Part shown: piece after piece, positions 1 to 64,000 of the stretch
How positions within the stretch are numbered: position 1 is the stretch's first letter
Layout: every line of letters begins with the position of its first letter
Assembly: GCA_007125845.1 (NCBI GenBank)
Contig: SLCK01000013.1
Location: 1-64,000, forward strand
Source: Gemmatimonadota bacterium
Lineage (GTDB): Bacteria > Gemmatimonadota > Gemmatimonadetes > Longimicrobiales > Gaopeijiaceae
DNA: 64,000 bases
Direction of reading: 5' to 3'
The notes under the pieces: generated by a model
Seen by the model: the letters and a program-made list of their open reading frames with translations, nothing else
What the model was told of the DNA's origin: nothing
Database searches by the model: none
Made by a program: the position numbers and the translations under genes

Positions 1-327
1 CTCGCCAGCGTCACCGTGTCTCCGGACTCCGCGGAGGAGAGCCTCGTCCGCCTCTGCACGGCGTGTCATACCGTGGAAGAGGGAGAGGGGCATGGGCTGG
101 GACCGAATCTGGCACGCGCCTTCGGGGCGGAGGTCGGATCCCGGAGCGGATTCGCTTACTCTGAGGCCCTTTCGGCTCTGGGTGGTGTGTGGACGGAGGA
201 GAGGCTCGACGCGTTCCTCCGCGATCCCGTCGGCTTCGCCCCCGGGACCACGATGATCGTGGCCGGGGTCGAGGATGATGAGGAGCGCCGATTCCTGGTG
301 GAGTACCTCAGAGACCTCGGCGACTAG
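1..327 (+). CDS. Class I cytochrome c, 5' end outside the window
   Basis: The frame is open from base 1 and no convincing start is visible, so the gene begins upstream, probably with a signal peptide; a GTG at 16 is unlikely to be the true start. The visible 108 residues hold one heme-attachment motif CTACH (Cys19, Cys22, His23 counted from base 1) and a later TTMIVAG segment whose Met (about residue 85) fits the distal heme ligand. The C-terminal helix ends in EYLRDL, as in small soluble or periplasmic cytochromes c that shuttle electrons between respiratory complexes. It converges on the next gene with only 9 bases between. The electron donor and acceptor cannot be inferred. Confidence 0.75.
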   Translation, partial: LASVTVSPDSAEESLVRLCTACHTVEEGEGHGLGPNLARAFGAEVGSRSGFAYSEALSALGGVWTEERLDAFLRDPVGFAPGTTMIVAGVEDDEERRFLVEYLRDLGD

Positions 328-336
328 CGTGATGAG

Positions 337-1443
337 TCAGAGATTCGGCGAGGAACCGAGGGGCCGGGCGCGCCGGGGCGCGTCCCCTCCGGCCGCGTTC
401 CCGAGCAATTTCCGTATCTCCGTCCGGTTCGCCCGTCTCGGGTTGGGATAGGTCGCCTGGACTGCGAGCTCAGTTGCCCGGTCGAGGTCGCCAGGTCCCA
501 TCCCGAGATCGCTGAGGGTCACCGTGATCCCAAGCTCCAGGTTCAGTTGATGGAGGGCGAGGGCCGGGTCCTCGGCTCGCAGGGCCCGACCGAGCCGGGC
601 CATCGCGTCCGGGACGGCGGGCGCATTGAAGGCCACGACGTGGGGGAGCAGGATTGCGTGCACGAGGGCGTGCGGCAGGTCGAACGTCCCCCCGAGCACG
701 TGGCAGAGCTTGTGATGTAGGCCCATCGAGGTGAGGTCGAGCGCCCACCCCGCGAGATGGGCGCCATAGAGGGCCTCGCTGCGGGCCTCGCGGCAACGAG
801 GAGCGGAGACGACCGCAGGGAGAGAGCTTCCAAGAGCGCGTACGCCCTCTTCGGCGACGAGGGTGCCGAGGGGACCGGCGTCGGGGGCGTAGAGCGCCTC
901 TACGGCATGCGCGATTGCGTTCATCCCGCTCGCGGCGCTGATCTCGGTGGGTAGCTCCAGGGTCGACAGGGGGTCGTAGATTACCGTTCGCGCCGCCGCC
1001 CGCACGTCGCGTCCCGTCGTCTTCTCTCCCGACTCGGTCACTGCCCACACCGCAGTCATCTCGGAGCCGGAGTAGGTCGTCGGGAGCGCGACGATCGGGA
1101 GGCCAGTTTCCACCGCGACGGCCTTGGCGACCCCGATTGCGGAACCGCCCCCGACGGCGAGCAGCCCGTCCGCCCTGCGCCGTTCCGCCATCTCCCGGGC
1201 CGCCTGAGCGATCCCGACGGGGACGTGGATCCGGGATTCGGAGAAGACGCCGGCGATACCCTCGCCCAGGCGGTCACGGAGGTGCGAGCTCGCAGAGGCT
1301 CCGCGAGCCGTGGTTACGAGGAGAGCCCGTCGAACGCCGAGTCGATCGAGCTCTTCTGCCGTGTCCTCCCATGCGCCGTCCCCGAAGCGAATGCGGATTG
1401 CCCGAGTGGTCTGGACGAAGCTCCGTCCTCCGCCCCGCTTCAC
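337..1443 (-). CDS. Maleylacetate reductase (iron-containing alcohol dehydrogenase superfamily)
   Basis: A 368-residue protein of the Fe-ADH/dehydroquinate-synthase-like fold. The N-terminal Rossmann part carries the nucleotide-binding VGGGSAIGVAKA (about residues 97-108) and TTYSGSEMT; the helical C-terminal half has the histidine-rich MGLHHKLCHVLGG and LPHALVHAILLPHV. These segments are typical of maleylacetate reductases, which reduce maleylacetate to 3-oxoadipate with NAD(P)H in hydroquinone, hydroxyquinol and chloroaromatic breakdown. It is the last gene of a reverse-strand cluster; its GTG start overlaps the stop of the esterase gene (GTGA), with GAGGAAG as ribosome-binding site. Downstream position after a ring-cleaving dioxygenase supports the assignment over a generic alcohol dehydrogenase. 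Confidence 0.85.
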   Translation of the reverse strand: MKRGGGRSFVQTTRAIRIRFGDGAWEDTAEELDRLGVRRALLVTTARGASASSHLRDRLGEGIAGVFSESRIHVPVGIAQAAREMAERRRADGLLAVGGGSAIGVAKAVAVETGLPIVALPTTYSGSEMTAVWAVTESGEKTTGRDVRAAARTVIYDPLSTLELPTEISAASGMNAIAHAVEALYAPDAGPLGTLVAEEGVRALGSSLPAVVSAPRCREARSEALYGAHLAGWALDLTSMGLHHKLCHVLGGTFDLPHALVHAILLPHVVAFNAPAVPDAMARLGRALRAEDPALALHQLNLELGITVTLSDLGMGPGDLDRATELAVQATYPNPRRANRTEIRKLLGNAAGGDAPRRARPLGSSPNL

Positions 1444-2126
1444 GCTTCCTCGAAGAGGGTGTCCACGAGATTCCGGGTGAAGTCGATCTCGTCATCGTTC
1501 ACCAGGTGCCCCATCCCCGGGTAAATGCGCTTCGTGACGTCCGCTCCCATCCTGCCGAACACGTCTGCGCTCTCATCCACTCGTTCCTTGGGGATGTGCG
1601 AGTCCACGTCGCTGCAGCCAAGAAACACGGGGGTTCCCTCCAGAGAGCCCGAGCCCTTCCAATCCATTCCCGGGGGCCCGATCAGGCCACCGCTGTATAC
1701 GACCACTCCGCCGTACCGTGCGGGGTGGCGGAAGGCGAATTCCGCAGTCAGGCACGCTCCCTGCGAGAACCCGAGGAGGACTATGCGCTCACGCTGTACG
1801 CCAGCATCGGTCACCCGACTCACCAGCGCCCGGAGGACAGAGAGCCCTGAAGAGAGCCCCGGTTCGTTCGCGTCCCGGTCGGCGAGGAAGGAACGCGGAT
1901 ACCAGGCGCCCCCCGCCGCGGCCGGGGCGAGGCAGCTCAGGCGTGGACGTTCGAGGACCCGGGCGACCTCGAGGATTCCGCCCGGCGATCCGTGTCGGCC
2001 GTGGACCAGGATCATCGCGACCGGAGCCTCGCCCAGGCGAGGGCCCCAGCGCTCCACGGGTTCGTCCGCGTGCGGGCCTTCGGCTCCGTGCTCGGCCGGG
2101 ATGACGAAGCGATCGTCGGCCTCCAT
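1440..2126 (-). CDS. MhqD-like carboxylesterase/phospholipase-family alpha/beta hydrolase
   Basis: A 228-residue alpha/beta hydrolase. It has the oxyanion-hole motif LVHGRHG near residue 42, the nucleophile elbow GFSQGA (Ser of G-F-S-Q-G), an Asp in the CSDVDSHIP segment and a C-terminal GMGH histidine, so the catalytic triad is complete. The family (carboxylesterase/phospholipase, like Bacillus MhqD) is commonly encoded next to MhqO-type dioxygenases and is thought to act on quinone-derived esters or adducts; the substrate here is inferred from that context only. It starts at ATG 2126, 6 bases after the dioxygenase stop, and overlaps the reductase start by 4 bases, so the genes are almost certainly co-transcribed. 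Confidence 0.8.
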   Translation of the reverse strand: MEADDRFVIPAEHGAEGPHADEPVERWGPRLGEAPVAMILVHGRHGSPGGILEVARVLERPRLSCLAPAAAGGAWYPRSFLADRDANEPGLSSGLSVLRALVSRVTDAGVQRERIVLLGFSQGACLTAEFAFRHPARYGGVVVYSGGLIGPPGMDWKGSGSLEGTPVFLGCSDVDSHIPKERVDESADVFGRMGADVTKRIYPGMGHLVNDDEIDFTRNLVDTLFEEA

Positions 2127-2132
2127 CGTCCT

Positions 2133-3077
2133 TCAGCCTCTCTCGATCGGTGGAAGAGCGGCCTCGATCTCCGCACGGTTCGACTCCTCCCAGGGCGGAA
2201 GCTTGAGCGCACGGCCGAGGTGCTCCGGGTCCTCGTCGGTGGTGAAGCCGGGTCCTTCGGTCGCGATCTCGTAGAGCACGCCGCCGGGCTCATGAAAGTA
2301 GATCGAACGGAAATACTGTCGATCCCTTACTTCCGTGACGGTTCGTCCCCGCCGGCGGAGCTCCTCGCGAATCGTCCGCTGCTCGTCGTCGCTGGGCACT
2401 GAAAGGGCCACATGGTGGACCGTCCCGAGCCCGTTCACGGCCTCCGGCGCGTGCTCCGATTCGAGGATCTCCAGGTAGCTACCGGGCGTTCCAACTCCGG
2501 TCGTCATTCGCGTGCGGGCGTCGAACCGATCCCGCACAGTGAACCCGAGCTGGTCGGTCAGGAAGGCCACGGAGGGTGCGGCGGAGCGGACGAGGAGGGT
2601 CACGCCGTGGAGTCCCCGGATCGCCGCCGCCGGATCGATGTGCTCCGAGATCCAGGGAGAGCGTGAATCGTCATGTCCCTCGCGCAGCTCGATGTTCAGT
2701 CCGGAGGGGTCTTCGACCAGCATCGCCTCCTCCTCGAAGCGGCGTCGCGGTCGCGCAAACTCGAGGCCTTCCTTCAGGAGTCGGTCGCGCCAGAACTCGA
2801 GCGAGCCCGGAGGCACCGAGAACGAGGTCACCGTAATCTGACCGACTCCCTTGGTGCCCACCGGAACGCCCTGACCCGCGTATGGGAAGGTCGTCATGAG
2901 GGACGAGGGGGTGCCTCGTTCGTCCCCGTAGTAGAAGTGGTAGACGTGGGGATTGTCGAAGTTGACGGTGCGCTTCACCAGCCGTAGACCGAGGACTCGC
3001 GTGTAGAAGTCGAGGTCGGCGCGGTGGTCTGCGACGGTCGCGGTGACGTGGTGAAGGCCGGTGATCGAGTCGGTCAA
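2133..3077 (-). CDS. Ring-cleaving dioxygenase, MhqO/PcpA type (vicinal oxygen chelate fold)
   Basis: This 314-residue protein has two glyoxalase-like VOC modules (about 5-135 and 153-280). Candidate Fe(II) ligands are His10 in GLHHVTA, a His at 221/222 in TVHHVAL and Glu270 in VLYEIATEGPGF. Their spacing nearly matches the 2-His-1-Glu set known for PcpA (His11, His227, Glu276), the 2,6-dichlorohydroquinone 1,2-dioxygenase. Members open hydroquinone rings between the hydroxylated carbon and its neighbour, yielding acylpyruvates or maleylacetate-type products. The start is TTG; no earlier in-frame start exists. It lies 34 bases after the reductase-like gene and directly before the esterase and maleylacetate reductase genes, forming a plausible hydroquinone pathway. 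Confidence 0.87.
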   Translation of the reverse strand: MTDSITGLHHVTATVADHRADLDFYTRVLGLRLVKRTVNFDNPHVYHFYYGDERGTPSSLMTTFPYAGQGVPVGTKGVGQITVTSFSVPPGSLEFWRDRLLKEGLEFARPRRRFEEEAMLVEDPSGLNIELREGHDDSRSPWISEHIDPAAAIRGLHGVTLLVRSAAPSVAFLTDQLGFTVRDRFDARTRMTTGVGTPGSYLEILESEHAPEAVNGLGTVHHVALSVPSDDEQRTIREELRRRGRTVTEVRDRQYFRSIYFHEPGGVLYEIATEGPGFTTDEDPEHLGRALKLPPWEESNRAEIEAALPPIERG

Positions 3078-3111
3078 GGTGCGCCGGATGAGAGGGAGTC
3101 AGGTCGGCAGG

Positions 3112-4164
3112 TCATGTGTCAGCCGGGCGGGGGAGGTGCCCCCAGCGTTCGAGGTCGGCGAGGGCGTCGCCGAGAGTTTCCCGAAGCGGACGGTAGCTCA
3201 CTCCCAGGACCTCCTGGCTCTTCGAGTTGTCGACGCGCGGCACCCGACCCAGGTGGGTCCGAAGGTAGCCGCCCACGCCTCTCGGGCGCAGAAAGGACAG
3301 AAGATAGACGATCCGGTTGCCGACGGGGTTGTCCAGATCGAACCGCGGGAGGCGGTATCTCCCATCGTATCCTTCCTCCCGGAGGAGCTGCACGAGCTCC
3401 TCCATCGTGACGGTGTGCCCGGCACAGATGAACCGGCCCGAAGCCTTCGTGTTCCCCAATGCGCGGATGTGCACCTCGGAGACGTCCCTGACGTCCACGA
3501 CGGTCCAGGCCATGGCCATCAACACGGGATACTCACCCCGGAGCAGGTCGGCCAGTAGGGCGTTGGAGGTGTTCAGCTTCGGGGTGAGTGAGGGACCGAG
3601 GACGAGGAACGGGTTGATGACGACGACAGAAAACCCACCGGCCGGGTCGTGGAAGCGCCAGGCGGCACGCTCCGCCTGCACCTTCGAGAGGTGATATGGA
3701 TTCCGCTTCAGGGTCGATTTCTCATTCCAGTCCCGCTCGGTGAGGACCCGGTCGTTCTCCGGCTCGTCGGTGATCGCCGCGCCCGAAGAGGTCACGACGA
3801 TCCGCTCCACCCCGGCCGTCCTCGCCGCTCGGAGCACATTCTCGGTACCCTTCTCGGCCGGATCGACCAGCTCTTTCTTCGGATCGGATGCATGGAGAAA
3901 GTACGGGCTCGCGGTGTGTACGCAGTAGCGACACCCCTTCATCGCCTCCGAGAAGGAGCTCTCCTCCAGGAGTTCGCCCCGATGGAGGGTGAGCCGGTCC
4001 CCGGCGCCCGGAAGCTCCATCAGAAATCCGTAACGGTCCCGGTCCTGAGGGTCACGCACGGTGCCGCGGACGACCCGGCCGTCGGCCAGGAGGTCGGCCA
4101 CCACCTGCGCTCCCACGAAGCTCGAAGCGCCGGTGACGCAGATCGGGTCCTGGGGGTCGCCCAT
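3112..4164 (-). CDS. NAD(P)-dependent epimerase / dihydroflavonol-4-reductase-like protein
   Basis: A 350-residue extended short-chain dehydrogenase/reductase. The Rossmann motif TGASSFVGAQV is at residues 11-21, close to the N-terminus, and the catalytic Tyr-Lys pair sits in NPYHLSKVQAE (Y-x-x-x-K). The family reduces or epimerises small aldehydes, ketones and nucleotide sugars; the substrate cannot be read from sequence. I chose ATG 4164, preceded by AAAGAGG, instead of an ATG 24 codons upstream because the Rossmann strand then begins at residue 8, as usual. It is probably the first gene of the ring-cleavage operon (34-base gap), so a role on an aromatic or quinone-derived carbonyl is possible but unproven. 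Confidence 0.8.
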   Translation of the reverse strand: MGDPQDPICVTGASSFVGAQVVADLLADGRVVRGTVRDPQDRDRYGFLMELPGAGDRLTLHRGELLEESSFSEAMKGCRYCVHTASPYFLHASDPKKELVDPAEKGTENVLRAARTAGVERIVVTSSGAAITDEPENDRVLTERDWNEKSTLKRNPYHLSKVQAERAAWRFHDPAGGFSVVVINPFLVLGPSLTPKLNTSNALLADLLRGEYPVLMAMAWTVVDVRDVSEVHIRALGNTKASGRFICAGHTVTMEELVQLLREEGYDGRYRLPRFDLDNPVGNRIVYLLSFLRPRGVGGYLRTHLGRVPRVDNSKSQEVLGVSYRPLRETLGDALADLERWGHLPRPADT

Positions 4165-4330
4165 CGAGGCCTCTTTCCGTTGCGGGTCGGGGGGTGCCAG
4201 CCGGTCACAATAATGGGGAGGGGTGAGACCGCACAAACGGGCGCCGCACCCTGTCTGCGCTATCTTGATCGTCCGACCCGGGCGAACGGCCCGGCGATGT
4301 GAACGACCCGGAATCGAAGGGGGCTACGCG

Positions 4331-5374
4331 TTGACCTTGTTGATCTGGATCGGAATCGCTCTCTGCCTCACGCAATCCGCCGCGCTCTCCGGCCTGAATC
4401 TCGCCTGCTTCAGCGTGAGCAAGCTGAGGTTGGAGATCGAGGCGGAGCAGGGAAACCCCTACGCCTTGAGGCTCCAGGCCCTTCGCGAGGACTCGAACTT
4501 CCTTCTCGTCACGATCCTCTGGGGCAACGTCTCGGTGAACGTGCTCCTGGCCCTTCTCTCCGGGTCGGTCCTCACCGGGGTCGCGGCGTTCCTTTTCTCC
4601 ACGGTGCTCATCACGATCGTCGGAGAAATCCTGCCACAGGCGTACTTCTCCCGTCACGCCATGAGAGTCGCTTCCGCGATGGCGCCGGTGCTCCGCTTTT
4701 ATCAGCTTCTCCTCTTTCCGGTCGCCAAGCTCACGGCGGTGGTTCTCGACCGGTGGCTGGGCAAGGAAGCGATCCCCTACTTCCAGGAAGCCGACCTCCG
4801 GGATCTGATTCGGATGCACGCCCAGGCCAGCGGCACCGAGATCAGCCCGGTGGAGGGAACCGGTGCGCTCAACTTCCTGGATCTGGACGACCTCCCCCTC
4901 TCCGTGAAGGGGGAACCGCTCGATCCGGTGAGCGTTATCGAGTTGGAGTTCCGGGACGGTCGTCCGGTGTTTCCTCCCGTCCGACCCGAGCCCACAGACG
5001 AATTCCTGGACCGGATCCATGGTGCGGGTCGCACCTGGATCGTACTCGCCGACGAGGCGGGTCAGGCCAGGCTGGTGCTCAATTCCGACACCTTCCTTCG
5101 CGCGGCCCTCTTCGAGCCCGACGCCTTCGCTCCCCTCGAGCACTGCCACCGCCCGGTGGTGGTCGAAGACGGACGGACCCCACTCGGGCGGATCCTGCCG
5201 CGATTCACCGTCGAACCGGAGCACCCGGAGGACGACGTCGTGGACCGGGACATCATCCTCCTCTGGGGGGAAGAGCGCCGCATCATCACCGGGTCGGACA
5301 TCCTTGGACGACTGCTGCGGGGAATCGTGCGACGGGAGGGTGAGGGGACCGGGCTGACAGCCGAAGCGACCTGA
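4331..5374 (+). CDS. DUF21 (CNNM/CorC-type) membrane protein with CBS-like tail
   Basis: A 347-residue inner-membrane protein. Residues 1-150 form a DUF21 domain with about four hydrophobic segments and the motif TIVGEILPQAYFSRH, as in CNNM/CorC/HlyC-type proteins tied to Mg2+ or Co2+ efflux. The cytosolic remainder contains two diverged CBS-like stretches, ending in LGRILPRF and RIITGSDILGRLLRG. At 347 residues it lacks the C-terminal CorC/HlyC domain of the longer members. I chose TTG 4331 because GAAGGGGG precedes it by a normal distance and the first transmembrane helix then begins at residue 2; a longer start at 4223 would add 36 residues of low-complexity sequence. It stands alone, divergent from the previous operon. 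Confidence 0.8.
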   Translation: MTLLIWIGIALCLTQSAALSGLNLACFSVSKLRLEIEAEQGNPYALRLQALREDSNFLLVTILWGNVSVNVLLALLSGSVLTGVAAFLFSTVLITIVGEILPQAYFSRHAMRVASAMAPVLRFYQLLLFPVAKLTAVVLDRWLGKEAIPYFQEADLRDLIRMHAQASGTEISPVEGTGALNFLDLDDLPLSVKGEPLDPVSVIELEFRDGRPVFPPVRPEPTDEFLDRIHGAGRTWIVLADEAGQARLVLNSDTFLRAALFEPDAFAPLEHCHRPVVVEDGRTPLGRILPRFTVEPEHPEDDVVDRDIILLWGEERRIITGSDILGRLLRGIVRREGEGTGLTAEAT

Positions 5375-5397
5375 CCCACCACACGAGTGCCTGCGGA

Positions 5398-6411
5398 TCA
5401 GGCTTCGGGCGAGCCTCCGAGATTCCGGGCCCGACGCAGGAGGGCATCCGCAAGTTCCACGAGGTGCGACCGGCCACAGGGACCGTCCTCGAGGACCTCC
5501 ACCCATCGAGCTGGGAGTGCCTGGGCTCCGTTGAGGGCTCCGGCGAGGGCTCCGGCCATCGCGGCCACGGTGTCCGTGTCCTCGCCCAACCCGACGGCCC
5601 GTACGAGCACCTCCTCGGGACTCCCCGGAGACGCCAGAAACGCCCAGAGCGCGGCCGGTACCGACTTGGCAGCGCGCACTCCCGCGCCGATCCGATTTCG
5701 TACGGTCTCGACGGAAGGAAGGGACGGACTGTACAGGAACTCCAGGGCCGGCCGGAAGGCGGGCGGCGGGGCGCCGGGTCCGACAACTTCGGTCGCCGTC
5801 CGGACGATGCGCTGGACGAACTCCGGGCGGTTTCGTTCGACGGCCGTCGGGTCGGCTCGGAGGGCCTCGGATACAGCGACCGCCTGGAAGGCGGTCCCGA
5901 ACAGGCTTTCCGGATGGCTGTGCCCTGTGGGCAGGGCCTGGGCGACGGCCAGGCGGGCGGCTACCCGTCCGGAAGGGTAGCCAGCCAGGGCCGCCGGCGC
6001 GACGCGCATTGCCGCCCCGTTGGCGAAGGAGCCGCCCGGAAGGGAGTGGGCCGCCACCGCGTCGGACCAATGCCGCCCTCCCCGGATCTCGGAGAGGATC
6101 CGGCCCGTGTTCGCTCCGTACCCCCGCTTCGGGTCGAATCGGCGAGCGAAGGACCGGGCAATTGGGTCGGGGTCGGGAGATTGAAGGGATGGGATATGGA
6201 CGAGGGCCTCGGCCAGGGCCGCGGTCATCTGTGTGTCGTCGGTGAAGGTGCCCCTTCCCAGCCGCGCAGGCAGCATGTCCCGTACCTCCCCGAAGGCCTC
6301 TCGGATACGATCCGCCGGCCATCCCTCCACCGGCATTCCGAGAGCGTCCCCGACCTGCGTCCCGAGGAGAGCTCCCCTGAAGCGGTCTGCGACTTTGATC
6401 GGTCGGCTCAC
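5398..6411 (-). CDS. ADP-ribosylglycohydrolase family protein
   Basis: About 337 residues of the all-helical ARH/DraG fold. The N-terminus has the family signature FRGALLGTQVGDALGMPVE; metal-binding acidic motifs are GTFTDDTQMT and, near the C-terminus, GEDTDTVAAMAGALAGA, which place two Mg2+ ions in the active site. Family members remove ADP-ribose from proteins, O-acetyl-ADP-ribose or DNA. I favour GTG 6411, preceded by GGGGAAGG; an upstream ATG at 6534 would add 41 residues without homology to the fold. Its neighbour pncB, divergent across about 150 bases, makes NAD precursors, so both genes touch ADP-ribose/NAD turnover, though co-regulation is inference. Confidence 0.85.
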   Translation of the reverse strand: MSRPIKVADRFRGALLGTQVGDALGMPVEGWPADRIREAFGEVRDMLPARLGRGTFTDDTQMTAALAEALVHIPSLQSPDPDPIARSFARRFDPKRGYGANTGRILSEIRGGRHWSDAVAAHSLPGGSFANGAAMRVAPAALAGYPSGRVAARLAVAQALPTGHSHPESLFGTAFQAVAVSEALRADPTAVERNRPEFVQRIVRTATEVVGPGAPPPAFRPALEFLYSPSLPSVETVRNRIGAGVRAAKSVPAALWAFLASPGSPEEVLVRAVGLGEDTDTVAAMAGALAGALNGAQALPARWVEVLEDGPCGRSHLVELADALLRRARNLGGSPEA

Positions 6412-6560
6412 CAGGGCGCCTTCCCCACTTGAATTCGCGGTGCGCTTCGCCCGGGCGGAGCCTCCCCCGATGGGCTCTGCCGGATCTTCCTCAACGATCA
6501 TACCCGTGCGGACGGGGTACGCGCCCTCGTCCAACGGGAGACCCCGAAGGAGGATTCGCG

Positions 6561-7913
6561 ATGAATTCGAGAAGTATGGAAGGCCCTTCGCTCCAGGCCC
6601 TCTTCGTTGACCTGTACGAACTCACGATGCTGCGGGCGTACCGCGAGGAGCAGATGACCTCGCAGGCCTCGTTCAGCTTGTTCGCTCGACGCCTTCCCGA
6701 AACCCGGAATTTCCTCGTGGCGTGCGGACTCGAGGACGCGCTGTCGGCCCTCGAGGAGCTTCGCTTTCCTCCCCATGCGTTGGAATACCTCGAGAGTCGG
6801 CCGGAGTTCGACGCCTCGTTCGTGGAGTGGCTCGGGTCACTTCGCTTCCGTGGCGACGTCTGGGCCATGCCGGAGGGAACGCCGGTCTTCGCCGAGGAGC
6901 CCCTCCTGGAAATCGAGGCGGCGATCCCCGAGGCGCAGCTGGTCGAGACGCTCCTGATGAACCAGGTGCACCTCCAGACCGTCCTCGCCTCGAAGGCCGC
7001 ACGCGTTCGCGCCGCGGCCAAAGATCGCGCGGTGATCGATTTCGGAATCCGTCGCATGCACGGCACCGACGCCGGTCTCAAGTCCGCCCGAGCCTTCCAC
7101 ATCGCGGGCCTCGACGGCACGAGCAACGTGCTGGCAGGCTACCGCTACGGGGTTCCGGTGACCGGCACCATGGCCCACGCCTACATTCAGGCCCACGACG
7201 ACGAGTTGGAGGCATTTCGAGCCTTCGCGCGCATCTTCCCGGAGACCGTTCTCCTCGTCGACACCTACGACACTCTCGAGGGCGTGCGGAAGGTGGTTCG
7301 CCTGCACGAGGAGATGGGAGACGCGTTCAGGGTTCGCGGGATCCGCCTGGATTCGGGAGATCTGGGCACTCTGGCCCGGGAGTCCCGCGCGATCCTGGAC
7401 GCAGCGGGCCTGGAGAGGCTCGAGATCGTCGCCTCGGGAGGCCTGGACGAGTGGAAGATTCGTGACCTCGTCCGCTCCGGAGCGCCGATCGACGGCTTCG
7501 GGGTCGGAACGGGGATGGGGGTCTCGGCGGATGCGCCCTCTCTCGACTTCGCCTACAAGCTCACGGGGTACGCGGGGCAGGGTCGCGTGAAGCTATCACC
7601 GGGAAAGCGGATTCTTCCCGGTCGGAAGCAGGTGTACCGGGTCGAAGAGGACGGGCGTGCAGTGGGCGACGTCATCGCCCGGTCGGACGAGCGGATCGAG
7701 GGGCGTCCGCTACTGATGAAGGTCATGGAAGGGGGGCGGCGTCTTCCCGCCGGCTCGGTCACCCTCGATGGGGCAAGGCACCGACACGCCGAGGAGTTGG
7801 CGCGCTTGCCCGAGAGAATGCTCGAGCTGGAGCGGGCGGACCCCGAGTATCCCGTGCGGCTGAGCGACGCCCTCCGCAAGAGGCTCGAAGAGCACGAAGC
7901 TACTCGTCAGTGA
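6561..7913 (+). CDS. pncB: Nicotinate phosphoribosyltransferase
   Basis: A 450-residue type II phosphoribosyltransferase. It begins with [15 protein letters not shown], characteristic of the family, and carries [12 protein letters not shown] with the histidine that is phosphorylated during ATP-assisted catalysis, [14 protein letters not shown] for phosphoribosyl binding, and SGGLDEWKI. The enzyme condenses nicotinate with PRPP to nicotinate mononucleotide in NAD salvage in the cytosol. ATG 6561 is preceded by a strong AAGGAGG; an upstream in-frame ATG at 6429 would run back through the divergent gene's leader and is unlikely. The gene's 3' end overlaps the end of convergent ilvD by 14 bases. 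Confidence 0.93.
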
Positions 7914-9579
7914 CGCATCCGAGCGAGGCATCCTTCACTGTGCGCACGTAGCGAGCCAGCGTACCGCGCTCGACCTTCAGCGCGGGGGGTGACCACGCCG
8001 CCCGGCGCTCTGCGAGCTCTTCTGCAGTCAGGTCCACCTCGATCGTGTTCCCCTCCGCGTCGATCGTGACGAGGTCGCCGTCGTGGATCAGGGCGATCGG
8101 GCCTCCTTCCTGCGCCTCGGGCACGATGTGGCCGATGATGAATCCGTGGGAGCCCCCGGAGAACCGGCCATCCGTCAGGAGTGCCACGTCCTTGCCAAGT
8201 CCCGCTCCAACGATCGCTGATGTCGGTGTGAGCATCTCCGGCATGCCGGGACCGCCCTTCGGACCTTCGTAGCGAATCACGACCGCGTCTCCCGGTCGGA
8301 TCTCGTCCCGTTCGAGCGCCGACAACATCAGCTCCTCGGAGTCGAACACCCGCGCCGGACCCTGGAAGCGTTCGCCTTCCTTGCCGGTGATCTTCGCCAC
8401 GGCCCCGCCGGGGGCGAGGTTGCCCCGGAGGATGCAGATGTGTCCCGTCGCCTTCAAGGGTGAGTCCAGCTGGCGGACGACGTCCTGACCCTCCGCGAGC
8501 CCCGGGAGGTCCTCGAGGTTCTCGGCGAGGGTGCGGCCCGTGACGGTGCGGCAGTCGCCGTGCAGAAGGCCTTCGGCGAGGAGCAGCTTCATGGCCCCTG
8601 GCGTGCCGCCGACGTCGTGCAGGTCCTGCATGACGTACTTTCCGGAGGGCTTGAGGTCGGCCAGGAGCGGAGTGCGTTCGCTGGTTTCCCGAAAGTCGTC
8701 GAGCGCGAGCGGCACGTTTACGGCTCTGGCCATCGCGATCAGGTGGAGGACGGCGTTCGTCGAGCCTCCGAGCGCCGTGACCACCACCATCGCGTTCTCG
8801 AAGGCCTCGCGGGTCATGATGTCCCTGGGCTTCAGGTCCTCCTCCAGGAGGTGTCGAATGGCCGCGCCCGCCCGCCGGCTCTCCTCCAGCTTCGCGGGAT
8901 CGTCGGCAGGGGTTGACGCGCTGTAGGGAAGCGACATTCCGAGCGCCTCGATTGCAGCCGCCATCGTATTGGCGGTGTACATTCCTCCGCACGCGCCCGG
9001 TCCCGGGCAGGCATGGCGCACGATGTCGCTCCTCTCCTCCTCGTCAATCCGGTTCGCGAGGAACTCGCCGTAGCTCTGGAACGCCGACACGATGTCGATC
9101 GGCCGGTTCCGACTCCGGCCGGGTCGGATGGTGCCTCCATAGACCATCAGCGAGGGACGGTTCACCCGGCCCATCGCAATTACGCAGCCGGGCATGTTCT
9201 TGTCGCACCCGGGGATCGAGATGTTCGCGTCGTACCACTGGGCACCCATCACGGTCTCGATCGAATCGGCGATGAGGTCACGGGACTGGAGGGAGTAGCT
9301 CATCCCTTCCGTGCCCATGGAGATTCCGTCGGAGACCCCGATCGTGTTGAACCGGAGTCCCACCATTCCCGCTTCTCGCACACCTTCCCTGGCCGCGTCG
9401 GCCAGGCCGTCCAGGTGCATGTTGCAGGTATTTCCCTCCCACCAGACGCTGGCTATTCCGACCTGCGGCTTCGCCAGATCGGATGGATCTAGACCCGCGC
9501 CGAGCAGCATCGCCTGGGAGGCGCCCTGGGACTTCGGTTCGGTTATTCGGGAGCTGAAGCGGTTGAGCTTTTTCGCCAT
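7900..9579 (-). CDS. ilvD: Dihydroxy-acid dehydratase
   Basis: A 559-residue enzyme of the IlvD/Edd family. Iron-sulfur ligands are visible in GCDKNMPGC and [16 protein letters not shown], and the substrate/metal region in [14 protein letters not shown] close to the C-terminus. It dehydrates 2,3-dihydroxy-isovalerate and 2,3-dihydroxy-3-methylvalerate to the 2-oxo acids that become valine, leucine and isoleucine. Start ATG 9579 (MAKKLNRF) gives the usual length; an in-frame ATG ten codons upstream is possible but has weaker spacing to a ribosome-binding site. No other branched-chain genes are in the window. It is convergent with pncB and divergent from the DUF4159 gene. Confidence 0.94.
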
Positions 9580-9684
9580 GAGGGCCGTCCTGGAGGGTAA
9601 GGGTTCCATAGACGCTCGGGTTCGGCCCCCGGGGCGTCAAGGGGTTCCCGGAACCCCGCCTCGGCCGGGGCGGTACGACCAGGC

Positions 9685-10401
9685 ATGCCTCTCGCGTTTC
9701 TCCTTTCGGCCGTACTCGCTCTCCAGCTCGCGCTGCCCGCATTGGGCGCGCCCGCAGCGCAACGCACGGGGGACGATGCGGAGGTTGCGGCGTCGGATCC
9801 CTTCATGACGATCGCCCGGATCCAGTACGGGGGCGGGGGAGACTGGTACGCCGGACCCTCATCTCTTCCAAACCTGCTCAGGGCGATCCGCGAGCGGACG
9901 GGTCTGCCCGTGGCTGCGGATCCGGTCACGGTTCGCCTCACCGATCCGGACCTTCGCAATTACCCCTTCCTCTTTCTCACCGGACATGGCGACTTCCGCT
10001 TTACCGAAGAAGAGATCGACAGCCTCCGGCGCTACCTCCTCTCCGGGGGATTCATTCACGCAGACGACTGCTACGGGCTGGACGAACATTTCCGAAGGGA
10101 GATCGCGCGGGTCTTCCCGGACAAGGATCTGGTCCCGATCCCCAATGACCACGAGATCTACAACACGTTCTACACGCTGCCGGAGGGCCTCCCCAAGATC
10201 CACGAGCACGACGGGCTCCCCCCGCAGGGATTCGGGATCTTCCACGAGGGACGGATGATCGTCTACTACACCTACGAGTCGGACATCCACGACGGGTGGG
10301 AGGACGCCGAGGTGCACGGGAACCCTCCGGAGCTCCGAGAGGAAGCCTTCCGGATGGGGGTGAACATCTTCTACTACGTCCTCGCGCAGTCCGTCCGGTG
10401 A
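9685..10401 (+). CDS. Exported DUF4159 domain protein
   Basis: A 238-residue protein with an N-terminal signal peptide (hydrophobic 2-20, cleavage likely after the AxxA segment around 22-26). The mature part matches DUF4159: TIARIQYGGGGDWY, a Rossmann-like strand YPFLFLTGHGDFRFT, and GGFIHADDCYG, which resemble the glutamine-amidotransferase-like fold often seen in this family. The biochemical activity of DUF4159 is not known to me. In other genomes these genes often sit near MoxR/von Willebrand sets, but none is here; the gene stands alone between ilvD and mgtE. Confidence 0.8.
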   Translation: MPLAFLLSAVLALQLALPALGAPAAQRTGDDAEVAASDPFMTIARIQYGGGGDWYAGPSSLPNLLRAIRERTGLPVAADPVTVRLTDPDLRNYPFLFLTGHGDFRFTEEEIDSLRRYLLSGGFIHADDCYGLDEHFRREIARVFPDKDLVPIPNDHEIYNTFYTLPEGLPKIHEHDGLPPQGFGIFHEGRMIVYYTYESDIHDGWEDAEVHGNPPELREEAFRMGVNIFYYVLAQSVR

Positions 10402-10420
10402 CCGTCGCCCTTCGGTGGGG

Positions 10421-11761
10421 TTACGTCCCCAGGATCGCGGTGGCGATCGAGAAGTAGATCAATACTCCACAGATGTCCGCCATCGAAGTGATCAAAGGGG
10501 CGGACGCAGTTGCCGGATCCAGGCCGAATCGGGTCAGAAGAAAGGGGAGCAGGGTCCCGATCAGGCTTCCCACGAGGACGATGCACGTCATCGTCAGCGA
10601 GACCACGACGAGCACCTCCGGAGCTCGGTAGGCGGCCACCATGGCGACGCCGGCCGCCATGGTCACACCCAGCAGCAGCGCGACGAAGATCTCCTTTCCC
10701 AACAACCGCATCCAGTCCCTTAGCTTCACCTCACCGGTCGCGAGCGCCCGGACCATGAGCGTGGCCGCCTGGGATCCCGCGTTGCCCCCCGAGTCGATGA
10801 GCAGAGGGAGGAAGAAGACGAGCGAGATGGTGGCGGCAAGGGTGTCCTCGAAGTACTCGATGCCCGCGCCGGAGAAGATGTTCACGAAGACGAGAACGAG
10901 GAGCCAACCGACCCGGGCGCGCCAGAGAAGCGCGATGCCCGCCTCCCGGAAGGACTCCTTCATCAGCCCGATCGGGGCCATCCTGTGGAAGTCTTCGGTG
11001 ACCTCCTCTTCCGCTACGTCCAGCACGTCGTCCGCGGTCACGATTCCCAGAAGGATGTTCCGCTCGTTCACGACCGGGAGAACGTTCAGGTCGTAGCGGG
11101 CCATCACCCGCACGGCTTCCTCGCGGTCGTCGGTGGCATTCAGGTAGATCACGGGCCCCCGGACCAGCTCGCGGATGGTCGCGCTCTCCGCGGCCATGAG
11201 GAGACGTCGCAGGCCCACTGCGTCGATCAGGGTTCCATCCTCCTCGACGATGTAGACCACGTCGACCGTTTCGTACTCCCTCCCCTGGGCGCGGATGTGA
11301 TCCAGCGCATCCCGCACGGTCCACTCCGGTTTGACCATCACGTAGTCGGGCGTCATGAGTCGCCCGACGCTCTCCTCGGGGTAGCCGAGCAGGGTACGGG
11401 CCTCCTCCAGCTCCTCGGCCGAGAGGAAGTTCAGGAGACGCTGCACCACCTCTCCGGGCAGCTCCTCCAACAGATGGGTGCGGTCGTCCACATCCATCGT
11501 GCGAAGCACCTCGCGGGTCTCGTCGTCGGTGAGCTCTTCGAGAAGCTGATCTCTCGCCTCGCCGCTGAGCTCCGCGAAGACCTCACCGGCCACTTCGACG
11601 GGGAATGCGCGGAAGAGGAGCATCCGGTCGGTGGGGGGCACCTCCATGAGCAAATCGGCCAGCGCTGCGTGCGGCCAGCCGTCGATACGCGCCGGGATCT
11701 CGTCCCACCTCCGGTCCGCGACGAGATCGCGCAGATCCTCGGTCAGTTCCTGCTTGCTCAT
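10421..11761 (-). CDS. mgtE: MgtE-family magnesium transporter
   Basis: 446 residues in the standard MgtE order: an N-terminal helical Mg2+-sensing domain (about 1-125), two CBS domains (about 130-250) and five transmembrane helices (about 285-446). The pore-lining segment includes SGGNAGSQAATLMVRALA, the family hallmark. The protein is a dimeric Mg2+-gated inner-membrane channel that closes when cytosolic Mg2+ is high. ATG 11761 is 20 bases downstream of the preceding barrel gene, so the two are likely one transcript; if so, mgtE would be read from the reverse promoter I place at 12888-12916 with a long untranslated leader. Confidence 0.93.
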   Translation of the reverse strand: MSKQELTEDLRDLVADRRWDEIPARIDGWPHAALADLLMEVPPTDRMLLFRAFPVEVAGEVFAELSGEARDQLLEELTDDETREVLRTMDVDDRTHLLEELPGEVVQRLLNFLSAEELEEARTLLGYPEESVGRLMTPDYVMVKPEWTVRDALDHIRAQGREYETVDVVYIVEEDGTLIDAVGLRRLLMAAESATIRELVRGPVIYLNATDDREEAVRVMARYDLNVLPVVNERNILLGIVTADDVLDVAEEEVTEDFHRMAPIGLMKESFREAGIALLWRARVGWLLVLVFVNIFSGAGIEYFEDTLAATISLVFFLPLLIDSGGNAGSQAATLMVRALATGEVKLRDWMRLLGKEIFVALLLGVTMAAGVAMVAAYRAPEVLVVVSLTMTCIVLVGSLIGTLLPFLLTRFGLDPATASAPLITSMADICGVLIYFSIATAILGT

Positions 11762-11781
11762 GATTGTTCTCCTGGAGTCGC

Positions 11782-12531
11782 TCAGCGGAACGGTGGGGGT
11801 GTCCAGGCCAGTCCGACCTGGAATCCGAAACCGGGCTCGCCGGCGGTAAGGTGCTCGCCGTAACTCAAGTCAAAGGCCAGGCGGTCCGGGAGGAGCTCGG
11901 TGCGAAGCCCCGCCTGCGCCTGGGCCCCGTCTCCCGTCAACCCGAACAGCTCCCCGATCAGTTGGACTCGCGGAGTGAAATCCGCGTCGACCCGAAGTCC
12001 CCAGAGAAGTCCCTGATGGTCCTCGGACGTCGGGTCCGCATTTGGTTCTCCGGCGGGAGCTTCCAACCACTCGCGCTCCATGCCCCAGCCGAGGTTGGCG
12101 TGGAGCGTGAGGCCTCCTCGAGGGAGAGTGGTCGTGAGAGGCACGAACGCGTACCCGTCCGCCGGCCGTGGGCCGTCCTCGAGGGGGAGGGCGGCCCCCA
12201 CCACGATCCCCCAGCCCCAGGAGCGCGCCTCGACGGCGCGCACGAGGACCTTGCCCTCGAAAACCGTGTGCAGGGTGCTCGATCCCCGTCCACCATCGAA
12301 GAAGGCGAGACCGACGGTCGTTTCCATGTCTGGCACGAACTGGCAACCCGGGAGGATCCAGCTCTCCTCCTTCCCCCACCAGCCCTCCAGCTGGCAGGCC
12401 CCTCTCTCCACGACTGCGGCGTCGTCCACCACGAACTGCTGGGCCGACAGCGGAGTGAATGCCGCCAGGACACCCAGAAACGTCGTCATCGCCAGATACC
12501 GGACCTCCGGGTCTCGAACGAGAGCTCGCAT
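11782..12531 (-). CDS. Predicted outer-membrane beta-barrel protein, unknown function
   Basis: A 249-residue exported protein. A hydrophobic stretch (about residues 12-28) ends in PLSAQ, a signal-peptidase site of the type common in this window. The mature chain is built of alternating strands rich in Trp, Tyr and Gly (for instance GWGIVVGAALPL, TLHANLGWGMERE, FGFQVGLAWTPPP) and ends close to an aromatic residue, as barrels do. Two Cys (GACQLEG and LPGCQF) might form a disulfide. I chose ATG 12531, preceded by GGAG, over an ATG 19 codons upstream. It resembles no barrel family I can name with certainty; position ahead of mgtE hints at an envelope role linked to ion supply, which is only a guess. 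Confidence 0.65.
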   Translation of the reverse strand: MRALVRDPEVRYLAMTTFLGVLAAFTPLSAQQFVVDDAAVVERGACQLEGWWGKEESWILPGCQFVPDMETTVGLAFFDGGRGSSTLHTVFEGKVLVRAVEARSWGWGIVVGAALPLEDGPRPADGYAFVPLTTTLPRGGLTLHANLGWGMEREWLEAPAGEPNADPTSEDHQGLLWGLRVDADFTPRVQLIGELFGLTGDGAQAQAGLRTELLPDRLAFDLSYGEHLTAGEPGFGFQVGLAWTPPPFR

Positions 12532-13052
12532 GGATTCCACTCCGTGAGGTACTTTGGACCGGACAGGTCGATTGCGGGCAGGACGCACGCCACGGCGGAA
12601 CGCTCCTCTGGGAAGCGATGCTCGGAAGTCGACAGGTTTTCAGGAGACGGGAGGGAGAGGCCGGGTCTCGCTCGACCCGGCGTCGGCCTCGGGGAGCAGG
12701 GGGCTCCGGAACGAGGGCGTTGGCGGATCAGGGAGAGAGAGGCGGCACTTCCTTCCGCAAGCGAACCGGGGGCTCGACCTCCGTGCGACTTCGACCGTCG
12801 GGGTCCTTCATTCGCGCTGCCGATTCAGAGACACTTCGAAGCCGGACGGCTCGCACCGCTCGCCGTGCCGGCCCGTGAACCGCCGATATACTATGGAGCG
12901 GGGTTGGAGGGGTCAAGCATCACGGATGGCGAGGCCCATCGAGGAGAACGAGGCTTGAGATCGAAGGTTCCCCCGACTAGCGTTTGCCACCCTGCGGCTG
13001 CACCTTGCGGCTGCGAGTCCCCCGACAGATTCCCTTCGAACCACCGAGGCCC
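12532..13052. other. 521-base intergenic region without a supported gene
   Basis: This gap separates the reverse barrel-mgtE unit from the forward antiporter operon. No frame in it looks coding. It holds the reverse promoter at 12888-12916, an 8-bp perfect hairpin at 12660-12681 (arms GCCGGGTC/GACCCGGC) inside the predicted leader, and a short direct repeat TGCGGCTGC shortly before mnhE. The forward promoter of the antiporter operon should also lie here, but I cannot point to a convincing one. I searched the leader by eye for an M-box-like magnesium element and recognised none. Confidence 0.6.
12888..12916 (-). promoter_or_regulatory. Sigma70-type promoter for the barrel-mgtE transcript
   Basis: Read on the reverse strand, TTGACC (12916-12911) is followed after exactly 17 bases by TAGTAT (12893-12888). 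It faces the barrel gene whose start is at 12531, giving a leader of about 350 bases. The sequence is predicted by eye; activity is not shown. Confidence 0.5.
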
Positions 13053-13526
13053 GTGCGTCGCTTAAGTGTGTTCTGGGTGCTCCTCTTTGCCCTCGTGTGC
13101 TGGATCCTGTTCGATCTCCGCCCGGGAGCGGGACTGGCGGGTGGGCTCGCACTTCTCACGGCGGTCGCGCTCCATCTGGGCCTCGGGGGGGCATCGGGGG
13201 TCAGGGTGAGTCCGCTGGGTGCGGCTCGGTTTCTTCCCTACTTCCTCGTCCAGTCGGCGCGTGGGGGCCTGGACGTGAGCCGACGCGCCCTCGCGCCGAG
13301 CCTTCCCCTCTCCCCAAGGATGATCCGCTACTCCGTGAGGCTTCCCGCAGGTCCTCCCCGGGTCTTCTTCGTCGGTGTCATCAGCCTCCTTCCCGGTACT
13401 TTCAGCGCAGAGCTTCACGACGACGAGCTCACCGTGCACTTGCTCGCCACCGACGTCGCGTCCCGGGAGACATTGCATACGATGGAACGCAAGGTGGGAG
13501 AGATCTTCGGACTCGCGCTGCGATGA
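13053..13526 (+). CDS. mnhE: Na+/H+ antiporter subunit MnhE/MrpE (MbhA-like)
   Basis: A 157-residue membrane protein with two to three N-terminal transmembrane helices and a C-terminal cytosolic alpha/beta part. Segments VFFVGVISLLPGTFSAEL and LTVHLLATD are typical of MrpE. MrpE is a small structural subunit of Mrp-type cation/proton antiporters and of Mbh-type respiratory complexes. GTG 13053 is preceded by GAGGC; other GTG starts lie at 13068 or an ATG at 12984, so the N-terminus is uncertain by a few residues. It opens the operon, and its stop overlaps the next start (ATGA). Confidence 0.85.
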   Translation: MRRLSVFWVLLFALVCWILFDLRPGAGLAGGLALLTAVALHLGLGGASGVRVSPLGAARFLPYFLVQSARGGLDVSRRALAPSLPLSPRMIRYSVRLPAGPPRVFFVGVISLLPGTFSAELHDDELTVHLLATDVASRETLHTMERKVGEIFGLALR

Positions 13527-13837
13527 CGGATTTCTTCGTCGGGGTCGCGGTGCTCCTGCTGATCACTGTGGCGGCCGGATTGATCCGTGTCGCGCGCGGG
13601 CCCTCGCCCGCGGACCGGATGGTGGCCGCCCAGCTCTTCGGCACGACCGGGGTCGGAATCCTGCTCCTCCTGAGTGAGGGGATGGACGAGCCGGCCCTCC
13701 GGGACGTTGCCCTCGTTTTCGCGCTTCTCGCCGTAGTCGTTTCGGTCGCCTTTGTGAAGCGGGGGTGGGTCCGCATGGGTCTGGACGAGGAGTCGGAGGC
13801 AGACCGGGACTCCACCGCCGGCGGCGGACCTCGATGA
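13523..13837 (+). CDS. mnhF: Na+/H+ antiporter subunit MnhF/MrpF (MbhB-like)
   Basis: A 104-residue protein with three transmembrane helices. The motif RVARGPSPADRMVAAQ after the first helix is the MrpF hallmark, and LLSEGMDEPALRDVALVFALL fills the third. MrpF packs with MrpE and MrpG in the small-subunit module of the antiporter. The C-terminal tail is acidic and charged. Start ATG overlaps the mnhE stop by four bases and its own stop overlaps mnhG the same way, implying translational coupling. Confidence 0.88.
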   Translation: MTDFFVGVAVLLLITVAAGLIRVARGPSPADRMVAAQLFGTTGVGILLLLSEGMDEPALRDVALVFALLAVVVSVAFVKRGWVRMGLDEESEADRDSTAGGGPR

Positions 13838-14157
13838 CGGCGGCCTCGACCGGGGCAATGCTTCTGAACCTCGTGACGGTTCTGCTGGTCTCGGGAGGCG
13901 CGTTCTTCTTCGCTGCGGGGACCGCGGGGCTCCTCCGGTTTCCCGATGTCTACTGCCGACTGCACGCGGTGGCCAAGGCCGACAACCTCGGGCTCGGATT
14001 GGTGGTTGCAGGAGTCGCGATCCAGGCCGGTTCGTGGACCGCGCGGCTTCAGCTCGTGCTCACCTGGCTCCTGGTGCTCGCCTCCGCGTCCGTGGTCTGT
14101 CATCTGTTGGCCCGGTCGTCACTCCGGCAAGGTGTGCGCCCGGTGGAGGAGCCGTGA
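13834..14157 (+). CDS. mnhG: Na+/H+ antiporter subunit MnhG/MrpG (MbhC-like)
   Basis: A 107-residue protein with three transmembrane helices. The segment GTAGLLRFPDVYCRLHAVAKADNLG is the family signature (R-F-P-D-x-Y-x-R-x-H-A). MrpG is the third small subunit of the Mrp/Mbh membrane module. Its ATG overlaps the mnhF stop by four bases, and its last codons overlap the GTG of the next gene. Confidence 0.9.
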   Translation: MTAASTGAMLLNLVTVLLVSGGAFFFAAGTAGLLRFPDVYCRLHAVAKADNLGLGLVVAGVAIQAGSWTARLQLVLTWLLVLASASVVCHLLARSSLRQGVRPVEEP

Positions 14158-15227
14158 GCGCGCTTCCCTGGATTCTCGACGGGGTCGTGGCCCTCCTTCT
14201 GATCGGGCTCGCGTACCGGCTCCTGGACACCCGTGACCTCTTCGAGGCCACGGTCCTCTACATTGCCTTTGGGTTGACCCTCTCGCTCGCCTGGGTCCGG
14301 CTCGGAGCCGCAGACCTCGCCCTGGCCGAAGCCGCCCTCGGCGCAGGGGTCACCGGGGCTCTCTTTCTGAACGCCTATCAGAGGTTGGCCCGCAGGGGCG
14401 AGGGTCGCACCGACGAAGAAAGCTCGGGACTGACGGTGGTCGACGACCGGGTGGACGAGGTGTCGCCCGCCGCTGCCCTGGCGAGCTACGGAGTGTGGGG
14501 GCTCATTGCAGGTGGGCTGGCGTGGGTGCTGGTGACCCTCCCCGCACGCGATCCGATCCTTCCAGTTCTCGTCGATGCGGCGCTCGAGGATGCCGGCGTC
14601 TCGAACCCGATCACCGCCGTCCTGCTCAATTTCCGCGCCTACGACACCCTCCTCGAGATCGTAGTCCTCGTGGCCGCGATGGTGGGGGTCTGGTCCCTGG
14701 ACCGAGGCAGCCGGGAGTTCGCCAGAAATCCCGCCGATCTGGGCGACGAGCCAATCCTCGGGGCCCTTTCCCGGTTGGTCGTGCCCCTCGCCGGGCTCAC
14801 GGCGGTCTACCTGACCTGGACCGGAGCGTACGCCACCGGGGGAGCCTTCCAGGCGGGTGCGTTGGCGGCAGGAGCCGGGGTGCTGCTCGTGGCTGCGGGG
14901 TTCATGCGTCCCGTGACCTCTGCAGCGCCATTCACACGGGCACTCGGGGTTCTCGCTCTCGTGGTGTTCACGGTCGTGGGCCTCGTCTCCTTGTTCTGGA
15001 CCGGCCTCTTTCTCGACTATCCGCCCGGTGCGGAGTACGGCCTGATTCTGCTCGTGGAGGGTGCGCTCACCGTTTCTATCGCTGTGATTCTGGTCGAGCT
15101 CTTCGTGGACGTGCCCGCGATTCCCGAAGACGACCCGGGACTCCGGGTTCTGGATCCAACGGGAGATCCGCTTGGACGGGTCATCTCGCCCGACGGAGCC
15201 TTCATCCGGGGGGCGGAGGAGGAGTGA
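14154..15227 (+). CDS. Fused MbhD (DUF4040)-MbhE-MnhB antiporter subunit
   Basis: A 357-residue polytopic protein in which I recognise three normally separate pieces. Residues 1-80 match the DUF4040/MbhD domain with GAADLALAEAALGAG; residues 105-185 match the MbhE-like piece with NFRAYDTLLEIVVL (canonical form DFRGFDTLGEI), including Asp164 and Glu168; residues 200-340 match MnhB with YATGGAFQAGALAAG. In canonical MrpA the first two pieces form the C-terminus of the large subunit and MnhB is separate; in archaeal Mbh they are MbhD, MbhE and MbhF. Their fusion in this order, between mnhG and mnhC, reproduces the Mbh gene order in one polypeptide. GTG 14154 overlaps the mnhG stop. Confidence 0.82.
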   Translation: MSALPWILDGVVALLLIGLAYRLLDTRDLFEATVLYIAFGLTLSLAWVRLGAADLALAEAALGAGVTGALFLNAYQRLARRGEGRTDEESSGLTVVDDRVDEVSPAAALASYGVWGLIAGGLAWVLVTLPARDPILPVLVDAALEDAGVSNPITAVLLNFRAYDTLLEIVVLVAAMVGVWSLDRGSREFARNPADLGDEPILGALSRLVVPLAGLTAVYLTWTGAYATGGAFQAGALAAGAGVLLVAAGFMRPVTSAAPFTRALGVLALVVFTVVGLVSLFWTGLFLDYPPGAEYGLILLVEGALTVSIAVILVELFVDVPAIPEDDPGLRVLDPTGDPLGRVISPDGAFIRGAEEE

Positions 15228-15583
15228 TGAGCACAGATCTCATCTACCTCGTCACGGGCGCCGGCGTGTCGATGCTGGGGTTTCGAGGGTTCGTGACCCG
15301 GGCTCATCTCTTCTGGAAGATCCTGGGCATCAACCTCATGGGGAGTGGGATCTTCCTGATCCTCATCGCGGCCCCGCCCCGTCTGCCGGGTGGGGAAGCC
15401 GACCCGGTCCCGCAGGCGATGGTCCTCACGGGGATCGTGGTTGCGCTCAGCGCGACTGCCCTCGCCCTCGGCGTGGCGCTCCGCGTGGCGGTTCGCACGG
15501 GTCGACCGTATCTGGAGGAGGAGGCAGGGGATCCCGTGGACCACCCGACCGCCGCCTCGGAGATCCGGCGGGAGATGGAATGA
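15227..15583 (+). CDS. mnhC: Na+/H+ antiporter subunit MnhC/MrpC (NuoK-like)
   Basis: A 118-residue NuoK homologue with three transmembrane helices: LIYLVTGAGVSMLGFRGF, WKILGINLMGSGIFLILIAA and QAMVLTGIVVALSATALALGVALR. The last helix contains the LTGIVVALSATA segment typical of MrpC. NuoK-like subunits carry part of the proton path in complex I and its relatives; however, the first helix here has Gly-Phe-Arg-Gly where a Glu is often seen. The ATG overlaps the previous stop by one base and the stop overlaps the next ATG (ATGA). Confidence 0.88.
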   Translation: MSTDLIYLVTGAGVSMLGFRGFVTRAHLFWKILGINLMGSGIFLILIAAPPRLPGGEADPVPQAMVLTGIVVALSATALALGVALRVAVRTGRPYLEEEAGDPVDHPTAASEIRREME

Positions 15584-17103
15584 CCGACGTCGCGCTCTGG
15601 AGCACTGCAGCGGTGGCGGGTCCCCTCCTGGGTGCGATCCTCACCCTCGTGAGAGGTCGCTTGTTCACCCAACTGGGTCTCGCGGTCGCGGCTGCTTCAT
15701 CTCTGCTCGCCGGTCTCGGATTGACGCGGATCGTGGCTCTGGAGGGTCCGGGACGCCACTTGCTGGGTGGATGGGGGGCACCCCTGGGCATCGAACTTCT
15801 GGCGGACGGCCTCGCAGTCATCATGCTCCTCACGACCGCAGGGGTAGGTTCGGCCGTGAGCCTCTACGCCACCGCCTACTTCGGGGACGTCGACGATCCC
15901 GGAATGGACGTGGCGCCCGGAGGCCGTGCGGCCCGATTCTTCACGCCAGTCTGGCTCCTCCTCTGGACCTCGCTCAATGGAGTGTTTCTCTCCGGGGATC
16001 TTTTCAACCTCTATGTGAACCTCGAGATCCTGGGCCTCTCCGCGGCGGCCGTGGTCACTCTTGCCGTCACTGCCAAGGCCACCCTCGCGGGCATGCGCTA
16101 CCTTCTTGTGTCTCTGGTCGGCTCGATGCTCTTTCTCCTCGGGGTGGCCCTCCTCTACACCGCGTACGGGACGCTCTCCCTCGAGGGGTTGGCCGCCGCG
16201 GGACCTACCGGTGTTGTCCCCGCCGTCGCTCTGGGGGCGATGACTGTGGGACTCGCGGCAAAGACGGCTCTCTTTCCCCTCCACGCATGGCTTCCGCCGG
16301 CACACTCTGCGGCGCCGGCCCCCGGGAGCGCCCTTCTGTCGGCGCTGGTCGTGAAGGCCTCCTTCTACATCATCGTTCGACTCTGGCTGCACGTATACGG
16401 CGTGGGGCTAGTCGGTGCGGGTGAGGGGGCACTCCTTTTCCTCGGCGCGCTCGGCGCCGGCGCGGTGGTGTGGGGGTCGCTTCTCGCTCTCAGGCAGCTC
16501 AGCCTCAAACGGTTGATCGCTTACTCGACCGTGGCCCAGATCGGATACCTGTTCATCATGTTTCCCCTCCTGCCGGAAGTGGCCGGGGGCGTGGCCCAGG
16601 AGGGAGAGATGGGATGGCGGGTCGACGCATGGGGAGGAGGGATCTACCACGCCGTTTCCCACGCCTTTGCGAAGGCGGCGATGTTTCTCGCTGCGGGGAC
16701 CATGACCTACGCGGTGGCCGACGACTCCCTCCCTTCGATCTCCGGGATCGCCCACCGGCTCCCGATGTCGTTCTTGGCCTTCGGGCTGGGGGGGTTGAGC
16801 CTGGCGGGTCTCCCTCCGTCGGGGGGATTCGTGGCCAAGTGGTTGATGCTGAGCGCCGCGCTCGCGACCGACCGGTGGCTCTGGGCGGGAATCATCGCGC
16901 TCGGGGGTCTGCTGACCATCGCCTACGTCCTCCTTGTCATGCGGTATGCGCTGGAGGTCAGGGAGACTCCCACGGCCTTTCGGTCCGTTCCGCGCCGCAT
17001 GGAGTGGACTGCGATGGCGTTGGCGCTGACCGCCGTCGCTCTGGGTTTCCGGGCGGTGGAGATCCTCGACCTCCTGGACGTCGGGGGCGCGGCCCCATGG
17101 TGA
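15580..17103 (+). CDS. Antiporter subunit MnhD/MrpD-like, first of three (NuoL/M/N family)
   Basis: A 507-residue protein with about 14 transmembrane helices. The proton-translocation residues expected in this family are present: Glu149 on TM5 in DLFNLYVNLEILG, and Lys residues in KTALFPLHAWLPPAH and ALVVKASFYIIVRLW, as well as HAVSHAFAKAAMF. This is the closest of the three to canonical MrpD. It would move H+ against Na+ or K+ across the inner membrane as part of the complex. Coupled by ATGA overlap with mnhC; a 16-base gap with a good AGGCGGAG separates it from the next subunit. Confidence 0.87.
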   Translation: MTDVALWSTAAVAGPLLGAILTLVRGRLFTQLGLAVAAASSLLAGLGLTRIVALEGPGRHLLGGWGAPLGIELLADGLAVIMLLTTAGVGSAVSLYATAYFGDVDDPGMDVAPGGRAARFFTPVWLLLWTSLNGVFLSGDLFNLYVNLEILGLSAAAVVTLAVTAKATLAGMRYLLVSLVGSMLFLLGVALLYTAYGTLSLEGLAAAGPTGVVPAVALGAMTVGLAAKTALFPLHAWLPPAHSAAPAPGSALLSALVVKASFYIIVRLWLHVYGVGLVGAGEGALLFLGALGAGAVVWGSLLALRQLSLKRLIAYSTVAQIGYLFIMFPLLPEVAGGVAQEGEMGWRVDAWGGGIYHAVSHAFAKAAMFLAAGTMTYAVADDSLPSISGIAHRLPMSFLAFGLGGLSLAGLPPSGGFVAKWLMLSAALATDRWLWAGIIALGGLLTIAYVLLVMRYALEVRETPTAFRSVPRRMEWTAMALALTAVALGFRAVEILDLLDVGGAAPW

Positions 17104-17119
17104 GGCGGAGAAGACGGTC

Positions 17120-18625
17120 GTGATTCCGATCCTGGACTGGGCCCTGCTGCCCCTTCTCGTGGTCCTCAGCTCGTTCGTCCCCGGGATCTGGATCATGTTC
17201 CTGAGGGAGGACCAGCATGGGCTCCGGACCGGCCTGAACATGGCGGGAGCCATCGCGAAGTTCGTGCTCGTCATCCTCATGCTCCAGGGGGTGGCGATGG
17301 GCTTGAGCTACGAGTGGCGAATCGAGGTCCTCCCGGGGATCGCGTTCAGCCTCGTGGGTGACGGCCTCGCCCTCCTCTTCGTTACCCTCTCTGCCAGCCT
17401 CTGGTTGGTGACCACCGTGTACGCGGTGGGTTATCTCGAGGGTTCTCCGCACCGCACCCGTTTCTTCTCTTTCTTCAGCCTGTGCGTGACGGCGACCACG
17501 GGCCTTGCGATGGCGGGAGACCTCTTCACCTTCGTCATCTTCTACGAGGCGCTGACCTGGGCCACCTATCCGCTCATCGTGCACCGGGGCAGCCCGGAGG
17601 CTATCCGGGCGGGTCGCCTGTATCTCATCTACACGCTCACCGCTGGCACAGTCCTGGTCGTCGGGGCGGTTGCCCTCTTCGCGGAGGCCGGGACCCTCGA
17701 CTTCGTGCCGGGAGGTGCCCTCGACCCCGAGGCTGTGGCGGGGGCCCCGGTCCGCTACCTGGTCATCTTCTTTCTCCTCCTCGGCGGCCTCGCCGTGAAG
17801 GCCGCATTGGTCCCCCTGCACGGCTGGCTCCCAACGGCGATGGTCGCACCGGCTCCGGTGAGCGCTCTCCTCCACGCGGTGGCCGTGGTCAAGGCGGGTG
17901 CGTTCGGAGTCGTGCGGCTCCTTCACTCGATTTTCGGAATCGAGTTGGCGACGGAGATGGGGGTGGCGATCGTGGTTGCGATGGGGGCTGGCTTCACCAT
18001 CATCTACGGTTCCGTCCGCGCCTTGAATCAGGACGACCTGAAACGGAGGCTGGCGTTCAGCACGGTCAGCCAGCTTTCGTACGTGGCCCTCGGCGTCGCT
18101 CTCCTCCTGCCGGCCTCGCACATCGGAGGACTCGTCCACCTGGTGCACCAGGGGATCATGAAGATCACCCTCTTCTTCTGCGCCGGGGTCCTCTCGGAGG
18201 TGCTGGGGGTGAAACGGGTGAGCGATATGGGAGGGGTCGGACGCCGATTGCCGCTCACCATGGGCGCCTTTTCGATTGCGGCGCTGGGGATGGTCGGACT
18301 TCCCCCGATGGCGGGCTTCATCAGCAAGTGGTACCTCGGAATCGGAGGTCTGGGCAGCGACCTCCCGTGGGTGGTGCCGGTGCTGCTCGCGAGCAGTCTC
18401 CTCAACGCGGCCTACTTTCTGCCCATCGTCCGAACCGCCTGGTTCGACGACCGAAACTCGGAGTGGAAGGACAGCGGACGTGGCGCGTTCCTGGAGGCGG
18501 ACTGGCGACTGGTCCTGCCTGCGGTGACGACCGCCCTCCTGGCCCTGGGTTGCGGCCTCCTCGCGGGAAGTGAATGGAGTCCTTTGGGGTGGACCCTCCT
18601 GCTCGTGGAAAGGGGACACCTCTGA
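17120..18625 (+). CDS. Antiporter subunit, second NuoL/M/N-like protein
   Basis: A 501-residue polytopic protein of the proton-conducting transporter family. TM5 glutamate is Glu143 in DLFTFVIFYEALTWA; the TM7-8 lysines lie in KAALVPLHGWLPTAM and AVAVVKAGAFGVVRLL, and the broken-helix region is HLVHQGIMKITLFFCAG. All the residues needed for a proton channel are therefore present. The start is GTG with AGGCGGAG upstream. A second antiporter-like subunit is expected in Mrp (MrpA N-terminal domain), but this chain lacks the MrpA C-terminal extension, which has moved to the fused subunit upstream. Confidence 0.85.
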   Translation: MIPILDWALLPLLVVLSSFVPGIWIMFLREDQHGLRTGLNMAGAIAKFVLVILMLQGVAMGLSYEWRIEVLPGIAFSLVGDGLALLFVTLSASLWLVTTVYAVGYLEGSPHRTRFFSFFSLCVTATTGLAMAGDLFTFVIFYEALTWATYPLIVHRGSPEAIRAGRLYLIYTLTAGTVLVVGAVALFAEAGTLDFVPGGALDPEAVAGAPVRYLVIFFLLLGGLAVKAALVPLHGWLPTAMVAPAPVSALLHAVAVVKAGAFGVVRLLHSIFGIELATEMGVAIVVAMGAGFTIIYGSVRALNQDDLKRRLAFSTVSQLSYVALGVALLLPASHIGGLVHLVHQGIMKITLFFCAGVLSEVLGVKRVSDMGGVGRRLPLTMGAFSIAALGMVGLPPMAGFISKWYLGIGGLGSDLPWVVPVLLASSLLNAAYFLPIVRTAWFDDRNSEWKDSGRGAFLEADWRLVLPAVTTALLALGCGLLAGSEWSPLGWTLLLVERGHL

Positions 18626-20403
18626 TGTCGACTCTGGAGTTCGTCCTCCTCCTTACGCCCGGGCTGCCCGGTCTCCTCGCCGTGACCTGGCCGCTCCGCC
18701 GCTTGCGGCGCGCGCTTCCACGGCTCGCTGCGCTCGCTCCCCTTCCGGCGTTGGCTCTGGCTCTGACGCCCGGCGCTGAGGGAACCGCCCTCGTGCTGCC
18801 GGCCGTCTTCACCGGGGTTCACCTCGCGCTGGACGCCGTCGGCCGAGCCTTTCTGCTCCTTACCGCAGCCCTCTGGACCGCTGCCGCGTGGTATGCGGAA
18901 CGATACCACGCGCAGGATGCCCGCAGGGAGGCCTTCTTCGGGTTCTTCCTGTTGACCATGGCGGGGAATCTGGGACTTGTGGTGGCGGCCGACATTCTTG
19001 CGTTCTACCTCTGCTTCGCAACGATGACCTTCGCCGCCTACGGGCTCGTCGTGCACACGCGGACCGGCGAGGCCCTCCGTGCTGGGAGGGTCTACATCGT
19101 CATGGCGATCATCGGTGAGATGGGGCTCCTCTCCGGACTCTTCATCCTCGGCGTGGCGTCTGGGGGCGTGCCCCTCTTCGGGCTCGAACTGGAGGCGACC
19201 TGGCTTCTCCTGGGGGGGGGGACGGAGGCGGTGGGCGGAGGAATGGGCGGCGTCGCGGTGCTCCTTCTCGTGTTGGGCTTCGGGGTCAAGGCGGGGCTGA
19301 CGCCCCTCCACCTCTGGCTGCCCCTGGCCCATCCCGTGGCTCCCACGGCGGCGAGCGCCCTCCTGAGCGGGGTGATGATCAAGGCGGGAGTCCTGGGATG
19401 GCTGAGGTATCTCCCGACCGAGTCGGCCTATCCGCTACTCGGCACAGCGCTCATGGTCATCGGGGTCGGCGCGGCCTTCTATGGGGTCGTCGCGGGCCTG
19501 GCACAAGGCGATGCGAAGACCGTCCTGGCCTATTCGAGCATCAGCCAGATGGGATACGTTGCCTTGGGTGTAGGGGCCATCCTCCTGGACCCCGGGGTCG
19601 CCGTGCTGGCCCTGGCCGGAGTCGTATTCTACGTGTTGCACCATGGGATGGCGAAGGGCGCCCTCTTCCTCTCCGTGGGGGTCGCGGAGCGGTTGGGGAC
19701 GAGCCAACCGAAGTGGAGTTTCCTTTTCATCGCCGCCCTTCCCGCGCTCGCTCTCGCCGGAGCGCCCTTCACGGGCGGAGCGCGCGCCAAAGCGGTCGTG
19801 AAAGCCGTTATCGAGGAGTTGGGAGGAACCTGGTACGCGGTGCTGGATCCACTCCTCTTGCTCGCTGCCGCGGGAACCACCCTCCTCATGGCGAGATTCC
19901 TCGTGCTCCTGGAGCGGCGCATGGGAGGGCACACGGACGAGGGGGGAGCTCTGGGTCTCGCCGTACCCTGGTTGGCCGTGTCGGCTGTTGGGTTGGCCGC
20001 GAGCCTGTGGCTGCCTCTCGCTTATGTTCCTCCCGAGGCACTGGTCCTGCCTCCGCTTCGGGTTGGCTTGGCGGAGGCTGCCGGGCCCGTGCTCCTTGCC
20101 GGGGCGCTGGCCTGGCTCGTGTGGAGCGCTCCCGAACGACTGGGGGCGCTCACGAGGTTCCGGGTCCCGGCCGGGGACCTGGTGGTCCTCTTCGAGTGGG
20201 CATGGTCACGCACCCGGAGGTTGCCGCAAGAAGCCTTCCTCTCCTTCGGCGAGGATATGGTGGAAAAAGTTCGGAACGTCCAGCGCGAGAGTCACGAGTA
20301 TGCGGCGTGGCTCGCCGAAAGGGATCTCTACCTGATGCGCGGCCCTCTCCTCGGCGCCCTCCTCCTGGCCTTCACCTTGCTCGTCGGCGCCCTTCTCCTG
20401 TGA
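18625..20403 (+). CDS. Antiporter subunit, third NuoL/M/N-like protein lacking the TM5 Glu
   Basis: A 592-residue relative of NuoL/M/N and HyfB-type subunits, longer than the two before it by a C-terminal cytosolic amphipathic stretch and a final transmembrane helix (about 495-592: EWAWSRTRRLP, AWLAERDLYLM, then a Leu/Ala-rich helix). The lysines in KAGLTPLHLWLPLAH and GVMIKAGVLGWLRYL are present. At the TM5 position where its neighbours have Glu149 and Glu143, the alignment ADILAFYLCFATMTFAAYG places Ala132 (codon 19018-19020). The protein may therefore not pump, or may use another residue. ATG overlaps the previous stop by one base. No gene for a hydrogenase or NADH module follows. Confidence 0.82.
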   Translation: MSTLEFVLLLTPGLPGLLAVTWPLRRLRRALPRLAALAPLPALALALTPGAEGTALVLPAVFTGVHLALDAVGRAFLLLTAALWTAAAWYAERYHAQDARREAFFGFFLLTMAGNLGLVVAADILAFYLCFATMTFAAYGLVVHTRTGEALRAGRVYIVMAIIGEMGLLSGLFILGVASGGVPLFGLELEATWLLLGGGTEAVGGGMGGVAVLLLVLGFGVKAGLTPLHLWLPLAHPVAPTAASALLSGVMIKAGVLGWLRYLPTESAYPLLGTALMVIGVGAAFYGVVAGLAQGDAKTVLAYSSISQMGYVALGVGAILLDPGVAVLALAGVVFYVLHHGMAKGALFLSVGVAERLGTSQPKWSFLFIAALPALALAGAPFTGGARAKAVVKAVIEELGGTWYAVLDPLLLLAAAGTTLLMARFLVLLERRMGGHTDEGGALGLAVPWLAVSAVGLAASLWLPLAYVPPEALVLPPLRVGLAEAAGPVLLAGALAWLVWSAPERLGALTRFRVPAGDLVVLFEWAWSRTRRLPQEAFLSFGEDMVEKVRNVQRESHEYAAWLAERDLYLMRGPLLGALLLAFTLLVGALLL

Positions 20404-20446
20404 GCGGCCGATGGAAGGTCCCATCGGTGGGTCAAGGCGGTGGCGG

Positions 20447-20773
20447 TCAGAATGCCCATCCGATGGACAGTCGAATGGAAGGAAGCCCGGCGCTGGCGCC
20501 CGAGATCCGGTCGAAGAAGAAGAGGCGCTTGCCACCGACGCCGAGAGTCGCCGCGAAGCGCTCGTCGAATCCCAGGAGCCACTGGCGCTCCAACGCGAAT
20601 CCCAGGCCGAGGGCAGTGCCCGAATCGTCACGGGTGGGGCCGAAGTTGGTGAGCGAGGTGACCCCCATCACCGCGCCCACCGAAAGGCTGTCGAGAGCGC
20701 GGCCCTGCAGGTAGTAGCGGAGCTTTCCGTCGAGGGAAAAGTATCCCAGGATCACGAGTAGCCGACGGGGCAT
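20447..20773 (-). pseudogene. 5'-truncated outer-membrane barrel remnant (DUF3575-like)
   Basis: The 108 codons after ATG 20773 look like the C-terminal half of a small outer-membrane barrel: KLRYYLQGRALDSLSVGA, strands with Gly/aromatic alternation (TALGLGFALERQWLL, LPSIRLSIGWAF) and a terminal Phe. The segment resembles DUF3575-type proteins. There is no signal peptide and no ribosome-binding site, and the sequence upstream on this strand is the opposite-strand leader and start of the P-type ATPase gene, with no barrel sequence in any frame. I read it as a gene that lost its 5' end. It could instead be a short expressed protein; the frame itself is intact. Confidence 0.5.
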
Positions 20774-20899
20774 TCGTTTCGATGGGGAGGGGGCGGGCGG
20801 GGAAAGTCGGCGACAGGTTACGCTTCGGCGAGCTACCCACGTTCTCCCCGGGAAGATCCGCGAGAGGTGGATCGCATTCAGCAGAGAAAGGCGACGTCC

Positions 20900-23644
20900 A
20901 TGGAACGAGCTTCTGCAGTGGAGCTGAAAGAGAAGGACTGGCACGCGCTGTCCACGGAGGACGTGGCTCGAAGCCTTTCGGTCGATCTGGAGGTGGGGCT
21001 GAGCGACTCGGAGGTGAGCGAGCGCCTGGAGCGATACGGTCGCAATGAGCTGCCTCGCGAGGAGGGTGAGAGCGCCCTCATGAGGTTCCTTCGGCAGTTC
21101 CACAACGTGCTCATCTATGTGCTGCTCGTGGCTTCCGTGTTCACCGCCTTCCTTGGGGAATGGATCGACACTGGGGTCATCCTCGCGGTGGTGCTGGTCA
21201 ATGCCGTCGTCGGTTTCGTTCAGGAGGGCAAGGCGGAAGAGGCGCTCGAGAACATCCGGAAGATGCTCGCCCTCGAGGCCGCAGTGCTGCGGGATGGGAG
21301 CCGGAGAACGCTGTCCGCCGAGGAGCTGGTTCCGGGGGACGTGGTCTTGCTGGAGAGCGGGGACGGGGTTCCCGCGGATCTCCGCCTCTTCTTGACCCGG
21401 AATGCGAGGGCGGAGGAGGCGGCGTTGACCGGAGAATCCACGCCGGTCGCAAAGAGCACGGACCCGGTCGCCCCGGAAACGCTCCTGGGGGACCGGAAAT
21501 GCATGGCCTATTCGGGGACGGTCGTGACGAGCGGCCGGATCCGGGGCGTGGTCGTCGCCACCGGGCGGGTGACCGAGATCGGCCGAATCGGGGAACTCGT
21601 CGCCGGGGTGCAGAAGGTAACCACTCCTCTGCTCGAGAAGATCTCTGCCTTCGGGAAGTGGCTCTCGGTGGCGATCCTCATCTTCTCCGCCGCGCTCTTC
21701 ACCTTCGGGGCGCTGCTCCGGGACTACACCGTGGCGGAGCTATTCCTGATCGTGGTCAGCTTCGTGGTGGCGGCCATTCCCGAAGGGCTTCCCGCGATCA
21801 TGACGATCACGCTCGCCCTCGGCGTCCAACACATGGCTCAGCGGAACGCCATCGTCCGAAACCTGCCAGCTGTGGAGACGCTGGGGTCGGTAACTGTGAT
21901 TTGTTCCGACAAGACGGGGACGCTCACGAGGAACGAGATGATGGTCGGCCGCGCGGTGACCGCCGACCAGGAGTATGAGGTCACCGGCTCCGGCTACGCC
22001 GTGGAGGGGGAGATCCGCGTGAATGGAATGCGGGTGACATTCGAGGAGCATCCGGTGCTCGAGCAGCTCGCACGAACCGGGTACCTCTGCAGCGACGCCG
22101 AGCTCGGCGAGGACGAGGAGAGCGGGGAGCGCGTTCTCCAGGGCGACCCGACCGAGGGCGCCGTGGTCGTCTTCGCAGAAAAGGGGGGCCTGGACCTGAA
22201 GGCCGTCCAGGAGGAGCACTCCCGGCTGGACGTGATCCCGTTCGAGTCCGAGAACCAGTTCATGGCCACGCTGAACGAAGGTCCCGACGGGGGGCGTGCG
22301 ATTCTGGTGAAGGGGGCGCCTGAGCGCATCCTGGGGATGTGCGGTCAGGAGAGGTCCGAGACGGGGGACGCGGAGCTCGATCCCGATCGCTGGCAAGAGG
22401 TGGCGGAACGCGTGGCCGGAGAGGGCTTCCGGATCCTGGCGGTGGCGATCAGGGAAGACGTCCCCCCGGATGAGGAGCTTGGACTGGGATCGGTGGAGAA
22501 CGGCTTCGTCTTTCTGGGCATCGTGGGCCTCCTGGATCCCCCCAGGCCGGAGGTCCTGGAGGCCGTGGCCGCGTGCAAGCGGGCCGGGATCCGGGTGAAG
22601 ATGATCACCGGAGACCACGCCCTCACCGCAGCGAACATTGCCGCCGAGCTGGCCATCGGGGACGGAGAGCACGTCGTCACCGGCAAGGAGTTGGACGAGA
22701 CGTCCGATGAGGAGCTGGTCGAGCTCGCCCAGCGCTGCGATGTTTTCGCTCGGACGTCACCAGATCACAAGCTGCGGCTCGTCAAGGCCCTCCAGGAGCG
22801 GGGGGAAGTGATCGCGATGACGGGGGATGGCGTGAACGACGCCCCGGCCCTCAAGCGGGCGGACATCGGAGTTGCGATGGGGATCAAGGGCAGTGAGGCG
22901 GCGAAGAATGCGGCGGAGATGGTTCTCGCGGACGACAACTTCGCATCGATCCAGAACGCGGTTCGCGAGGGGAGGACGGTCTACGACAACCTGAGGAAGA
23001 CGATCCTCTTCATCCTGCCCACGAACGGGGCGGAGGCGCTCATCGTCATGTCCGCGGTCCTCTTCGCCTTCGCCGAGCTTCCCATCACACCGGTCCAGAT
23101 CCTCTGGGTGAACATGATCACGGCGGTCACTCTCGCGCTCTCCCTGGCCTTCGAACCGGCCGAGAAGGGGATCATGGACCGATCGCCCCGCCCTCGAGAT
23201 TATCCGATCCTCTCGGGATACCTCCTCTGGCGGATCGCATTCGTCGCCGCGATCGTCGCTGCGATGTCGCAGCTCCTCTTCTTCCGGGAGCTCGCTGGTG
23301 GGACCGAGGTGGAGGTGGCTCGCACCGTCGCGGTGAACGTCCTGGTCGCGGGTCAGCTCTTCTATCTTTTCAATTCGCGGTTCATCATGGGCCCCGCCTT
23401 CGGTGTCCAACGCTTGCTGTCCAATCGGGCGGTCCTGGTCGCGGTGGCGGCCCTGATCTGCTTTCAGGCCGTGTTCACCTACGCTCCACCCTTCCAGGTA
23501 TGGTTCGGCACCGCCCCTCTGGGCGGGATTCACTGGCTCGGGGTCCTGGGCGCCGGCACCCTGGTCTTCATTGCCGTCGAGATCGAAAAGGCGGTGGTGC
23601 GGACGATTAAGGGACTTCCGCGCTACGGTGCCCGCGCCCCGTGA
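20900..23644 (+). CDS. Cation-transporting P-type ATPase (Ca2+ / P2A-like)
   Basis: A 914-residue P-type ATPase with all core motifs: actuator-domain LTGEST, the phosphorylation site CSDKTGTLT (Asp337), KGAPERIL in the nucleotide domain, and MTGDGVNDAPALKRADIGVAMG in the hinge. The TM4 ion-binding motif is VAAIPEGLPAIM and TM6 has NMITAVTLALSLAFEP, a pattern of the P2-type Ca2+/cation pumps; heavy-metal-type CPC motifs are absent. The likely role is ATP-driven efflux of Ca2+ or, less likely, Na+ or Mn2+. ATG 20900 (after GAAAGG) is preferred over an ATG 11 codons upstream. The stop overlaps the GTG of the following hydrolase. Confidence 0.9.
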   Translation: MERASAVELKEKDWHALSTEDVARSLSVDLEVGLSDSEVSERLERYGRNELPREEGESALMRFLRQFHNVLIYVLLVASVFTAFLGEWIDTGVILAVVLVNAVVGFVQEGKAEEALENIRKMLALEAAVLRDGSRRTLSAEELVPGDVVLLESGDGVPADLRLFLTRNARAEEAALTGESTPVAKSTDPVAPETLLGDRKCMAYSGTVVTSGRIRGVVVATGRVTEIGRIGELVAGVQKVTTPLLEKISAFGKWLSVAILIFSAALFTFGALLRDYTVAELFLIVVSFVVAAIPEGLPAIMTITLALGVQHMAQRNAIVRNLPAVETLGSVTVICSDKTGTLTRNEMMVGRAVTADQEYEVTGSGYAVEGEIRVNGMRVTFEEHPVLEQLARTGYLCSDAELGEDEESGERVLQGDPTEGAVVVFAEKGGLDLKAVQEEHSRLDVIPFESENQFMATLNEGPDGGRAILVKGAPERILGMCGQERSETGDAELDPDRWQEVAERVAGEGFRILAVAIREDVPPDEELGLGSVENGFVFLGIVGLLDPPRPEVLEAVAACKRAGIRVKMITGDHALTAANIAAELAIGDGEHVVTGKELDETSDEELVELAQRCDVFARTSPDHKLRLVKALQERGEVIAMTGDGVNDAPALKRADIGVAMGIKGSEAAKNAAEMVLADDNFASIQNAVREGRTVYDNLRKTILFILPTNGAEALIVMSAVLFAFAELPITPVQILWVNMITAVTLALSLAFEPAEKGIMDRSPRPRDYPILSGYLLWRIAFVAAIVAAMSQLLFFRELAGGTEVEVARTVAVNVLVAGQLFYLFNSRFIMGPAFGVQRLLSNRAVLVAVAALICFQAVFTYAPPFQVWFGTAPLGGIHWLGVLGAGTLVFIAVEIEKAVVRTIKGLPRYGARAP

Positions 23645-24546
23645 CCGTCCCGTGCAGCAAGGTGCGATTTCCCTGCTCCGACCGGGAGGGCGAGGGTGGG
23701 GAATGTGTCGGTGACCTGTATCTGCCGCCGGCCACTCGGCCCGCTCCTGTGGTGGTCATGGCGCACGGGCTGGGAGCCCAGCGAAGCTTCGGACTGGATC
23801 GTTTCGCCCTGCGCTTTGCGGATCGTGGTCTAGCGGTGCTCGTCTTCGACTATCGACATCTCGGCGAGAGCCCGGGGGAGCCCCGAAACCTCGTGGTGCC
23901 TTCCCGACAGCTCGAGGACTACCGGGCAGCCCTGCGCTGGGTGCGGTCAGAGCCCAGGGTGGACGGTGGCCGCGTTGCGCTGTGGGGCACCTCGTTCTCC
24001 GGTGGACACGTTCTCGTCTTGGGAGCGGAGGAGGGGGCGCGGATCCGGGCGATCGTCTCGCAGATTCCCTTCGTGAGTGGGATCTCGAGCGCTCTGGCGT
24101 TTCCGCTCCGGTACCACGTGCCCGCCATCGCACTTGGTCTGCTCGATACCGTGGCGGGGCGGGTCGGAGCGTCCCCGCTCACCACTCCTGTCGCGCGGCC
24201 GAGGGGCCTCGCGGTTCTTCCGGGCGGCGAGTCCTACGAAGGGTATGAGAGCCTTGTGCCCGCAGGTGCGCAGGGTCCCGGCCGCCTTCCCGCGCGCGTC
24301 TTCCTCTCGATCCTGACGTATCGTCCGATTTCCATCGTGCGGCAGGTCACGGTCCCCACACTCATCATCGCCGCCCGGGACGACCGGATCATCCCGATTC
24401 GCGGAGTGCGGCGTGCGGCGGCGAGAATCCCGGACTGTCGGCTCGAGGAGTGGCCCATCGGCCACTTCGAGCTCTATGCGGGGGACTGGTTCGAACGCGC
24501 GGTGAGCCTGGAGGCGGACTTCCTCGCGGAGCGGCTTCAGGCCTGA
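23641..24546 (+). CDS. Alpha/beta hydrolase (serine aminopeptidase-like)
   Basis: A 301-residue cytosolic alpha/beta hydrolase. Oxyanion motif VVMAHGLGAQ is near residues 38-47; the nucleophile elbow is LWGTSFSGG, where Gly-Thr-Ser-Phe-Ser replaces the usual G-x-S-x-G but keeps the serine in place; Asp is in AARDDRIIP and His in PIGHFELY. The family includes X-Pro dipeptidyl-peptidase-like and lysophospholipase-like enzymes; substrate unknown. Its GTG overlaps the ATPase stop (GTGA), so it is translationally coupled to an ion pump, a pairing I cannot explain functionally. It overlaps the end of convergent mscS by 10 bases. Confidence 0.8.
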   Translation: MTVPCSKVRFPCSDREGEGGECVGDLYLPPATRPAPVVVMAHGLGAQRSFGLDRFALRFADRGLAVLVFDYRHLGESPGEPRNLVVPSRQLEDYRAALRWVRSEPRVDGGRVALWGTSFSGGHVLVLGAEEGARIRAIVSQIPFVSGISSALAFPLRYHVPAIALGLLDTVAGRVGASPLTTPVARPRGLAVLPGGESYEGYESLVPAGAQGPGRLPARVFLSILTYRPISIVRQVTVPTLIIAARDDRIIPIRGVRRAAARIPDCRLEEWPIGHFELYAGDWFERAVSLEADFLAERLQA

Positions 24547-25580
24547 GCTCTACCCCCCGGATCGCCCCTCATCTCCGCCCGCACCCGGGGGAGCCCCTCG
24601 GGGTGCTCTCGCCTCAGGTACTCGAGGAGGCCCTCCCGCACCTTGCAGCGGAGTTCCCAGGCCAAACCGGAGTCTGCCGCGCTCATCAGAGCCCTGAGCT
24701 CGACCGTGCGGTCGCCGGCTTCGGTAACGTGGAGGACGCAGACGTCCCGATCCCACTCCTCGCTCCCCTCGAGGAGCCGCCGGAGCTCAGTTCTCACATC
24801 TTCGACCGGGACGGTATAGTCGACGTGGAGGAAGACCGTTCCGAGGACGGTTGCGGATGTGCGGGTCCAGTTCTGGAAGGGTGACTCGATGAAGTAGCTG
24901 ATCGGAAGGATGAGTCGGCGCAGGTCCCAGATGCGCACCACGACGTATGTGAGCGTGATGTCCTCGATCTTGCCCCATTCCCCCTCGACGACCACCACGT
25001 CGTCCAGGCGAATCGGCTGCGTGAGCGCGATCTGGAAGCCCGCAAGCAGGTTTCCGAGCGTCTTCTGTGCGGCGAGTCCCAGGACAAGTCCCGCAATTCC
25101 AGCCGAAGCGAGGAGCCCGGTTCCAACCACCCGGAAGGGCTCGAAGCTCATCAGCACGAGCGCTCCGGACACCACAACGACGATCACGATCACGATCTTT
25201 CGGATCAGGTCGACCTGTGTGTGGACCTTCCGGGCCGCGAGATTGTCGGCAACGTCGATTCGGTGGCGGCTGAGAATCACATCCTGGACGACCCCGGTGA
25301 GTGACAGAAGGAGCCAAGCGACCCCGAGGATCAGGAGGATCGAGAAGACGCGCACCAGGAGCTCCGTGCCCGGCACCTCCGCGGATGCGGCCGAGAGAGC
25401 CACCGATGCGAAGAAGATCGGGATGACAACGCGAGACGGCCGGCGGATATGTTCCGCAAGCGCGGGTTCGAGCGTTGCTCCGTCCCGTGCTGCGGCCTTT
25501 GCCAGCGCCCGGAAGATGATCCAGTGCGCTGCGAATCCGGCAAGCACGGCGAGAATCAGGGTGACGATGACTGCGACCAT
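24537..25580 (-). CDS. MscS-family mechanosensitive channel
   Basis: A 347-residue protein with a long N-terminal membrane region (hydrophobic segments near 5-22, 50-70, 80-100 and 125-150) followed by the pore helix, seen as LLASAGIAGLVLGLAAQKTLGNLLAG (Gly/Ala-rich, about 155-180), then the beta domain IRLDDVVVVEGEWGKIEDI and a C-terminal alpha/beta domain. These channels open under membrane tension and release solutes in hypo-osmotic shock. ATG 25580 (with GGAG upstream) gives the short N-terminus that starts straight into TM1; a start 29 codons upstream is less likely. It follows ppsR by 37 bases, possibly in one transcript. Confidence 0.87.
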   Translation of the reverse strand: MVAVIVTLILAVLAGFAAHWIIFRALAKAAARDGATLEPALAEHIRRPSRVVIPIFFASVALSAASAEVPGTELLVRVFSILLILGVAWLLLSLTGVVQDVILSRHRIDVADNLAARKVHTQVDLIRKIVIVIVVVVSGALVLMSFEPFRVVGTGLLASAGIAGLVLGLAAQKTLGNLLAGFQIALTQPIRLDDVVVVEGEWGKIEDITLTYVVVRIWDLRRLILPISYFIESPFQNWTRTSATVLGTVFLHVDYTVPVEDVRTELRRLLEGSEEWDRDVCVLHVTEAGDRTVELRALMSAADSGLAWELRCKVREGLLEYLRREHPEGLPRVRAEMRGDPGGRAQA

Positions 25581-25617
25581 CCGGAGCTCCGGGTGGAGTG
25601 GGGGCGAGCGTTGAGCA

Positions 25618-26457
25618 TCAGCGAATGTGGCGTTCCAGCCCGGTGCCGTGGAGTACGGTGGCGGCAATCTCCTCGACAGAGGTCTGGGTCGTATTCACGA
25701 AGGGGATCCCGTACCGGCGGAAAAGGGCTTCGGTCTCCTTGACTTCGTAGAGCACCTGTCGCGTGGACGAATAGCGGCTGTTGGGCCGGCGCTCGTTCCG
25801 GATCCCCTGGAGGCGAGCGGGATCGATCGTGAGCCCGAAGATCTTGTGCTTGTGCTCCTCCAGGGCCGGTGGGAGCTTGCCGTCCTCGAGGTCGTCTTCC
25901 GTGAGGGGGCAGTTCGCCGCGTAGATCCCGTAATGCAGGGCCAGGTAGAGACAGGTCGGCGTCTTGCCCGACCGGGAGACACCGACCAGGATCACCTCGG
26001 ACTGGCCGTAGTTTCGTGAGGTCACCCCGTCGTCGTTGGCGAGTGCGAAGTTCATGGCGTCGATCCGACGAGAGTAATTGTCGGGGTTGTGCATCCCGTG
26101 CGCGCGCCCTGCCGCGTGGGAGGATCGAGTCTTGAGCTCACGCTCGAGCGGGCCGATGAAGGTGTCGAAGAAGTCCATGTGGGTGCAGTCGGCCTCCTCG
26201 ATGAGCCCACGAATCTCATCGGCCACGAGCGTACTGAAGACCAGGGCGCGGCGCCCTTCCTTCCGGGCGGTCTCATTGATTCGCTCGGCCACCTCCCGGG
26301 CCTTGTCAATCGTGTCGATGAATGGCACCGTTATCGGACGAAACTCGGTATCATCGAACTGGGTGAGCAGGCTGCGCCCGAGCGTTTCCGCGGTGATTCC
26401 CGTCTGATCCGAGAGGAAGAAGACGGTACGTGGTTTCCTGTCCGTGGGTGCGTTCAC
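25618..26457 (-). CDS. ppsR: Phosphoenolpyruvate synthase regulatory protein (bifunctional kinase/phosphorylase, DUF299)
   Basis: A 279-residue DUF299 protein. The N-terminus begins with [17 protein letters not shown], the family hallmark, and the P-loop is [10 protein letters not shown] at about 158-167. This family inactivates PEP synthase or pyruvate phosphate dikinase by ADP-dependent phosphorylation of a Thr near the catalytic His and reverses it by Pi-dependent phosphorolysis. The target gene ppsA is divergent 88 bases away, so it is the PEP-synthase type. The start is GTG 26457; its GGGAG ribosome-binding site lies in the loop region of a small hairpin (26461-26474). Confidence 0.93.
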
Positions 26458-26460
26458 ATC

Positions 26461-26474
26461 TTATCTCCCGATAA
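26461..26474 (-). promoter_or_regulatory. Hairpin presenting the ppsR ribosome-binding site
   Basis: On the reverse strand TTATC-GGGA-GATAA forms a perfect 5-bp inverted repeat whose four-base loop is most of the GGGAG ribosome-binding site of ppsR; the GTG follows 7 bases later. It could expose or mask the site, or be a small operator in the 88-base ppsR/ppsA divergent region. The pattern is seen; function is inference. Confidence 0.35.
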
Positions 26475-26545
26475 AGTCAAGTAAGCCGGGGGCACCCCGG
26501 GTACCCAACCTGGCCAATCGAGCCGATTCCCAGAGAGACTCTTCC

Positions 26546-29002
26546 ATGAAAGAACGCGAGGCTCCCCCACAGGTTCCTTCTCGCTCGGCTCCTTCCACCT
26601 CTCAAAGTACGGAGAGGGACGGGTTGGGCGCATATGTGGTGGATCTGGCGTCAGTCGGAGCGGAGGACGTCGGGGTCGTGGGAGGAAAGAATGCCTCCCT
26701 GGGCGAGATGATCGGGCATCTCGCCGATGCCGGGGTCAGTGTTCCGGGCGGCTTCGCCACCACCGCGGAAGCCTATCGCGACTTCCTCGAAGGGGGTGGA
26801 CTGACCGACCGCATCAACCGCACCCTCACCGAGCTGAATCCGGACGATGTGGAGGAACTTGCGGAGGCGGGTCGGCGGATCCGGCAATGGGTGGTCTCCA
26901 CCCCACTGCCTCGGCGGCTTGAAGAGGAAATCCGGGAGGCCTACGGGAAGATGCGGGGAAATGGGAGACCCCCCTCCGTGGCCGTGCGTTCCTCGGCCAC
27001 GGCAGAGGACCTGCCCGACGCCTCCTTCGCGGGTCAGCAGGAGACCCTCCTCAACGTTCGTGGGATCGATGGGGTCCTCCGTGCCGTGCGGCACGTCTTC
27101 GCCTCGCTCTTCAACGACCGTGCGATCTCCTACCGGGTGCACCACGGATTCGAGCACGAGGGGGTCGCGCTCTCGGCCGGAGTTCAGCGAATGGTGCGGT
27201 CCGATCGGGGCACGAGCGGCGTCGTGTTCACGCTCGACACCGAGTCCGGTTTCCGCGACGTCGTCTTCATCACGGCCTCGTACGGGCTCGGTGAGCTCCT
27301 TGTACAGGGAGCCGTCAACCCGGACGAATTCACCGTCTACAAGCGGTCCCTGGCCCAGGGGAAGCACGCGATCCTCAGGAAGCGCCTCGGGACGAAGCTC
27401 GAGAAGATGATCTATGCGGAGGGGGCCCCTTCGGACACGACGGTGCGGATCGTGGAGGTATCGGAAGCCGATCGGACTGGTTTCTGCATGTCTGACGAGG
27501 AGATCGAGGAGCTCGCCCGCCAGGCGGTCACGATCGAAGAGCACTACGGCCGTCCCATGGACATCGAGTGGGGAAAGGACGGCGAAGACGGTCAAATCTA
27601 CATCCTCCAGGCCCGACCCGAGACCGTCAAGAGCAGGTCCGGGCGGTCGGTGGAACGCTACACCCTCAAAGCCCAGGGTCGAGTGCTCGCTGAAGGTCGG
27701 GCCGTGGGTCAGCGCATCGGAGTGGGGCGGGCGAAGGTGGTCTTCGACATCTCCGAGATGAAGCGGGTTCAGGCGGGAGACGTGTTGGTGACGGACATGA
27801 CGGATCCGGACTGGGAGCCCGTGATGAAGCGAGCCGCGGCGATCGTGACCAACCGGGGGGGGCGTACATGCCATGCGGCAATCATCGCCCGAGAGTTGGG
27901 CATCCCCGCCGTGGTCGGGTGCAGCGGTGCGACGGAGATCATTCGAGACGGCGCGGGAGTGACCGTCTCGTGCGCGGAGGGGGATACGGGGTTCGTCTAC
28001 GAAGGGGAGCTGGACTTTGAACACAAGGAGTTCAGGCTCGAGAAGATGCCCAAGATCCCCGTGAAGGTGATGATGAACGTAGGAAACCCCGACCGCGCCT
28101 TCGATTTCGCCAGCATCCCCCACGAGGGCGTGGGATTGGCCCGACTGGAGTTCATCATCAACCGGGCCATTGGCGTGCACCCGAAGGCTCTCATCAATTT
28201 CGATTCGCTCTCCGATGAACTCAGGGAAACGATCTCCGAGCTGGCTGCGGGCTATCCCGACCCGGTCACGTTCTACGTGGAAAAGCTGGCGGAGGGGATC
28301 GCAACCATCGCGGCCGCCTTTGCGCCGGAGCCCGTAATCGTCCGGCTCTCGGACTTCAAGTCGAACGAGTACGCGAATCTCGTGGGCGGAAGTGAGTACG
28401 AGCCCGGGGAGGAGAACCCCATGCTCGGCTTTCGGGGAGCCTCCCGCTACATCTCCAGAGAATTCCGGGACTGCTTCGAGCTCGAGGTCAGAGCGCTGCG
28501 GAGGGTGCGCGAGGAGATGGGGCTGGAGAATGTCGAGATCATGGTGCCCTTCCTTCGGACCCTCGACGAAGCTCGGCAGGTCACGGAATTGCTGGAGGAT
28601 CAGGGGCTTCGGAAGGGCGAGAAGGGGCTTCGCCTGATCATGATGTGCGAGCTGCCGTCGAATGCCCTCCTGGCCGACGAGTTTCTCGAGTACTTCGACG
28701 GCTTCTCGATCGGATCGAACGACCTCACTCAGCTCACCCTGGGTATCGATCGCGACTCCGGCCTGATTGCCCACCTCTTCGACGAAAGGGACCCGGCCGT
28801 CAAGGCGCTCCTCGAGATGGCGATCCATGCGTGCAAGAAGCGGGGAAAGTACGTCGGAATCTGCGGCCAGGGACCATCTGACCATCCGGATCTGGCCCGC
28901 TGGCTGCTCGAGCGGGGGATCGATAGCGTGTCCCTGAATCCGGACACCGTGGTGGAAACGTGGATGCACCTGGCGGGAGAGTCCATCGACGATGTCACTT
29001 AG
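26546..29002 (+). CDS. ppsA: Phosphoenolpyruvate synthase (pyruvate, water dikinase)
   Basis: 818 residues in the PpsA order: ATP-grasp pyruvate/ATP-binding domain (about 30-380, with [12 protein letters not shown] and [22 protein letters not shown]), the swivelling phosphohistidine domain with [17 protein letters not shown] (His is phosphorylated; the preceding Thr is the PpsR target), and the C-terminal PEP-binding TIM barrel with GSNDLTQL and [16 protein letters not shown]. The enzyme makes PEP, AMP and Pi from pyruvate, ATP and water, feeding gluconeogenesis. ATG 26546 was chosen because the frame upstream runs into the ppsR start. The first 30 residues are a Ser/Pro-rich tail not needed for the fold. 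Confidence 0.95.
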
Positions 29003-30044
29003 CGGCCCGGCCGGCATCGGTCGGCCGGACGTCCGTCTCGTCGCGCGTCATAGGATTCTTCTGGCTCTGCTCGGACTCACGTTGGGGGGATGCGGTGAGG
29101 ATCACGTGCTCACCGTCGGAGACGTCGGCTTCCGACAGGGCGACCTGACCGGCCTCTCGGAACGTCAGCTCGACCAGCTGGTCCTCATCACCTCGGTGGG
29201 GATCGCAGTGGTTCGGGACGAGCCCGAGCGGCTCGGCGCCGTCGTGCTCGACCGCTGGAGAAACGAGGGCAGGGTCGAGTTGCTCCGGGAGGAGTTGGCG
29301 TTGGAGGCGGCCGGAATCGGCGAGGATTCGCTCCGGGTTCTCTACGAGGATGCGCCCGAATCCGAGCTCGTCGTGCGACACCTCGTGATTCTCTCCGAGC
29401 GCTGGCGGTCCGATGAGCATCGGACCGAGGCGGAGTCGAGAGCAGGAGAAGCGCTGGAACGGGCCCGAGCCGGCGAGGCCTTCGGGGAGGTCGCCGGGGA
29501 GTTTTCAGAGGAGCCCGGAGCCGCTCAACGAGGCGGCTTGCTGGAACCCGGAAGGGAGGGCACCTGGGTCGGCGGATTCTGGGAGGCGGCGTCCCGGCTT
29601 GAAGAGGGGGAGATGAGCGAAGTCGTCGAGACCGAGTACGGGTTTCACGTACTTCTCCTGGAGGAGAGGCGGACGGTCCCCTTCGACGAGGCGCGCTCCC
29701 GTCTGGTGTCCCGGGTCGCCTCGGACCTGCGGGCTTCCGATCGGTGGGAGGAGCGTCAGGAAGAGTGGGAGCGCGAGGGGCGGACCCCGGTCGACGTGGC
29801 CGATGAGCGCGAGATCGCCCTGCCCGATCCCGAGGAAGCCAGGATCGCCCGTGAGTGGGAGACTCGGCTCGTCGGTTGGGCCACGGCCCTCGGGTTCGAT
29901 GGGTCGTCGAGTGACCGTGAGCTCGCCGAACAGGCGCTTCGAGGCCTGGGCCGAATGGAGCAGAGCGCACAGATTGCCCGGGCCGAGCTCGAGGAGCGAG
30001 CAAGCGAGCTGCGCTCCGCCTACCCCGTGACCCACGGACCCTGA
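28992..30044 (+). CDS. Parvulin-type peptidyl-prolyl isomerase lipoprotein
   Basis: A 350-residue envelope protein. A signal segment (about 20-33) ends in the lipobox LGGC with Cys34, so it should be lipid-anchored. A SurA/PpiC-like N-terminal chaperone helix region is followed by one parvulin domain (about 125-225) with [17 protein letters not shown] and [15 protein letters not shown], the family's conserved ends. A charged helical tail follows. Such proteins help fold outer-membrane or exported proteins in the periplasm. The ATG lies within the last 11 bases of ppsA, so the two are probably co-transcribed, though their functions are unrelated. Confidence 0.85.
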
Positions 30045-30065
30045 TACGGGATGCCGAGGGAGGGC

Positions 30066-30095
30066 TTGCACTCCCCCGGGATGATCCGGTAGCTT
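30066..30095 (+). promoter_or_regulatory. Candidate sigma70 promoter of the 30.1-30.4 kb RNA
   Basis: TTGCAC (30066-30071) is followed after 18 bases by TAGCTT (30090-30095), placing a start of transcription near 30102. It lies 22 bases after the stop of the isomerase gene and points into the structured RNA. Read by eye; the -10 is only a moderate match. Confidence 0.45.
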
Positions 30096-30216
30096 CATTC
30101 CGTCCTCAGGGACTGGGCCGGAGGAGAATCTCCAGAGCGGGAAGCTCCTTCGGACTGCGGGTTCCCGAGCCCGCTGGCGTCAAGCCCGATGTCGACCCGA
30201 AAAAGGAGGTGATCCC

Positions 30217-30279
30217 TTGTCTAGCCCCAGTAGCCACTCCAGCCTAGCATGGGCAGGCGATCGCCGCTTCGGCCTCTAA
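30217..30279 (+). CDS. Possible 20-residue peptide behind a near-perfect Shine-Dalgarno sequence
   Basis: TTG 30217 opens a 20-codon frame (Ser-rich start, one Trp, ending DRRFGL, stop TAA at 30277-30279). Seven bases upstream is AAGGAGGTGATCC, complementary over 13 bases to the 3' end of 16S rRNA, far stronger than any other ribosome-binding site in the window. A 7-codon frame (ATG 30189, ending in AGG AGG TGA at 30212) runs through that site, so the two could be coupled. Codons of this frame form the 5' arm of the closing helix of the RNA, so translation and folding would exclude each other. I recognise no homologue; the frame could be incidental. Confidence 0.35.
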   Translation: MSSPSSHSSLAWAGDRRFGL

Positions 30280-30348
30280 CAGCCGGAACGATCGCAGCTG
30301 TTCACGCCGCGTGACGCGATCGCGCTAGGCTGGACGGCATGACGGAAG

Positions 30349-30393
30349 CAGGCCGTCGGTGGACTTTGAGTCCGCCGGCGGCCTGTTTTTTTT
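30349..30393 (+). terminator. Strong rho-independent terminator
   Basis: A continuous 16-bp stem (30349-30364 with 30370-30385, including two G-U pairs) with a TTTGA loop is followed directly by eight T residues (30386-30393). It is the clearest terminator in the window and works only for forward transcripts, because the reverse side has no U tract. It would end the orphan RNA and any ppsA read-through. Confidence 0.9.
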
Positions 30394-30455
30394 CTTGTTC
30401 TTGCTGGAAGAACCGAGGTGATGCGTCAGGTGCGGCGGGGGTGGCCAGCCGGCGA

Positions 30456-31034
30456 TCACCCGGCGTAGTCCGGGGCGTTTCCGGGCCTCCACTTGATGTT
30501 GCACCCCACGCTCGGGGTCTGGTCCTCCGGAATCGGCCTTCCGGCCAGCAGGGCGTCGAGCGCGCTTCGGAGATCCTCTCCGGTAACGGGCAGGTCGTTT
30601 CCGGGGCGGCTTCCGTCGAACTGCCCTCGGTACACCAGCTTCCGCTCCCGGTTGAAGAGAAAGAAGTCGGGCGTGCAGGCTGCCCGATAGGCCTTGGCCA
30701 CTTCCTGGCTTTCGTCATAGAGGTAGGGAAAGGTGTAGCCGGCCGATTTCGCCTCTCGGGCCATCTCCGCGGGGGAGTCGGCCGGGTACTTCTCGACGTC
30801 GTTCGAGCTGATCGCCACCATTCCCACGCCCAGATCGTCGCAATCGGCTCCGAAGCGAGCCAGGCCGTCACGGATGTGTTTCACGAAGGGGCAGTGATTG
30901 CAGAGGAATGCGACGACAAGGGCCGGGGCGTCCCGGTAGTCCGACAGGGAGACGATCTCCCCTGCGGGGGCGGGGAGGGAGAAGTCCGGGGCCTGGGTTC
31001 CAAGCGGCAGCATGGTCGAGGGCGTACGGGCCAT
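30456..31034 (-). CDS. Thioredoxin-fold (AhpC/TSA-like) protein with CxxC active site
   Basis: A 192-residue thioredoxin-family protein of the redoxin/AhpC-TSA type. The segment APDFSLPAPAGE opens the fold and VVAFLCNHCPFVKH carries the redox pair Cys-Asn-His-Cys at about residues 45-48; the cis-Pro is in AACTPDFFLFN, next to another Cys. A third Cys is in VGCNIKWRPG near the C-terminus, a pattern common to this uncharacterised redoxin subfamily. No signal peptide, so it is likely cytosolic. Probable role: disulfide reduction or peroxide defence. It stands alone. Confidence 0.85.
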   Translation of the reverse strand: MARTPSTMLPLGTQAPDFSLPAPAGEIVSLSDYRDAPALVVAFLCNHCPFVKHIRDGLARFGADCDDLGVGMVAISSNDVEKYPADSPAEMAREAKSAGYTFPYLYDESQEVAKAYRAACTPDFFLFNRERKLVYRGQFDGSRPGNDLPVTGEDLRSALDALLAGRPIPEDQTPSVGCNIKWRPGNAPDYAG

Positions 31035-31271
31035 CTAGATCTCCGATTCGGGGGTTGGGAGCAAGACTTCCTCGGCGGGCGGGTCCACCGCCAAGCCGGT
31101 CGTCGATTACCCTGGGAGGCAAGTGAGGGTCCGGCACTGCGGCGGCGCGACTTCCCGTCTGCAGCCGCTGTGAGCCGCCGGGGGGAGGCTTCGAAACCCC
31201 CTGGCCCCCAGAGGGGTTCAGGGGTGCCCGGAGGGACCTGCAACCTCGACGATAAAGGGGGAATCGCGGTG

Positions 31272-31955
31272 ATGAATCTGGATCCGGACGACCTCCAACC
31301 CCTCGAGTATCAGATCCATCGGCCAGAGGGCATGGGGTCGGGGGCTCCCCTGCTCGTCCTGCTGCACGGGCGCGGGGGCGACGAGAGGGACCTCGCCGGT
31401 TTGATCCGCCTGCTACCGGAAGGGGTGGTGGTCGTGACGCCCCGTGCGCCGTTCGAGGGGCGTCCCTGGGGCTATGGCCCGGGTTGGGCCTGGTACAGGT
31501 ACGTCTCCGGGGCTCGGGTCGTCGACGATACGCTCGAGGCGAGCCTCATTCTGCTCGACCAATTCATGGCGAAGCTGGAGGCCGACGCTGTGTTCGAGTT
31601 TGGGCAGAGATACCTGGGAGGATTCTCGCAGGGAGGAACCACCAGCCTGGCCTGGGCGCTCACTCGACCCGATCGGCTCGACGGCGTCGTGAATCTTTCG
31701 GGATTCCTCGTGGAGTCCGAGCGCGTCGAGATCTCGGAGAGGAGTGCGGGCGGACTGCCGGTCTTCTGGGGGCACGGACTTCGCGACCCGAACATTCCCT
31801 TCTCGTTGGCTGAGGTGGGGAGGGACCGACTCCGCAGGGTGGGAGCGAACGTTCACGAGGTGGATCATCCGGGTGGGCATCGAATTACTCGCGAGGAGAT
31901 GGCGGCGCTCCACGAGTGGGTCGCTCGTCCGGAGGGTCCATCTCGTACCCCGTGA
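31272..31955 (+). CDS. Phospholipase/carboxylesterase-family alpha/beta hydrolase
   Basis: A 227-residue hydrolase related to the esterase encoded at 1440-2126. LLVLLHGRGGDERD forms the oxyanion hole (about 27-40), LGGFSQGGTTSLAWA is the nucleophile elbow, Asp is expected in HGLRDPNIPF and His in HPGGHRITRE, so the triad is complete. The family hydrolyses short acyl esters or lysophospholipids. ATG 31272 is chosen; earlier in-frame codons are not conserved. Its last 71 bases overlap the 3' end of the convergent lipocalin-like gene, coding on both strands. Confidence 0.82.
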   Translation: MNLDPDDLQPLEYQIHRPEGMGSGAPLLVLLHGRGGDERDLAGLIRLLPEGVVVVTPRAPFEGRPWGYGPGWAWYRYVSGARVVDDTLEASLILLDQFMAKLEADAVFEFGQRYLGGFSQGGTTSLAWALTRPDRLDGVVNLSGFLVESERVEISERSAGGLPVFWGHGLRDPNIPFSLAEVGRDRLRRVGANVHEVDHPGGHRITREEMAALHEWVARPEGPSRTP

Positions 31956-33132
31956 GCTCGACGTATCCATCTCCCACCACATCGCCCTCGACTCCGAGGC
32001 CCTCCACCCACACCGTGCCCTCCCAGTAGCGGAAGGCGAGGTTCATCTCCTGGTTCCGCAGCTTCGGTGTGATCTCGAGGTCGATTCCGCGGTGCGGCAC
32101 CCTGAGTCGCCAGCCGGAGGGGTATCGCGCTCCGTCCAGGGGGCTTTCCCAACTTCCCAACGCTTCGATCTCGACCTGGTGGGCATTCAGCGGCTCGCGA
32201 GTGCCGTCCGGGGCCACCAGCGATCCGTGGTTCAGCGGATCCCTCGTTCCGTCCTCTCTCCGCAGCTCGAAGAACATGAGCTCCCTTCCGTCCGAGAGCT
32301 GGATCGAGAACCAGTCCCATCCGGTGTGCGCGGGTCCGAGCGCTGAGGTGCTCCATTCGCGATCGATCCATGCCAGCCCGGTGACCGGGACGGTCTCCCC
32401 CTCCAACACGAGTGATCCCTGCGTCGGCAGGCGGGTGAAAGAGAAGTAATAGGAGGCGTTGCCGGGCTCCGGACCCTTCTGACTGAGCCCGTCCTCTCCA
32501 TGAAACACCGGGGGCTTGCCCTCGTCGAGGATCAGATGGATCGCCCACCCCTCGTCCGTGGCGGAAAGCTCGAGGGGAAAGGGGTGCGGGAGTTGTGACG
32601 TGGCGTCGGGCGACGCCCTTATCTCCCAGTCCTCCAGCCAGACGCGGAGGGGAGCGGCGCGAGCGCCCGCCAAACCGACCGCTTCCCGCGCGAAACGTTC
32701 CGCATACAGGTGACGCTCGCCGGCGACGTCCGTGATCGCGGCATGCGCCATCCAGAGCTGGTTCGTGTTCCAGGCGGATTCCCGCTCGGGGAGTTCGGGG
32801 ACCAACGCACTTCGAAAGAAGGTGAGTTGCGCACCGAAGGCCCGCCCGTCGGGGGCTGTGAGGTTGGCGGTCACGTACCACCACTCCGTCCGAAACTCAG
32901 GGTGAGGGCCGTGGTCCTGGGGAAAACGGAATGCCCGGGGCTCCAGGGCGCGTGCGTATCCGACCGTATCGCTGCCCGCGAGCGCCTCAACCGGCGAGAG
33001 GCTCGCTCGCACGACCCCGTCCGTGGGGGACACGGCGATCCAGTTGGCGGCCCAGGTCAGTCCCGAAAGTCCGCCGACGAGAAGCAGAGCCGTGGCAACG
33101 GATCGGAAGGACAGATCAGGCAGGAGAGCCAT
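31885..33132 (-). CDS. AttH/CrtC-like lipocalin-domain exported protein
   Basis: A 415-residue protein with an N-terminal hydrophobic segment (about 8-29, a signal or anchor) and two lipocalin-like barrels typical of AttH/carotenoid-hydratase-fold proteins. The signature is HPEFRTEWWYVTANL near residue 77, with WIDREWSTSALG and TGWDWFSIQL in the second half. It is the last gene after the ABC permease (6-base gap) and ATPase, the same combination as the attEFGH loci. The family is thought to handle a hydrophobic ligand delivered by the transporter, but the ligand is unknown to me. Its 3' end overlaps the convergent esterase by 71 bases. Confidence 0.8.
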   Translation of the reverse strand: MALLPDLSFRSVATALLLVGGLSGLTWAANWIAVSPTDGVVRASLSPVEALAGSDTVGYARALEPRAFRFPQDHGPHPEFRTEWWYVTANLTAPDGRAFGAQLTFFRSALVPELPERESAWNTNQLWMAHAAITDVAGERHLYAERFAREAVGLAGARAAPLRVWLEDWEIRASPDATSQLPHPFPLELSATDEGWAIHLILDEGKPPVFHGEDGLSQKGPEPGNASYYFSFTRLPTQGSLVLEGETVPVTGLAWIDREWSTSALGPAHTGWDWFSIQLSDGRELMFFELRREDGTRDPLNHGSLVAPDGTREPLNAHQVEIEALGSWESPLDGARYPSGWRLRVPHRGIDLEITPKLRNQEMNLAFRYWEGTVWVEGLGVEGDVVGDGYVELTGYEMDPPDERPTRGAPPSPRE

Positions 33133-33138
33133 GGCGTT

Positions 33139-35691
33139 TCACTCGCTCCGGAGATGTCGGGCCGGCTCGGTCCGGAAGCTTTGCCAGGCGGGCACGAGCC
33201 CGGCGAGCAGGGAGCCGATCACTGCCAGCAACAGCCCGTAGATCGGGTGCTCCGCGCTCACGGTCAGCTCCATGGTCCATCCGAACGATCGACGATTCAC
33301 GACGAAGACCATGATGGCGGCCAGAACGAGCCCGACCGGAATCGCGAGGATTCCCGCCACTCCCCCCACCAATCCGCTCTGTGCGGTCATGAGAAACCAC
33401 CCCTGGCGGGGGGTGAGTCCGACTGACCGCAGGACTCCGAACTCCCGCGCCCGCTCGAGTTGGAGGGCCGCGAGGGCAGAGAGGATCGCGACGAATGCGA
33501 CCAGGAAGGCGAGGAGCCGGAGCGCCCGCGTGATCGCGAACGTTCGGTCGAAGATCTCCAGCGAGAGCTCTCTGAGCTCGCCGTCGGAACGCACTGAGAG
33601 AAGGGCCTCCGGGCCTGCCGCCTCGCGGAGGAGCTCTTCGACATCCTCCAGATTCGCTCCCGGGAGGAGGCTGATCCCGAGGGAGGTGGGTCGAAACTCG
33701 CCCCAACTCTCCTCGAATGCCGTGCGGGAGACGATCACGCTTCCGGCCTCGGTAGCGTAATCCCGGAAGACCGCCAGCACGGGCAGGCGGACCTCGCCAC
33801 GCTCGCCCCACAGCGCAAGGGTGTCGCCTGGAGCGAAGCCGTACCTGAAGGCGAAGGGCTCGGAAACGAACGCGCCCTCACCCGCCAGGAGGAAAGGGAA
33901 GGGCGCCTCCACCGAGGTGGTCAGGAGGTGGTAGCCGTCCTCCCTGAAGGCGCCGGGGTCGATCGCCTGGAGACGCGCCCCAGGATAGGGCTCTCCGAGC
34001 CGCATGGTCTGGGTCGCGGTGAGCTCCTGCACGCCGAAAAGACTCGCCGCCAGACTTTGGAATCCCTCCGGAAGGGGCGCGGCAGGCGGTCCTGGTCCCG
34101 GCACCAGCGAAGCCGCCGAGACGTACAGATCGGCTCGAAGGGTCGTGTCCAGCCAATCGACGACGCTGGCCCGGAAGCTGCCGATCATGATGCCCAGCCC
34201 CACCGTGACCGAGACGGCCACGACGAGGGTGGCCACCGCCGGAGCCGTGCGGGAGAGCGATCCGACCACGGACTGCGCGGCCATCTCACCCACGGTGCCT
34301 CCCACGCGGCCCAGGATCGGGCGCGTGACTCGCATGGCCCCGACCGTGATCAGGGGCGTGAGAAGCGCGAGGCCGACGACGATACAGAACAGAGCGGTGA
34401 ATGCCGGGAGGAGTCTGCTTCCGGGAAGCAGGAGAAGCACTCCACCCGCAGCGATGAGGCCGAGCCCACCGACCGCCGCCCGGAGCACCAGCCGGCGCGC
34501 TCGCTCTTCGAGCGATGCGCGGGCGAGCGGCGAGCCCGGACGCACGCTCGCCGCCTCCCGGGCGGACGGGAGGGCAGCGAGCAAGGTCGTGCCGACACCC
34601 AGCACGAGACCTCCGAGCAGTGCTCGTGGTGGAAGGGAGAGGCTGTCGACGGAGACAACGAAGTAGAGGTCGGTGATCGTCCGGGTCACGAGCTGGACGA
34701 GGCCACGTCCGAGAACGATCCCCAGGAGGAGGCCGAGCGCGGAGCCGACGAGACCCAGGAGCGCGGCGTCCCGAAGCACGGAGCGAATGAGCGCTCCCTT
34801 CCCGGCCCCGAGGGCCCGGAGGATTCCCAGCGTCCGTCGCCTCTGGAGCACGGAGAAGGTCATCGTGTTGTAGATCAGGAACCCACCGAAGAGGAGGGCG
34901 AGGAGGCTGAGGGCCGTGAGGTTCAGGTCGAATGCACGGATCATCTCTTCCATTCCGGCTTCGCGGACCCCGACCGGCTCGATCCGGAGATCGGGCGGGA
35001 GAACTCCTTCGACTGCGCTCAGCAGCGCCTCGTCGATCCCCTCTCCGGACAGGATCAGGTCGGCCCGGTCGAGGCGACCGTCCCTGGCGAGAAGGTCCTG
35101 CGCCTCGGCCACGTCGACGACGAGCAGATCGCGGAGGCCCCGCTCACTCCATGCGTCCCGGGGTTCGAGGAGCCCGGATACCCGCATCTGGCGCTCGGTG
35201 GCTGGGGCCCGCACGGGAAGGGTCCCCCCCTCCTCCACCCCGAGAAACTCCGCGGTGGACCTGGAGAGAAGGGCGGCTCCGGGCTCGAGCAGGAGGTCGA
35301 GAAGCTCCAGTCCCGCGGCCTCTCCGGCCACGAGAAATGGGCGGAAGGGTGGCTCCGAGAGGGGATCGATTCCGAGCACTCGCAAAGGCCGATCGGGGAA
35401 CTGCGGGGAGACGACGAAGCCCTCGATGACGGGAGCGGCCGCCCGCACCCCCGTCGCTCTCATCAGGAATACGACCGAGTCGGGAACGCCGGCTCCGCCG
35501 CCGACCAGCCGATGTGTCGCCTCCCCCGCGACCGTACGGGACGAGATCCGAAAGGCCTCCCGTGCCGACTGGATTCCCAGGTCCATGGCCACGAAGACGG
35601 CGACGCCGAGGGTGACTCCCAGTACCGAGAGCCCCGAGATTGCGGGGTGGCGCAGGAAGTAGCGGAATCCCGCCTTTCCGAGAAGGCTCAC
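33139..35691 (-). CDS. ABC transporter permease, FtsX/MacB-like, two-module
   Basis: An 850-residue inner-membrane permease. TM1 near residues 15-40 is followed by a large periplasmic domain, three helices (about 260-370), a second TM/periplasmic module and three C-terminal helices (about 725-835) with FTALFCIVVGL and the conserved FtsX repeats LRALGAGKGALIRSVLRDAALLG and LRSVGLTPRQGWFLMTAQSGLVGG. Such permeases with a LolD-like ATPase move lipoproteins or lipids out of the inner membrane outer leaflet, or act mechanically. GTG start overlaps the ATPase stop, so they are coupled. Confidence 0.88.
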   Translation of the reverse strand: MSLLGKAGFRYFLRHPAISGLSVLGVTLGVAVFVAMDLGIQSAREAFRISSRTVAGEATHRLVGGGAGVPDSVVFLMRATGVRAAAPVIEGFVVSPQFPDRPLRVLGIDPLSEPPFRPFLVAGEAAGLELLDLLLEPGAALLSRSTAEFLGVEEGGTLPVRAPATERQMRVSGLLEPRDAWSERGLRDLLVVDVAEAQDLLARDGRLDRADLILSGEGIDEALLSAVEGVLPPDLRIEPVGVREAGMEEMIRAFDLNLTALSLLALLFGGFLIYNTMTFSVLQRRRTLGILRALGAGKGALIRSVLRDAALLGLVGSALGLLLGIVLGRGLVQLVTRTITDLYFVVSVDSLSLPPRALLGGLVLGVGTTLLAALPSAREAASVRPGSPLARASLEERARRLVLRAAVGGLGLIAAGGVLLLLPGSRLLPAFTALFCIVVGLALLTPLITVGAMRVTRPILGRVGGTVGEMAAQSVVGSLSRTAPAVATLVVAVSVTVGLGIMIGSFRASVVDWLDTTLRADLYVSAASLVPGPGPPAAPLPEGFQSLAASLFGVQELTATQTMRLGEPYPGARLQAIDPGAFREDGYHLLTTSVEAPFPFLLAGEGAFVSEPFAFRYGFAPGDTLALWGERGEVRLPVLAVFRDYATEAGSVIVSRTAFEESWGEFRPTSLGISLLPGANLEDVEELLREAAGPEALLSVRSDGELRELSLEIFDRTFAITRALRLLAFLVAFVAILSALAALQLERAREFGVLRSVGLTPRQGWFLMTAQSGLVGGVAGILAIPVGLVLAAIMVFVVNRRSFGWTMELTVSAEHPIYGLLLAVIGSLLAGLVPAWQSFRTEPARHLRSE

Positions 35692-36374
35692 GGAGCGCCC
35701 GCAGCGATCTGTCCGCCTTGAAGCTCCAGCGTCCGATGCATGCGCGAGGCCACCTCCCGGGCATGCGTGACAGTGATGAGGGTGGTCTTCGCGAGTTCCA
35801 GGAGCTCGATCATCAGCTCCAGCATTCGGGCGCCGGTGTCCTCGTCCAGATTTCCGGTCGGCTCGTCCGCGAGCACGAGGGCGGGCTCATGGATCAGCGC
35901 CCTCGCGATCGCAACCCGCTGCTGCTCCCCTCCGGAGAGCCGCTCTGGCCAGGATCCGGCGCGATCGACCAACCCGACCGCGTCAAGGAGCTCTCGGCCG
36001 CGGGCCCGGTCCTTGCCAGTGAGCCGTCTTCGCAGTCCGAGTGGGAGGAGGACGTTCTCCTCCACCGTTAGCGTGGGGATCAGATTGTAGAACTGGAAGA
36101 CGAATCCGACGTTCTCGCCCCGGAAGATCGTGCGCTCGTGCTCGGTGAGCTCGGAGAGGCAGACCCCCATGACCTCGACCTCTCCGGAGTCCGGAGAGTC
36201 CAGCCCGCTAATGAGGTTGAGAAGGGTGGATTTGCCGCAGCCGGACGGACCCATGAGGGCCACGAGCTCACCGTCAGCCACCGATAGATCTATACCCCTC
36301 AGCACCGGGCGGACGTGATCGCCTTCCCGGTACTCCTTGGTCACTGCGGTGAGGCGGACCAGGGCACCCGACAT
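35688..36374 (-). CDS. ABC transporter ATP-binding protein, LolD/MacB type
   Basis: A 228-residue ATPase with Walker A GPSGCGKST (about 41-49), Q-loop in FVFQFYNLIPTLT, signature LSGGEQQRVAIARAL, Walker B LVLADEPTGNLDE and the H-loop THAREVAS. The E-x-D-H-V style N-terminus and FQFYNLIPTLTVEENV are typical of the LolD/MacB group paired with FtsX-like permeases. It is first in a three-gene unit with the permease and AttH-like protein. A 9-base gap separates it from greA upstream on the same strand, so greA may share the transcript. Confidence 0.92.
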   Translation of the reverse strand: MSGALVRLTAVTKEYREGDHVRPVLRGIDLSVADGELVALMGPSGCGKSTLLNLISGLDSPDSGEVEVMGVCLSELTEHERTIFRGENVGFVFQFYNLIPTLTVEENVLLPLGLRRRLTGKDRARGRELLDAVGLVDRAGSWPERLSGGEQQRVAIARALIHEPALVLADEPTGNLDEDTGARMLELMIELLELAKTTLITVTHAREVASRMHRTLELQGGQIAAGAP

Positions 36375-36383
36375 CCGTGGCGG

Positions 36384-36866
36384 CTAGCCGTCCAGCCCCA
36401 GCTGTTGGGGAAGGGTCACGAGATCCTTGACCTCGAAGGACCGTTCTCCGACGGGAAGCTGGATGGTCACGCTCTCGCCCTCTTTCGTGCCCAGCAATCC
36501 CTGCCCGATGGGTGAAGCCATCGACACGTGACCACCCTCGAGGTCCATGAAATCCCCGGCTACGAGGGTGAAGGTGAGCTCCTGCTCGTGCTCCAGGTCC
36601 TTCAGGGTGACGCGCGAACCAAAGCCGACCCGGTCCACGGGCATCTCCTTCACGTTGATCTTCGCGAGATCCGACATTCGCTGGGTGAGGTGCTCCATCC
36701 GGGCCCGGACGAACTCCTGGCGTTCGAGTGCGGACTTGTACTCCGCGTTCTCCCGCAGATCTCCCTGTTCGACTGCTGTGGAGATGCGCTCCGGGAGGAG
36801 CACGTTCAACTCGTGGCTGAGCGATTCGATCTCACTCTCGAGCTTCTGCCTGATTTCGTCCAGCAT
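36384..36866 (-). CDS. greA: Transcription elongation factor GreA
   Basis: 160 residues with the GreA layout: an N-terminal antiparallel coiled coil (about 1-75, with RISTAVEQGDLRENAEYKSA whose acidic tip residues enter the polymerase channel) and a C-terminal FKBP-like domain ending in SPIGQGLLGTKEGESV. GreA stimulates RNA polymerase to cleave backtracked transcripts. ATG 36866 gives the usual family length; upstream frame (to 36989) encodes no GreA sequence. A reverse-strand GATAAT at 36975-36970 could be the -10, with a weak -35, giving a leader of about 100 bases. Confidence 0.93.
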   Translation of the reverse strand: MLDEIRQKLESEIESLSHELNVLLPERISTAVEQGDLRENAEYKSALERQEFVRARMEHLTQRMSDLAKINVKEMPVDRVGFGSRVTLKDLEHEQELTFTLVAGDFMDLEGGHVSMASPIGQGLLGTKEGESVTIQLPVGERSFEVKDLVTLPQQLGLDG

Positions 36867-37035
36867 CGGTTTGCAAGTCCGTCTCGAAAGCGCCTCGGCG
36901 GCCCTCGCTCCCTGCAAGGAGGGGCACGACGTCACCGGAAGGCGTAGGAAAGGGGGAGGAACAACGACAATTATCAAACCTAGCAGCACCGCGGTAACTA
37001 GGGGAAGGGATGGCCAGGACTCCGGCCGGCCAACC

Positions 37036-37064
37036 TTGACCCACGATGCGGCATAGATGATACT
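37036..37064 (+). promoter_or_regulatory. Sigma70 promoter of the merC-type gene
   Basis: TTGACC (37036-37041), exactly 17 bases, then GATACT (37059-37064): a good forward promoter, start near 37071, leader about 80 bases to the ATG at 37150. Confidence 0.65.
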
Positions 37065-37078
37065 TGTTTATCGTTATC
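37059..37078. promoter_or_regulatory. Fur/Zur-like operator overlapping the merC promoter -10
   Basis: Read on the reverse strand, the site begins GATAACGATAAACAAGTATC, close to the classical GATAATGATAATC Fur/Zur box (its first half matches 10 of 11). It covers the -10 hexamer of the promoter just described, the usual position for repression. The gene for a Fur-family protein lies 0.7 kb downstream, so autoregulation by that protein with zinc or iron is a natural guess. Confidence 0.5.
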
Positions 37079-37149
37079 GGGGTGTCAAGCGATCCCGGAT
37101 CTCGCCGGATCCGCTTCTCCTCGCAAACTGACGAACGGATCCGATCCGA

Positions 37150-37608
37150 ATGCTCACGCGCTTCTTCCAACATCCATGGGGATGGACCAGCGCAGCTCCC
37201 CTGCTGTGTGCGGTTCACTGTCTCCTGACCCCGGTCCTCATCTTCACCGTTCCGGTGCTTGCCGTGAGCTCCACCCTGGAGTGGTCCTTTCTCATGCTCA
37301 CCGCCGTCCTGGCTGTGCCGGCCCTGATCTCGGGACTTCGGACCCACGGTGAGGCGAAGGTGGTTGGACCGATCGTGCTCGGACTTCTCCTGTGGGCGGC
37401 TTCCCTTCTCCACGTCTTCCACCCGCTCAACGAGGAGGTCACCACCCTGCTCGCAGCGCTCATTACGGCCACGGGCTTGGTCTGGAACTCCCGCCTCCAC
37501 TGCGCCACGGGGCAAGAGTCGTGCACGGCATGCGAAGAGGGTCAGGCATGGGAGGAGGCCGCCGGGAGTGGGCCGGCCGTCGAGTCCCCTCTGCGGACGG
37601 GTTCCTAG
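37150..37608 (+). CDS. MerC-domain membrane protein
   Basis: A 152-residue inner-membrane protein with four hydrophobic segments. The first helix carries LLCAVHCLLTP with Cys20 and Cys24, the metal-thiol pair of MerC, known for mercury uptake but also present in homologues linked to other metals. The C-terminal tail adds LHCATGQESCTACEE, three more cysteines, so a soft-metal ligand site is likely. It sits ahead of a Fur-family gene and behind a Fur/Zur-like box, which favours zinc or iron homeostasis over mercury resistance; no merA, merT or merR is present. Confidence 0.8.
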   Translation: MLTRFFQHPWGWTSAAPLLCAVHCLLTPVLIFTVPVLAVSSTLEWSFLMLTAVLAVPALISGLRTHGEAKVVGPIVLGLLLWAASLLHVFHPLNEEVTTLLAALITATGLVWNSRLHCATGQESCTACEEGQAWEEAAGSGPAVESPLRTGS

Positions 37609-37736
37609 CAGACGTTTCTCAGCGGTTGAACCGACCGCCTCGGCTCGATAGGGTAAGGAGTCGCGACGGGCGATGACCTCGCCCGCACAGGCGCGGCCGC
37701 ATCCACCCCCAATCCGATCCCTGACGAGCCGAATCG

Positions 37737-38108
37737 ATGTACCGGGAAACCCGACAACGGAAAGCGATCCGCCGCGCCCTCAAGGATGCCGGTCATCCGC
37801 TCAGCCCGAACGAGCTGCTCGAGGCCGCACGCGAACATGTGTCGAGCCTCGGCATAGCCACCGTGTACCGGAACCTCAAGTCGCTCCAGGAGGAGGGGAG
37901 GATCGTTCCCGTCGAGCTACCCGGCGAGCCTGCTCGTTACGAAGTGGCGGGGAAGGGTCACCACCACCACTTCCATTGCAGGCAGTGCGACAAGGTCTAC
38001 GAGGTGGACGGCTGCCCGGGGAACCTGGGCTCGGTTACCCCTCCGGGGTTCCATCTGGAGGACCACGAGTTCGTGCTCTACGGTCTCTGCGACCTCTGTG
38101 TGGCCTGA
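37737..38108 (+). CDS. Fur-family transcriptional regulator (Zur/Fur/PerR type)
   Basis: A 123-residue Fur-family repressor. The winged helix is residues 1-75, with SLGIATVYRNLKSLQEEG as recognition region; the dimerisation domain holds GHHHHFHCRQCDKVYEV and ends with LCDLC. The two CxxC pairs (CRQC and CDLC) form the structural zinc site, and the four-His run lies near the regulatory metal site. It is short for the family, lacking the N-terminal extension. Which metal it senses cannot be told from sequence; the adjacent MerC-type gene and box suggest Zn or Fe. Its 3' end overlaps convergent purK by 31 bases. Confidence 0.88.
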   Translation: MYRETRQRKAIRRALKDAGHPLSPNELLEAAREHVSSLGIATVYRNLKSLQEEGRIVPVELPGEPARYEVAGKGHHHHFHCRQCDKVYEVDGCPGNLGSVTPPGFHLEDHEFVLYGLCDLCVA

Positions 38109-39241
38109 CCTCCCTCCTCCCTCTCCTCTCCAAGTCCGATCTCGGAAAGCACGGCAGCGAGTCGCTGATCGACCTGCCCCGCGTCCGCGCCCGTGACATT
38201 CACGTGGCCCAGCTTCCTGCCCGGCCGTGGCGCCTTTCCATAGAGGTGAAGGTGGGTGCCGGGAAGGGCCAGGATCCGGGCCGGATCCGGCAGCTTGCCG
38301 ATCAGGTTCACCATCGCCGACGAACCCCTCGCTTCCGACTTGCCCAGGGGTAGATCGGCGATGGCGCGCAGGTGGTTCTCGAACTGGCTGCAGACCGCTC
38401 CATCCTGGGTCCAGTGACCTGAATTGTGGACGCGAGGAGCCACCTCGTTGACGAGGAGCCCATCGTCTGTCTCGAAGAACTCTACGGCCAGGGCCCCCAC
38501 GTATTCCTGGTCTTCGAGGATTCGAGTGACCAGGGCTTCGGCCTGGTCCTGGAGGTCGGCCGGGACAGCCTCTGCAGGCGCCCTGCTCAGGAGCAGGATG
38601 CCTCCTTCGTGGCGGTTCTCAATCAGAGGGTAGCACACGATACCTCCGGCCCGATCTCTCACCGCGATCAGGGACAGCTCCCTGCGGAAGGGAACGAAGG
38701 CCTCGAGAACCAGGGGGCGTCCTCCCAGCTCGGACCAGGCCGCGTCGAGCCCTCCGGGGCTCCGAATCACTCTCTGGCCCTTGCCGTCGTAGCCGAAGCG
38801 GCGGGTCTTCAGGACGGCTGGAACTCCGAGTCGGTTCAGGGCCTGGTCCAGCTCTCCGCGCTCGCGGACGGGGAGGTGGTCCGCCGTGGCGATGTCGAGT
38901 CGCCCGAGGGCCTCCTTCTCCCGGAGGCGGTCTTGTGTGAGGGCGAGTATCGACGGTGGGGGAAAGACGGGGATTTCATCCGTGAGTCGCTCCAGGGCAG
39001 CCGCCGGAACGTTCTCGAACTCGTACGTTGCGAGTTCCAGTCCCTTCCCGAAGGTCCTGAGGGAATCAGGGTCGTCGTAGTCGCCCCGGACGACCTCTCC
39101 CAGATCCCGTACCGGAGGATCCGGGCCGGGCTCCAGGAAACGGAACCGAAACCCGAGGGGGATGCCGGCCAGGGCGAGCATCCTCCCGAGCTGACCCCCA
39201 CCGAGAACGCCCACAAGGCGCGCGCCGGAAGGAGAGGTCAC
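38078..39241 (-). CDS. purK: 5-(carboxyamino)imidazole ribonucleotide synthase
   Basis: A 387-residue ATP-grasp enzyme. [17 protein letters not shown] at the N-terminus is the PurK signature, and [14 protein letters not shown] with [17 protein letters not shown] form the ATP and substrate sites. It converts AIR, ATP and bicarbonate to N5-CAIR in de novo purine synthesis. GTG start overlaps the purE stop by four bases (GTGA), so the pair is translated together. It overlaps the fur-family gene at the 3' end by 31 bases. Confidence 0.95.
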
Positions 39242-39744
39242 GGAGAGGGCGGCGCCGATCGCGGGTCGGGGTCGGCGAGGACTGCCCGGGTCCGTGCGTC
39301 CCGGTAGCTTCGAAGGTTCTCTCGAATTCCGGGATCGGACGCTCCCAGGATCGAGGCGGCCAGGAGCGCCGCGTTCACGGCTCCGGCCCGCCCGATCGCC
39401 AACGATCCCACCGGCACGCCGGCCGGCATCTGCACGATGGAGAGGAGCGAGTCCAGGCCCTGGAGCGTGCGAGATTCGACCGGAACACCCAGGACGGGAA
39501 GGAGCGTCTTGCTCGCGACCATGCCCGGAAGGTGGGCGGCACCGCCCGCGCCGGCGATGATCACGGACAGCCCCCGCTGCTCAGCAGAGCCGGCATACTC
39601 GAAGAGGAGGTCCGGAGTTCGATGCGCGGACACCACGCGAACCTCGTGCGGAATCTCAAGCGCCTTGAGGATCTCCACCGACTGGGACATCGTGTCCCAG
39701 TCGGAGCGCGAGCCCATGATCACACCTACGAGTGGTTCAGCCAT
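39238..39744 (-). CDS. purE: N5-carboxyaminoimidazole ribonucleotide mutase
   Basis: 168 residues, the usual class I PurE size. It begins [14 protein letters not shown] and contains [28 protein letters not shown] and [12 protein letters not shown], all active-site loops with the catalytic His in SAHRT. It rearranges N5-CAIR from PurK into CAIR. ATG 39744 is supported by family length and GGATGG/GGGAGG upstream, although the latter abuts the start; an earlier ATG at 39795 would add 17 residues. Confidence 0.94.
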
Positions 39745-39999
39745 CCTCCCATCCGGGAAGAGAAGTCTTTGATCGAGCGGCGCCGGTGAATTCATCAAGC
39801 GGGCGCGCACGGTGGTCTCCGAGCCTTCCGAAAGCTCCCATGGTGGCCCGGGCGACCTCGGTGGGTCAAGGGGCGTCGGCACGGCTCACCGGAGCGGAGT
39901 GCTCGAGAAACAATCGGCGGAAAGCCCGGTATGCTTCCCGGAGCTTCGCCCCTTCGCTCCGACCTCGCCGCTCCGGCCCCTTCCCGACACGAGCTTCCC

Positions 40000-42402
40000 A
40001 TGGCCGACTCGTCCGCCGATCCCGCCGTCCGCCACTCGGGTCCCCTTCCCTGGCCGGGAGACGACGACCGACTCACGCCCTTCCTCCCGCTGCTCTACGT
40101 GGCCTGGTCTGACGGAGTCTTGACCACCGCCGAGATGAAGAGGGTCAGGGAGGAGTTGGCGGCGACGCCGGAGCTTCCCGAAGATGCCCGCCGAGTGCTG
40201 GAGAGCTGGCTGCGTCCCGATCGACCTCCGTCTCCGGTCGAGCTCGCCCAACTCAGGGATCGGATTCGCCAGCTCGCCGGGAAGGTTTCGGAAGAGGAGC
40301 TCCGCTCGCTGCGGTCACTCGGAGTGGCTATGGCCCGGGCCAGAGGCCCGGAAGCGGGAGGATGGGCGAGCGCCGAGGGAATGCGCGTCCTGGAGGGTGT
40401 TGAGGAGGTACTCGGGGTGCTCGGCGGCGAGGCCGCGCGGGAGCTGGTCCCCGCCGTAGACGGAGGCGAACCGGAGCCCGGTCCGGCCGAGGCGACGGAG
40501 CGGGCCGAGGCGACCGAGCGGGCCGAGGCGCTGGGGCGTGCACTCGCCGGTGAACGTGAAGAGCTTCGCCGGAGGATCCTGGAGCTCCTGGGCGATCCGG
40601 AGGTGCGCGTTCCCGACGGCCTTCCCAGCGGCGAGGCCCGGGACCGGGTGCTGAGGGCCGTGACCCGTTTGGCGGAGGAGCATCTGGGCGGGCTGGCCTA
40701 TCCGGAGGAGTTCGATGGGAAGGGCGACGTGGCGTCGTCGCTGGTGGCCTTCGAGACCCTGGCCTTCGGTAACCTCTCGGTCCTCATCAAGTACGGCGTG
40801 CAATTCGGGCTCTTCGGCGGCAGCGTGTTGGGGCTCGGCACGGAGCGCCATCACCGGCGCTACCTGAGCGATGTGGCCACCATGAAGCTGCCCGGGATCT
40901 ACGCGATGACGGAGCGGAACCACGGCTCGAACGTTCGGGCGATCGAGACGCGGGCACGCTACCTGCCGGACAGCGGGGAATTCGAGATTCACACGCCGCA
41001 CCCGGGAGCTCGCAAGGACTGGCTCGGCAATGCGGCCCTGCACGGTCGGATGGCCACGGTGTTCGCGCAGCTCGAGGTAGGCGGGGAGGAGCACGGGGTG
41101 CACGCCCTCCTGGTGCCCGTCCGGGACGCCGAGGGCAACGTTCTGGAGGGGATCGAGGTGGAGGACTGCGGTGAGAAGGTGGGACTCCACGGAGTGGACA
41201 ATGGACGGCTCAGCTTCGACCGCGTCCGGGTGCCCCGTGTAAACCTCCTCGATCGATTCGGTACGGTCGACTCCGGGGGGGAGTACCGAAGCGAAGTCGC
41301 CTCACCCGGACGCAGATTCTTCAAGATGCTGAAGACTCTCGTCGCCGGGCGGATCTCCATCGCCGCCGCTTCGGTGTCGACGGCGAAGACCGGGCTCATC
41401 ATCGCGATCCGTTACAGTGATCGGCGCCGTCAGTTCGGGCCCTCCGGCCTTCCCGAGGTGCCTGTGCTCGACTACCTCCAGCAGCAGCGAGCCCTGCTGA
41501 TCCCGCTCTCCGCCACATACGCGTTGCACTTCTCGATCCAGGAGCTCGTGCGCGAGTACGGGAGCGGAGAGGGGCACGAGGGGAGCGCACGCGTGGATGT
41601 GCTCGCCGCGGGCCTCAAGGCGTACGCATCTCAGCACGCACAGGAGACGTTGCAGCACTGCCGGGAAGCGATGGGAGGGCGAGGCTATCTCGCGGAGAAT
41701 CGCCTCGGCTACCTGAGGGAGGACACCGACATCTTCACGACCTTCGAAGGCGCGAACGTCGTCCTCCTCCAGCTCGTTGCGAAGGGGCTACTCTCGGAAT
41801 ACCGGGACGAGATGGGCGATCTCCGATTCTGGGACATGGTGCGGGCCCTGGGGGAACGTGCCGGAGACGAGGTCACGCGCAGGAACCCGATCCGCAGTCG
41901 GAGGACGGCCGAGGAGCATCTCCGCGACCCGGAAGTGCATCTGGACGCCCTGCGCTTCCGCGACAAGAGGCTCCTGCAGACCGTGGCCCGCCGGCTCAAG
42001 GGGCGAATCGACGAGGGGGTCGACTCCTTCCAGGCCATGAACGAATGCCAGGATCATCTGGTCGCCCTGGCTCGTGCCCATGTCGAGTTGGTGGTGCTGG
42101 AGACCTTCCAGGCGGCCGTGACACGCGCCGGGGAAAGGGAGGGGGAGGAGGTCGCACGGCATCTCGAGTCGCTGTGCGCCCTCTTCGCCCTCTCCCGGCT
42201 GGAGAGGGATCGCGCCTGGTACCAGGAGGCGGGGTACATGGAGGGGGCACAGGCGAAGGCGATCCGGACTCTCGTGAACCGGATGTGCCGTGAACTGAGG
42301 CCGTCGGCGGTGGTCCTCGTGGATGCGTTCGGGATCCCGGACGACGTCCTGGCCGCACCCGATGGGCTCTCGGACCAGGGGGCTGATCGGCCGGGCGTCT
42401 GA
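40000..42402 (+). CDS. Acyl-CoA dehydrogenase/oxidase with N-terminal TerB-like domain
   Basis: An 800-residue protein, well over the usual 380-600. Residues 25-130 form a helical head with PLLYVAWSDGVLTTAEMKRVREEL, which looks like a TerB/DjlA-type domain. A linker (about 155-200) contains an 18-base tandem repeat coding AEATERAEATER (40489-40524). From about 210 the acyl-CoA dehydrogenase/oxidase fold follows: GIYAMTERNHGSNVRAIETRA for FAD/substrate binding, GRISIAAASVSTAKTGL, YSDRRRQFG, and the catalytic-base region REAMGGRGYLAENRLGYLREDTDIFTTFEGAN. It probably oxidises an acyl-CoA in the cytosol with FAD; chain length is unknown. No thiolase or hydratase is nearby. Confidence 0.8.
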   Translation: MADSSADPAVRHSGPLPWPGDDDRLTPFLPLLYVAWSDGVLTTAEMKRVREELAATPELPEDARRVLESWLRPDRPPSPVELAQLRDRIRQLAGKVSEEELRSLRSLGVAMARARGPEAGGWASAEGMRVLEGVEEVLGVLGGEAARELVPAVDGGEPEPGPAEATERAEATERAEALGRALAGEREELRRRILELLGDPEVRVPDGLPSGEARDRVLRAVTRLAEEHLGGLAYPEEFDGKGDVASSLVAFETLAFGNLSVLIKYGVQFGLFGGSVLGLGTERHHRRYLSDVATMKLPGIYAMTERNHGSNVRAIETRARYLPDSGEFEIHTPHPGARKDWLGNAALHGRMATVFAQLEVGGEEHGVHALLVPVRDAEGNVLEGIEVEDCGEKVGLHGVDNGRLSFDRVRVPRVNLLDRFGTVDSGGEYRSEVASPGRRFFKMLKTLVAGRISIAAASVSTAKTGLIIAIRYSDRRRQFGPSGLPEVPVLDYLQQQRALLIPLSATYALHFSIQELVREYGSGEGHEGSARVDVLAAGLKAYASQHAQETLQHCREAMGGRGYLAENRLGYLREDTDIFTTFEGANVVLLQLVAKGLLSEYRDEMGDLRFWDMVRALGERAGDEVTRRNPIRSRRTAEEHLRDPEVHLDALRFRDKRLLQTVARRLKGRIDEGVDSFQAMNECQDHLVALARAHVELVVLETFQAAVTRAGEREGEEVARHLESLCALFALSRLERDRAWYQEAGYMEGAQAKAIRTLVNRMCRELRPSAVVLVDAFGIPDDVLAAPDGLSDQGADRPGV

Positions 42403-42423
42403 GCCCTCAGCGACCCAGAGGTC

Positions 42424-43032
42424 TCAGCGACCTTGTCGAGAGTAGACCTGCGTGTAGCCGTCCGAAGTGAAGGCCAGCACGTCGTAGGGATCGACCCGGT
42501 CCCCCATCTCCATCCCGGGAGAGCCGATCGGCATCCCCGGCACGGCCAGGCCCTTCACCGGAGGGGCCTCCGCCAGGAACTCACGCACCACCTCTCCAGG
42601 AATATGACCTTCGAAGACGTAACCGTTTGCGATCGAAGTGTGACAGGAGGCGAGGTTGGGGCCGAGGCCGTACTCCTCCTTGACCTTGAACATGCGCGTG
42701 TTGTCGATGTAGTTGAGCTCGACGTCGAACCCGTACTCTTCGATGTGGGTGACCCACTCGACACAGCACCCGCACGTGGGTGTGAGGTAAACGATCATGG
42801 GGATCGGATCCGAATGCTCGATCGTGATCGGTTCCCCGGCGGCGTCCGGAGCGTTCTCGCGTCCGGCGAGGAGCTCGACGGAGCTCGGCAGCGGTTGCGC
42901 GGTGGCAGGGGTGGTTCCCGAGGAAGTGCCGTTCGAGAGGTACCAGACGACGGCGCTGGTCGCCACGAGCAGGACGAGCAGCCCGGAGCCCAGAAGGATG
43001 GTCTTGCGGTCGGACGGGGGGGTGTCACCCAT
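42424..43032 (-). CDS. DUF411 metal-binding protein, membrane-anchored
   Basis: A 202-residue protein: one N-terminal helix (about 11-31) as anchor or signal, then the DUF411 domain with YLTPTCGCCVEWVTHI (Cys87, Cys89, Cys90), a further Cys in LASCHTS, YVFEGHIPGEVVREFL and GLAVPGMPIGSPGMEMG. The Cys-rich site and Met-rich segment fit copper or another soft metal; homologues sit with copper-export genes. The fold is thioredoxin-like. ATG 43032 (GAGGCGAG upstream) is chosen over 43086. It is divergent from the barrel-protein gene across about 290 bases, suggesting a shared regulatory region. Confidence 0.8.
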   Translation of the reverse strand: MGDTPPSDRKTILLGSGLLVLLVATSAVVWYLSNGTSSGTTPATAQPLPSSVELLAGRENAPDAAGEPITIEHSDPIPMIVYLTPTCGCCVEWVTHIEEYGFDVELNYIDNTRMFKVKEEYGLGPNLASCHTSIANGYVFEGHIPGEVVREFLAEAPPVKGLAVPGMPIGSPGMEMGDRVDPYDVLAFTSDGYTQVYSRQGR

Positions 43033-43156
43033 GGAATTCTCGCCTCGGAAGGTGTCGGCGCGGGACGTCGGCCGGGCGCCGGTCACGACGCCATCCGACT
43101 GGTACGACCATCGGGGAGTGAGGTTCCCCGTCCGGGCCCGGCTGCGAGCGGCTTTT

Positions 43157-43197
43157 CCGAAACGAATGTTTCACTTTCGGGGCCCGGTCCGTAGATT
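43157..43197 (+). promoter_or_regulatory. Candidate promoter with inverted-repeat operator between DUF411 and barrel genes
   Basis: Forward TTTCAC (43169-43174), 17 bases, TAGATT (43192-43197). The -35 is overlapped by nested inverted repeats: GAAAC-GAAT-GTTTC (43159-43172) and CCGAAA/TTTCGG (43157-43162, 43175-43180). This is the arrangement of a repressor site. The hexamers and repeats are seen; regulation is inference, and the two repeats could instead form an RNA hairpin only if transcription started upstream. Confidence 0.4.
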
Positions 43198-43326
43198 GAG
43201 GCCGGTGTTGCGGCGGTCGCGTCCGATCCCGCGCCCGGCGTACGGGCGTATCCGTCGCAAGTCGGGGGCCCGCGTACGGCGATTCGGGGGCCGACTCCCG
43301 CGGACGAATCACGAGGAGCGAATCCA

Positions 43327-44394
43327 ATGCAGTCTTGGCGTCTTGTCCCCGCGACGGTTGTGGCCCTGGGCATGGCCGCCGGGCCTCCACTCTCCGCTCA
43401 GCTTCCCCTCGACGACTGGAGCGAGCGTCCGGACGCCCGAGCTCCTTCCGGCCTTACTGAGGACGTCCTGCTCGCTCCGGGCAGCTACGAGGTGCGGTAC
43501 CGGGCGGATGTCATGCACTTCGACGGCGTCCTCGTCGGAACCGAGGAGATTCCGATCGAGTGGGTGACCACGGGATTCGAGCTCGACGGGCACTTCTTCC
43601 AGTGGGAAATGGCTCCCCTCACGATGACCCGCCAGCGTCACGAGCTCGAGTTCCGCGCGGGCATCCTGGACTGGTTGGGGGCTTCGCTGCGGGTACCGGT
43701 GCACCATACCGAGGGTGATTTCAGGACCCGCGATCATGACCCCGGAACGGCTTCGGACTTCGCCCTCGGAGACGTGGAGCTCCACGTGCTCTACGGGCTC
43801 CACGACGTGTGGCCCTACCGCGCCCACCTCACCGCGGGGCTTTCGATGCCGACGGGCCCGGTCGACCGAGGAGACCAGCTTCCGATCGCTCCCGCGGAGC
43901 AGCGCACCCTCCCCTACTCGATGCAGCCTGGAGACGGCACCTTCGCCCTCATTCCCGGGGCCGTCCTCGTGTCTGAGAATGCCGCGGGCACGGTGGGACT
44001 GCAGGCCACGGCCCGCATCCCGGTGGGGGAGAACGATCGGGGCTGGAGACGCGGACAAGAGGTCCGGGGGAACGTGTGGATGGCCTACCGCTTCAGCGAA
44101 TGGGTGAGCGGCTCGCTCCGTCTGAGCGGGACCAGGAGGAGCGCCGTGGAGGGGAGTGATCCGACGCTGGATCCGTGGAGCACTCCCATGGCCCACCCGG
44201 CCCTTCAGGCGGGCACCCGGGTGGATCTCCCGGTCGGACTGAACCTCTACTTCGCGGATGGGCCGCTCTACGGAAATCGTCTTTTCGCAGAGTTCGTGCT
44301 CCCGGTGTACCAGGATCTGGACGGTCCGCAGCTGAAGGCCCGGGCGGGGGTGTCTCTGGGATGGGCCGTGGCGTTCGGGCGCCCTTCACCCTGA
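43327..44394 (+). CDS. Exported beta-barrel protein of the phenol/metal transporter-like type
   Basis: A 355-residue outer-membrane protein: signal peptide (about 5-24, ending PPLSAQ), then repeated amphipathic strands (RHELEFRAGILDWLGASLRVP, YRAHLTAGLSMPTGP, LNLYFADGPLYG) resembling the PF13557 (phenol MetA degradation-type) transporter family. Its substrate is not evident. It is divergent from a DUF411 metal protein, a pairing that often occurs with copper genes; a role in metal or small-molecule passage is plausible, not shown. ATG start; the mature protein lacks further Cys. Confidence 0.6.
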   Translation: MQSWRLVPATVVALGMAAGPPLSAQLPLDDWSERPDARAPSGLTEDVLLAPGSYEVRYRADVMHFDGVLVGTEEIPIEWVTTGFELDGHFFQWEMAPLTMTRQRHELEFRAGILDWLGASLRVPVHHTEGDFRTRDHDPGTASDFALGDVELHVLYGLHDVWPYRAHLTAGLSMPTGPVDRGDQLPIAPAEQRTLPYSMQPGDGTFALIPGAVLVSENAAGTVGLQATARIPVGENDRGWRRGQEVRGNVWMAYRFSEWVSGSLRLSGTRRSAVEGSDPTLDPWSTPMAHPALQAGTRVDLPVGLNLYFADGPLYGNRLFAEFVLPVYQDLDGPQLKARAGVSLGWAVAFGRPSP

Positions 44395-44414
44395 GGACGG
44401 GACGAACCCCGTCC
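44395..44414. terminator. Hairpin between convergent barrel and tyrS genes
   Basis: GGACGGG (44395-44401) and CCCGTCC (44408-44414) form a perfect 7-bp stem with a 6-base loop beginning 1 base after the barrel stop and ending 4 bases before the tyrS stop. There is no U tract on either side, so it is at best a weak bidirectional terminator. Confidence 0.35.
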
Positions 44415-44417
44415 GTC

Positions 44418-45701
44418 TCACCGCTGGATCCGAATGAGGTGATAGCGCTTCTTGCCCTTCCTCAGCACGAGGAATTGGTCGTGCAGCGCGTCCCTAACGG
44501 TTACTGCGTAGTGGGGATCGGTGATGCGTTCATTGTTCAGGTAGACCCCGCCCTGAGCAATACCTCGGCGCGCATCGCCCCGCGACGTGGCCGCACCCAC
44601 CTCCGCGATCAGAGCGACGAGCCCCAATCCCTCTCCCCTCAGCCGTGACGATTCGAGGGAGCTGGACGGGACATCTTTGAAGATGTCTTCGATCTCCGCC
44701 GCATCCAGTCCGTCGAGATCTCCTCCGAAGAGCACCTTGGACGCTCTGCGGGCTCGATCCAGGCCGCCTTCTCCGTGGACCGTCCGGGTGACTTCCTCGG
44801 CCAATCTCCGCTGAGCCTCCCGTTCCTGTGGCCGTTCCTCCAACGCCCGGTCCAGCGCCTCGATCTCGTCCTTCGGGAGGAGGGTGAAGAAGCGGAGGTA
44901 CCTGGCGGTGTCGGCGTCATCGGTGTTCAGCCAGTACTGGTAGAACCGGTAGGGGGAGGTCCGTCTTGGATCGAGCCAGACGGCTCCTTCTTCCGTCTTG
45001 CCGAACTTCACGCCGGAGGAGGTGGTGATGAGTGGGAAGACGGCTCCGTAGCTCCTCTCTCCCGTGATCCGCCGAATGAGCTCGATGCCTCCGGTAATGT
45101 TCCCCCATTGGTCGCTCCCACCGAGCTGGAACCGACAACCGTACTCCCGAAAGAGCCGGTAGAAGTCGTACGACTGCAGGAGAAGGTACGAGAACTCGGT
45201 GTAGCTGATCCCGGTGGCGTCGTCTTCGAGTCGCCGGCGCACCGTCTCCTTTCGCAGCATCGAGTTCACCGGGAAGTGCTTTCCCACATCGCGAAGGAAC
45301 TCGAGGATACCCAACTCGTCCAGCCAATCCAGATTGTTGACCAGGCGTGCGGGGTTCGGTACGCCCTCGAAATCGAGAAAAGACTCGAGCTGAGCGCGTA
45401 CCGCCTGGGCGTTCGCGCGCACCTCGTCTTCGTTGAGCAGTGAGCGCTCACTCGACTTCCCCGAGGGATCCCCGATCAGCCCCGTGCCGCCTCCCACGAG
45501 GGCAATCGGGGTATGTCCCGCTCGTTGCAGGTGCACGAGCCCCATGATCGGGAGGAGATGACCCACGTGGAGGGAATCCGCGGTGGGGTCGAACCCCGCG
45601 TACGCCGAGTGCGAGCCCTCGGCGAGCGCAGCCTCCGTTCCCTCGGTCGCGTCGTAGAGCATTCCGCGCCAGCGGTATTCCTCAAAGAGATTCAGGCTCA
45701 T
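44418..45701 (-). CDS. tyrS: Tyrosyl-tRNA synthetase
   Basis: 427 residues, bacterial TyrRS length. The HIGH-type motif is SLHVGHLLP (about 43-51), substrate-binding Tyr/Gln residues lie in FSYLLLQSYDFYRLFREYGCRFQLGGSDQWGNI, and the KMSKS-type loop is KFGKTEEG. The C-terminus has an S4 RNA-binding domain ending in a positively charged run LRKGKKRYHLIRI. It charges tRNA-Tyr. It follows menE by 131 bases and is convergent with the barrel gene; no T-box leader is seen upstream. Confidence 0.96.
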   Translation of the reverse strand: MSLNLFEEYRWRGMLYDATEGTEAALAEGSHSAYAGFDPTADSLHVGHLLPIMGLVHLQRAGHTPIALVGGGTGLIGDPSGKSSERSLLNEDEVRANAQAVRAQLESFLDFEGVPNPARLVNNLDWLDELGILEFLRDVGKHFPVNSMLRKETVRRRLEDDATGISYTEFSYLLLQSYDFYRLFREYGCRFQLGGSDQWGNITGGIELIRRITGERSYGAVFPLITTSSGVKFGKTEEGAVWLDPRRTSPYRFYQYWLNTDDADTARYLRFFTLLPKDEIEALDRALEERPQEREAQRRLAEEVTRTVHGEGGLDRARRASKVLFGGDLDGLDAAEIEDIFKDVPSSSLESSRLRGEGLGLVALIAEVGAATSRGDARRGIAQGGVYLNNERITDPHYAVTVRDALHDQFLVLRKGKKRYHLIRIQR

Positions 45702-45832
45702 GGGCGTCGTCGGTTCACGTGTCTCGGGCGGAGGTCGGACCCTCTCCGTGTCCGAACATAAGGAGCAAGAAGGGGGAGGGAAGGGCCCGGTCGGACGGCT
45801 TGGACCGGAAGCCGTGGCTCCCGGACGCGAGC

Positions 45833-47356
45833 TCAGGCGCTCGATCGCCGGAGGATCGCTGCGACCCGCGACCGATCAACTTTTCCATTCGCGTTCAGCG
45901 GAAGCTCTTCCACGATGTGGATCGTGCGTGGGCGCTTCGCTGCCGAGAGGCGAGCGCGCACGTGCTCCAGGAGCTGCGCCCGGTCTGGGGGCGCCTCGGT
46001 CTCGACTGCGACGATCAGAGCGACGAGTCGCTCTCCCCATTCGGAGTCTGGAATTCCCGCCACGACCGCCGCCGCCACGGCCGGGTGCTCGCGAAGTGCC
46101 TCCTCCACCTCCCCGGGATCGACCGTGACGCCCCCACTCACGATCCGGTCGGAGAGCCGCCCGGTGATCCAGAGGTCTCCGTCCGCGTCGAGATGCCCGA
46201 GGTCGCCGGTGTGCAACCACCCCTCCTCGTCGAGGGACGGACCATTTCCGGGCAGGGCACCCGCGACGGTTGGACCCCGAACCAGAATCTCACCGACCTT
46301 AGATTGCTTCGGGAGTTGCCCTCCTCCCTTTCCCCCGGGTGCGTTGATGCGCAGGTCTACCCCACGCAAGGGTGGACCCACCGTGCCGGGTTTGGCGCGA
46401 ACCCGGGTGGGTTCGGCGGTCGCCACCTGGGAGGTCGCCTCGGTGAGCCCGTAAGTCAGCGCGACGGGATATCCGAGCCGAAGGGCCCGGTCGAGGAGGT
46501 CGGCCGGCGTCGCGGCACCGCCGAGCAGGACGCAGCGCAGGGCCCCGGGAGCTGGAAGCCCGCCGCGGTGGTCGAGGAGCTTGCGGAAGAGCACGGGAAC
46601 CAGAGAAACGTGGGTGATCCCTGCGTGTTCGATCAGCTTCGCTGCGTCGGCCCCTTCGAATCCCCGCAGGGGCGCAATCGAGCTGCCCAAGAAGATTGCC
46701 CGGTGAATCAGCGCCAACCCTCCCACGTGGGCCGGGGAGAGAACGGCGAGCCACCGATCGGTCGGGGACAAGTCCAGTCGCTCGGAGGCGGCTCGGGCAG
46801 AAGCCGCGAGGTGGCCGTGGGAGAGGAGTACCGGTCGGGGACTTCCGGCGCTTCCGGAGGTGAGGATGAGGACCGCCGGATCGCTGAGCTCTCTCGCCCC
46901 CGCGTTCGCGGCCTCAGGGCGTCCATCCTCGCGACCGTCCCTCGTTCGGAGGTCTGGCAGAGCGGCTCTTGCGGGGGAAGCTCGGGCCACGTCCAGGAGG
47001 GGGTCCTCATTGGAGACGAAGACCGCCGGATTCCCGGCCGCCCGCAATCCCCTTTCGATCTCCCGGGACGTCCAACGGTGGTGCATGGGCACGCAGACCG
47101 CCCCCACCCTCCAGCTCGCCAGCAGGAGGATGACCGCCTCCGGAGAGGGGGGAAGCTGCATGGCCACCCGCGTGCCGGGCGCGACGCCCTGGCGGAAGAG
47201 GGCGTCCGCAAGCGTCTCCACTCGGCGGTCGAGCTCTGCGAAGCTCCAAGCGGCTTTGTCCCTCCCTCCAGGCAGGAGAATCGCCGGCTCATCCGGGTAG
47301 AGGCCGGCGGCGACGGCGGCGGGGTCGCTGCGGGATCGGGGGAGGTGAGTTGGCAT
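45833..47356 (-). CDS. menE: o-Succinylbenzoate-CoA ligase
   Basis: A 507-residue AMP-forming acyl-CoA synthetase (ANL superfamily). The phosphate-binding loop is ILTSGSAGSPRPVLLSHG, the A5/A7 motifs are TYGLTEATS and LHTGDLGHLDADG, with the catalytic Lys in the C-terminal NANGKVDRS. Context fixes the substrate: it follows menA (24 bases) in the menaquinone unit, so it activates o-succinylbenzoate to its CoA ester. Otherwise the sequence would fit other small-acid CoA ligases. A 131-base gap with no clear terminator precedes tyrS. Confidence 0.87.
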   Translation of the reverse strand: MPTHLPRSRSDPAAVAAGLYPDEPAILLPGGRDKAAWSFAELDRRVETLADALFRQGVAPGTRVAMQLPPSPEAVILLLASWRVGAVCVPMHHRWTSREIERGLRAAGNPAVFVSNEDPLLDVARASPARAALPDLRTRDGREDGRPEAANAGARELSDPAVLILTSGSAGSPRPVLLSHGHLAASARAASERLDLSPTDRWLAVLSPAHVGGLALIHRAIFLGSSIAPLRGFEGADAAKLIEHAGITHVSLVPVLFRKLLDHRGGLPAPGALRCVLLGGAATPADLLDRALRLGYPVALTYGLTEATSQVATAEPTRVRAKPGTVGPPLRGVDLRINAPGGKGGGQLPKQSKVGEILVRGPTVAGALPGNGPSLDEEGWLHTGDLGHLDADGDLWITGRLSDRIVSGGVTVDPGEVEEALREHPAVAAAVVAGIPDSEWGERLVALIVAVETEAPPDRAQLLEHVRARLSAAKRPRTIHIVEELPLNANGKVDRSRVAAILRRSSA

Positions 47357-47380
47357 AGCTGGACCCGGAGTCGTGTGGGC

Positions 47381-48274
47381 CTAGAGCACCACGATGTCGG
47401 GCCTGCCCAGGACGAATCCCACCGCGAGCAGCGCCGCGTACCACGTCACGCCGCGAGCCGTATTGCCGAGCGCGAGGTTGAGCTCGCGGGGATCGTGGAA
47501 CGTGAGCACGGTCGCCGTGGCCGAGAGTAGTGGACGGGCTCCTCCGATCGGAAGGAGGGTCCAGGGCGACCATCCAAAGAGCCAGATGCCGATCAACGGA
47601 ACGGCGAGGGCGGCCAGCACGAGAACCAGGTACTGGACGCGGGTGCCCGTCTCGCCCAATCGCACCGCGAGGGTCCGCTTCCCTGCCCGCTCGTCGGTCT
47701 CCCGGTCACGCAGGTTGTTCACCACCAGAATGCCGGTGATCAGCGCGCCCATCGCCGAGCCCGCGAGGAGGAGGTCCGGCGGAAAGTCTCGGGCCTGGAC
47801 CCAGTACGTTCCGCCCACGGCGACCAACCCGAAGAAAACGAATACGAAGAGGTCGCCCAGTCCCCGGTAAGCCAGTGGAAAGGGTCCGCCGGTGTAGGCG
47901 AGGGCGCAGAGGAGGGAGAGCACGCCCACGATCAGGATCGGAAGGCCACCGACCCAGACGAGGTAGAGGCCGATCACCGAAGTCAGGCCGAGCACGCCGA
48001 GCGCCGCTCGGATCACGGACTGCGCGGGCAGGAGGCCCGCCTGGACGACCCGAGTGGGCCCCACCCGGTCTTCACTGTCTCCGCCCTTCAGGAAGTCGTA
48101 GTAGTCGTTGGCGAGGTTGGTGGCGATCTGGATCAACAGGGCCGCAACGAGCGCCGCAAGGGCGGGGAGTGGCGCCATGACGTCCCGGGCGGCAGCCATC
48201 CCCGTGGCCACGACCACCGGGGCGGCCGCGGCGGGTAGGGTTCGAGGCCGGATCGCCAGGATCCACGCTTCCAT
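47381..48274 (-). CDS. menA: 1,4-Dihydroxy-2-naphthoate polyprenyltransferase
   Basis: A 297-residue UbiA-superfamily membrane enzyme with about nine helices. The first Asp-rich Mg-prenyl-diphosphate motif is ATNLANDYYDFLKGGDSEDR (N-D-x-x-D) and the second is VVNNLRDRETDERAGKRTLAVRLG. It prenylates 1,4-dihydroxy-2-naphthoate to demethylmenaquinone. ATG 48274 lies 14 bases after menB; a longer frame upstream would overlap menB and does not resemble the family. Confidence 0.93.
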   Translation of the reverse strand: MEAWILAIRPRTLPAAAAPVVVATGMAAARDVMAPLPALAALVAALLIQIATNLANDYYDFLKGGDSEDRVGPTRVVQAGLLPAQSVIRAALGVLGLTSVIGLYLVWVGGLPILIVGVLSLLCALAYTGGPFPLAYRGLGDLFVFVFFGLVAVGGTYWVQARDFPPDLLLAGSAMGALITGILVVNNLRDRETDERAGKRTLAVRLGETGTRVQYLVLVLAALAVPLIGIWLFGWSPWTLLPIGGARPLLSATATVLTFHDPRELNLALGNTARGVTWYAALLAVGFVLGRPDIVVL

Positions 48275-48288
48275 GCCACCCGAGCGCT

Positions 48289-49128
48289 CTACCACGGCAG
48301 CCAGGGGTACTTCCGGAAGTCCGGCTTCCTCTTCTCGAGGAACGCGTTTTTCGCGTCTTTGGCCTGCTCGGACATGTAGAAGAGGAGGGTCGCATTTCCG
48401 GCCAACTCCTGGATTCCGGCCTGGCCGTCGACCGCCGCATTGAACGAGCTCTTGAGGAGCCGGATGGCCAGGGGACTCTTCTCGAGAATCTCCTGAGCCC
48501 AACGCCACCCCTCTTGCTCCAATTCCTCGACTGGGACCACGGTGTTCACCAATCCCATCTCCCTGGCCTCGCCGGCCGAGTACTGCCGGCACAGGTACCA
48601 GATCTCACGAGCCTTCTTCTGCCCGACGATGCTCGCCAGATACGAGGCTCCGAAGCCACCGTCGAAGCTTCCAACCTTGGGGCCGGTTTGCCCGAAGACC
48701 GCATTGTCGGCAGCGATGGTGAGGTCGCAGATGACGTGGAGGACGTGCCCTCCCCCGATTGCGTAGCCGGCCACCAGCGCGATCACCGGCTTGGGCATGC
48801 TCCGGATGTATCGCTGGAGCTCGAGGACGTTGAGCCTGGGAAGGCCGTCTCCGCCGACGTACCCTTCGTCACCCCGTACCCTTTGGTCTCCCCCGGAGCA
48901 GAACGCGTACTTCCCGTCCTCCGCCGGGCCGTTGCCGGTAAGGAGGACCACGCCCACCTCCGTGTCCTCTCCGGCGTCGCGGAAGGCCTCCTGGAGCTCG
49001 GCCAGCGTCTCGGGCCGGAACGCGTTTCGGACCTCGGGGCGGTCGAAGGCGATGCGCGCCACGCCGTCTGCCTTGTGATAAGTGATGTCCTGGTACGGCT
49101 TCACTTCCTTCCAGTCGGGCTGTGTCAT
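48289..49128 (-). CDS. menB: 1,4-Dihydroxy-2-naphthoyl-CoA synthase
   Basis: A 279-residue crotonase-fold enzyme. [58 protein letters not shown] and [21 protein letters not shown] (with the Asp of SFDGG used by bicarbonate-independent MenB types) are typical of MenB. It closes the naphthoate ring by an intramolecular Claisen reaction. ATG 49128 is preceded by GAGGAAGG and overlaps the menD stop by four bases. Confidence 0.95.
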
Positions 49129-50993
49129 CCTTCCTCTCGTGTAAGAACATCCGCTCTTGCGTGCTCGCCGCCCAGGGCTGTGGCCGCGGCGGTTGAAACC
49201 ATCTCGGCGCACCGGCCACGGCGCAACCGGTTCTCCTCCCGGTCGGTGCGGATCTCGAGGATCCCGCTTCCCTCCCGCGACAGGGCTTCACCTAGCCCTG
49301 CCTTCATCTCCTCGGCTCCTTCGGATTCGCCCAATACGCCCCGCAGGTCGATCCGTCGGTGGGGAAGCTCGTACAGGGCCGCAAGGTGACTCAGCTCCAG
49401 GCCGTGGGGAGTCGCGAAGAGCGGTGTAAAGGCAGGCTCGTGGCGCCGAATCGGGAGGAGATGGAAGATCCCGCCGCCGTCATTGTTGACGACGACCAGA
49501 ACCACTCGTGCCGGGGAATTCCGCAGCACAGAGAGACCATTGGTGTCGTGCAGGAGAGCAAGATCCCCCATGAGCGCCACCACCCGGCGGCCGGTGCCGA
49601 TGGAGGCGCCCGCCGCAGTGGAGGTGATGCCGTCGATTCCGCTGGCGCCCCGGTTCCCGAGCACCGGGAGTGGAGTGGGGTGGCGGGCCACGAAAGCATC
49701 CAGGTCTCGCACCGCCATCGAGCTCGATACGAAGAGGAGGTCGTCGCCCGTGAGAGCGAGAGCCGTCTCCGCGATCACGTTGCCTTCGAAGGGAGCCTCG
49801 GAACGGGATTCTTCGAGCGCCTTGCGGACGGCGTCCTCGACCCGGAGCCAGAGCGCGGACCATTCGTTGAATGGTCCGCGCGGGACACCTGCGTCCTCGA
49901 GGAGCCCCTCGAGGGTGAGAATCGGGTCGGCGCGCACCGCCTCGGTGGCGCTCGCCGTGTGGTCTTTCCAGCGTCCCCCGGCATCGACGAGGATGTGGGG
50001 TATCCCGGCCGTCTCGCTCAACCACGATGTCAGGAACGAGGACGTCGGAGAGCTTCCCACCCGGATCACCAGGTCCGGTCGGAGCTCTGTTCGCACTTCA
50101 GGGCTCCGCAGCGCCAGCTCGTATCCACCGACCACGGGTGAAGCGTCCGAAGGGTCGTCGCCGGGTGAGGGATAACGTGCGCCCGACAGGGGATCGGCCA
50201 GGAGGGGCACTCCCAGGCCCCGTGCGACCCGTCTGAGGGCCGGCCCCGTTTCCCAGGGCTGGGGCAGCACTCCGGCCACCAGAACCGGTCGCCGGGACCT
50301 GGACACCATCGCCCGAATCCGGCGTACCTCCCGTGGTTCCGGGGGCGACCTGCGTGGCGCGATCCGGGTCCAGGGGGCCCCGTCAGCCCGTCCCGCGGTT
50401 CCGGCGGACGAGAGAGAGGCGAGATCTGCCGTGACCGGTGGTCTGTCGGGCGAGGGCTCCAGGGGTTTCTCGAACGGGAGATTGAGGTGCACCGGGCCCG
50501 CGGGGCATCCCGTTGCCGCTCCAAAGGCCCGGCAAACGCAGGACCGGAGATTTCTCACGAGAGCCTCCGAGCCGTCTCCGGGGGGCAACTCCCGAAAGAA
50601 TCGGGTGTAGCGCCCGAAGATGCGGACCTGGTCGATCGTCTGGTTGGCGTCGGTGCCGCGCAAGTGGGCCGGTCGGTCTGCGGTGAGGAGCAAGAGGGGG
50701 ACTTCCGCGCTGGAAGCTTCTACCACCGCGGGCATCAGGTTTGCCACCGCCGTGCCGGAGGTAGTCACGACGGCTGCGGGCATCCCGGTGGCCTTGCCAA
50801 CGCCGAGGGCGAGGAATCCGGCTGAGCGCTCGTCGATCTGCACGTGGACCTCGAAACGCTCGTCTTCCGCCGCAGCGAGCACGATGGGGGTGGACCGCGA
50901 ACCCGGGGAGATCACGATGTGCCGAAGGCCCGCACGGGCCAATTCGTCCATCAGCACGCGGCCCCAGAGCGTATTTCGATGTCTGAGCGTCAT
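49125..50993 (-). CDS. menD: 2-Succinyl-5-enolpyruvyl-6-hydroxy-3-cyclohexene-1-carboxylate synthase
   Basis: 622 residues of the thiamine-diphosphate synthase fold. The N-terminal domain has [19 protein letters not shown] with the MenD-specific SPGSRST, and the ThDP/Mg site is in [13 protein letters not shown] plus [15 protein letters not shown]. It joins isochorismate and 2-oxoglutarate with loss of CO2 and adds the succinyl side chain. ATG 50993 gives the usual length. A 134-base gap separates it from menF; the operon runs on with menB, menA and menE. Confidence 0.95.
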
Positions 50994-51127
50994 GCGGTGG
51001 AAGCTATTGGGGAAGCGTGGGAATGGCGAGGCGCCTGGGATTGGGGGGCACCACCGCACAGCGGTGGCCGGCGCTCACAGCGGCAACCACACTTCTGCTT
51101 CGCCGACCCTGGTAGACAAGTCCGGAG

Positions 51128-52525
51128 CTACCTGTTCGAGGCGGCGCCCCCGCTGAGGGCCCTGAGCGCCGGCTCGAATTTCAGGCCCGTCTCCTCCCAT
51201 TCCGCCTCCGGATCGGATCCGGCGACGATCCCGGCGCCCGCGAAGAGCCGCCATCGGGTAGCTCCTCCGACCGTCGCCCTGAGAGCGGGTACGAATGTGC
51301 CGTCGCCCTCTGAATCGAACCAGCCCATCGGCGCCGCGTACCATCCCCGGTCGAAAGGCTCGGCCTCTCGTATCAACTCCTGCGCCGCGGCCCGAGGGCG
51401 GCCGCAGACGGCGGGGGTGGGGTGCAGGCTCCGCACGAGAGAGAGGATATCCTCGCCCGGACCTGCAAGGCCGCGAATCGCCGTCTCGAGGTGCTGGATC
51501 CGGGCGAGCTTCAGGACGCGGGGCGTATCTTCGACCTCCATCCTGAGCAGTCGGGGCTCGAGCACTTCGACCATCTCCTGCGCGGTCAGCCGGTGCTCGA
51601 TCCCGTCCTTCCGGCTCGTGAGCAGTCGTCGTGCGAGCTCGCTATCCTCCTCCGGAGTCGCCCCTCGCCTGATTGAGCCGGCCACCGCTGTCGCCTGAAA
51701 GCGTCCTCCCTCTAGGTGGGCGAGGACTTCGGGAGAGGCGCCCATGAAGACTCGCCCTGGGGCGGGTTCGACGAAGTAGACATGTGCGCGCCGGTTCTCG
51801 TGGCGGAGGAAGCTGAGGCTCTCGAGGGTGTTCACCTCTCGCTCGAAGGCCACGTCGAAGGTGCGGGCGAGCACGACCTTCCGGATCGTTCCGTCCTCCA
51901 CTCGTTCGAGCGCCCGACGAACGGCGGCCTTCCAACGCCGGTGGGCACCGGGATCTTCGACGGATTTCCAGCATGCCTCGGGCGCAGGACGGGCGCGAGA
52001 CGGCTGCGGAGCACCCCGAAGGCGGGCCACGAGGGCGTCGACGGCCGATTCGTCCACTCCGGCAGTCTCGAGGTCCATTGCCAGGAGGCGCGTCCGGTCC
52101 GCTTCGCCTTCCAGCACGAACCGGGGGAGAACGAAGTCGGCCGAGGCAAACCGTTCCCAGCCCGAGTCCCGGCTTCCGGTGCCCAGGAAGGAAAAACCGC
52201 CGAAGAATCGCAAACGCCCCCTCTCGGGCTCGGCACGACTGCCTTGCCCGCTTGCCTCCAGGATCCGCGCTGCCGTCGATCGGACGAGATCGAATCGATC
52301 CTGCGCCCCGTCGTGGGGCACCCGGATGCGCCCAAGTACGCCGGCCCATGCGAACCACCGATCCCGACTTCCCCAGAAGCCCCGTGGTTGACCCTCGAAG
52401 GCAGACAGGAAGGACACGGCGTGGGACCGAGGGATCTCTTCGAACTCTCGGTGGAGCGTGCTCAGAGGCCGGATCGGGGGCTCCAGGGGCCGCATTCGGT
52501 GCAGTGGACGAGGGGAGTGCCGCAT
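51128..52525 (-). CDS. menF: Isochorismate synthase
   Basis: About 465 residues of the chorismate-binding (TrpE-like) fold. The signature strands include TIRKVVLARTFDVAFE, VYFVEPAPGRVFMGASPEVLAHLEGGRFQATAVAGSIRRG and HPTPAVCGRPRAAAQELIREAE. It isomerises chorismate to isochorismate, the entry to menaquinone. The start is uncertain: ATG 52525 or ATG 52495, ten codons later; neither has a clear ribosome-binding site. The reverse promoter at 52573-52600 predicts a start of transcription near 52566, which supports a start at or below 52525 and rules out the long in-frame extension toward 53005. Confidence 0.9.
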   Translation of the reverse strand: MRHSPRPLHRMRPLEPPIRPLSTLHREFEEIPRSHAVSFLSAFEGQPRGFWGSRDRWFAWAGVLGRIRVPHDGAQDRFDLVRSTAARILEASGQGSRAEPERGRLRFFGGFSFLGTGSRDSGWERFASADFVLPRFVLEGEADRTRLLAMDLETAGVDESAVDALVARLRGAPQPSRARPAPEACWKSVEDPGAHRRWKAAVRRALERVEDGTIRKVVLARTFDVAFEREVNTLESLSFLRHENRRAHVYFVEPAPGRVFMGASPEVLAHLEGGRFQATAVAGSIRRGATPEEDSELARRLLTSRKDGIEHRLTAQEMVEVLEPRLLRMEVEDTPRVLKLARIQHLETAIRGLAGPGEDILSLVRSLHPTPAVCGRPRAAAQELIREAEPFDRGWYAAPMGWFDSEGDGTFVPALRATVGGATRWRLFAGAGIVAGSDPEAEWEETGLKFEPALRALSGGAASNR

Positions 52526-52829
52526 GGGCGTCGCGTCGGGACACCCAGGCGTCCGGGGCTCGATGGGCACCGAATATAGCAGACGAACGCGTCGGACCAA
52601 GGCTAGAAGGTTGTTGAAGCAGGGGCGAAAGGGGTGGATACGGACCAGGGGTTGTCTTAGCTTGGGCCGAATGCTCCGACTCTGAGCCGAGTGCGGCAGG
52701 GCGGTATAGGAGAACAGCGGGTGTTGCCCTCGCTGGGACTGAGCCTCGGTTCGGTTGCACCCCCTCGGCCCCGGATCGGCACACGCGCCGCCTCGCATTC
52801 GCGCGGCGCTCAGCAGAAGCAACGGGCTC
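52526..52829. other. 304-base divergent region between menF and the CPA2 antiporter
   Basis: No coding frame is supported here. The only element I can name is the reverse men promoter at 52573-52600; the forward promoter of the antiporter gene should also lie here but I see no strong hexamer pair. Confidence 0.5.
52573..52600 (-). promoter_or_regulatory. Sigma70-type promoter of the men operon
   Basis: On the reverse strand TTGGTC (52600-52595), 16 bases, TATATT (52578-52573). It lies 48 bases before the menF start ATG 52525, so the leader would be about 40 bases. The -10 is a strong match, the -35 weaker. Confidence 0.5.
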
Positions 52830-55355
52830 ATGCCGACCACACTGCCGATCAACGACCCGGTGCTCATCTTCGCCCTGGCCATGGGGATATTCCTCCTGGC
52901 TCCGGTGGTGTTCGAGCGACTCCGGATCCCGGGCATCATCGGCCTCATCGTCTTCGGAGCGATCGTAGGGCCGAACATCCTGAACCTGCTGGAGCGCGAC
53001 TTCACCTTCGAGCTCCTGGGCCAGGTCGGTCTGCTCTACCTGCTCTTCCAGGCGGGCCTCGAGCTGGACCTCAATCGATTCAACGAGTACCGCCGCCGCA
53101 GCGTCATCTTCGGCCTGCTCTCCTTCGGCCTCCCGATGGCGCTGAGCCTCGCGGTCATGCCGCTCCTGGGCTTTGGCTTCGCGGCGTCCCTTCTGATCGG
53201 TTCGATCATCGGCTCCCATACGCTGCTGGCGTATCCCGTGGTCAGCCGGCTGGGGATCGTGAAGAACCCGGCCATGGTCACGGTGATCGGAGGCACGCTC
53301 GTGACCGACACGCTGGCCCTGGGGGTCCTCGCCATCGTGACGGGCACGCTGCGCGGTGAGCTTTCGGTCCTCTTCTGGTTTCAGCTCGTCGGGGTGCTGG
53401 CGGCCTACGTGGCGATCGTGCTCTTTGCGGTACCCAGGGTCGGAAGGTGGTTTTTCCGCAGCGTCCCGAGCCAGGCACCGGCGGAGTTCATCTTTCTCAT
53501 GGTCGTGCTCTTCAGTACGGCCTGGGCGGCGGGGCTCGCCGGGGCGGAGCCGATCATCGGAGCCTTCCTGGCGGGCCTCACGCTCAACAAGCTGATTCCG
53601 CTGAGCAGTCCCCTGATGACTCGAGTGAGGTTCGTCGGGAACGCGCTTTTCATCCCCTTCTTCCTCCTCTCCGTCGGGATGCTCGTGGACCCGAGGGTGA
53701 TGATCGGGAGCGTCGACGTATGGGTCATGGCCGGAACCCTGATCGTCCTGGTGCACCTGGGGAAGCTGGGAGGGGCCTGGGCCTCCAAGGGATTGTTCGA
53801 GTACACCCGGGACGAAGCCCTCGCGATGTTCGGGTTGTCGTCCCCCCAGGCGGCGGCGACCCTCGCCGTGACGTTCGTGGGACTCGAGATCGGGCTCTTC
53901 GGAGAAACCGTCCTGAACGCCGTCATCATCATGATCCTGGCGACGGTCTTCGTGGGCCCGTTTTTCGTAGAGCGCTTCGGACGCGAGATCGCGCTTCTGG
54001 AGGAGCGCAAGCCGTACGATCCCGCCGAAGCGCCTCGGCGGATTCTGATCCCGATCTCGAACCCGGCCACGGCCGATGCCCTGATGGACATCGCGTTCCT
54101 GCTTCGAGAGCCGGAGCCGGACGAGCCCCTCTATCCGCTGATGGTCGTACGCGGGACGGACGAGGGCTCGGAGGCCCAGGTCGCCGAGGCGGAGAAGATG
54201 CTCTCGCACGCGATTCTCTACGCCTCGGGCGCCGATGTGCCGGTGTCGCCTCTCACACGCGTGGACCGGAACATCGCCTCCGGCATCTCCCGCGCGGTGG
54301 TGGAAACCCGAACCTCGATCGTCGTGGTGGGATGGGACGGAGTGCGGAGCGGAGGGGGAAGTCGCACCGCAGTGTTTGGAACCGTTCTGGATCAGCTTCT
54401 CGAGCAGACCCGGCAGATGGTGATCGTGGCGAAGATGGGTCACCCGTTGAACACGACCGGTCGCCTGGTGGTCGTGGTCCCGAGCGGGGGGCACAGACAC
54501 CCCGGTTTCCCGGGAGCCGTTTCGGCCCTCAAGACCCTTGCCGAGGAGCTGGATGCCCGCTTCGAGGCACTGATCGTGGACCAGGAGGTCGATCCCTACA
54601 GGTCGGTCTTCGAGGAGGCCGAGCCCGAGATTCCGCTGACGGTCGAGGGCGTCGAGGGTTGGGGGCCTCTCCTCTGGGAGCTCCGAACCCGCCTGGAGCC
54701 GCAGGATCTGGTCGTGCTCGTGAGCGCTCGCCGGGGTACGGTGTCCTGGCACAGGGAGCTCGAGCGGCTTCCCGCCCAGCTTTCGTCATTGCCGCCGGAG
54801 AGCTTTCTCGTCGTTTACCCCTCGGAGTCGGATGCGACGAACGGTCGCGGCCGGGCGTCGGAGGACAGTCTTCCGAGTGCGCTCGACCCCGAGCGTGTCG
54901 TGCTGGACGTCCGGGGCGGGAACTACCGCGAGGCCCTCAGGCAGATCCTGGCCTCGCACTTTCAGGACGAGCCGGACCAGGTCGAGGCCATTCTCGCCCG
55001 CCTGTCCAGTTCTGAGGAGGAGTTCTCCTCGGAGGTCCGGGACGGCGTGGCTCTCCCGCACGCGCTGGTGCCGGGCCTCGATGGGCCACTCAAGTTCCTG
55101 GGAGTCAGTCCGGAGGGGATTCAATTTCCGCACACCGGAAAGCCGGTCCATCTGGTCCTGATCCTCCTGGGACCACATGACCGCCGAGCGGAGCATCTGC
55201 GTCGGCTCACCCGGATGGCCAAGCTCCTCCGCCAGGCTGAGGATCTCGACCAGCTCATGGGGGCCCGCAACCTCGAGGAGCTCTACGAATGGTTCGCCAA
55301 GCAGGAGGCCGCGGCCGCTCCATCAAAGAAGCCCGGGGTGCCCCGCAAGAGTTGA
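52830..55355 (+). CDS. CPA2 cation:proton antiporter fused to two USP-like domains and a PTS EIIA-like domain
   Basis: An 841-residue protein. Residues 1-395 are a Na+/H+ exchanger (CPA2) domain with about 12-13 helices, including GIIGLIVFGAIVGPNILNLL and an ion-site GGTLVTDTLAL with Thr159-Asp160 where other CPA2 proteins have Asp-Asp, Asn-Asp or Gln-Asp. Residues 405-545 and 555-680 resemble tandem universal-stress domains (RILIPISNPAT, SIVVVGWDG, then GRLVVVVPSGG). Residues 690-835 match a PTS EIIA type-2 domain with DGVALPHALVPG and His744 in the phosphorylation position. No PTS enzyme or HPr is in this window. Stop and next ATG overlap by one base. Cation specificity is unknown. Confidence 0.8.
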   Translation: MPTTLPINDPVLIFALAMGIFLLAPVVFERLRIPGIIGLIVFGAIVGPNILNLLERDFTFELLGQVGLLYLLFQAGLELDLNRFNEYRRRSVIFGLLSFGLPMALSLAVMPLLGFGFAASLLIGSIIGSHTLLAYPVVSRLGIVKNPAMVTVIGGTLVTDTLALGVLAIVTGTLRGELSVLFWFQLVGVLAAYVAIVLFAVPRVGRWFFRSVPSQAPAEFIFLMVVLFSTAWAAGLAGAEPIIGAFLAGLTLNKLIPLSSPLMTRVRFVGNALFIPFFLLSVGMLVDPRVMIGSVDVWVMAGTLIVLVHLGKLGGAWASKGLFEYTRDEALAMFGLSSPQAAATLAVTFVGLEIGLFGETVLNAVIIMILATVFVGPFFVERFGREIALLEERKPYDPAEAPRRILIPISNPATADALMDIAFLLREPEPDEPLYPLMVVRGTDEGSEAQVAEAEKMLSHAILYASGADVPVSPLTRVDRNIASGISRAVVETRTSIVVVGWDGVRSGGGSRTAVFGTVLDQLLEQTRQMVIVAKMGHPLNTTGRLVVVVPSGGHRHPGFPGAVSALKTLAEELDARFEALIVDQEVDPYRSVFEEAEPEIPLTVEGVEGWGPLLWELRTRLEPQDLVVLVSARRGTVSWHRELERLPAQLSSLPPESFLVVYPSESDATNGRGRASEDSLPSALDPERVVLDVRGGNYREALRQILASHFQDEPDQVEAILARLSSSEEEFSSEVRDGVALPHALVPGLDGPLKFLGVSPEGIQFPHTGKPVHLVLILLGPHDRRAEHLRRLTRMAKLLRQAEDLDQLMGARNLEELYEWFAKQEAAAAPSKKPGVPRKS

Positions 55356-55954
55356 TGGGAGAGCCGAATGGCGAGGCGCTTCCGGTTCGCCCCTGGCGAC
55401 ACGGCCTGCATGTGCTGACGGGGCTCATCATCGTGGGCCTTCATGCGGCGCCATGGCCGGAGCGCGAGGTCCTGGTCGTGGGGCTCGGGGCTCTTGTTGC
55501 ATCGCTCCTTCTATTCGACCTTGCCCGCCTCCTCCACGAGCCGCTCAACCGTGCCTTCTTCCGTGCGTTTCCGCGCCTGCTGGCTCCGCGAGACGCCGGC
55601 CGGCCAGCCGGCTCCACCTGGTTCGTCCTCGGGTGTGTCGTGGCCGTTGCCACCTTTCCTCCCTCCGTCGCCACGGCGGGGATCCTGGTCCTCGCGCTCG
55701 CCGACCCGGCCGCGGCGCTCGTAGGCACGCGATGGGCCAGCCCGCGCCTCGGAAAAGGCTCGGTTTCCGGATCCCTGACCTTCGGGGCGGTGTCCTTTCT
55801 CGTGCTCCTGCCGTTCGCACCGCCCGTCGTGGCGGGGGTCACCGCTGTGGCGACCACGATGGTGGAGGCGCTGCCCCGCGTTGCCGATGACAACGTCCTG
55901 ATTCCAGTGGTGGCAGGCGCCGTCCTCTGGTCCCTCCTTCCGCTGGGGGTCTGA
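55355..55954 (+). CDS. Diacylglycerol/polyprenol kinase-family membrane protein
   Basis: A 199-residue membrane protein with about six helices, related to dolichol kinase/phytol kinase and CDP-diglyceride synthetase. The signature is VLALADPAAALVGTRWAS, the D-x-x-A-x-x-x-G core of the family, followed by KGSVSGSLTFGAVSFLVLL. It would phosphorylate a lipid alcohol or make a CDP-lipid in the membrane; the lipid is unknown. Its start overlaps the antiporter stop by one base, so it is coupled with the exchanger upstream. Confidence 0.65.
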   Translation: MGEPNGEALPVRPWRHGLHVLTGLIIVGLHAAPWPEREVLVVGLGALVASLLLFDLARLLHEPLNRAFFRAFPRLLAPRDAGRPAGSTWFVLGCVVAVATFPPSVATAGILVLALADPAAALVGTRWASPRLGKGSVSGSLTFGAVSFLVLLPFAPPVVAGVTAVATTMVEALPRVADDNVLIPVVAGAVLWSLLPLGV

Positions 55955-56114
55955 CGGAAGGGGGTCCGACCTCCGGGTCTCCAGGGCGGGAGGCACTGTA
56001 CAGACCAATTGACCGCGGCTAGTTCTATGCGGTTGCTCCCAGCCTTCACGTGAGCATCGGGGAAGGGGTTATGTCGATGCCAGGCATTCGAGGACAACAG
56101 TCGGCGGAGGCTTG

Positions 56115-57755
56115 ATGGAGGCTCCCATCATCGCGGAGCTGGGCATGATCCTGGTGGGGGCGGCCATTGTGGTGCTTGTGGCCCGATTCGGCCGGGTCCC
56201 GTCGATCGTGGCGTACATCCTCGCCGGACTCGTCCTGGGCCCGGGCCTCGGTCTCGTCACGGTGACCGAGGGGGTGGAGGTGATCTCGGAGGTGGGGATC
56301 GCTCTCCTCCTCTTCATCGTTGGGCTCGAGCTCTCCCTCGACAAGATCCGGGACGTAGGAAAGGTGGCCGTGGTCGCGGGCCTCGGCCAGGTGGCCTTTA
56401 CGGCGCTGGGTGGGTTCTTCCTCTGTCTGGTGCTCGATTTCTCCGCGATCGAGGCCCTCTTCATCGCGACCGCCCTCACCTTCTCCTCCACGGTCGTGGT
56501 CGTGAAGCTGCTGGACCAGAAGGGAGACCTGGATTCGGTCTACGGCCGGATCGCCGTGGGCATCTTCCTCGTCCAGGACATGGTAGTGATCATCGCGCTC
56601 ACCTTCCTCTCGGGCCTGGGCCAGGCCGGAGAGACCTCCGCGGGTGAGATGGTCATGGGCGTGGTGTGGGCCTTCCTGGGGATGGGGCTCCTCCTCGCCG
56701 TGGCGTTCGGCGCCTCGCGTTGGGGGTTGCCCCGTGCGTTCGCCTGGGTGGCGCGGTTTCCGGAGAGCCTCTTTATCTGGGCGCTTTCCTGGTGCTTCAT
56801 CCTGGTTCTGGGAGCGGAGGTTCTCCACCTCTCGTTGGAAATCGGTGCCTTCCTCGCAGGCGTAAGCCTCGCGCAGCTCCCCTATCACGGGGATCTGCGT
56901 CGCCGCGTGCATCCCCTGATGAACTTCTTCATCGCGGTTTTCTTCGTCTCTCTCGGGGTCCAGATGGAGTTCGGGGCAGCCGCCGAGGTCTGGCTTCCCG
57001 CGGTGGTGCTTTCCCTCTTCGTGCTCCTCGGCAATCCCTTCATCTTCCTCTGGATCATCGCGCGCATGGGATATGGCGAGCGGACCGCCTTCATGACGTC
57101 GGTGACGGTGGCGCAGATCAGCGAGTTCTCCTTCATCCTCGCAGCGATGGGCCTCTCCGCGGGTCTGATCAGCCAGGAGGTCCTTTCCCTGATCGGAATG
57201 GTGGGCCTGGTCACCATCGCCATCTCCGCGTACATGATTCTCTACAACAACTGGATCTACGAGCGGCTCAGGGGAGGACGTGTCCTCGGTATCTTCCGTG
57301 CCGCGGAGCGGGGCCAGGAGGGTCACGAGGGCGAGGGCGAGCTGGAGCTCTCCGACCATGTGATCGTCGTGGGGATGAACACGCTGGGCCGCCGGATCGT
57401 GGAGGATCTCCACGAAGAGGGGACCCAGGTCCTCGCCCTCGACACCGATCCGCGAAAGCTGGAAGGCTTGCCCTGTCGGACAATGCTTGGGAATGCCGAG
57501 TACCTCTCCGTGCTGGAAGAGGCCGGACTCAGACGGGCCCGGGTCCTCGTCTCGACCTTGCACATCGAGGACGTGAACCGCCTCCTGGCGTACCGGGCAC
57601 GCAGGTACGGGGTGGCCTCTGCCATCCACGCGCACGACGACTACATGGGAGCGGAGCTGGAGCAGCTCGGGGTCGCGCACGTGTTGAACTCGCACGTGGC
57701 CGGCCTTCGACAGGTCACGGAGGAGCTCCGTAGGGAAGGGGTGTTCGAGCCATGA
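56115..57755 (+). CDS. CPA2 antiporter with C-terminal TrkA-N/RCK domain (KefB/KefC-like)
   Basis: A 546-residue protein: exchanger domain (about 1-385) and a TrkA-N NAD-binding domain (about 410-530) with HVIVVGMNTLGRRIVEDL. The ion site is LVQDMVVI with Gln154-Asp155, the QD motif of Kef-type K+/H+ systems. The C-terminal regulatory domain would bind NAD(H) or AMP. ATG 56115 is used; TTG 56112 is also possible, with CGGAGG upstream. The ATGA overlap with the next antiporter implies joint translation. Confidence 0.85.
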   Translation: MEAPIIAELGMILVGAAIVVLVARFGRVPSIVAYILAGLVLGPGLGLVTVTEGVEVISEVGIALLLFIVGLELSLDKIRDVGKVAVVAGLGQVAFTALGGFFLCLVLDFSAIEALFIATALTFSSTVVVVKLLDQKGDLDSVYGRIAVGIFLVQDMVVIIALTFLSGLGQAGETSAGEMVMGVVWAFLGMGLLLAVAFGASRWGLPRAFAWVARFPESLFIWALSWCFILVLGAEVLHLSLEIGAFLAGVSLAQLPYHGDLRRRVHPLMNFFIAVFFVSLGVQMEFGAAAEVWLPAVVLSLFVLLGNPFIFLWIIARMGYGERTAFMTSVTVAQISEFSFILAAMGLSAGLISQEVLSLIGMVGLVTIAISAYMILYNNWIYERLRGGRVLGIFRAAERGQEGHEGEGELELSDHVIVVGMNTLGRRIVEDLHEEGTQVLALDTDPRKLEGLPCRTMLGNAEYLSVLEEAGLRRARVLVSTLHIEDVNRLLAYRARRYGVASAIHAHDDYMGAELEQLGVAHVLNSHVAGLRQVTEELRREGVFEP

Positions 57756-59320
57756 CGGGGATCACTGTCCTCCTGCTCGCGGCAGCCGCCGGGTTCGGGG
57801 TCTCCCGCGGGTTCGGAATTCCCGCGATTCCCGTGCTCGTGATGGGTGGGGTGGCGACCACTGCGGTGGTTTCCCTTCCCGGGGACTTCCTGCAGGACGC
57901 CCTCCTGCTCGGGGTGACCGTGTTGGTGTTTGTGGCGGGGATCGAGTTGAATCCCGGGCGGGTGCGGGGCCAGAAGCGGGCGGCTGTTCAGGTCGGGCTC
58001 GTGCAGTTCTTCCTCCTCGGTGCGGTCGGTCTGGCGGTAGCCCTCGCGCTCGGCTACTCGATGGAAACCGCCGCTTACCTGGCTTTGGCTCTCACGGCTT
58101 CCTCCACACTGGTCGTGGTGAGGGTGCTCCAGTCCCGTCAGCAGCTCTTCGAGCCCTTTGGAAGGCTGGTCACGGGAGTGCTCCTGCTCCAGGATCTGCT
58201 CGTCATTCTGGCGATTCCCGTGATCACCCGCCTCGCCGACGGAGCGGCCGCGGTCGGAGTCGGCCTCCTCTCCACGCTGGCGTTGGTTGCGTTGGCGGGG
58301 ATGGTGCACAGGTGGGTCGCCCCTCTGGTGCGGAGGCTGGAGGACGACGAGGAGGTGCTCCTGCTGGTCGTGCTGGCGATTCTCTTCGGCTTTCTCGGTC
58401 TGGCGTACCTCTTCGAGCTGCCCCTCATCGCAGGCGCCTTCCTGGCGGGGATATCGCTCTCGAGCTTCCCCTTGAGCGCGTTGGTGAGGGGGAAGTTGAA
58501 CTCCCTGTCCGACTTCTTCAATGCGCTCTTCTTCACGGCCCTGGGTGCCTTCCTCCCCGTCCCCTCCGGGGCCGGGCTCCTGCACGGCCTCCTCCTGGCG
58601 GTGATCGTGGTGGTCGCCACTCCACCGCTCGTGGCGATCATCGCGGAACGATCCGGCTTTTCAGCGCGACCTGCTCTCGCCGCGGGCCTGATTCTCTCGC
58701 AGACGAGCGAGTTCTCGCTCGTGATCGGATTGCAGGGAGTCGTGTTGGGCCAGATCACTCAGGAGGTGTTCGGGGTGATCGCGGTCGCTACCGTGATCAC
58801 CATGATTCTAACTCCGTTCCTGGCCACGGATCGGGTGACGTGGGCGCTGATGCGGATCCATCCTTTCAAGAGGCGCGGCCTGGACCCGGTGGAGGAGCGC
58901 CCCTCCGGGCACGTTCTCCTGCTCGGATGCGGCCGGAACGGCGTCGCGCTGCTCGAGCTCCTGGTCGTGACGCCCAACGAGCTCATGGTGGTAGACGATG
59001 ATCCCGCTCTGGTCGAGCGGATCCAGGAGGCGCACGTTCCGGCTGTCCGAGGAGATGTCTCGGACGTGGAGCTGCTCCGCCGGGTGGGGGCGGATCGGGC
59101 CAAGGTGAATGTGTCCACGATTCGAAGGAAGGAGGACAACGCCCCGCTTCTAGCCATGGCTCACGGCATTCCCACGTTCGTTCGCACCTTCAATGTGGAG
59201 GATGCCGAGTGGGTGAGGGACCGAGGAGGTCGACCTGTCCTGTTCTCCGATCCGGTGGCCGGGGAATTCATGGAGTGGTACCGGTCTCTGATTTCGGAAG
59301 GGCGGAACACGTCTGCGTGA
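57752..59320 (+). CDS. CPA2 antiporter with TrkA-N/RCK domain, second of the pair
   Basis: A 522-residue protein with the same layout as the preceding gene but only low identity: exchanger domain (1-370) with QD motif at Gln147-Asp148 in LLLQDLLVILAIPVI, then a TrkA-N domain with HVLLLGCGRNGVALLELL and VVDDDPALVERIQEA. The pair may form a heteromer or serve different ions. Its ATG overlaps the previous stop (ATGA). With the antiporter at 52830 this makes three CPA2 proteins in 6.5 kb. Confidence 0.85.
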   Translation: MTGITVLLLAAAAGFGVSRGFGIPAIPVLVMGGVATTAVVSLPGDFLQDALLLGVTVLVFVAGIELNPGRVRGQKRAAVQVGLVQFFLLGAVGLAVALALGYSMETAAYLALALTASSTLVVVRVLQSRQQLFEPFGRLVTGVLLLQDLLVILAIPVITRLADGAAAVGVGLLSTLALVALAGMVHRWVAPLVRRLEDDEEVLLLVVLAILFGFLGLAYLFELPLIAGAFLAGISLSSFPLSALVRGKLNSLSDFFNALFFTALGAFLPVPSGAGLLHGLLLAVIVVVATPPLVAIIAERSGFSARPALAAGLILSQTSEFSLVIGLQGVVLGQITQEVFGVIAVATVITMILTPFLATDRVTWALMRIHPFKRRGLDPVEERPSGHVLLLGCGRNGVALLELLVVTPNELMVVDDDPALVERIQEAHVPAVRGDVSDVELLRRVGADRAKVNVSTIRRKEDNAPLLAMAHGIPTFVRTFNVEDAEWVRDRGGRPVLFSDPVAGEFMEWYRSLISEGRNTSA

Positions 59321-59469
59321 TCCCTGTAGGAGCCCATGACTCCGGGGAGGCCGAGACGGGCGCACAGGCGGTCCCGGAGACCGGCCCGCCGGGCCGGCGA
59401 TCCGCGCTGGGAGGACTCGGCGCTCGTTTTCCTTCGTGCGCCAGTGGAGTTGATTCTCTCGTGCAATCC

Positions 59470-60042
59470 ATGACCGACGTGCTCCGTAGATCTCTCCGTG
59501 CCGGGGCCTGTGCCGGCCTGGGCATGATGCTCCTTACCGCGCCGGTCCTCGCGCAGGACATGCCCGCGCCGCCGCCGCAGGACATCCCCGACGAAGTGCA
59601 GGAGCTGATGCAGGAGTTTCAGGAGATGCAGGAGCGTTTCATGCAGCTCCAGAACCAGGTTCTCCAGATGAACCCGGAGCTCCAGCAACGCCAGGCCGCG
59701 ATCGGGGAGATGGTCAACGAGGCGATGGCCGAGCTGAATCCGGATGCGGTGCAGCAGATGGACCGCCTCGCGGAGCTGGAGCAGGAAGCGGCACTCGCCC
59801 AGCAGGAACAGGACATGGAGGAGTTGCAGGAGCTGATCAATGAGGCACAGGGCCTCCAGGCCCAGCTCCAGTCCGTGCAGGCGCAGGCGCTCGAGCAGGA
59901 GCACGTCCAGGAGGAGATCGACAGCTTCCAGGACGAATTGCTCGAGGAGATGATGGAGGTTGATCCCGAGGCTGGAGCCATCCTCGAGCGGCTCGACGAG
60001 CTGGCTACGCAGTTGGGCGCGGAGGGGCCACCGGAGCCCTGA
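59470..60042 (+). CDS. Exported Gln/Glu/Met-rich coiled-coil protein, unknown
   Basis: A 190-residue protein with a signal peptide (hydrophobic about 10-27, cleavage after LAQ). The mature chain is almost wholly helical and of low complexity: Gln, Glu, Met and Leu in heptad-like patterns (QELMQEFQEMQERF, QQEQDMEELQEL, LQAQLQSVQAQAL) with no Cys. It should be a periplasmic coiled coil. I recognise no family; Skp-like or OmpH-like chaperone shape is possible but there is no supporting motif. ATG 59470 is chosen; GTG 59461 is possible. Confidence 0.6.
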   Translation: MTDVLRRSLRAGACAGLGMMLLTAPVLAQDMPAPPPQDIPDEVQELMQEFQEMQERFMQLQNQVLQMNPELQQRQAAIGEMVNEAMAELNPDAVQQMDRLAELEQEAALAQQEQDMEELQELINEAQGLQAQLQSVQAQALEQEHVQEEIDSFQDELLEEMMEVDPEAGAILERLDELATQLGAEGPPEP

Positions 60043-60131
60043 GGAGCCGGGTTCTGGTCGAACCCGAGCGGATGGGCCGGTTCTGACCACGCCCCTCCTT
60101 CAACAACCTTTCAGGTGCCGACGTTTCAGCG

Positions 60132-60164
60132 GAGGTCGTCCTCCCCTCGTGGGGGGGCGACCTC
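60132..60164 (+). terminator. Hairpin after the coiled-coil gene
   Basis: GAGGTCG and CGACCTC arms enclose CCTCCCC/GGGGGGG to make a long GC-rich stem (60132-60164), followed by a T/C-rich run but no real U tract. A terminator is likely in the 287-base gap, otherwise without a gene. Confidence 0.45.
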
Positions 60165-60329
60165 TTCTTCATGTCGAAGTCCTCCCTTCCTGAGCGCAAT
60201 TCCGGCGGCTTCGCAGGTGGGAGTTCGCCGAGTGGCTTGACCGGATCGAGAGTCTCACGGTAGCGTGGAGTCCGCGAGCGGGAATGTCGCGCCGATTCCG
60301 GACTCACTTCTCACCGTCGGAGAGCTCAG

Positions 60330-61163
60330 GTGGATCGATTTGAAACGCGAGATCAGGCCCGTCAGGGACCCTCGATCGGACGCGGAGTAGCCGGCTTTAT
60401 CTTGCTCGCGCTTCTCGCGCTGGTCATTGCGCCGGGAGCTCTGGCGGCGCAGGCCATCCTGAACACGGAGCGCTTCCAGCTCGGCGAGGTCGAAGGCAGG
60501 CATGCGAGCGTGGACGCTTCGGGCTCATTGAAGCGAGGAAACTCCGAAGTGCTCGACCTGTCCGCATCGGGGATGGTGGGCGTCATGCGTGATCGCCACT
60601 GGCCGAGGTTGATCTTCGGGGGTCAGTACCTCTCCGACGAAGAACGCTCGATCCTGGATCAGCAGTTCGCTCAGCTCCGGTACTCCTACATCTTTTCGGA
60701 TCGGCTGACGAGCTTCCACTTCGTGCAGGCGCAGAAGAACGAGACGCTGCTCCTCCAGAGTCGCTGGCTCGTGGGCTCGGGGTTGCGTTGGGAACTGTAT
60801 CGGTCCGAGCGTACGGAGTTGGCTGCCGGGACGGGATTGATGGCGGAGTCCGAGCGGCTCGATCGGTCCCGCCTGTCCCCCGGGGAGTCGTGGGAGTCGG
60901 ACAGGATCAGGGTCGCGAATCTGGCGGTCTTCTCTCGCGAGCTCGAGAGCGGGGCCCGGATCCTGAATATCGTCTACCTTCAGCCCGACGTAGGCGAGCT
61001 CTCGAACCTGAGGGTCCTGAACGAGCTCGGCTTGTTCATTCCGCTAACCGATCGACTGCGGACTACCGCCGCCCTCGAGTGGCGTCGTGACACCCGGCCT
61101 CCGGCTGACCTCGGACGAGACGATCTCAACCTGAGAGTGGGACTCGGCCTGGAGATACTCTGA
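60330..61163 (+). CDS. DUF481 (YdiY-like) outer-membrane protein
   Basis: A 277-residue exported protein: signal segment about 20-40 ending ALAAQ, then a beta-barrel of DUF481 with SVDASGSLKRGNSEVLDLSA (the family's NTGN-like start of the barrel) and closing strands ELGLFIPLTDRLRTTAALEWRRDT. E. coli YdiY is annotated as salt-induced; function is not settled. Start is GTG 60330 with GGAGAG upstream. It is 22 bases before the hydrolase gene and likely co-transcribed with it. Confidence 0.78.
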   Translation: MDRFETRDQARQGPSIGRGVAGFILLALLALVIAPGALAAQAILNTERFQLGEVEGRHASVDASGSLKRGNSEVLDLSASGMVGVMRDRHWPRLIFGGQYLSDEERSILDQQFAQLRYSYIFSDRLTSFHFVQAQKNETLLLQSRWLVGSGLRWELYRSERTELAAGTGLMAESERLDRSRLSPGESWESDRIRVANLAVFSRELESGARILNIVYLQPDVGELSNLRVLNELGLFIPLTDRLRTTAALEWRRDTRPPADLGRDDLNLRVGLGLEIL

Positions 61164-61185
61164 TCCCGACGGAGGACCTGGAACG

Positions 61186-62754
61186 GTGCGCCTTGCCCTC
61201 TCCGTACTTTGCGCTGCCGGCCTCACCGCGTTGGCCACCCCGGGTGCGGTTGGCGGGCTCGGGATCGTAGCTCCACCGGCTCCGGAAGGTTCAGCGCTCC
61301 CCTGGGTTTCCCCTTCCCCAAACTCGGGGGTCTGCCCCGTGGTCGTCGAGGGGGTTCCGAAAGAAGGTGGCCCTCTCCAGATTCTGGAGATCGGGGCGAT
61401 GGTCTACTGCACGGACGCCTGGGGCGGACGCGGATTCGAGTACTGGGCGGCCCACCTGCACCGGGCGGGGCGAGTTCCCACGTTGAAGGAGGTGCTCGAC
61501 GCCGATTGGGTTTCGGAGACCTCGAGCTGGTTTGCGGAGCCAGTGGCCGGTGCGCTCGTCCTGTATCTGTCGACGCTCTGGGGCCGGGGGAGCGCGGGGG
61601 AACGGCTTCTCGCATGGCGGCCGGGGGAGGCGGAGTTGGACTCGCTGGAGTCGGGGTGGTCCTTCTTCCTCGATGCGCTCCTCAGGAGCTTCCGGGGGGT
61701 CATCGAGGAGGAGAGGGATCGGGCCGCTCGATTCCGGACTGGCGAGCCAGCGACGATCAAGGGGGTCAACTTCTCCCACGAGGGGTACGGCGGATTCGAC
61801 GGATACCTGTCGCTGCGATCCGACGCCTCGCTGGAGCGCCTTGCGGAGCTCGGAGCGAACGGGGTTGCGATCCTCCCCTACGCATTCCTCGCCGACCCGG
61901 CCCGTCCGGCTCCCATCGAGCCCCCGGTCCGTCCCGGCTCGGAAACCGACCAGGCGGTCGTCCATGCGGTCCGCTCTGCGCAGGATCTCGGGTTGACCGT
62001 CCTTCTCAAGCCCCACATATGGGTTCGTGGGAGCTGGCCGGGCGAGATTCGCATGAGTTCGGCAAGGGATTGGGATCGGTTCTTCTCGTACTACGAGAGG
62101 TGGATCGAGCACTACGCGCTGATGGCCGAGATTCACGGCGTTCCGATACTCTCCGTGGGAGTGGAGCTCTCGGGGGCGGTGCCGGGGCAGGAGGAACGGT
62201 GGGTCGCGCTGGTGGAGCGGCTTCGCCTCGTCTACTCAGGGGCTCTCGTCTATGCGGCGAACTGGGGGGAAGAGTTCGAAGGGCTGAGTTTCTGGGACGC
62301 CTTCGACTACATCGGGGTGGATGCCTACTATCCCTTGAGCGACGATCCGGATGCGTCGGACACCGAGCTCGAGGCAGGAGCCCGGAACATGATTGCCCGA
62401 CTCGAAACCGTCCACCGGAGGCACGATGTCCCCCTCCTCCTGACAGAGATCGGATTTGCCAGCACCCGGGGGGCTTGGATTCGGCCGTGGGAGGGTCACC
62501 GGTCCCAGGAGCGGAGCGAGAGGGACCAGTTTCGAAGCTACCGCGCCGTTCTCGCGGCTCTCGAGGGACACGACTGGATCCACGGGGCCTTCTGGTGGAA
62601 GTGGCCATCGGATCCCAGGCGAGCCGAGCGCTTTCCCCGCGGATTCAAGCCGATCGGAAAGGCGGCGGAAGTTCTCCTCGGAGAATGGTTCCGCGGGGAG
62701 CCGTCATCCTCCTGGCCGCGCTGGTCGGAGCTCGCCCCGTCGACCGAGGACTGA
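61186..62754 (+). CDS. Glycoside hydrolase, GH113-like TIM barrel, exported
   Basis: A 522-residue protein with a signal peptide (about 3-22). After a 180-residue N-terminal region, a TIM-barrel catalytic domain (about 185-515) begins IKGVNFSHEGYGGFDG. Two Glu are in the retaining-hydrolase positions: Glu327 in SVGVELSG (acid/base) and Glu421 in LLTEIGFAS (nucleophile), with WKWPSDPRRAERFPRGFKP at the end, the pattern of GH113 mannanase-type enzymes. The polysaccharide substrate is unknown. The N-terminal part contains two Cys (VYCTDAW and GVCPVVV) that might form a disulfide. GTG 61186 has GGAGG upstream. Confidence 0.72.
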   Translation: MRLALSVLCAAGLTALATPGAVGGLGIVAPPAPEGSALPWVSPSPNSGVCPVVVEGVPKEGGPLQILEIGAMVYCTDAWGGRGFEYWAAHLHRAGRVPTLKEVLDADWVSETSSWFAEPVAGALVLYLSTLWGRGSAGERLLAWRPGEAELDSLESGWSFFLDALLRSFRGVIEEERDRAARFRTGEPATIKGVNFSHEGYGGFDGYLSLRSDASLERLAELGANGVAILPYAFLADPARPAPIEPPVRPGSETDQAVVHAVRSAQDLGLTVLLKPHIWVRGSWPGEIRMSSARDWDRFFSYYERWIEHYALMAEIHGVPILSVGVELSGAVPGQEERWVALVERLRLVYSGALVYAANWGEEFEGLSFWDAFDYIGVDAYYPLSDDPDASDTELEAGARNMIARLETVHRRHDVPLLLTEIGFASTRGAWIRPWEGHRSQERSERDQFRSYRAVLAALEGHDWIHGAFWWKWPSDPRRAERFPRGFKPIGKAAEVLLGEWFRGEPSSSWPRWSELAPSTED

Positions 62755-62794
62755 CCTCCCTCCGCTCGAGAAGGGACCGGACGATCTTCCCGGG

Positions 62795-64000
62795 TCACTC
62801 CGGGGAATCCTGAGTGCCGTTCCTCCCGAGGAGCTCCAGGACCCGGGAGCCCGGAATCTCCTCATCCTCGAGAAGGGCATCGGCGACCCGGTCCAGCCCA
62901 TCTCGATTCTCCTCCAGGATCGACACCGCTCTAGTGAAGGCGCTGGCGACGATCTCCCTTACGGCTTCGTCGACCTCACGGGCCGTTGTATCACTGAACT
63001 CCTGGCGCTGGGCGATGTCCTGCCCGAGGAAGACTTCCTGTTGTGCCGAGCTGGGAGCGAGGTTTCCGAACGCGTCGCTCATTCCCCACGAGAGCACCAT
63101 CTTTCTGGCCAGTTGGGAAGCCTGGCGAAGATCCTCCTCGGCCCCGCTGGTGGACGTATTGAGGACGAGTCCCTCGGCTGCGCGCCCGCCCATGAGCACG
63201 GCCAGTCGATCCTCCAGGTAATCCCTCGAGTAGACGTAGCGGTCCCGGTCGGGAAGTTGCTGCGTCACCCCCATCGCCCGGCCCCTGGGGACGATGGTGA
63301 CTTTGTGGATCGGGTCGGCGTTCGGCACCACCGCGGCGACCACGGCGTGCCCGCCTTCATGGTAAGCGAGAAGCTTGCGGTCGTCCTCGGTGAGGAGCAT
63401 TCCTTCGCGCTCCAGGCCGAGAAGGATCTTGTCCCTGGCTTCGTCGATGTCGTCCTGGGTGATCTCATCGTGCCCGCGTCGAGCCGCGAGGAGCGCCCCC
63501 TCGTTCAGGAGATTCTTGAGGTCCGCTCCACTGAATCCAGGGGTGCTCCGGGCGATCGCGGACAGGTCCACATCCTTGCTCAGCGGCTTCCTCCGGGCGT
63601 GGATCGCGAGGATCGCCTCCCGGTCCGCCGGGGTGGGAAGGTCCACGGTCACCTTCCGGTCGAACCGACCCGGGCGCAGGAGCGCTTGATCCAGGATGTC
63701 CGGACGATTGGTCGCAGCGAGAACGACCACCCCCTGGTTCGGATCGAAGCCGTCGAGCTCGGAGAGGAGTTGATTCAAGGTCTGCTCGCGTTCGTCGTGG
63801 CCGCCTCCCAGCCCGGCTCCCCGCTTCCGACCGACGGAGTCCAGCTCGTCGATGAACACGATGGAGGGCGCCGCCTCCTTTGCTTCCTTGAAGAGATTGC
63901 GCACCCGGGATGCGCCGACGCCCACGAGCATCTCCATGAAGTCCGAGCCCGACATGTGAAAGAAAGGAACTTCGGCCTCGCCCGCCACGGCCCGGGCGAG
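62795..64000 (-). CDS. ftsH: ATP-dependent zinc metalloprotease FtsH, 5' end outside the window
   Basis: The frame is open to the right edge of the window, so the N-terminal membrane part and Walker A are missing; what appears as ATG near 63988 is inside the protein. The visible 401 residues contain Walker B and pore region [15 protein letters not shown], the second region of homology [15 protein letters not shown], the zinc motif [11 protein letters not shown] and downstream Asp-containing [17 protein letters not shown]. FtsH is a hexameric inner-membrane protease that degrades misfolded and regulatory proteins. It is convergent with the glycoside hydrolase gene, 40 bases apart. Confidence 0.97.

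Follow-up and report, generated by a model that had tools for sequence, protein, structure and literature searches.

A conserved RNA gene of Gemmatimonadota with an extended Shine-Dalgarno sequence and a short reading frame through its closing helix

The locus examined here raises the question of what is encoded between two unrelated protein genes in the analysed window, a stretch of 64,000 nucleotides from contig SLCK01000013.1 of a Gemmatimonadota bacterium. A sequence-only reading had described it as an orphan structured RNA that could be a regulatory RNA, a dual-function RNA or the mRNA of a tiny protein. We are highly confident that positions 30090-30393 of the window represent one copy of a real, conserved RNA gene, which was not catalogued before. 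The features of this gene are listed in Table 1.

Table 1. Features of the RNA gene in the window, with the evidence for each
Feature	Position	Strand	Evidence
Promoter-like pair TTGCAC-18-TAGCTT	30066..30095	+	Sequence; equivalent pairs similarly placed in relatives
Candidate 5'-terminal hairpin GTCC/GGAC, 5' domain	30102..30113	+	Sequence; like hairpins in relatives
5' domain helix, CCGGAGGAG (30118-30126) with CTCCTTCGG (30145-30153)	30118..30153	+	Covariation
Hairpin GCGGG/CCCGC, 5' domain	30157..30174	+	Near-invariant in 38 aligned copies; variation too small for covariation
GCCCG, 5' end of core	30184..30188	+	Nearly invariant; could pair with GGGC of the bulge
Extended Shine-Dalgarno AAGGAGGTGATCC, 13 bases	30203..30215	+	GGAGGTGATC exact in 135 of 141 copies
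20-codon frame MSSPSSHSSLAWAGDRRFGL, TTG start (30217-30219), TAA stop (30277-30279)	30217..30279	+	NTG start kept, no early stops
P1 closing helix, 5' arm (inside frame)	30238..30248	+	Covariation
8-base bulge ATGGGCAG with conserved GGGC	30249..30256	+	GGGC(A/G) in 138 of 141 copies
P1b 5' arm GCGATCGC	30257..30264	+	P1b 97% of cells paired, deep alignment
P2 hairpin, stop codon in loop	30268..30287	+	30268-30273 with 30282-30287; 82% of cells paired
P1b 3' arm	30316..30323	+	Covariation, deep alignment
P1 3' arm	30324..30334	+	Covariation; pairs with 30238-30248
Intrinsic terminator, long hairpin and eight T (30386-30393)	30346..30393	+	Terminator scan; recurs in relatives

Transcription unit, neighbouring genes and distribution

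The earlier view of this locus as a complete small transcription unit, with a terminator of eight T residues between the genes, agrees with the elements in Table 1, and both the promoter-like pair and the terminator recur in relatives. Transcription in the window is expected to start near 30102, as judged from the promoter-like pair. This pair alone is weak; it shares 6 of 12 consensus positions, and the scan did not report it. Upstream of 64 of 135 distinct copies there is a TTGnnn-16/19-TAnnnT pair that agrees with the consensus at 8 or more of 12 positions; base-shuffled sequence would give 3.5. The start predicted from these pairs lies approximately 105-117 bases 5' of the Shine-Dalgarno sequence in copies with the 5' domain and approximately 27 bases 5' of it in some copies without this domain, so that the RNA of the latter would begin just 5' of GCCCG. 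A strong hairpin is present downstream in 99 of 137 copies (1 in shuffled sequence) and is followed by a T-rich tail in 95. The gene would therefore specify a stand-alone transcript with its own promoter-like pair and terminator, as known for dual-function small RNAs.

In the window, the neighbouring genes code for pyruvate phosphate dikinase, a PpiC-type isomerase and an AhpC/TSA-family protein, the last of which is located downstream on the opposite strand. The adjoining genes, which were named by eye from their translations, differ between families (AhpC/TSA-like, gcvH, kdtA-like, S9 peptidase-like, and others), and the downstream gene may occupy either strand. Since the neighbours vary, the RNA is not the leader of one gene, in line with the original suggestion that it is not an mRNA leader. 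The gcvH gene lies just upstream, on the opposite strand, at four loci of families f2, f4, and f9 (L098, L099, L103, and L107); this neighbourhood is possibly the ancestral setting.

The term orphan does not hold for this gene. A DNA search gave matches in 46 of 59 relatives. Thirty loci were aligned, and a first covariance model, built from 29 of them, had matches in 175 of 295 genomes of a class sample and in 110 of 200 genomes of a phylum sample. According to a second model, built from 50 sequences, the gene is present in 237 of 395 sampled Gemmatimonadota genomes, nearly always as a single copy, with carriers in families f1-f4, f6, f7, f9, and f10. Most carriers identified by a pattern scan that returned names were Gemmatimonadota, Roseisolibacter sp. 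H3M3-2 among them. Some highly complete genomes contained no copy detectable by model or start-region pattern. The gene is widespread, but not universal, in this phylum.

Two model matches were listed only for genomes G055 (L117 and L118) and G207. L118, truncated by the end of its contig, repeats L117, so the pair in G055 may be an assembly duplicate. Copies resembling those of family f1 were also found in two records named Gammaproteobacteria (L128 and L183; SB0662 and SB0675), which are probably mis-assigned metagenome bins.

The assessment that the RNA fits no standard family was upheld. No matches above the gathering score were obtained in the window with Rfam 15, the families of which include 6S, SRP, and RNase P, and only matches far below threshold appeared at relaxed E-values. 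A match to tmRNA (RF00023), which had been named as a finding that would speak against a novel RNA, was given in the window by neither Rfam nor ARAGORN; the genome possesses its own separate tmRNA at C1:86541-86905, above the cut-off. No description of the Gemmatimonadota RNA was found in a search of the open-access literature.

Secondary structure and covariation

The closing helix with its 8-base bulge (30238-30264 with 30316-30334) and the internal hairpins, as originally described, are present in the sequence. The covariance test in relatives that had been proposed for them was carried out, and double changes were far above both shuffled and slid controls. In a first alignment made without regard to structure, the named helices displayed 56 double-change cells versus 19.8 in shuffled and at most 20 in slid controls. 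In the deeper alignment, which was fitted to the model and hence favours it, the corresponding values for P1, P1b, and P2 were 239 versus 79.4 and at most 68. Both sides change at all 14 positions of the P1 pairs in the latter alignment, and double changes occur at all six pairs of P2. The closing helix is thus strongly backed by compensatory changes. Without the terminator, the core has an unremarkable folding energy (z = -1.05), so the evidence for structure is covariation; much of the low value of the whole unit (z = -4.34) comes from the terminator.

The window and many members of the order have the 5' domain, which part of the family and the deeper families lack. The helix of this domain had 75% of cells paired versus 57% in shuffled controls and 49 double-change cells versus 23.5, although its exact register is less certain because the same helix slid by one column scores almost equally on two measures. 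Just past the -10 box, the relatives contain hairpins that resemble the candidate hairpin GTCC/GGAC but vary in sequence. A possible pseudoknot would link the GCCC of the core's 5' end to the GGGC of the bulge; the sides of this candidate pairing are too invariant for covariation, and their loss across copies is only partly joint.

A second pairing is predicted to involve the ribosome binding site: GGTGATC of the Shine-Dalgarno sequence can pair with GATCGCC, which lies inside the frame in the 5' arm of P1b. Partition function calculations for 131 copies indicated that P1 dominates, with a median of 0.92, while the alternative exceeded 0.5 in 28 of them. Both partners are changed and the pairing is retained in L099 and L107. 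It is broken by C-A in L018 and L021, and by GATCTCC in several Gemmatimonadaceae. Judged by sequence, the kept frame overlaps both P1 and this alternative pairing; if the frame is translated, this layout would resemble that of an attenuator.

The Shine-Dalgarno sequence and the reading frame

The 13-base Shine-Dalgarno sequence reported originally is present in the window. The general bacterial 16S tail is complementary to it over 10 to 13 bases; the host's own tail was not found. Neither the genome's own assembly nor five relatives yielded a 16S 3' tail, and this absence is more likely to reflect missing rRNA than a different tail. The 16S 3' end pattern GGNTGGATCACCTCCTTN was unmatched in G000, G025, G023, G005, G085, and G104, even in single-contig genomes. 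The 3.2-Mb genome contains the 12-base core AAGGAGGTGATC at three places. Only here is this core followed by a start codon; the other two occurrences are located inside longer reading frames. The sequence GGAGGTGATC occurs 65 times; eight of these occurrences were inspected and were mostly inside reading frames. An origin from a 16S fragment was rejected, as the complementarity ends after 13 bases and the spacer past GATC varies. A viral decoy was also rejected: the start motif had four matches in viral contigs, which is about the chance level by a rough estimate.

The frame through the 5' arm of the closing helix was recovered as described. Among 141 copies, the collection of which itself required an NTG start after the Shine-Dalgarno sequence, the start codon is TTG in 131, GTG in eight, and ATG in two. 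Extended Shine-Dalgarno helices by which weak starts are supported have been described in Staphylococcus aureus (PMC13009471). The frame comprises 14-22 codons, and its changes in length are mostly of 3 bases. In 134 of 138 copies, the start and the bulge lie 31, 34, or 37 bases apart, and these 3-base changes occur in the separate families f1, f2, f4, f6, and f9. The distance departs from these values by something other than a multiple of 3 in L025, L102, and L103, where the frame is broken relative to the bulge, and in L224, which belongs to the separate marine RNA mentioned below. Within the first 17 codons of 82 distinct copies, the true frame contains no stops, as compared with 17 and 72 in the two alternative frames, and the stop codon lies 11-14 bases beyond GATCGCC in 119 of 138 copies. 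Only this first frame is kept. The second of the two small frames proposed initially begins with ATG at 30249, within the bulge, which usually reads ACG, AAG, or CTG in the copies.

The nucleotides of the frame are conserved and its amino acids are not. Of the single-base codon differences, a share of 0.23 is synonymous in the true frame; the other frames reach 0.37 and 0.39. The low share of the true frame is partly due to pairing constraints acting on the same bases, so the peptide may have a weak role. The simplest reading of these sequence comparisons is that selection acts on translation through the helix rather than on the peptide; with fair confidence, this would be a translated mini-frame whose product is probably not the point.

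Possible function and parallels in other bacteria

What may such an RNA do? The frame is kept and its amino acids are not, so translation seems to matter more than the product. Our leading reading, to which we assign somewhat less than an even chance, is that of a translation-gated RNA, in which ribosome loading would melt the closing helix and thereby report ribosome supply. The maximal Shine-Dalgarno sequence would capture a 30S subunit at the TTG codon, and the ribosome would read 14-22 codons through the 5' arm of P1 and stop in or near P2. With plentiful ribosomes, P1 and P1b would be held open. With scarce ribosomes or blocked initiation, P1/P1b would close, or GATCGCC of the frame would mask the Shine-Dalgarno sequence. 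We infer that translation opens P1 in the cell and that the translated and folded forms act differently, their balance reporting ribosome supply; most simply, these forms would act via stability or via a pairing or protein-binding surface exposed in trans. Against this reading stand the three copies with a broken frame, the copies that have lost the alternative pairing, and the highly complete genomes that gave no match. If confirmed, the RNA would be a sensor of ribosome supply that is genetically simple and works from its own locus, and the way in which bacteria measure free ribosomes would become testable. The gene is in any case a widespread RNA gene of this phylum, outside Rfam, with a conserved frame and a non-conserved peptide.

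Several other explanations were weighed. The stand-alone organization, the covarying helix of the 5' domain, and the changing neighbours would also suit a small RNA that acts in trans or has a dual function. Its structured 3' part or its 5' domain would then pair with mRNAs or bind a protein, translation being secondary and serving, for example, stability control. We consider this unlikely on balance, since conservation peaks around the ribosome binding site, the start codon, and the bulge rather than in an exposed seed, and the 5' domain is missing from many copies. Known RNAs of this kind (SR1, VcdRP, Pos19, and RNAIII type) likewise combine a stand-alone transcript, a small frame, and structure, but they encode functional peptides, whereas the residues of the Gemmatimonadota RNA are not conserved and display no synonymous excess. 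This same absence weakens the proposal of an mRNA for a tiny, strongly translated protein, made in the sequence-only reading; the product would be 14-22 residues long with a generic function, such as that of a basic, ribosome-associated peptide. The very strong Shine-Dalgarno sequence, the kept NTG start and frame, and a recurring A-(R/W)-A-(S/N)-(D/G)-R segment speak for it. The R/W and L/S/P exchanges, however, track single nucleotides, conservation at the third codon positions of the conserved segment is among the highest, and the peptides of L100, L108, and L111 are cut to 14 residues and lack the segment, which makes this explanation improbable. The peptides are polar and rich in Ser and Arg and do not resemble the small hydrophobic toxins encoded by type I toxin mRNAs.

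A decoy or brake that mainly ties up initiating 30S subunits, or that senses whether the 16S tail is intact, with translation incidental, would account for the complementarity kept in 135 of 141 copies and for the weak start codon. It needs neither an in-frame, stop-free frame nor a covarying helix across this frame, and very high expression would be required; we rate it as quite improbable. A leader or attenuator of a neighbouring gene, already disfavoured, appears very improbable. The combination of small frame, helix, and terminator resembles leader-peptide attenuators, and a similar RNA of Rhodobacterales does precede arfB, but the gene downstream of the Gemmatimonadota RNA differs by family and lies on either strand, being on the opposite one in the window. 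Attenuators of the trp, erm, and tna type share with this RNA a short frame over one helix arm, alternative pairings (predicted here), and a terminator; unlike them, it has no gene past the terminator, no regulatory codon run, and no conserved arrest peptide.

The reading as a translation-gated RNA has parallels elsewhere. Like tmRNA, the Gemmatimonadota RNA is structured and has a short frame that would be read by ribosomes; unlike tmRNA, it has its own Shine-Dalgarno sequence and start codon. In the leader of a DUF1127 gene of Sinorhizobium meliloti, a small upstream frame is proposed to monitor ribosome availability, and the ribosome binding site can pair with its own early codons (PMC12218461). 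There, translation of the frame and not its product controls the RNA, as would be the case in Gemmatimonadota. This leader acts on the downstream gene, as proposed via Rho (PMC12218461), whereas the Gemmatimonadota RNA has no such target gene downstream and ends in an intrinsic terminator.

The Rhodobacterales RNA has a AAGGAGGTGATCCAGTGTCTAG start region, an 18-codon frame (VSRxxLE(R/K)GVGT...), and a terminator, and its Shine-Dalgarno sequence pairs with a downstream anti-Shine-Dalgarno-like CCTCC. It is located directly upstream of arfB, a gene for ribosome rescue identified by motif (GGQ protein), in 20 of 21 loci (L122, L123, L130, L137, L139, L142, L145, L150, L153, L164, L165, L169, L170, L176, L179, L181, L190, L199, L200, L214, and L219). 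Five of these (L122, L130, L137, L145, and L200) were scanned with Rfam and gave no match, and the DNA of this RNA matched nothing in plasmids. Both RNAs possess the AAGGAGGTGATCCAGTGTCTAG start region, a mini-frame, structure, and a terminator, but the Rhodobacterales RNA has its own fold and peptide and precedes arfB. The Gemmatimonadota model gives it only 19-26 bits; homology was rejected, and this apparently unrelated RNA was treated as an analogue. The architectural parallel suggests that one role of such sensors, if confirmed, may be in ribosome rescue. We regard as rather doubtful the wider idea that the Gemmatimonadota RNA is the first described member of a group of free-standing ribosome-gauge RNAs, in which a frame behind a maximal Shine-Dalgarno sequence would exist only for translation and ribosome loading would set the fold, and which would have arisen more than once: in Gemmatimonadota, in Rhodobacterales, where it would control arfB, and perhaps in the marine bacteria represented by L151 and L224.

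The unit found at the two latter loci (in L151 on the minus strand, near 3370) is marine proteobacterial and consists of AAAGGAGGTGATCTA followed by ATG TCTAG... and a 28-codon frame. The arfB gene is absent downstream of this unit, which carries a helix, GTATCGACAA/TTGTCGATAC, and a terminator.
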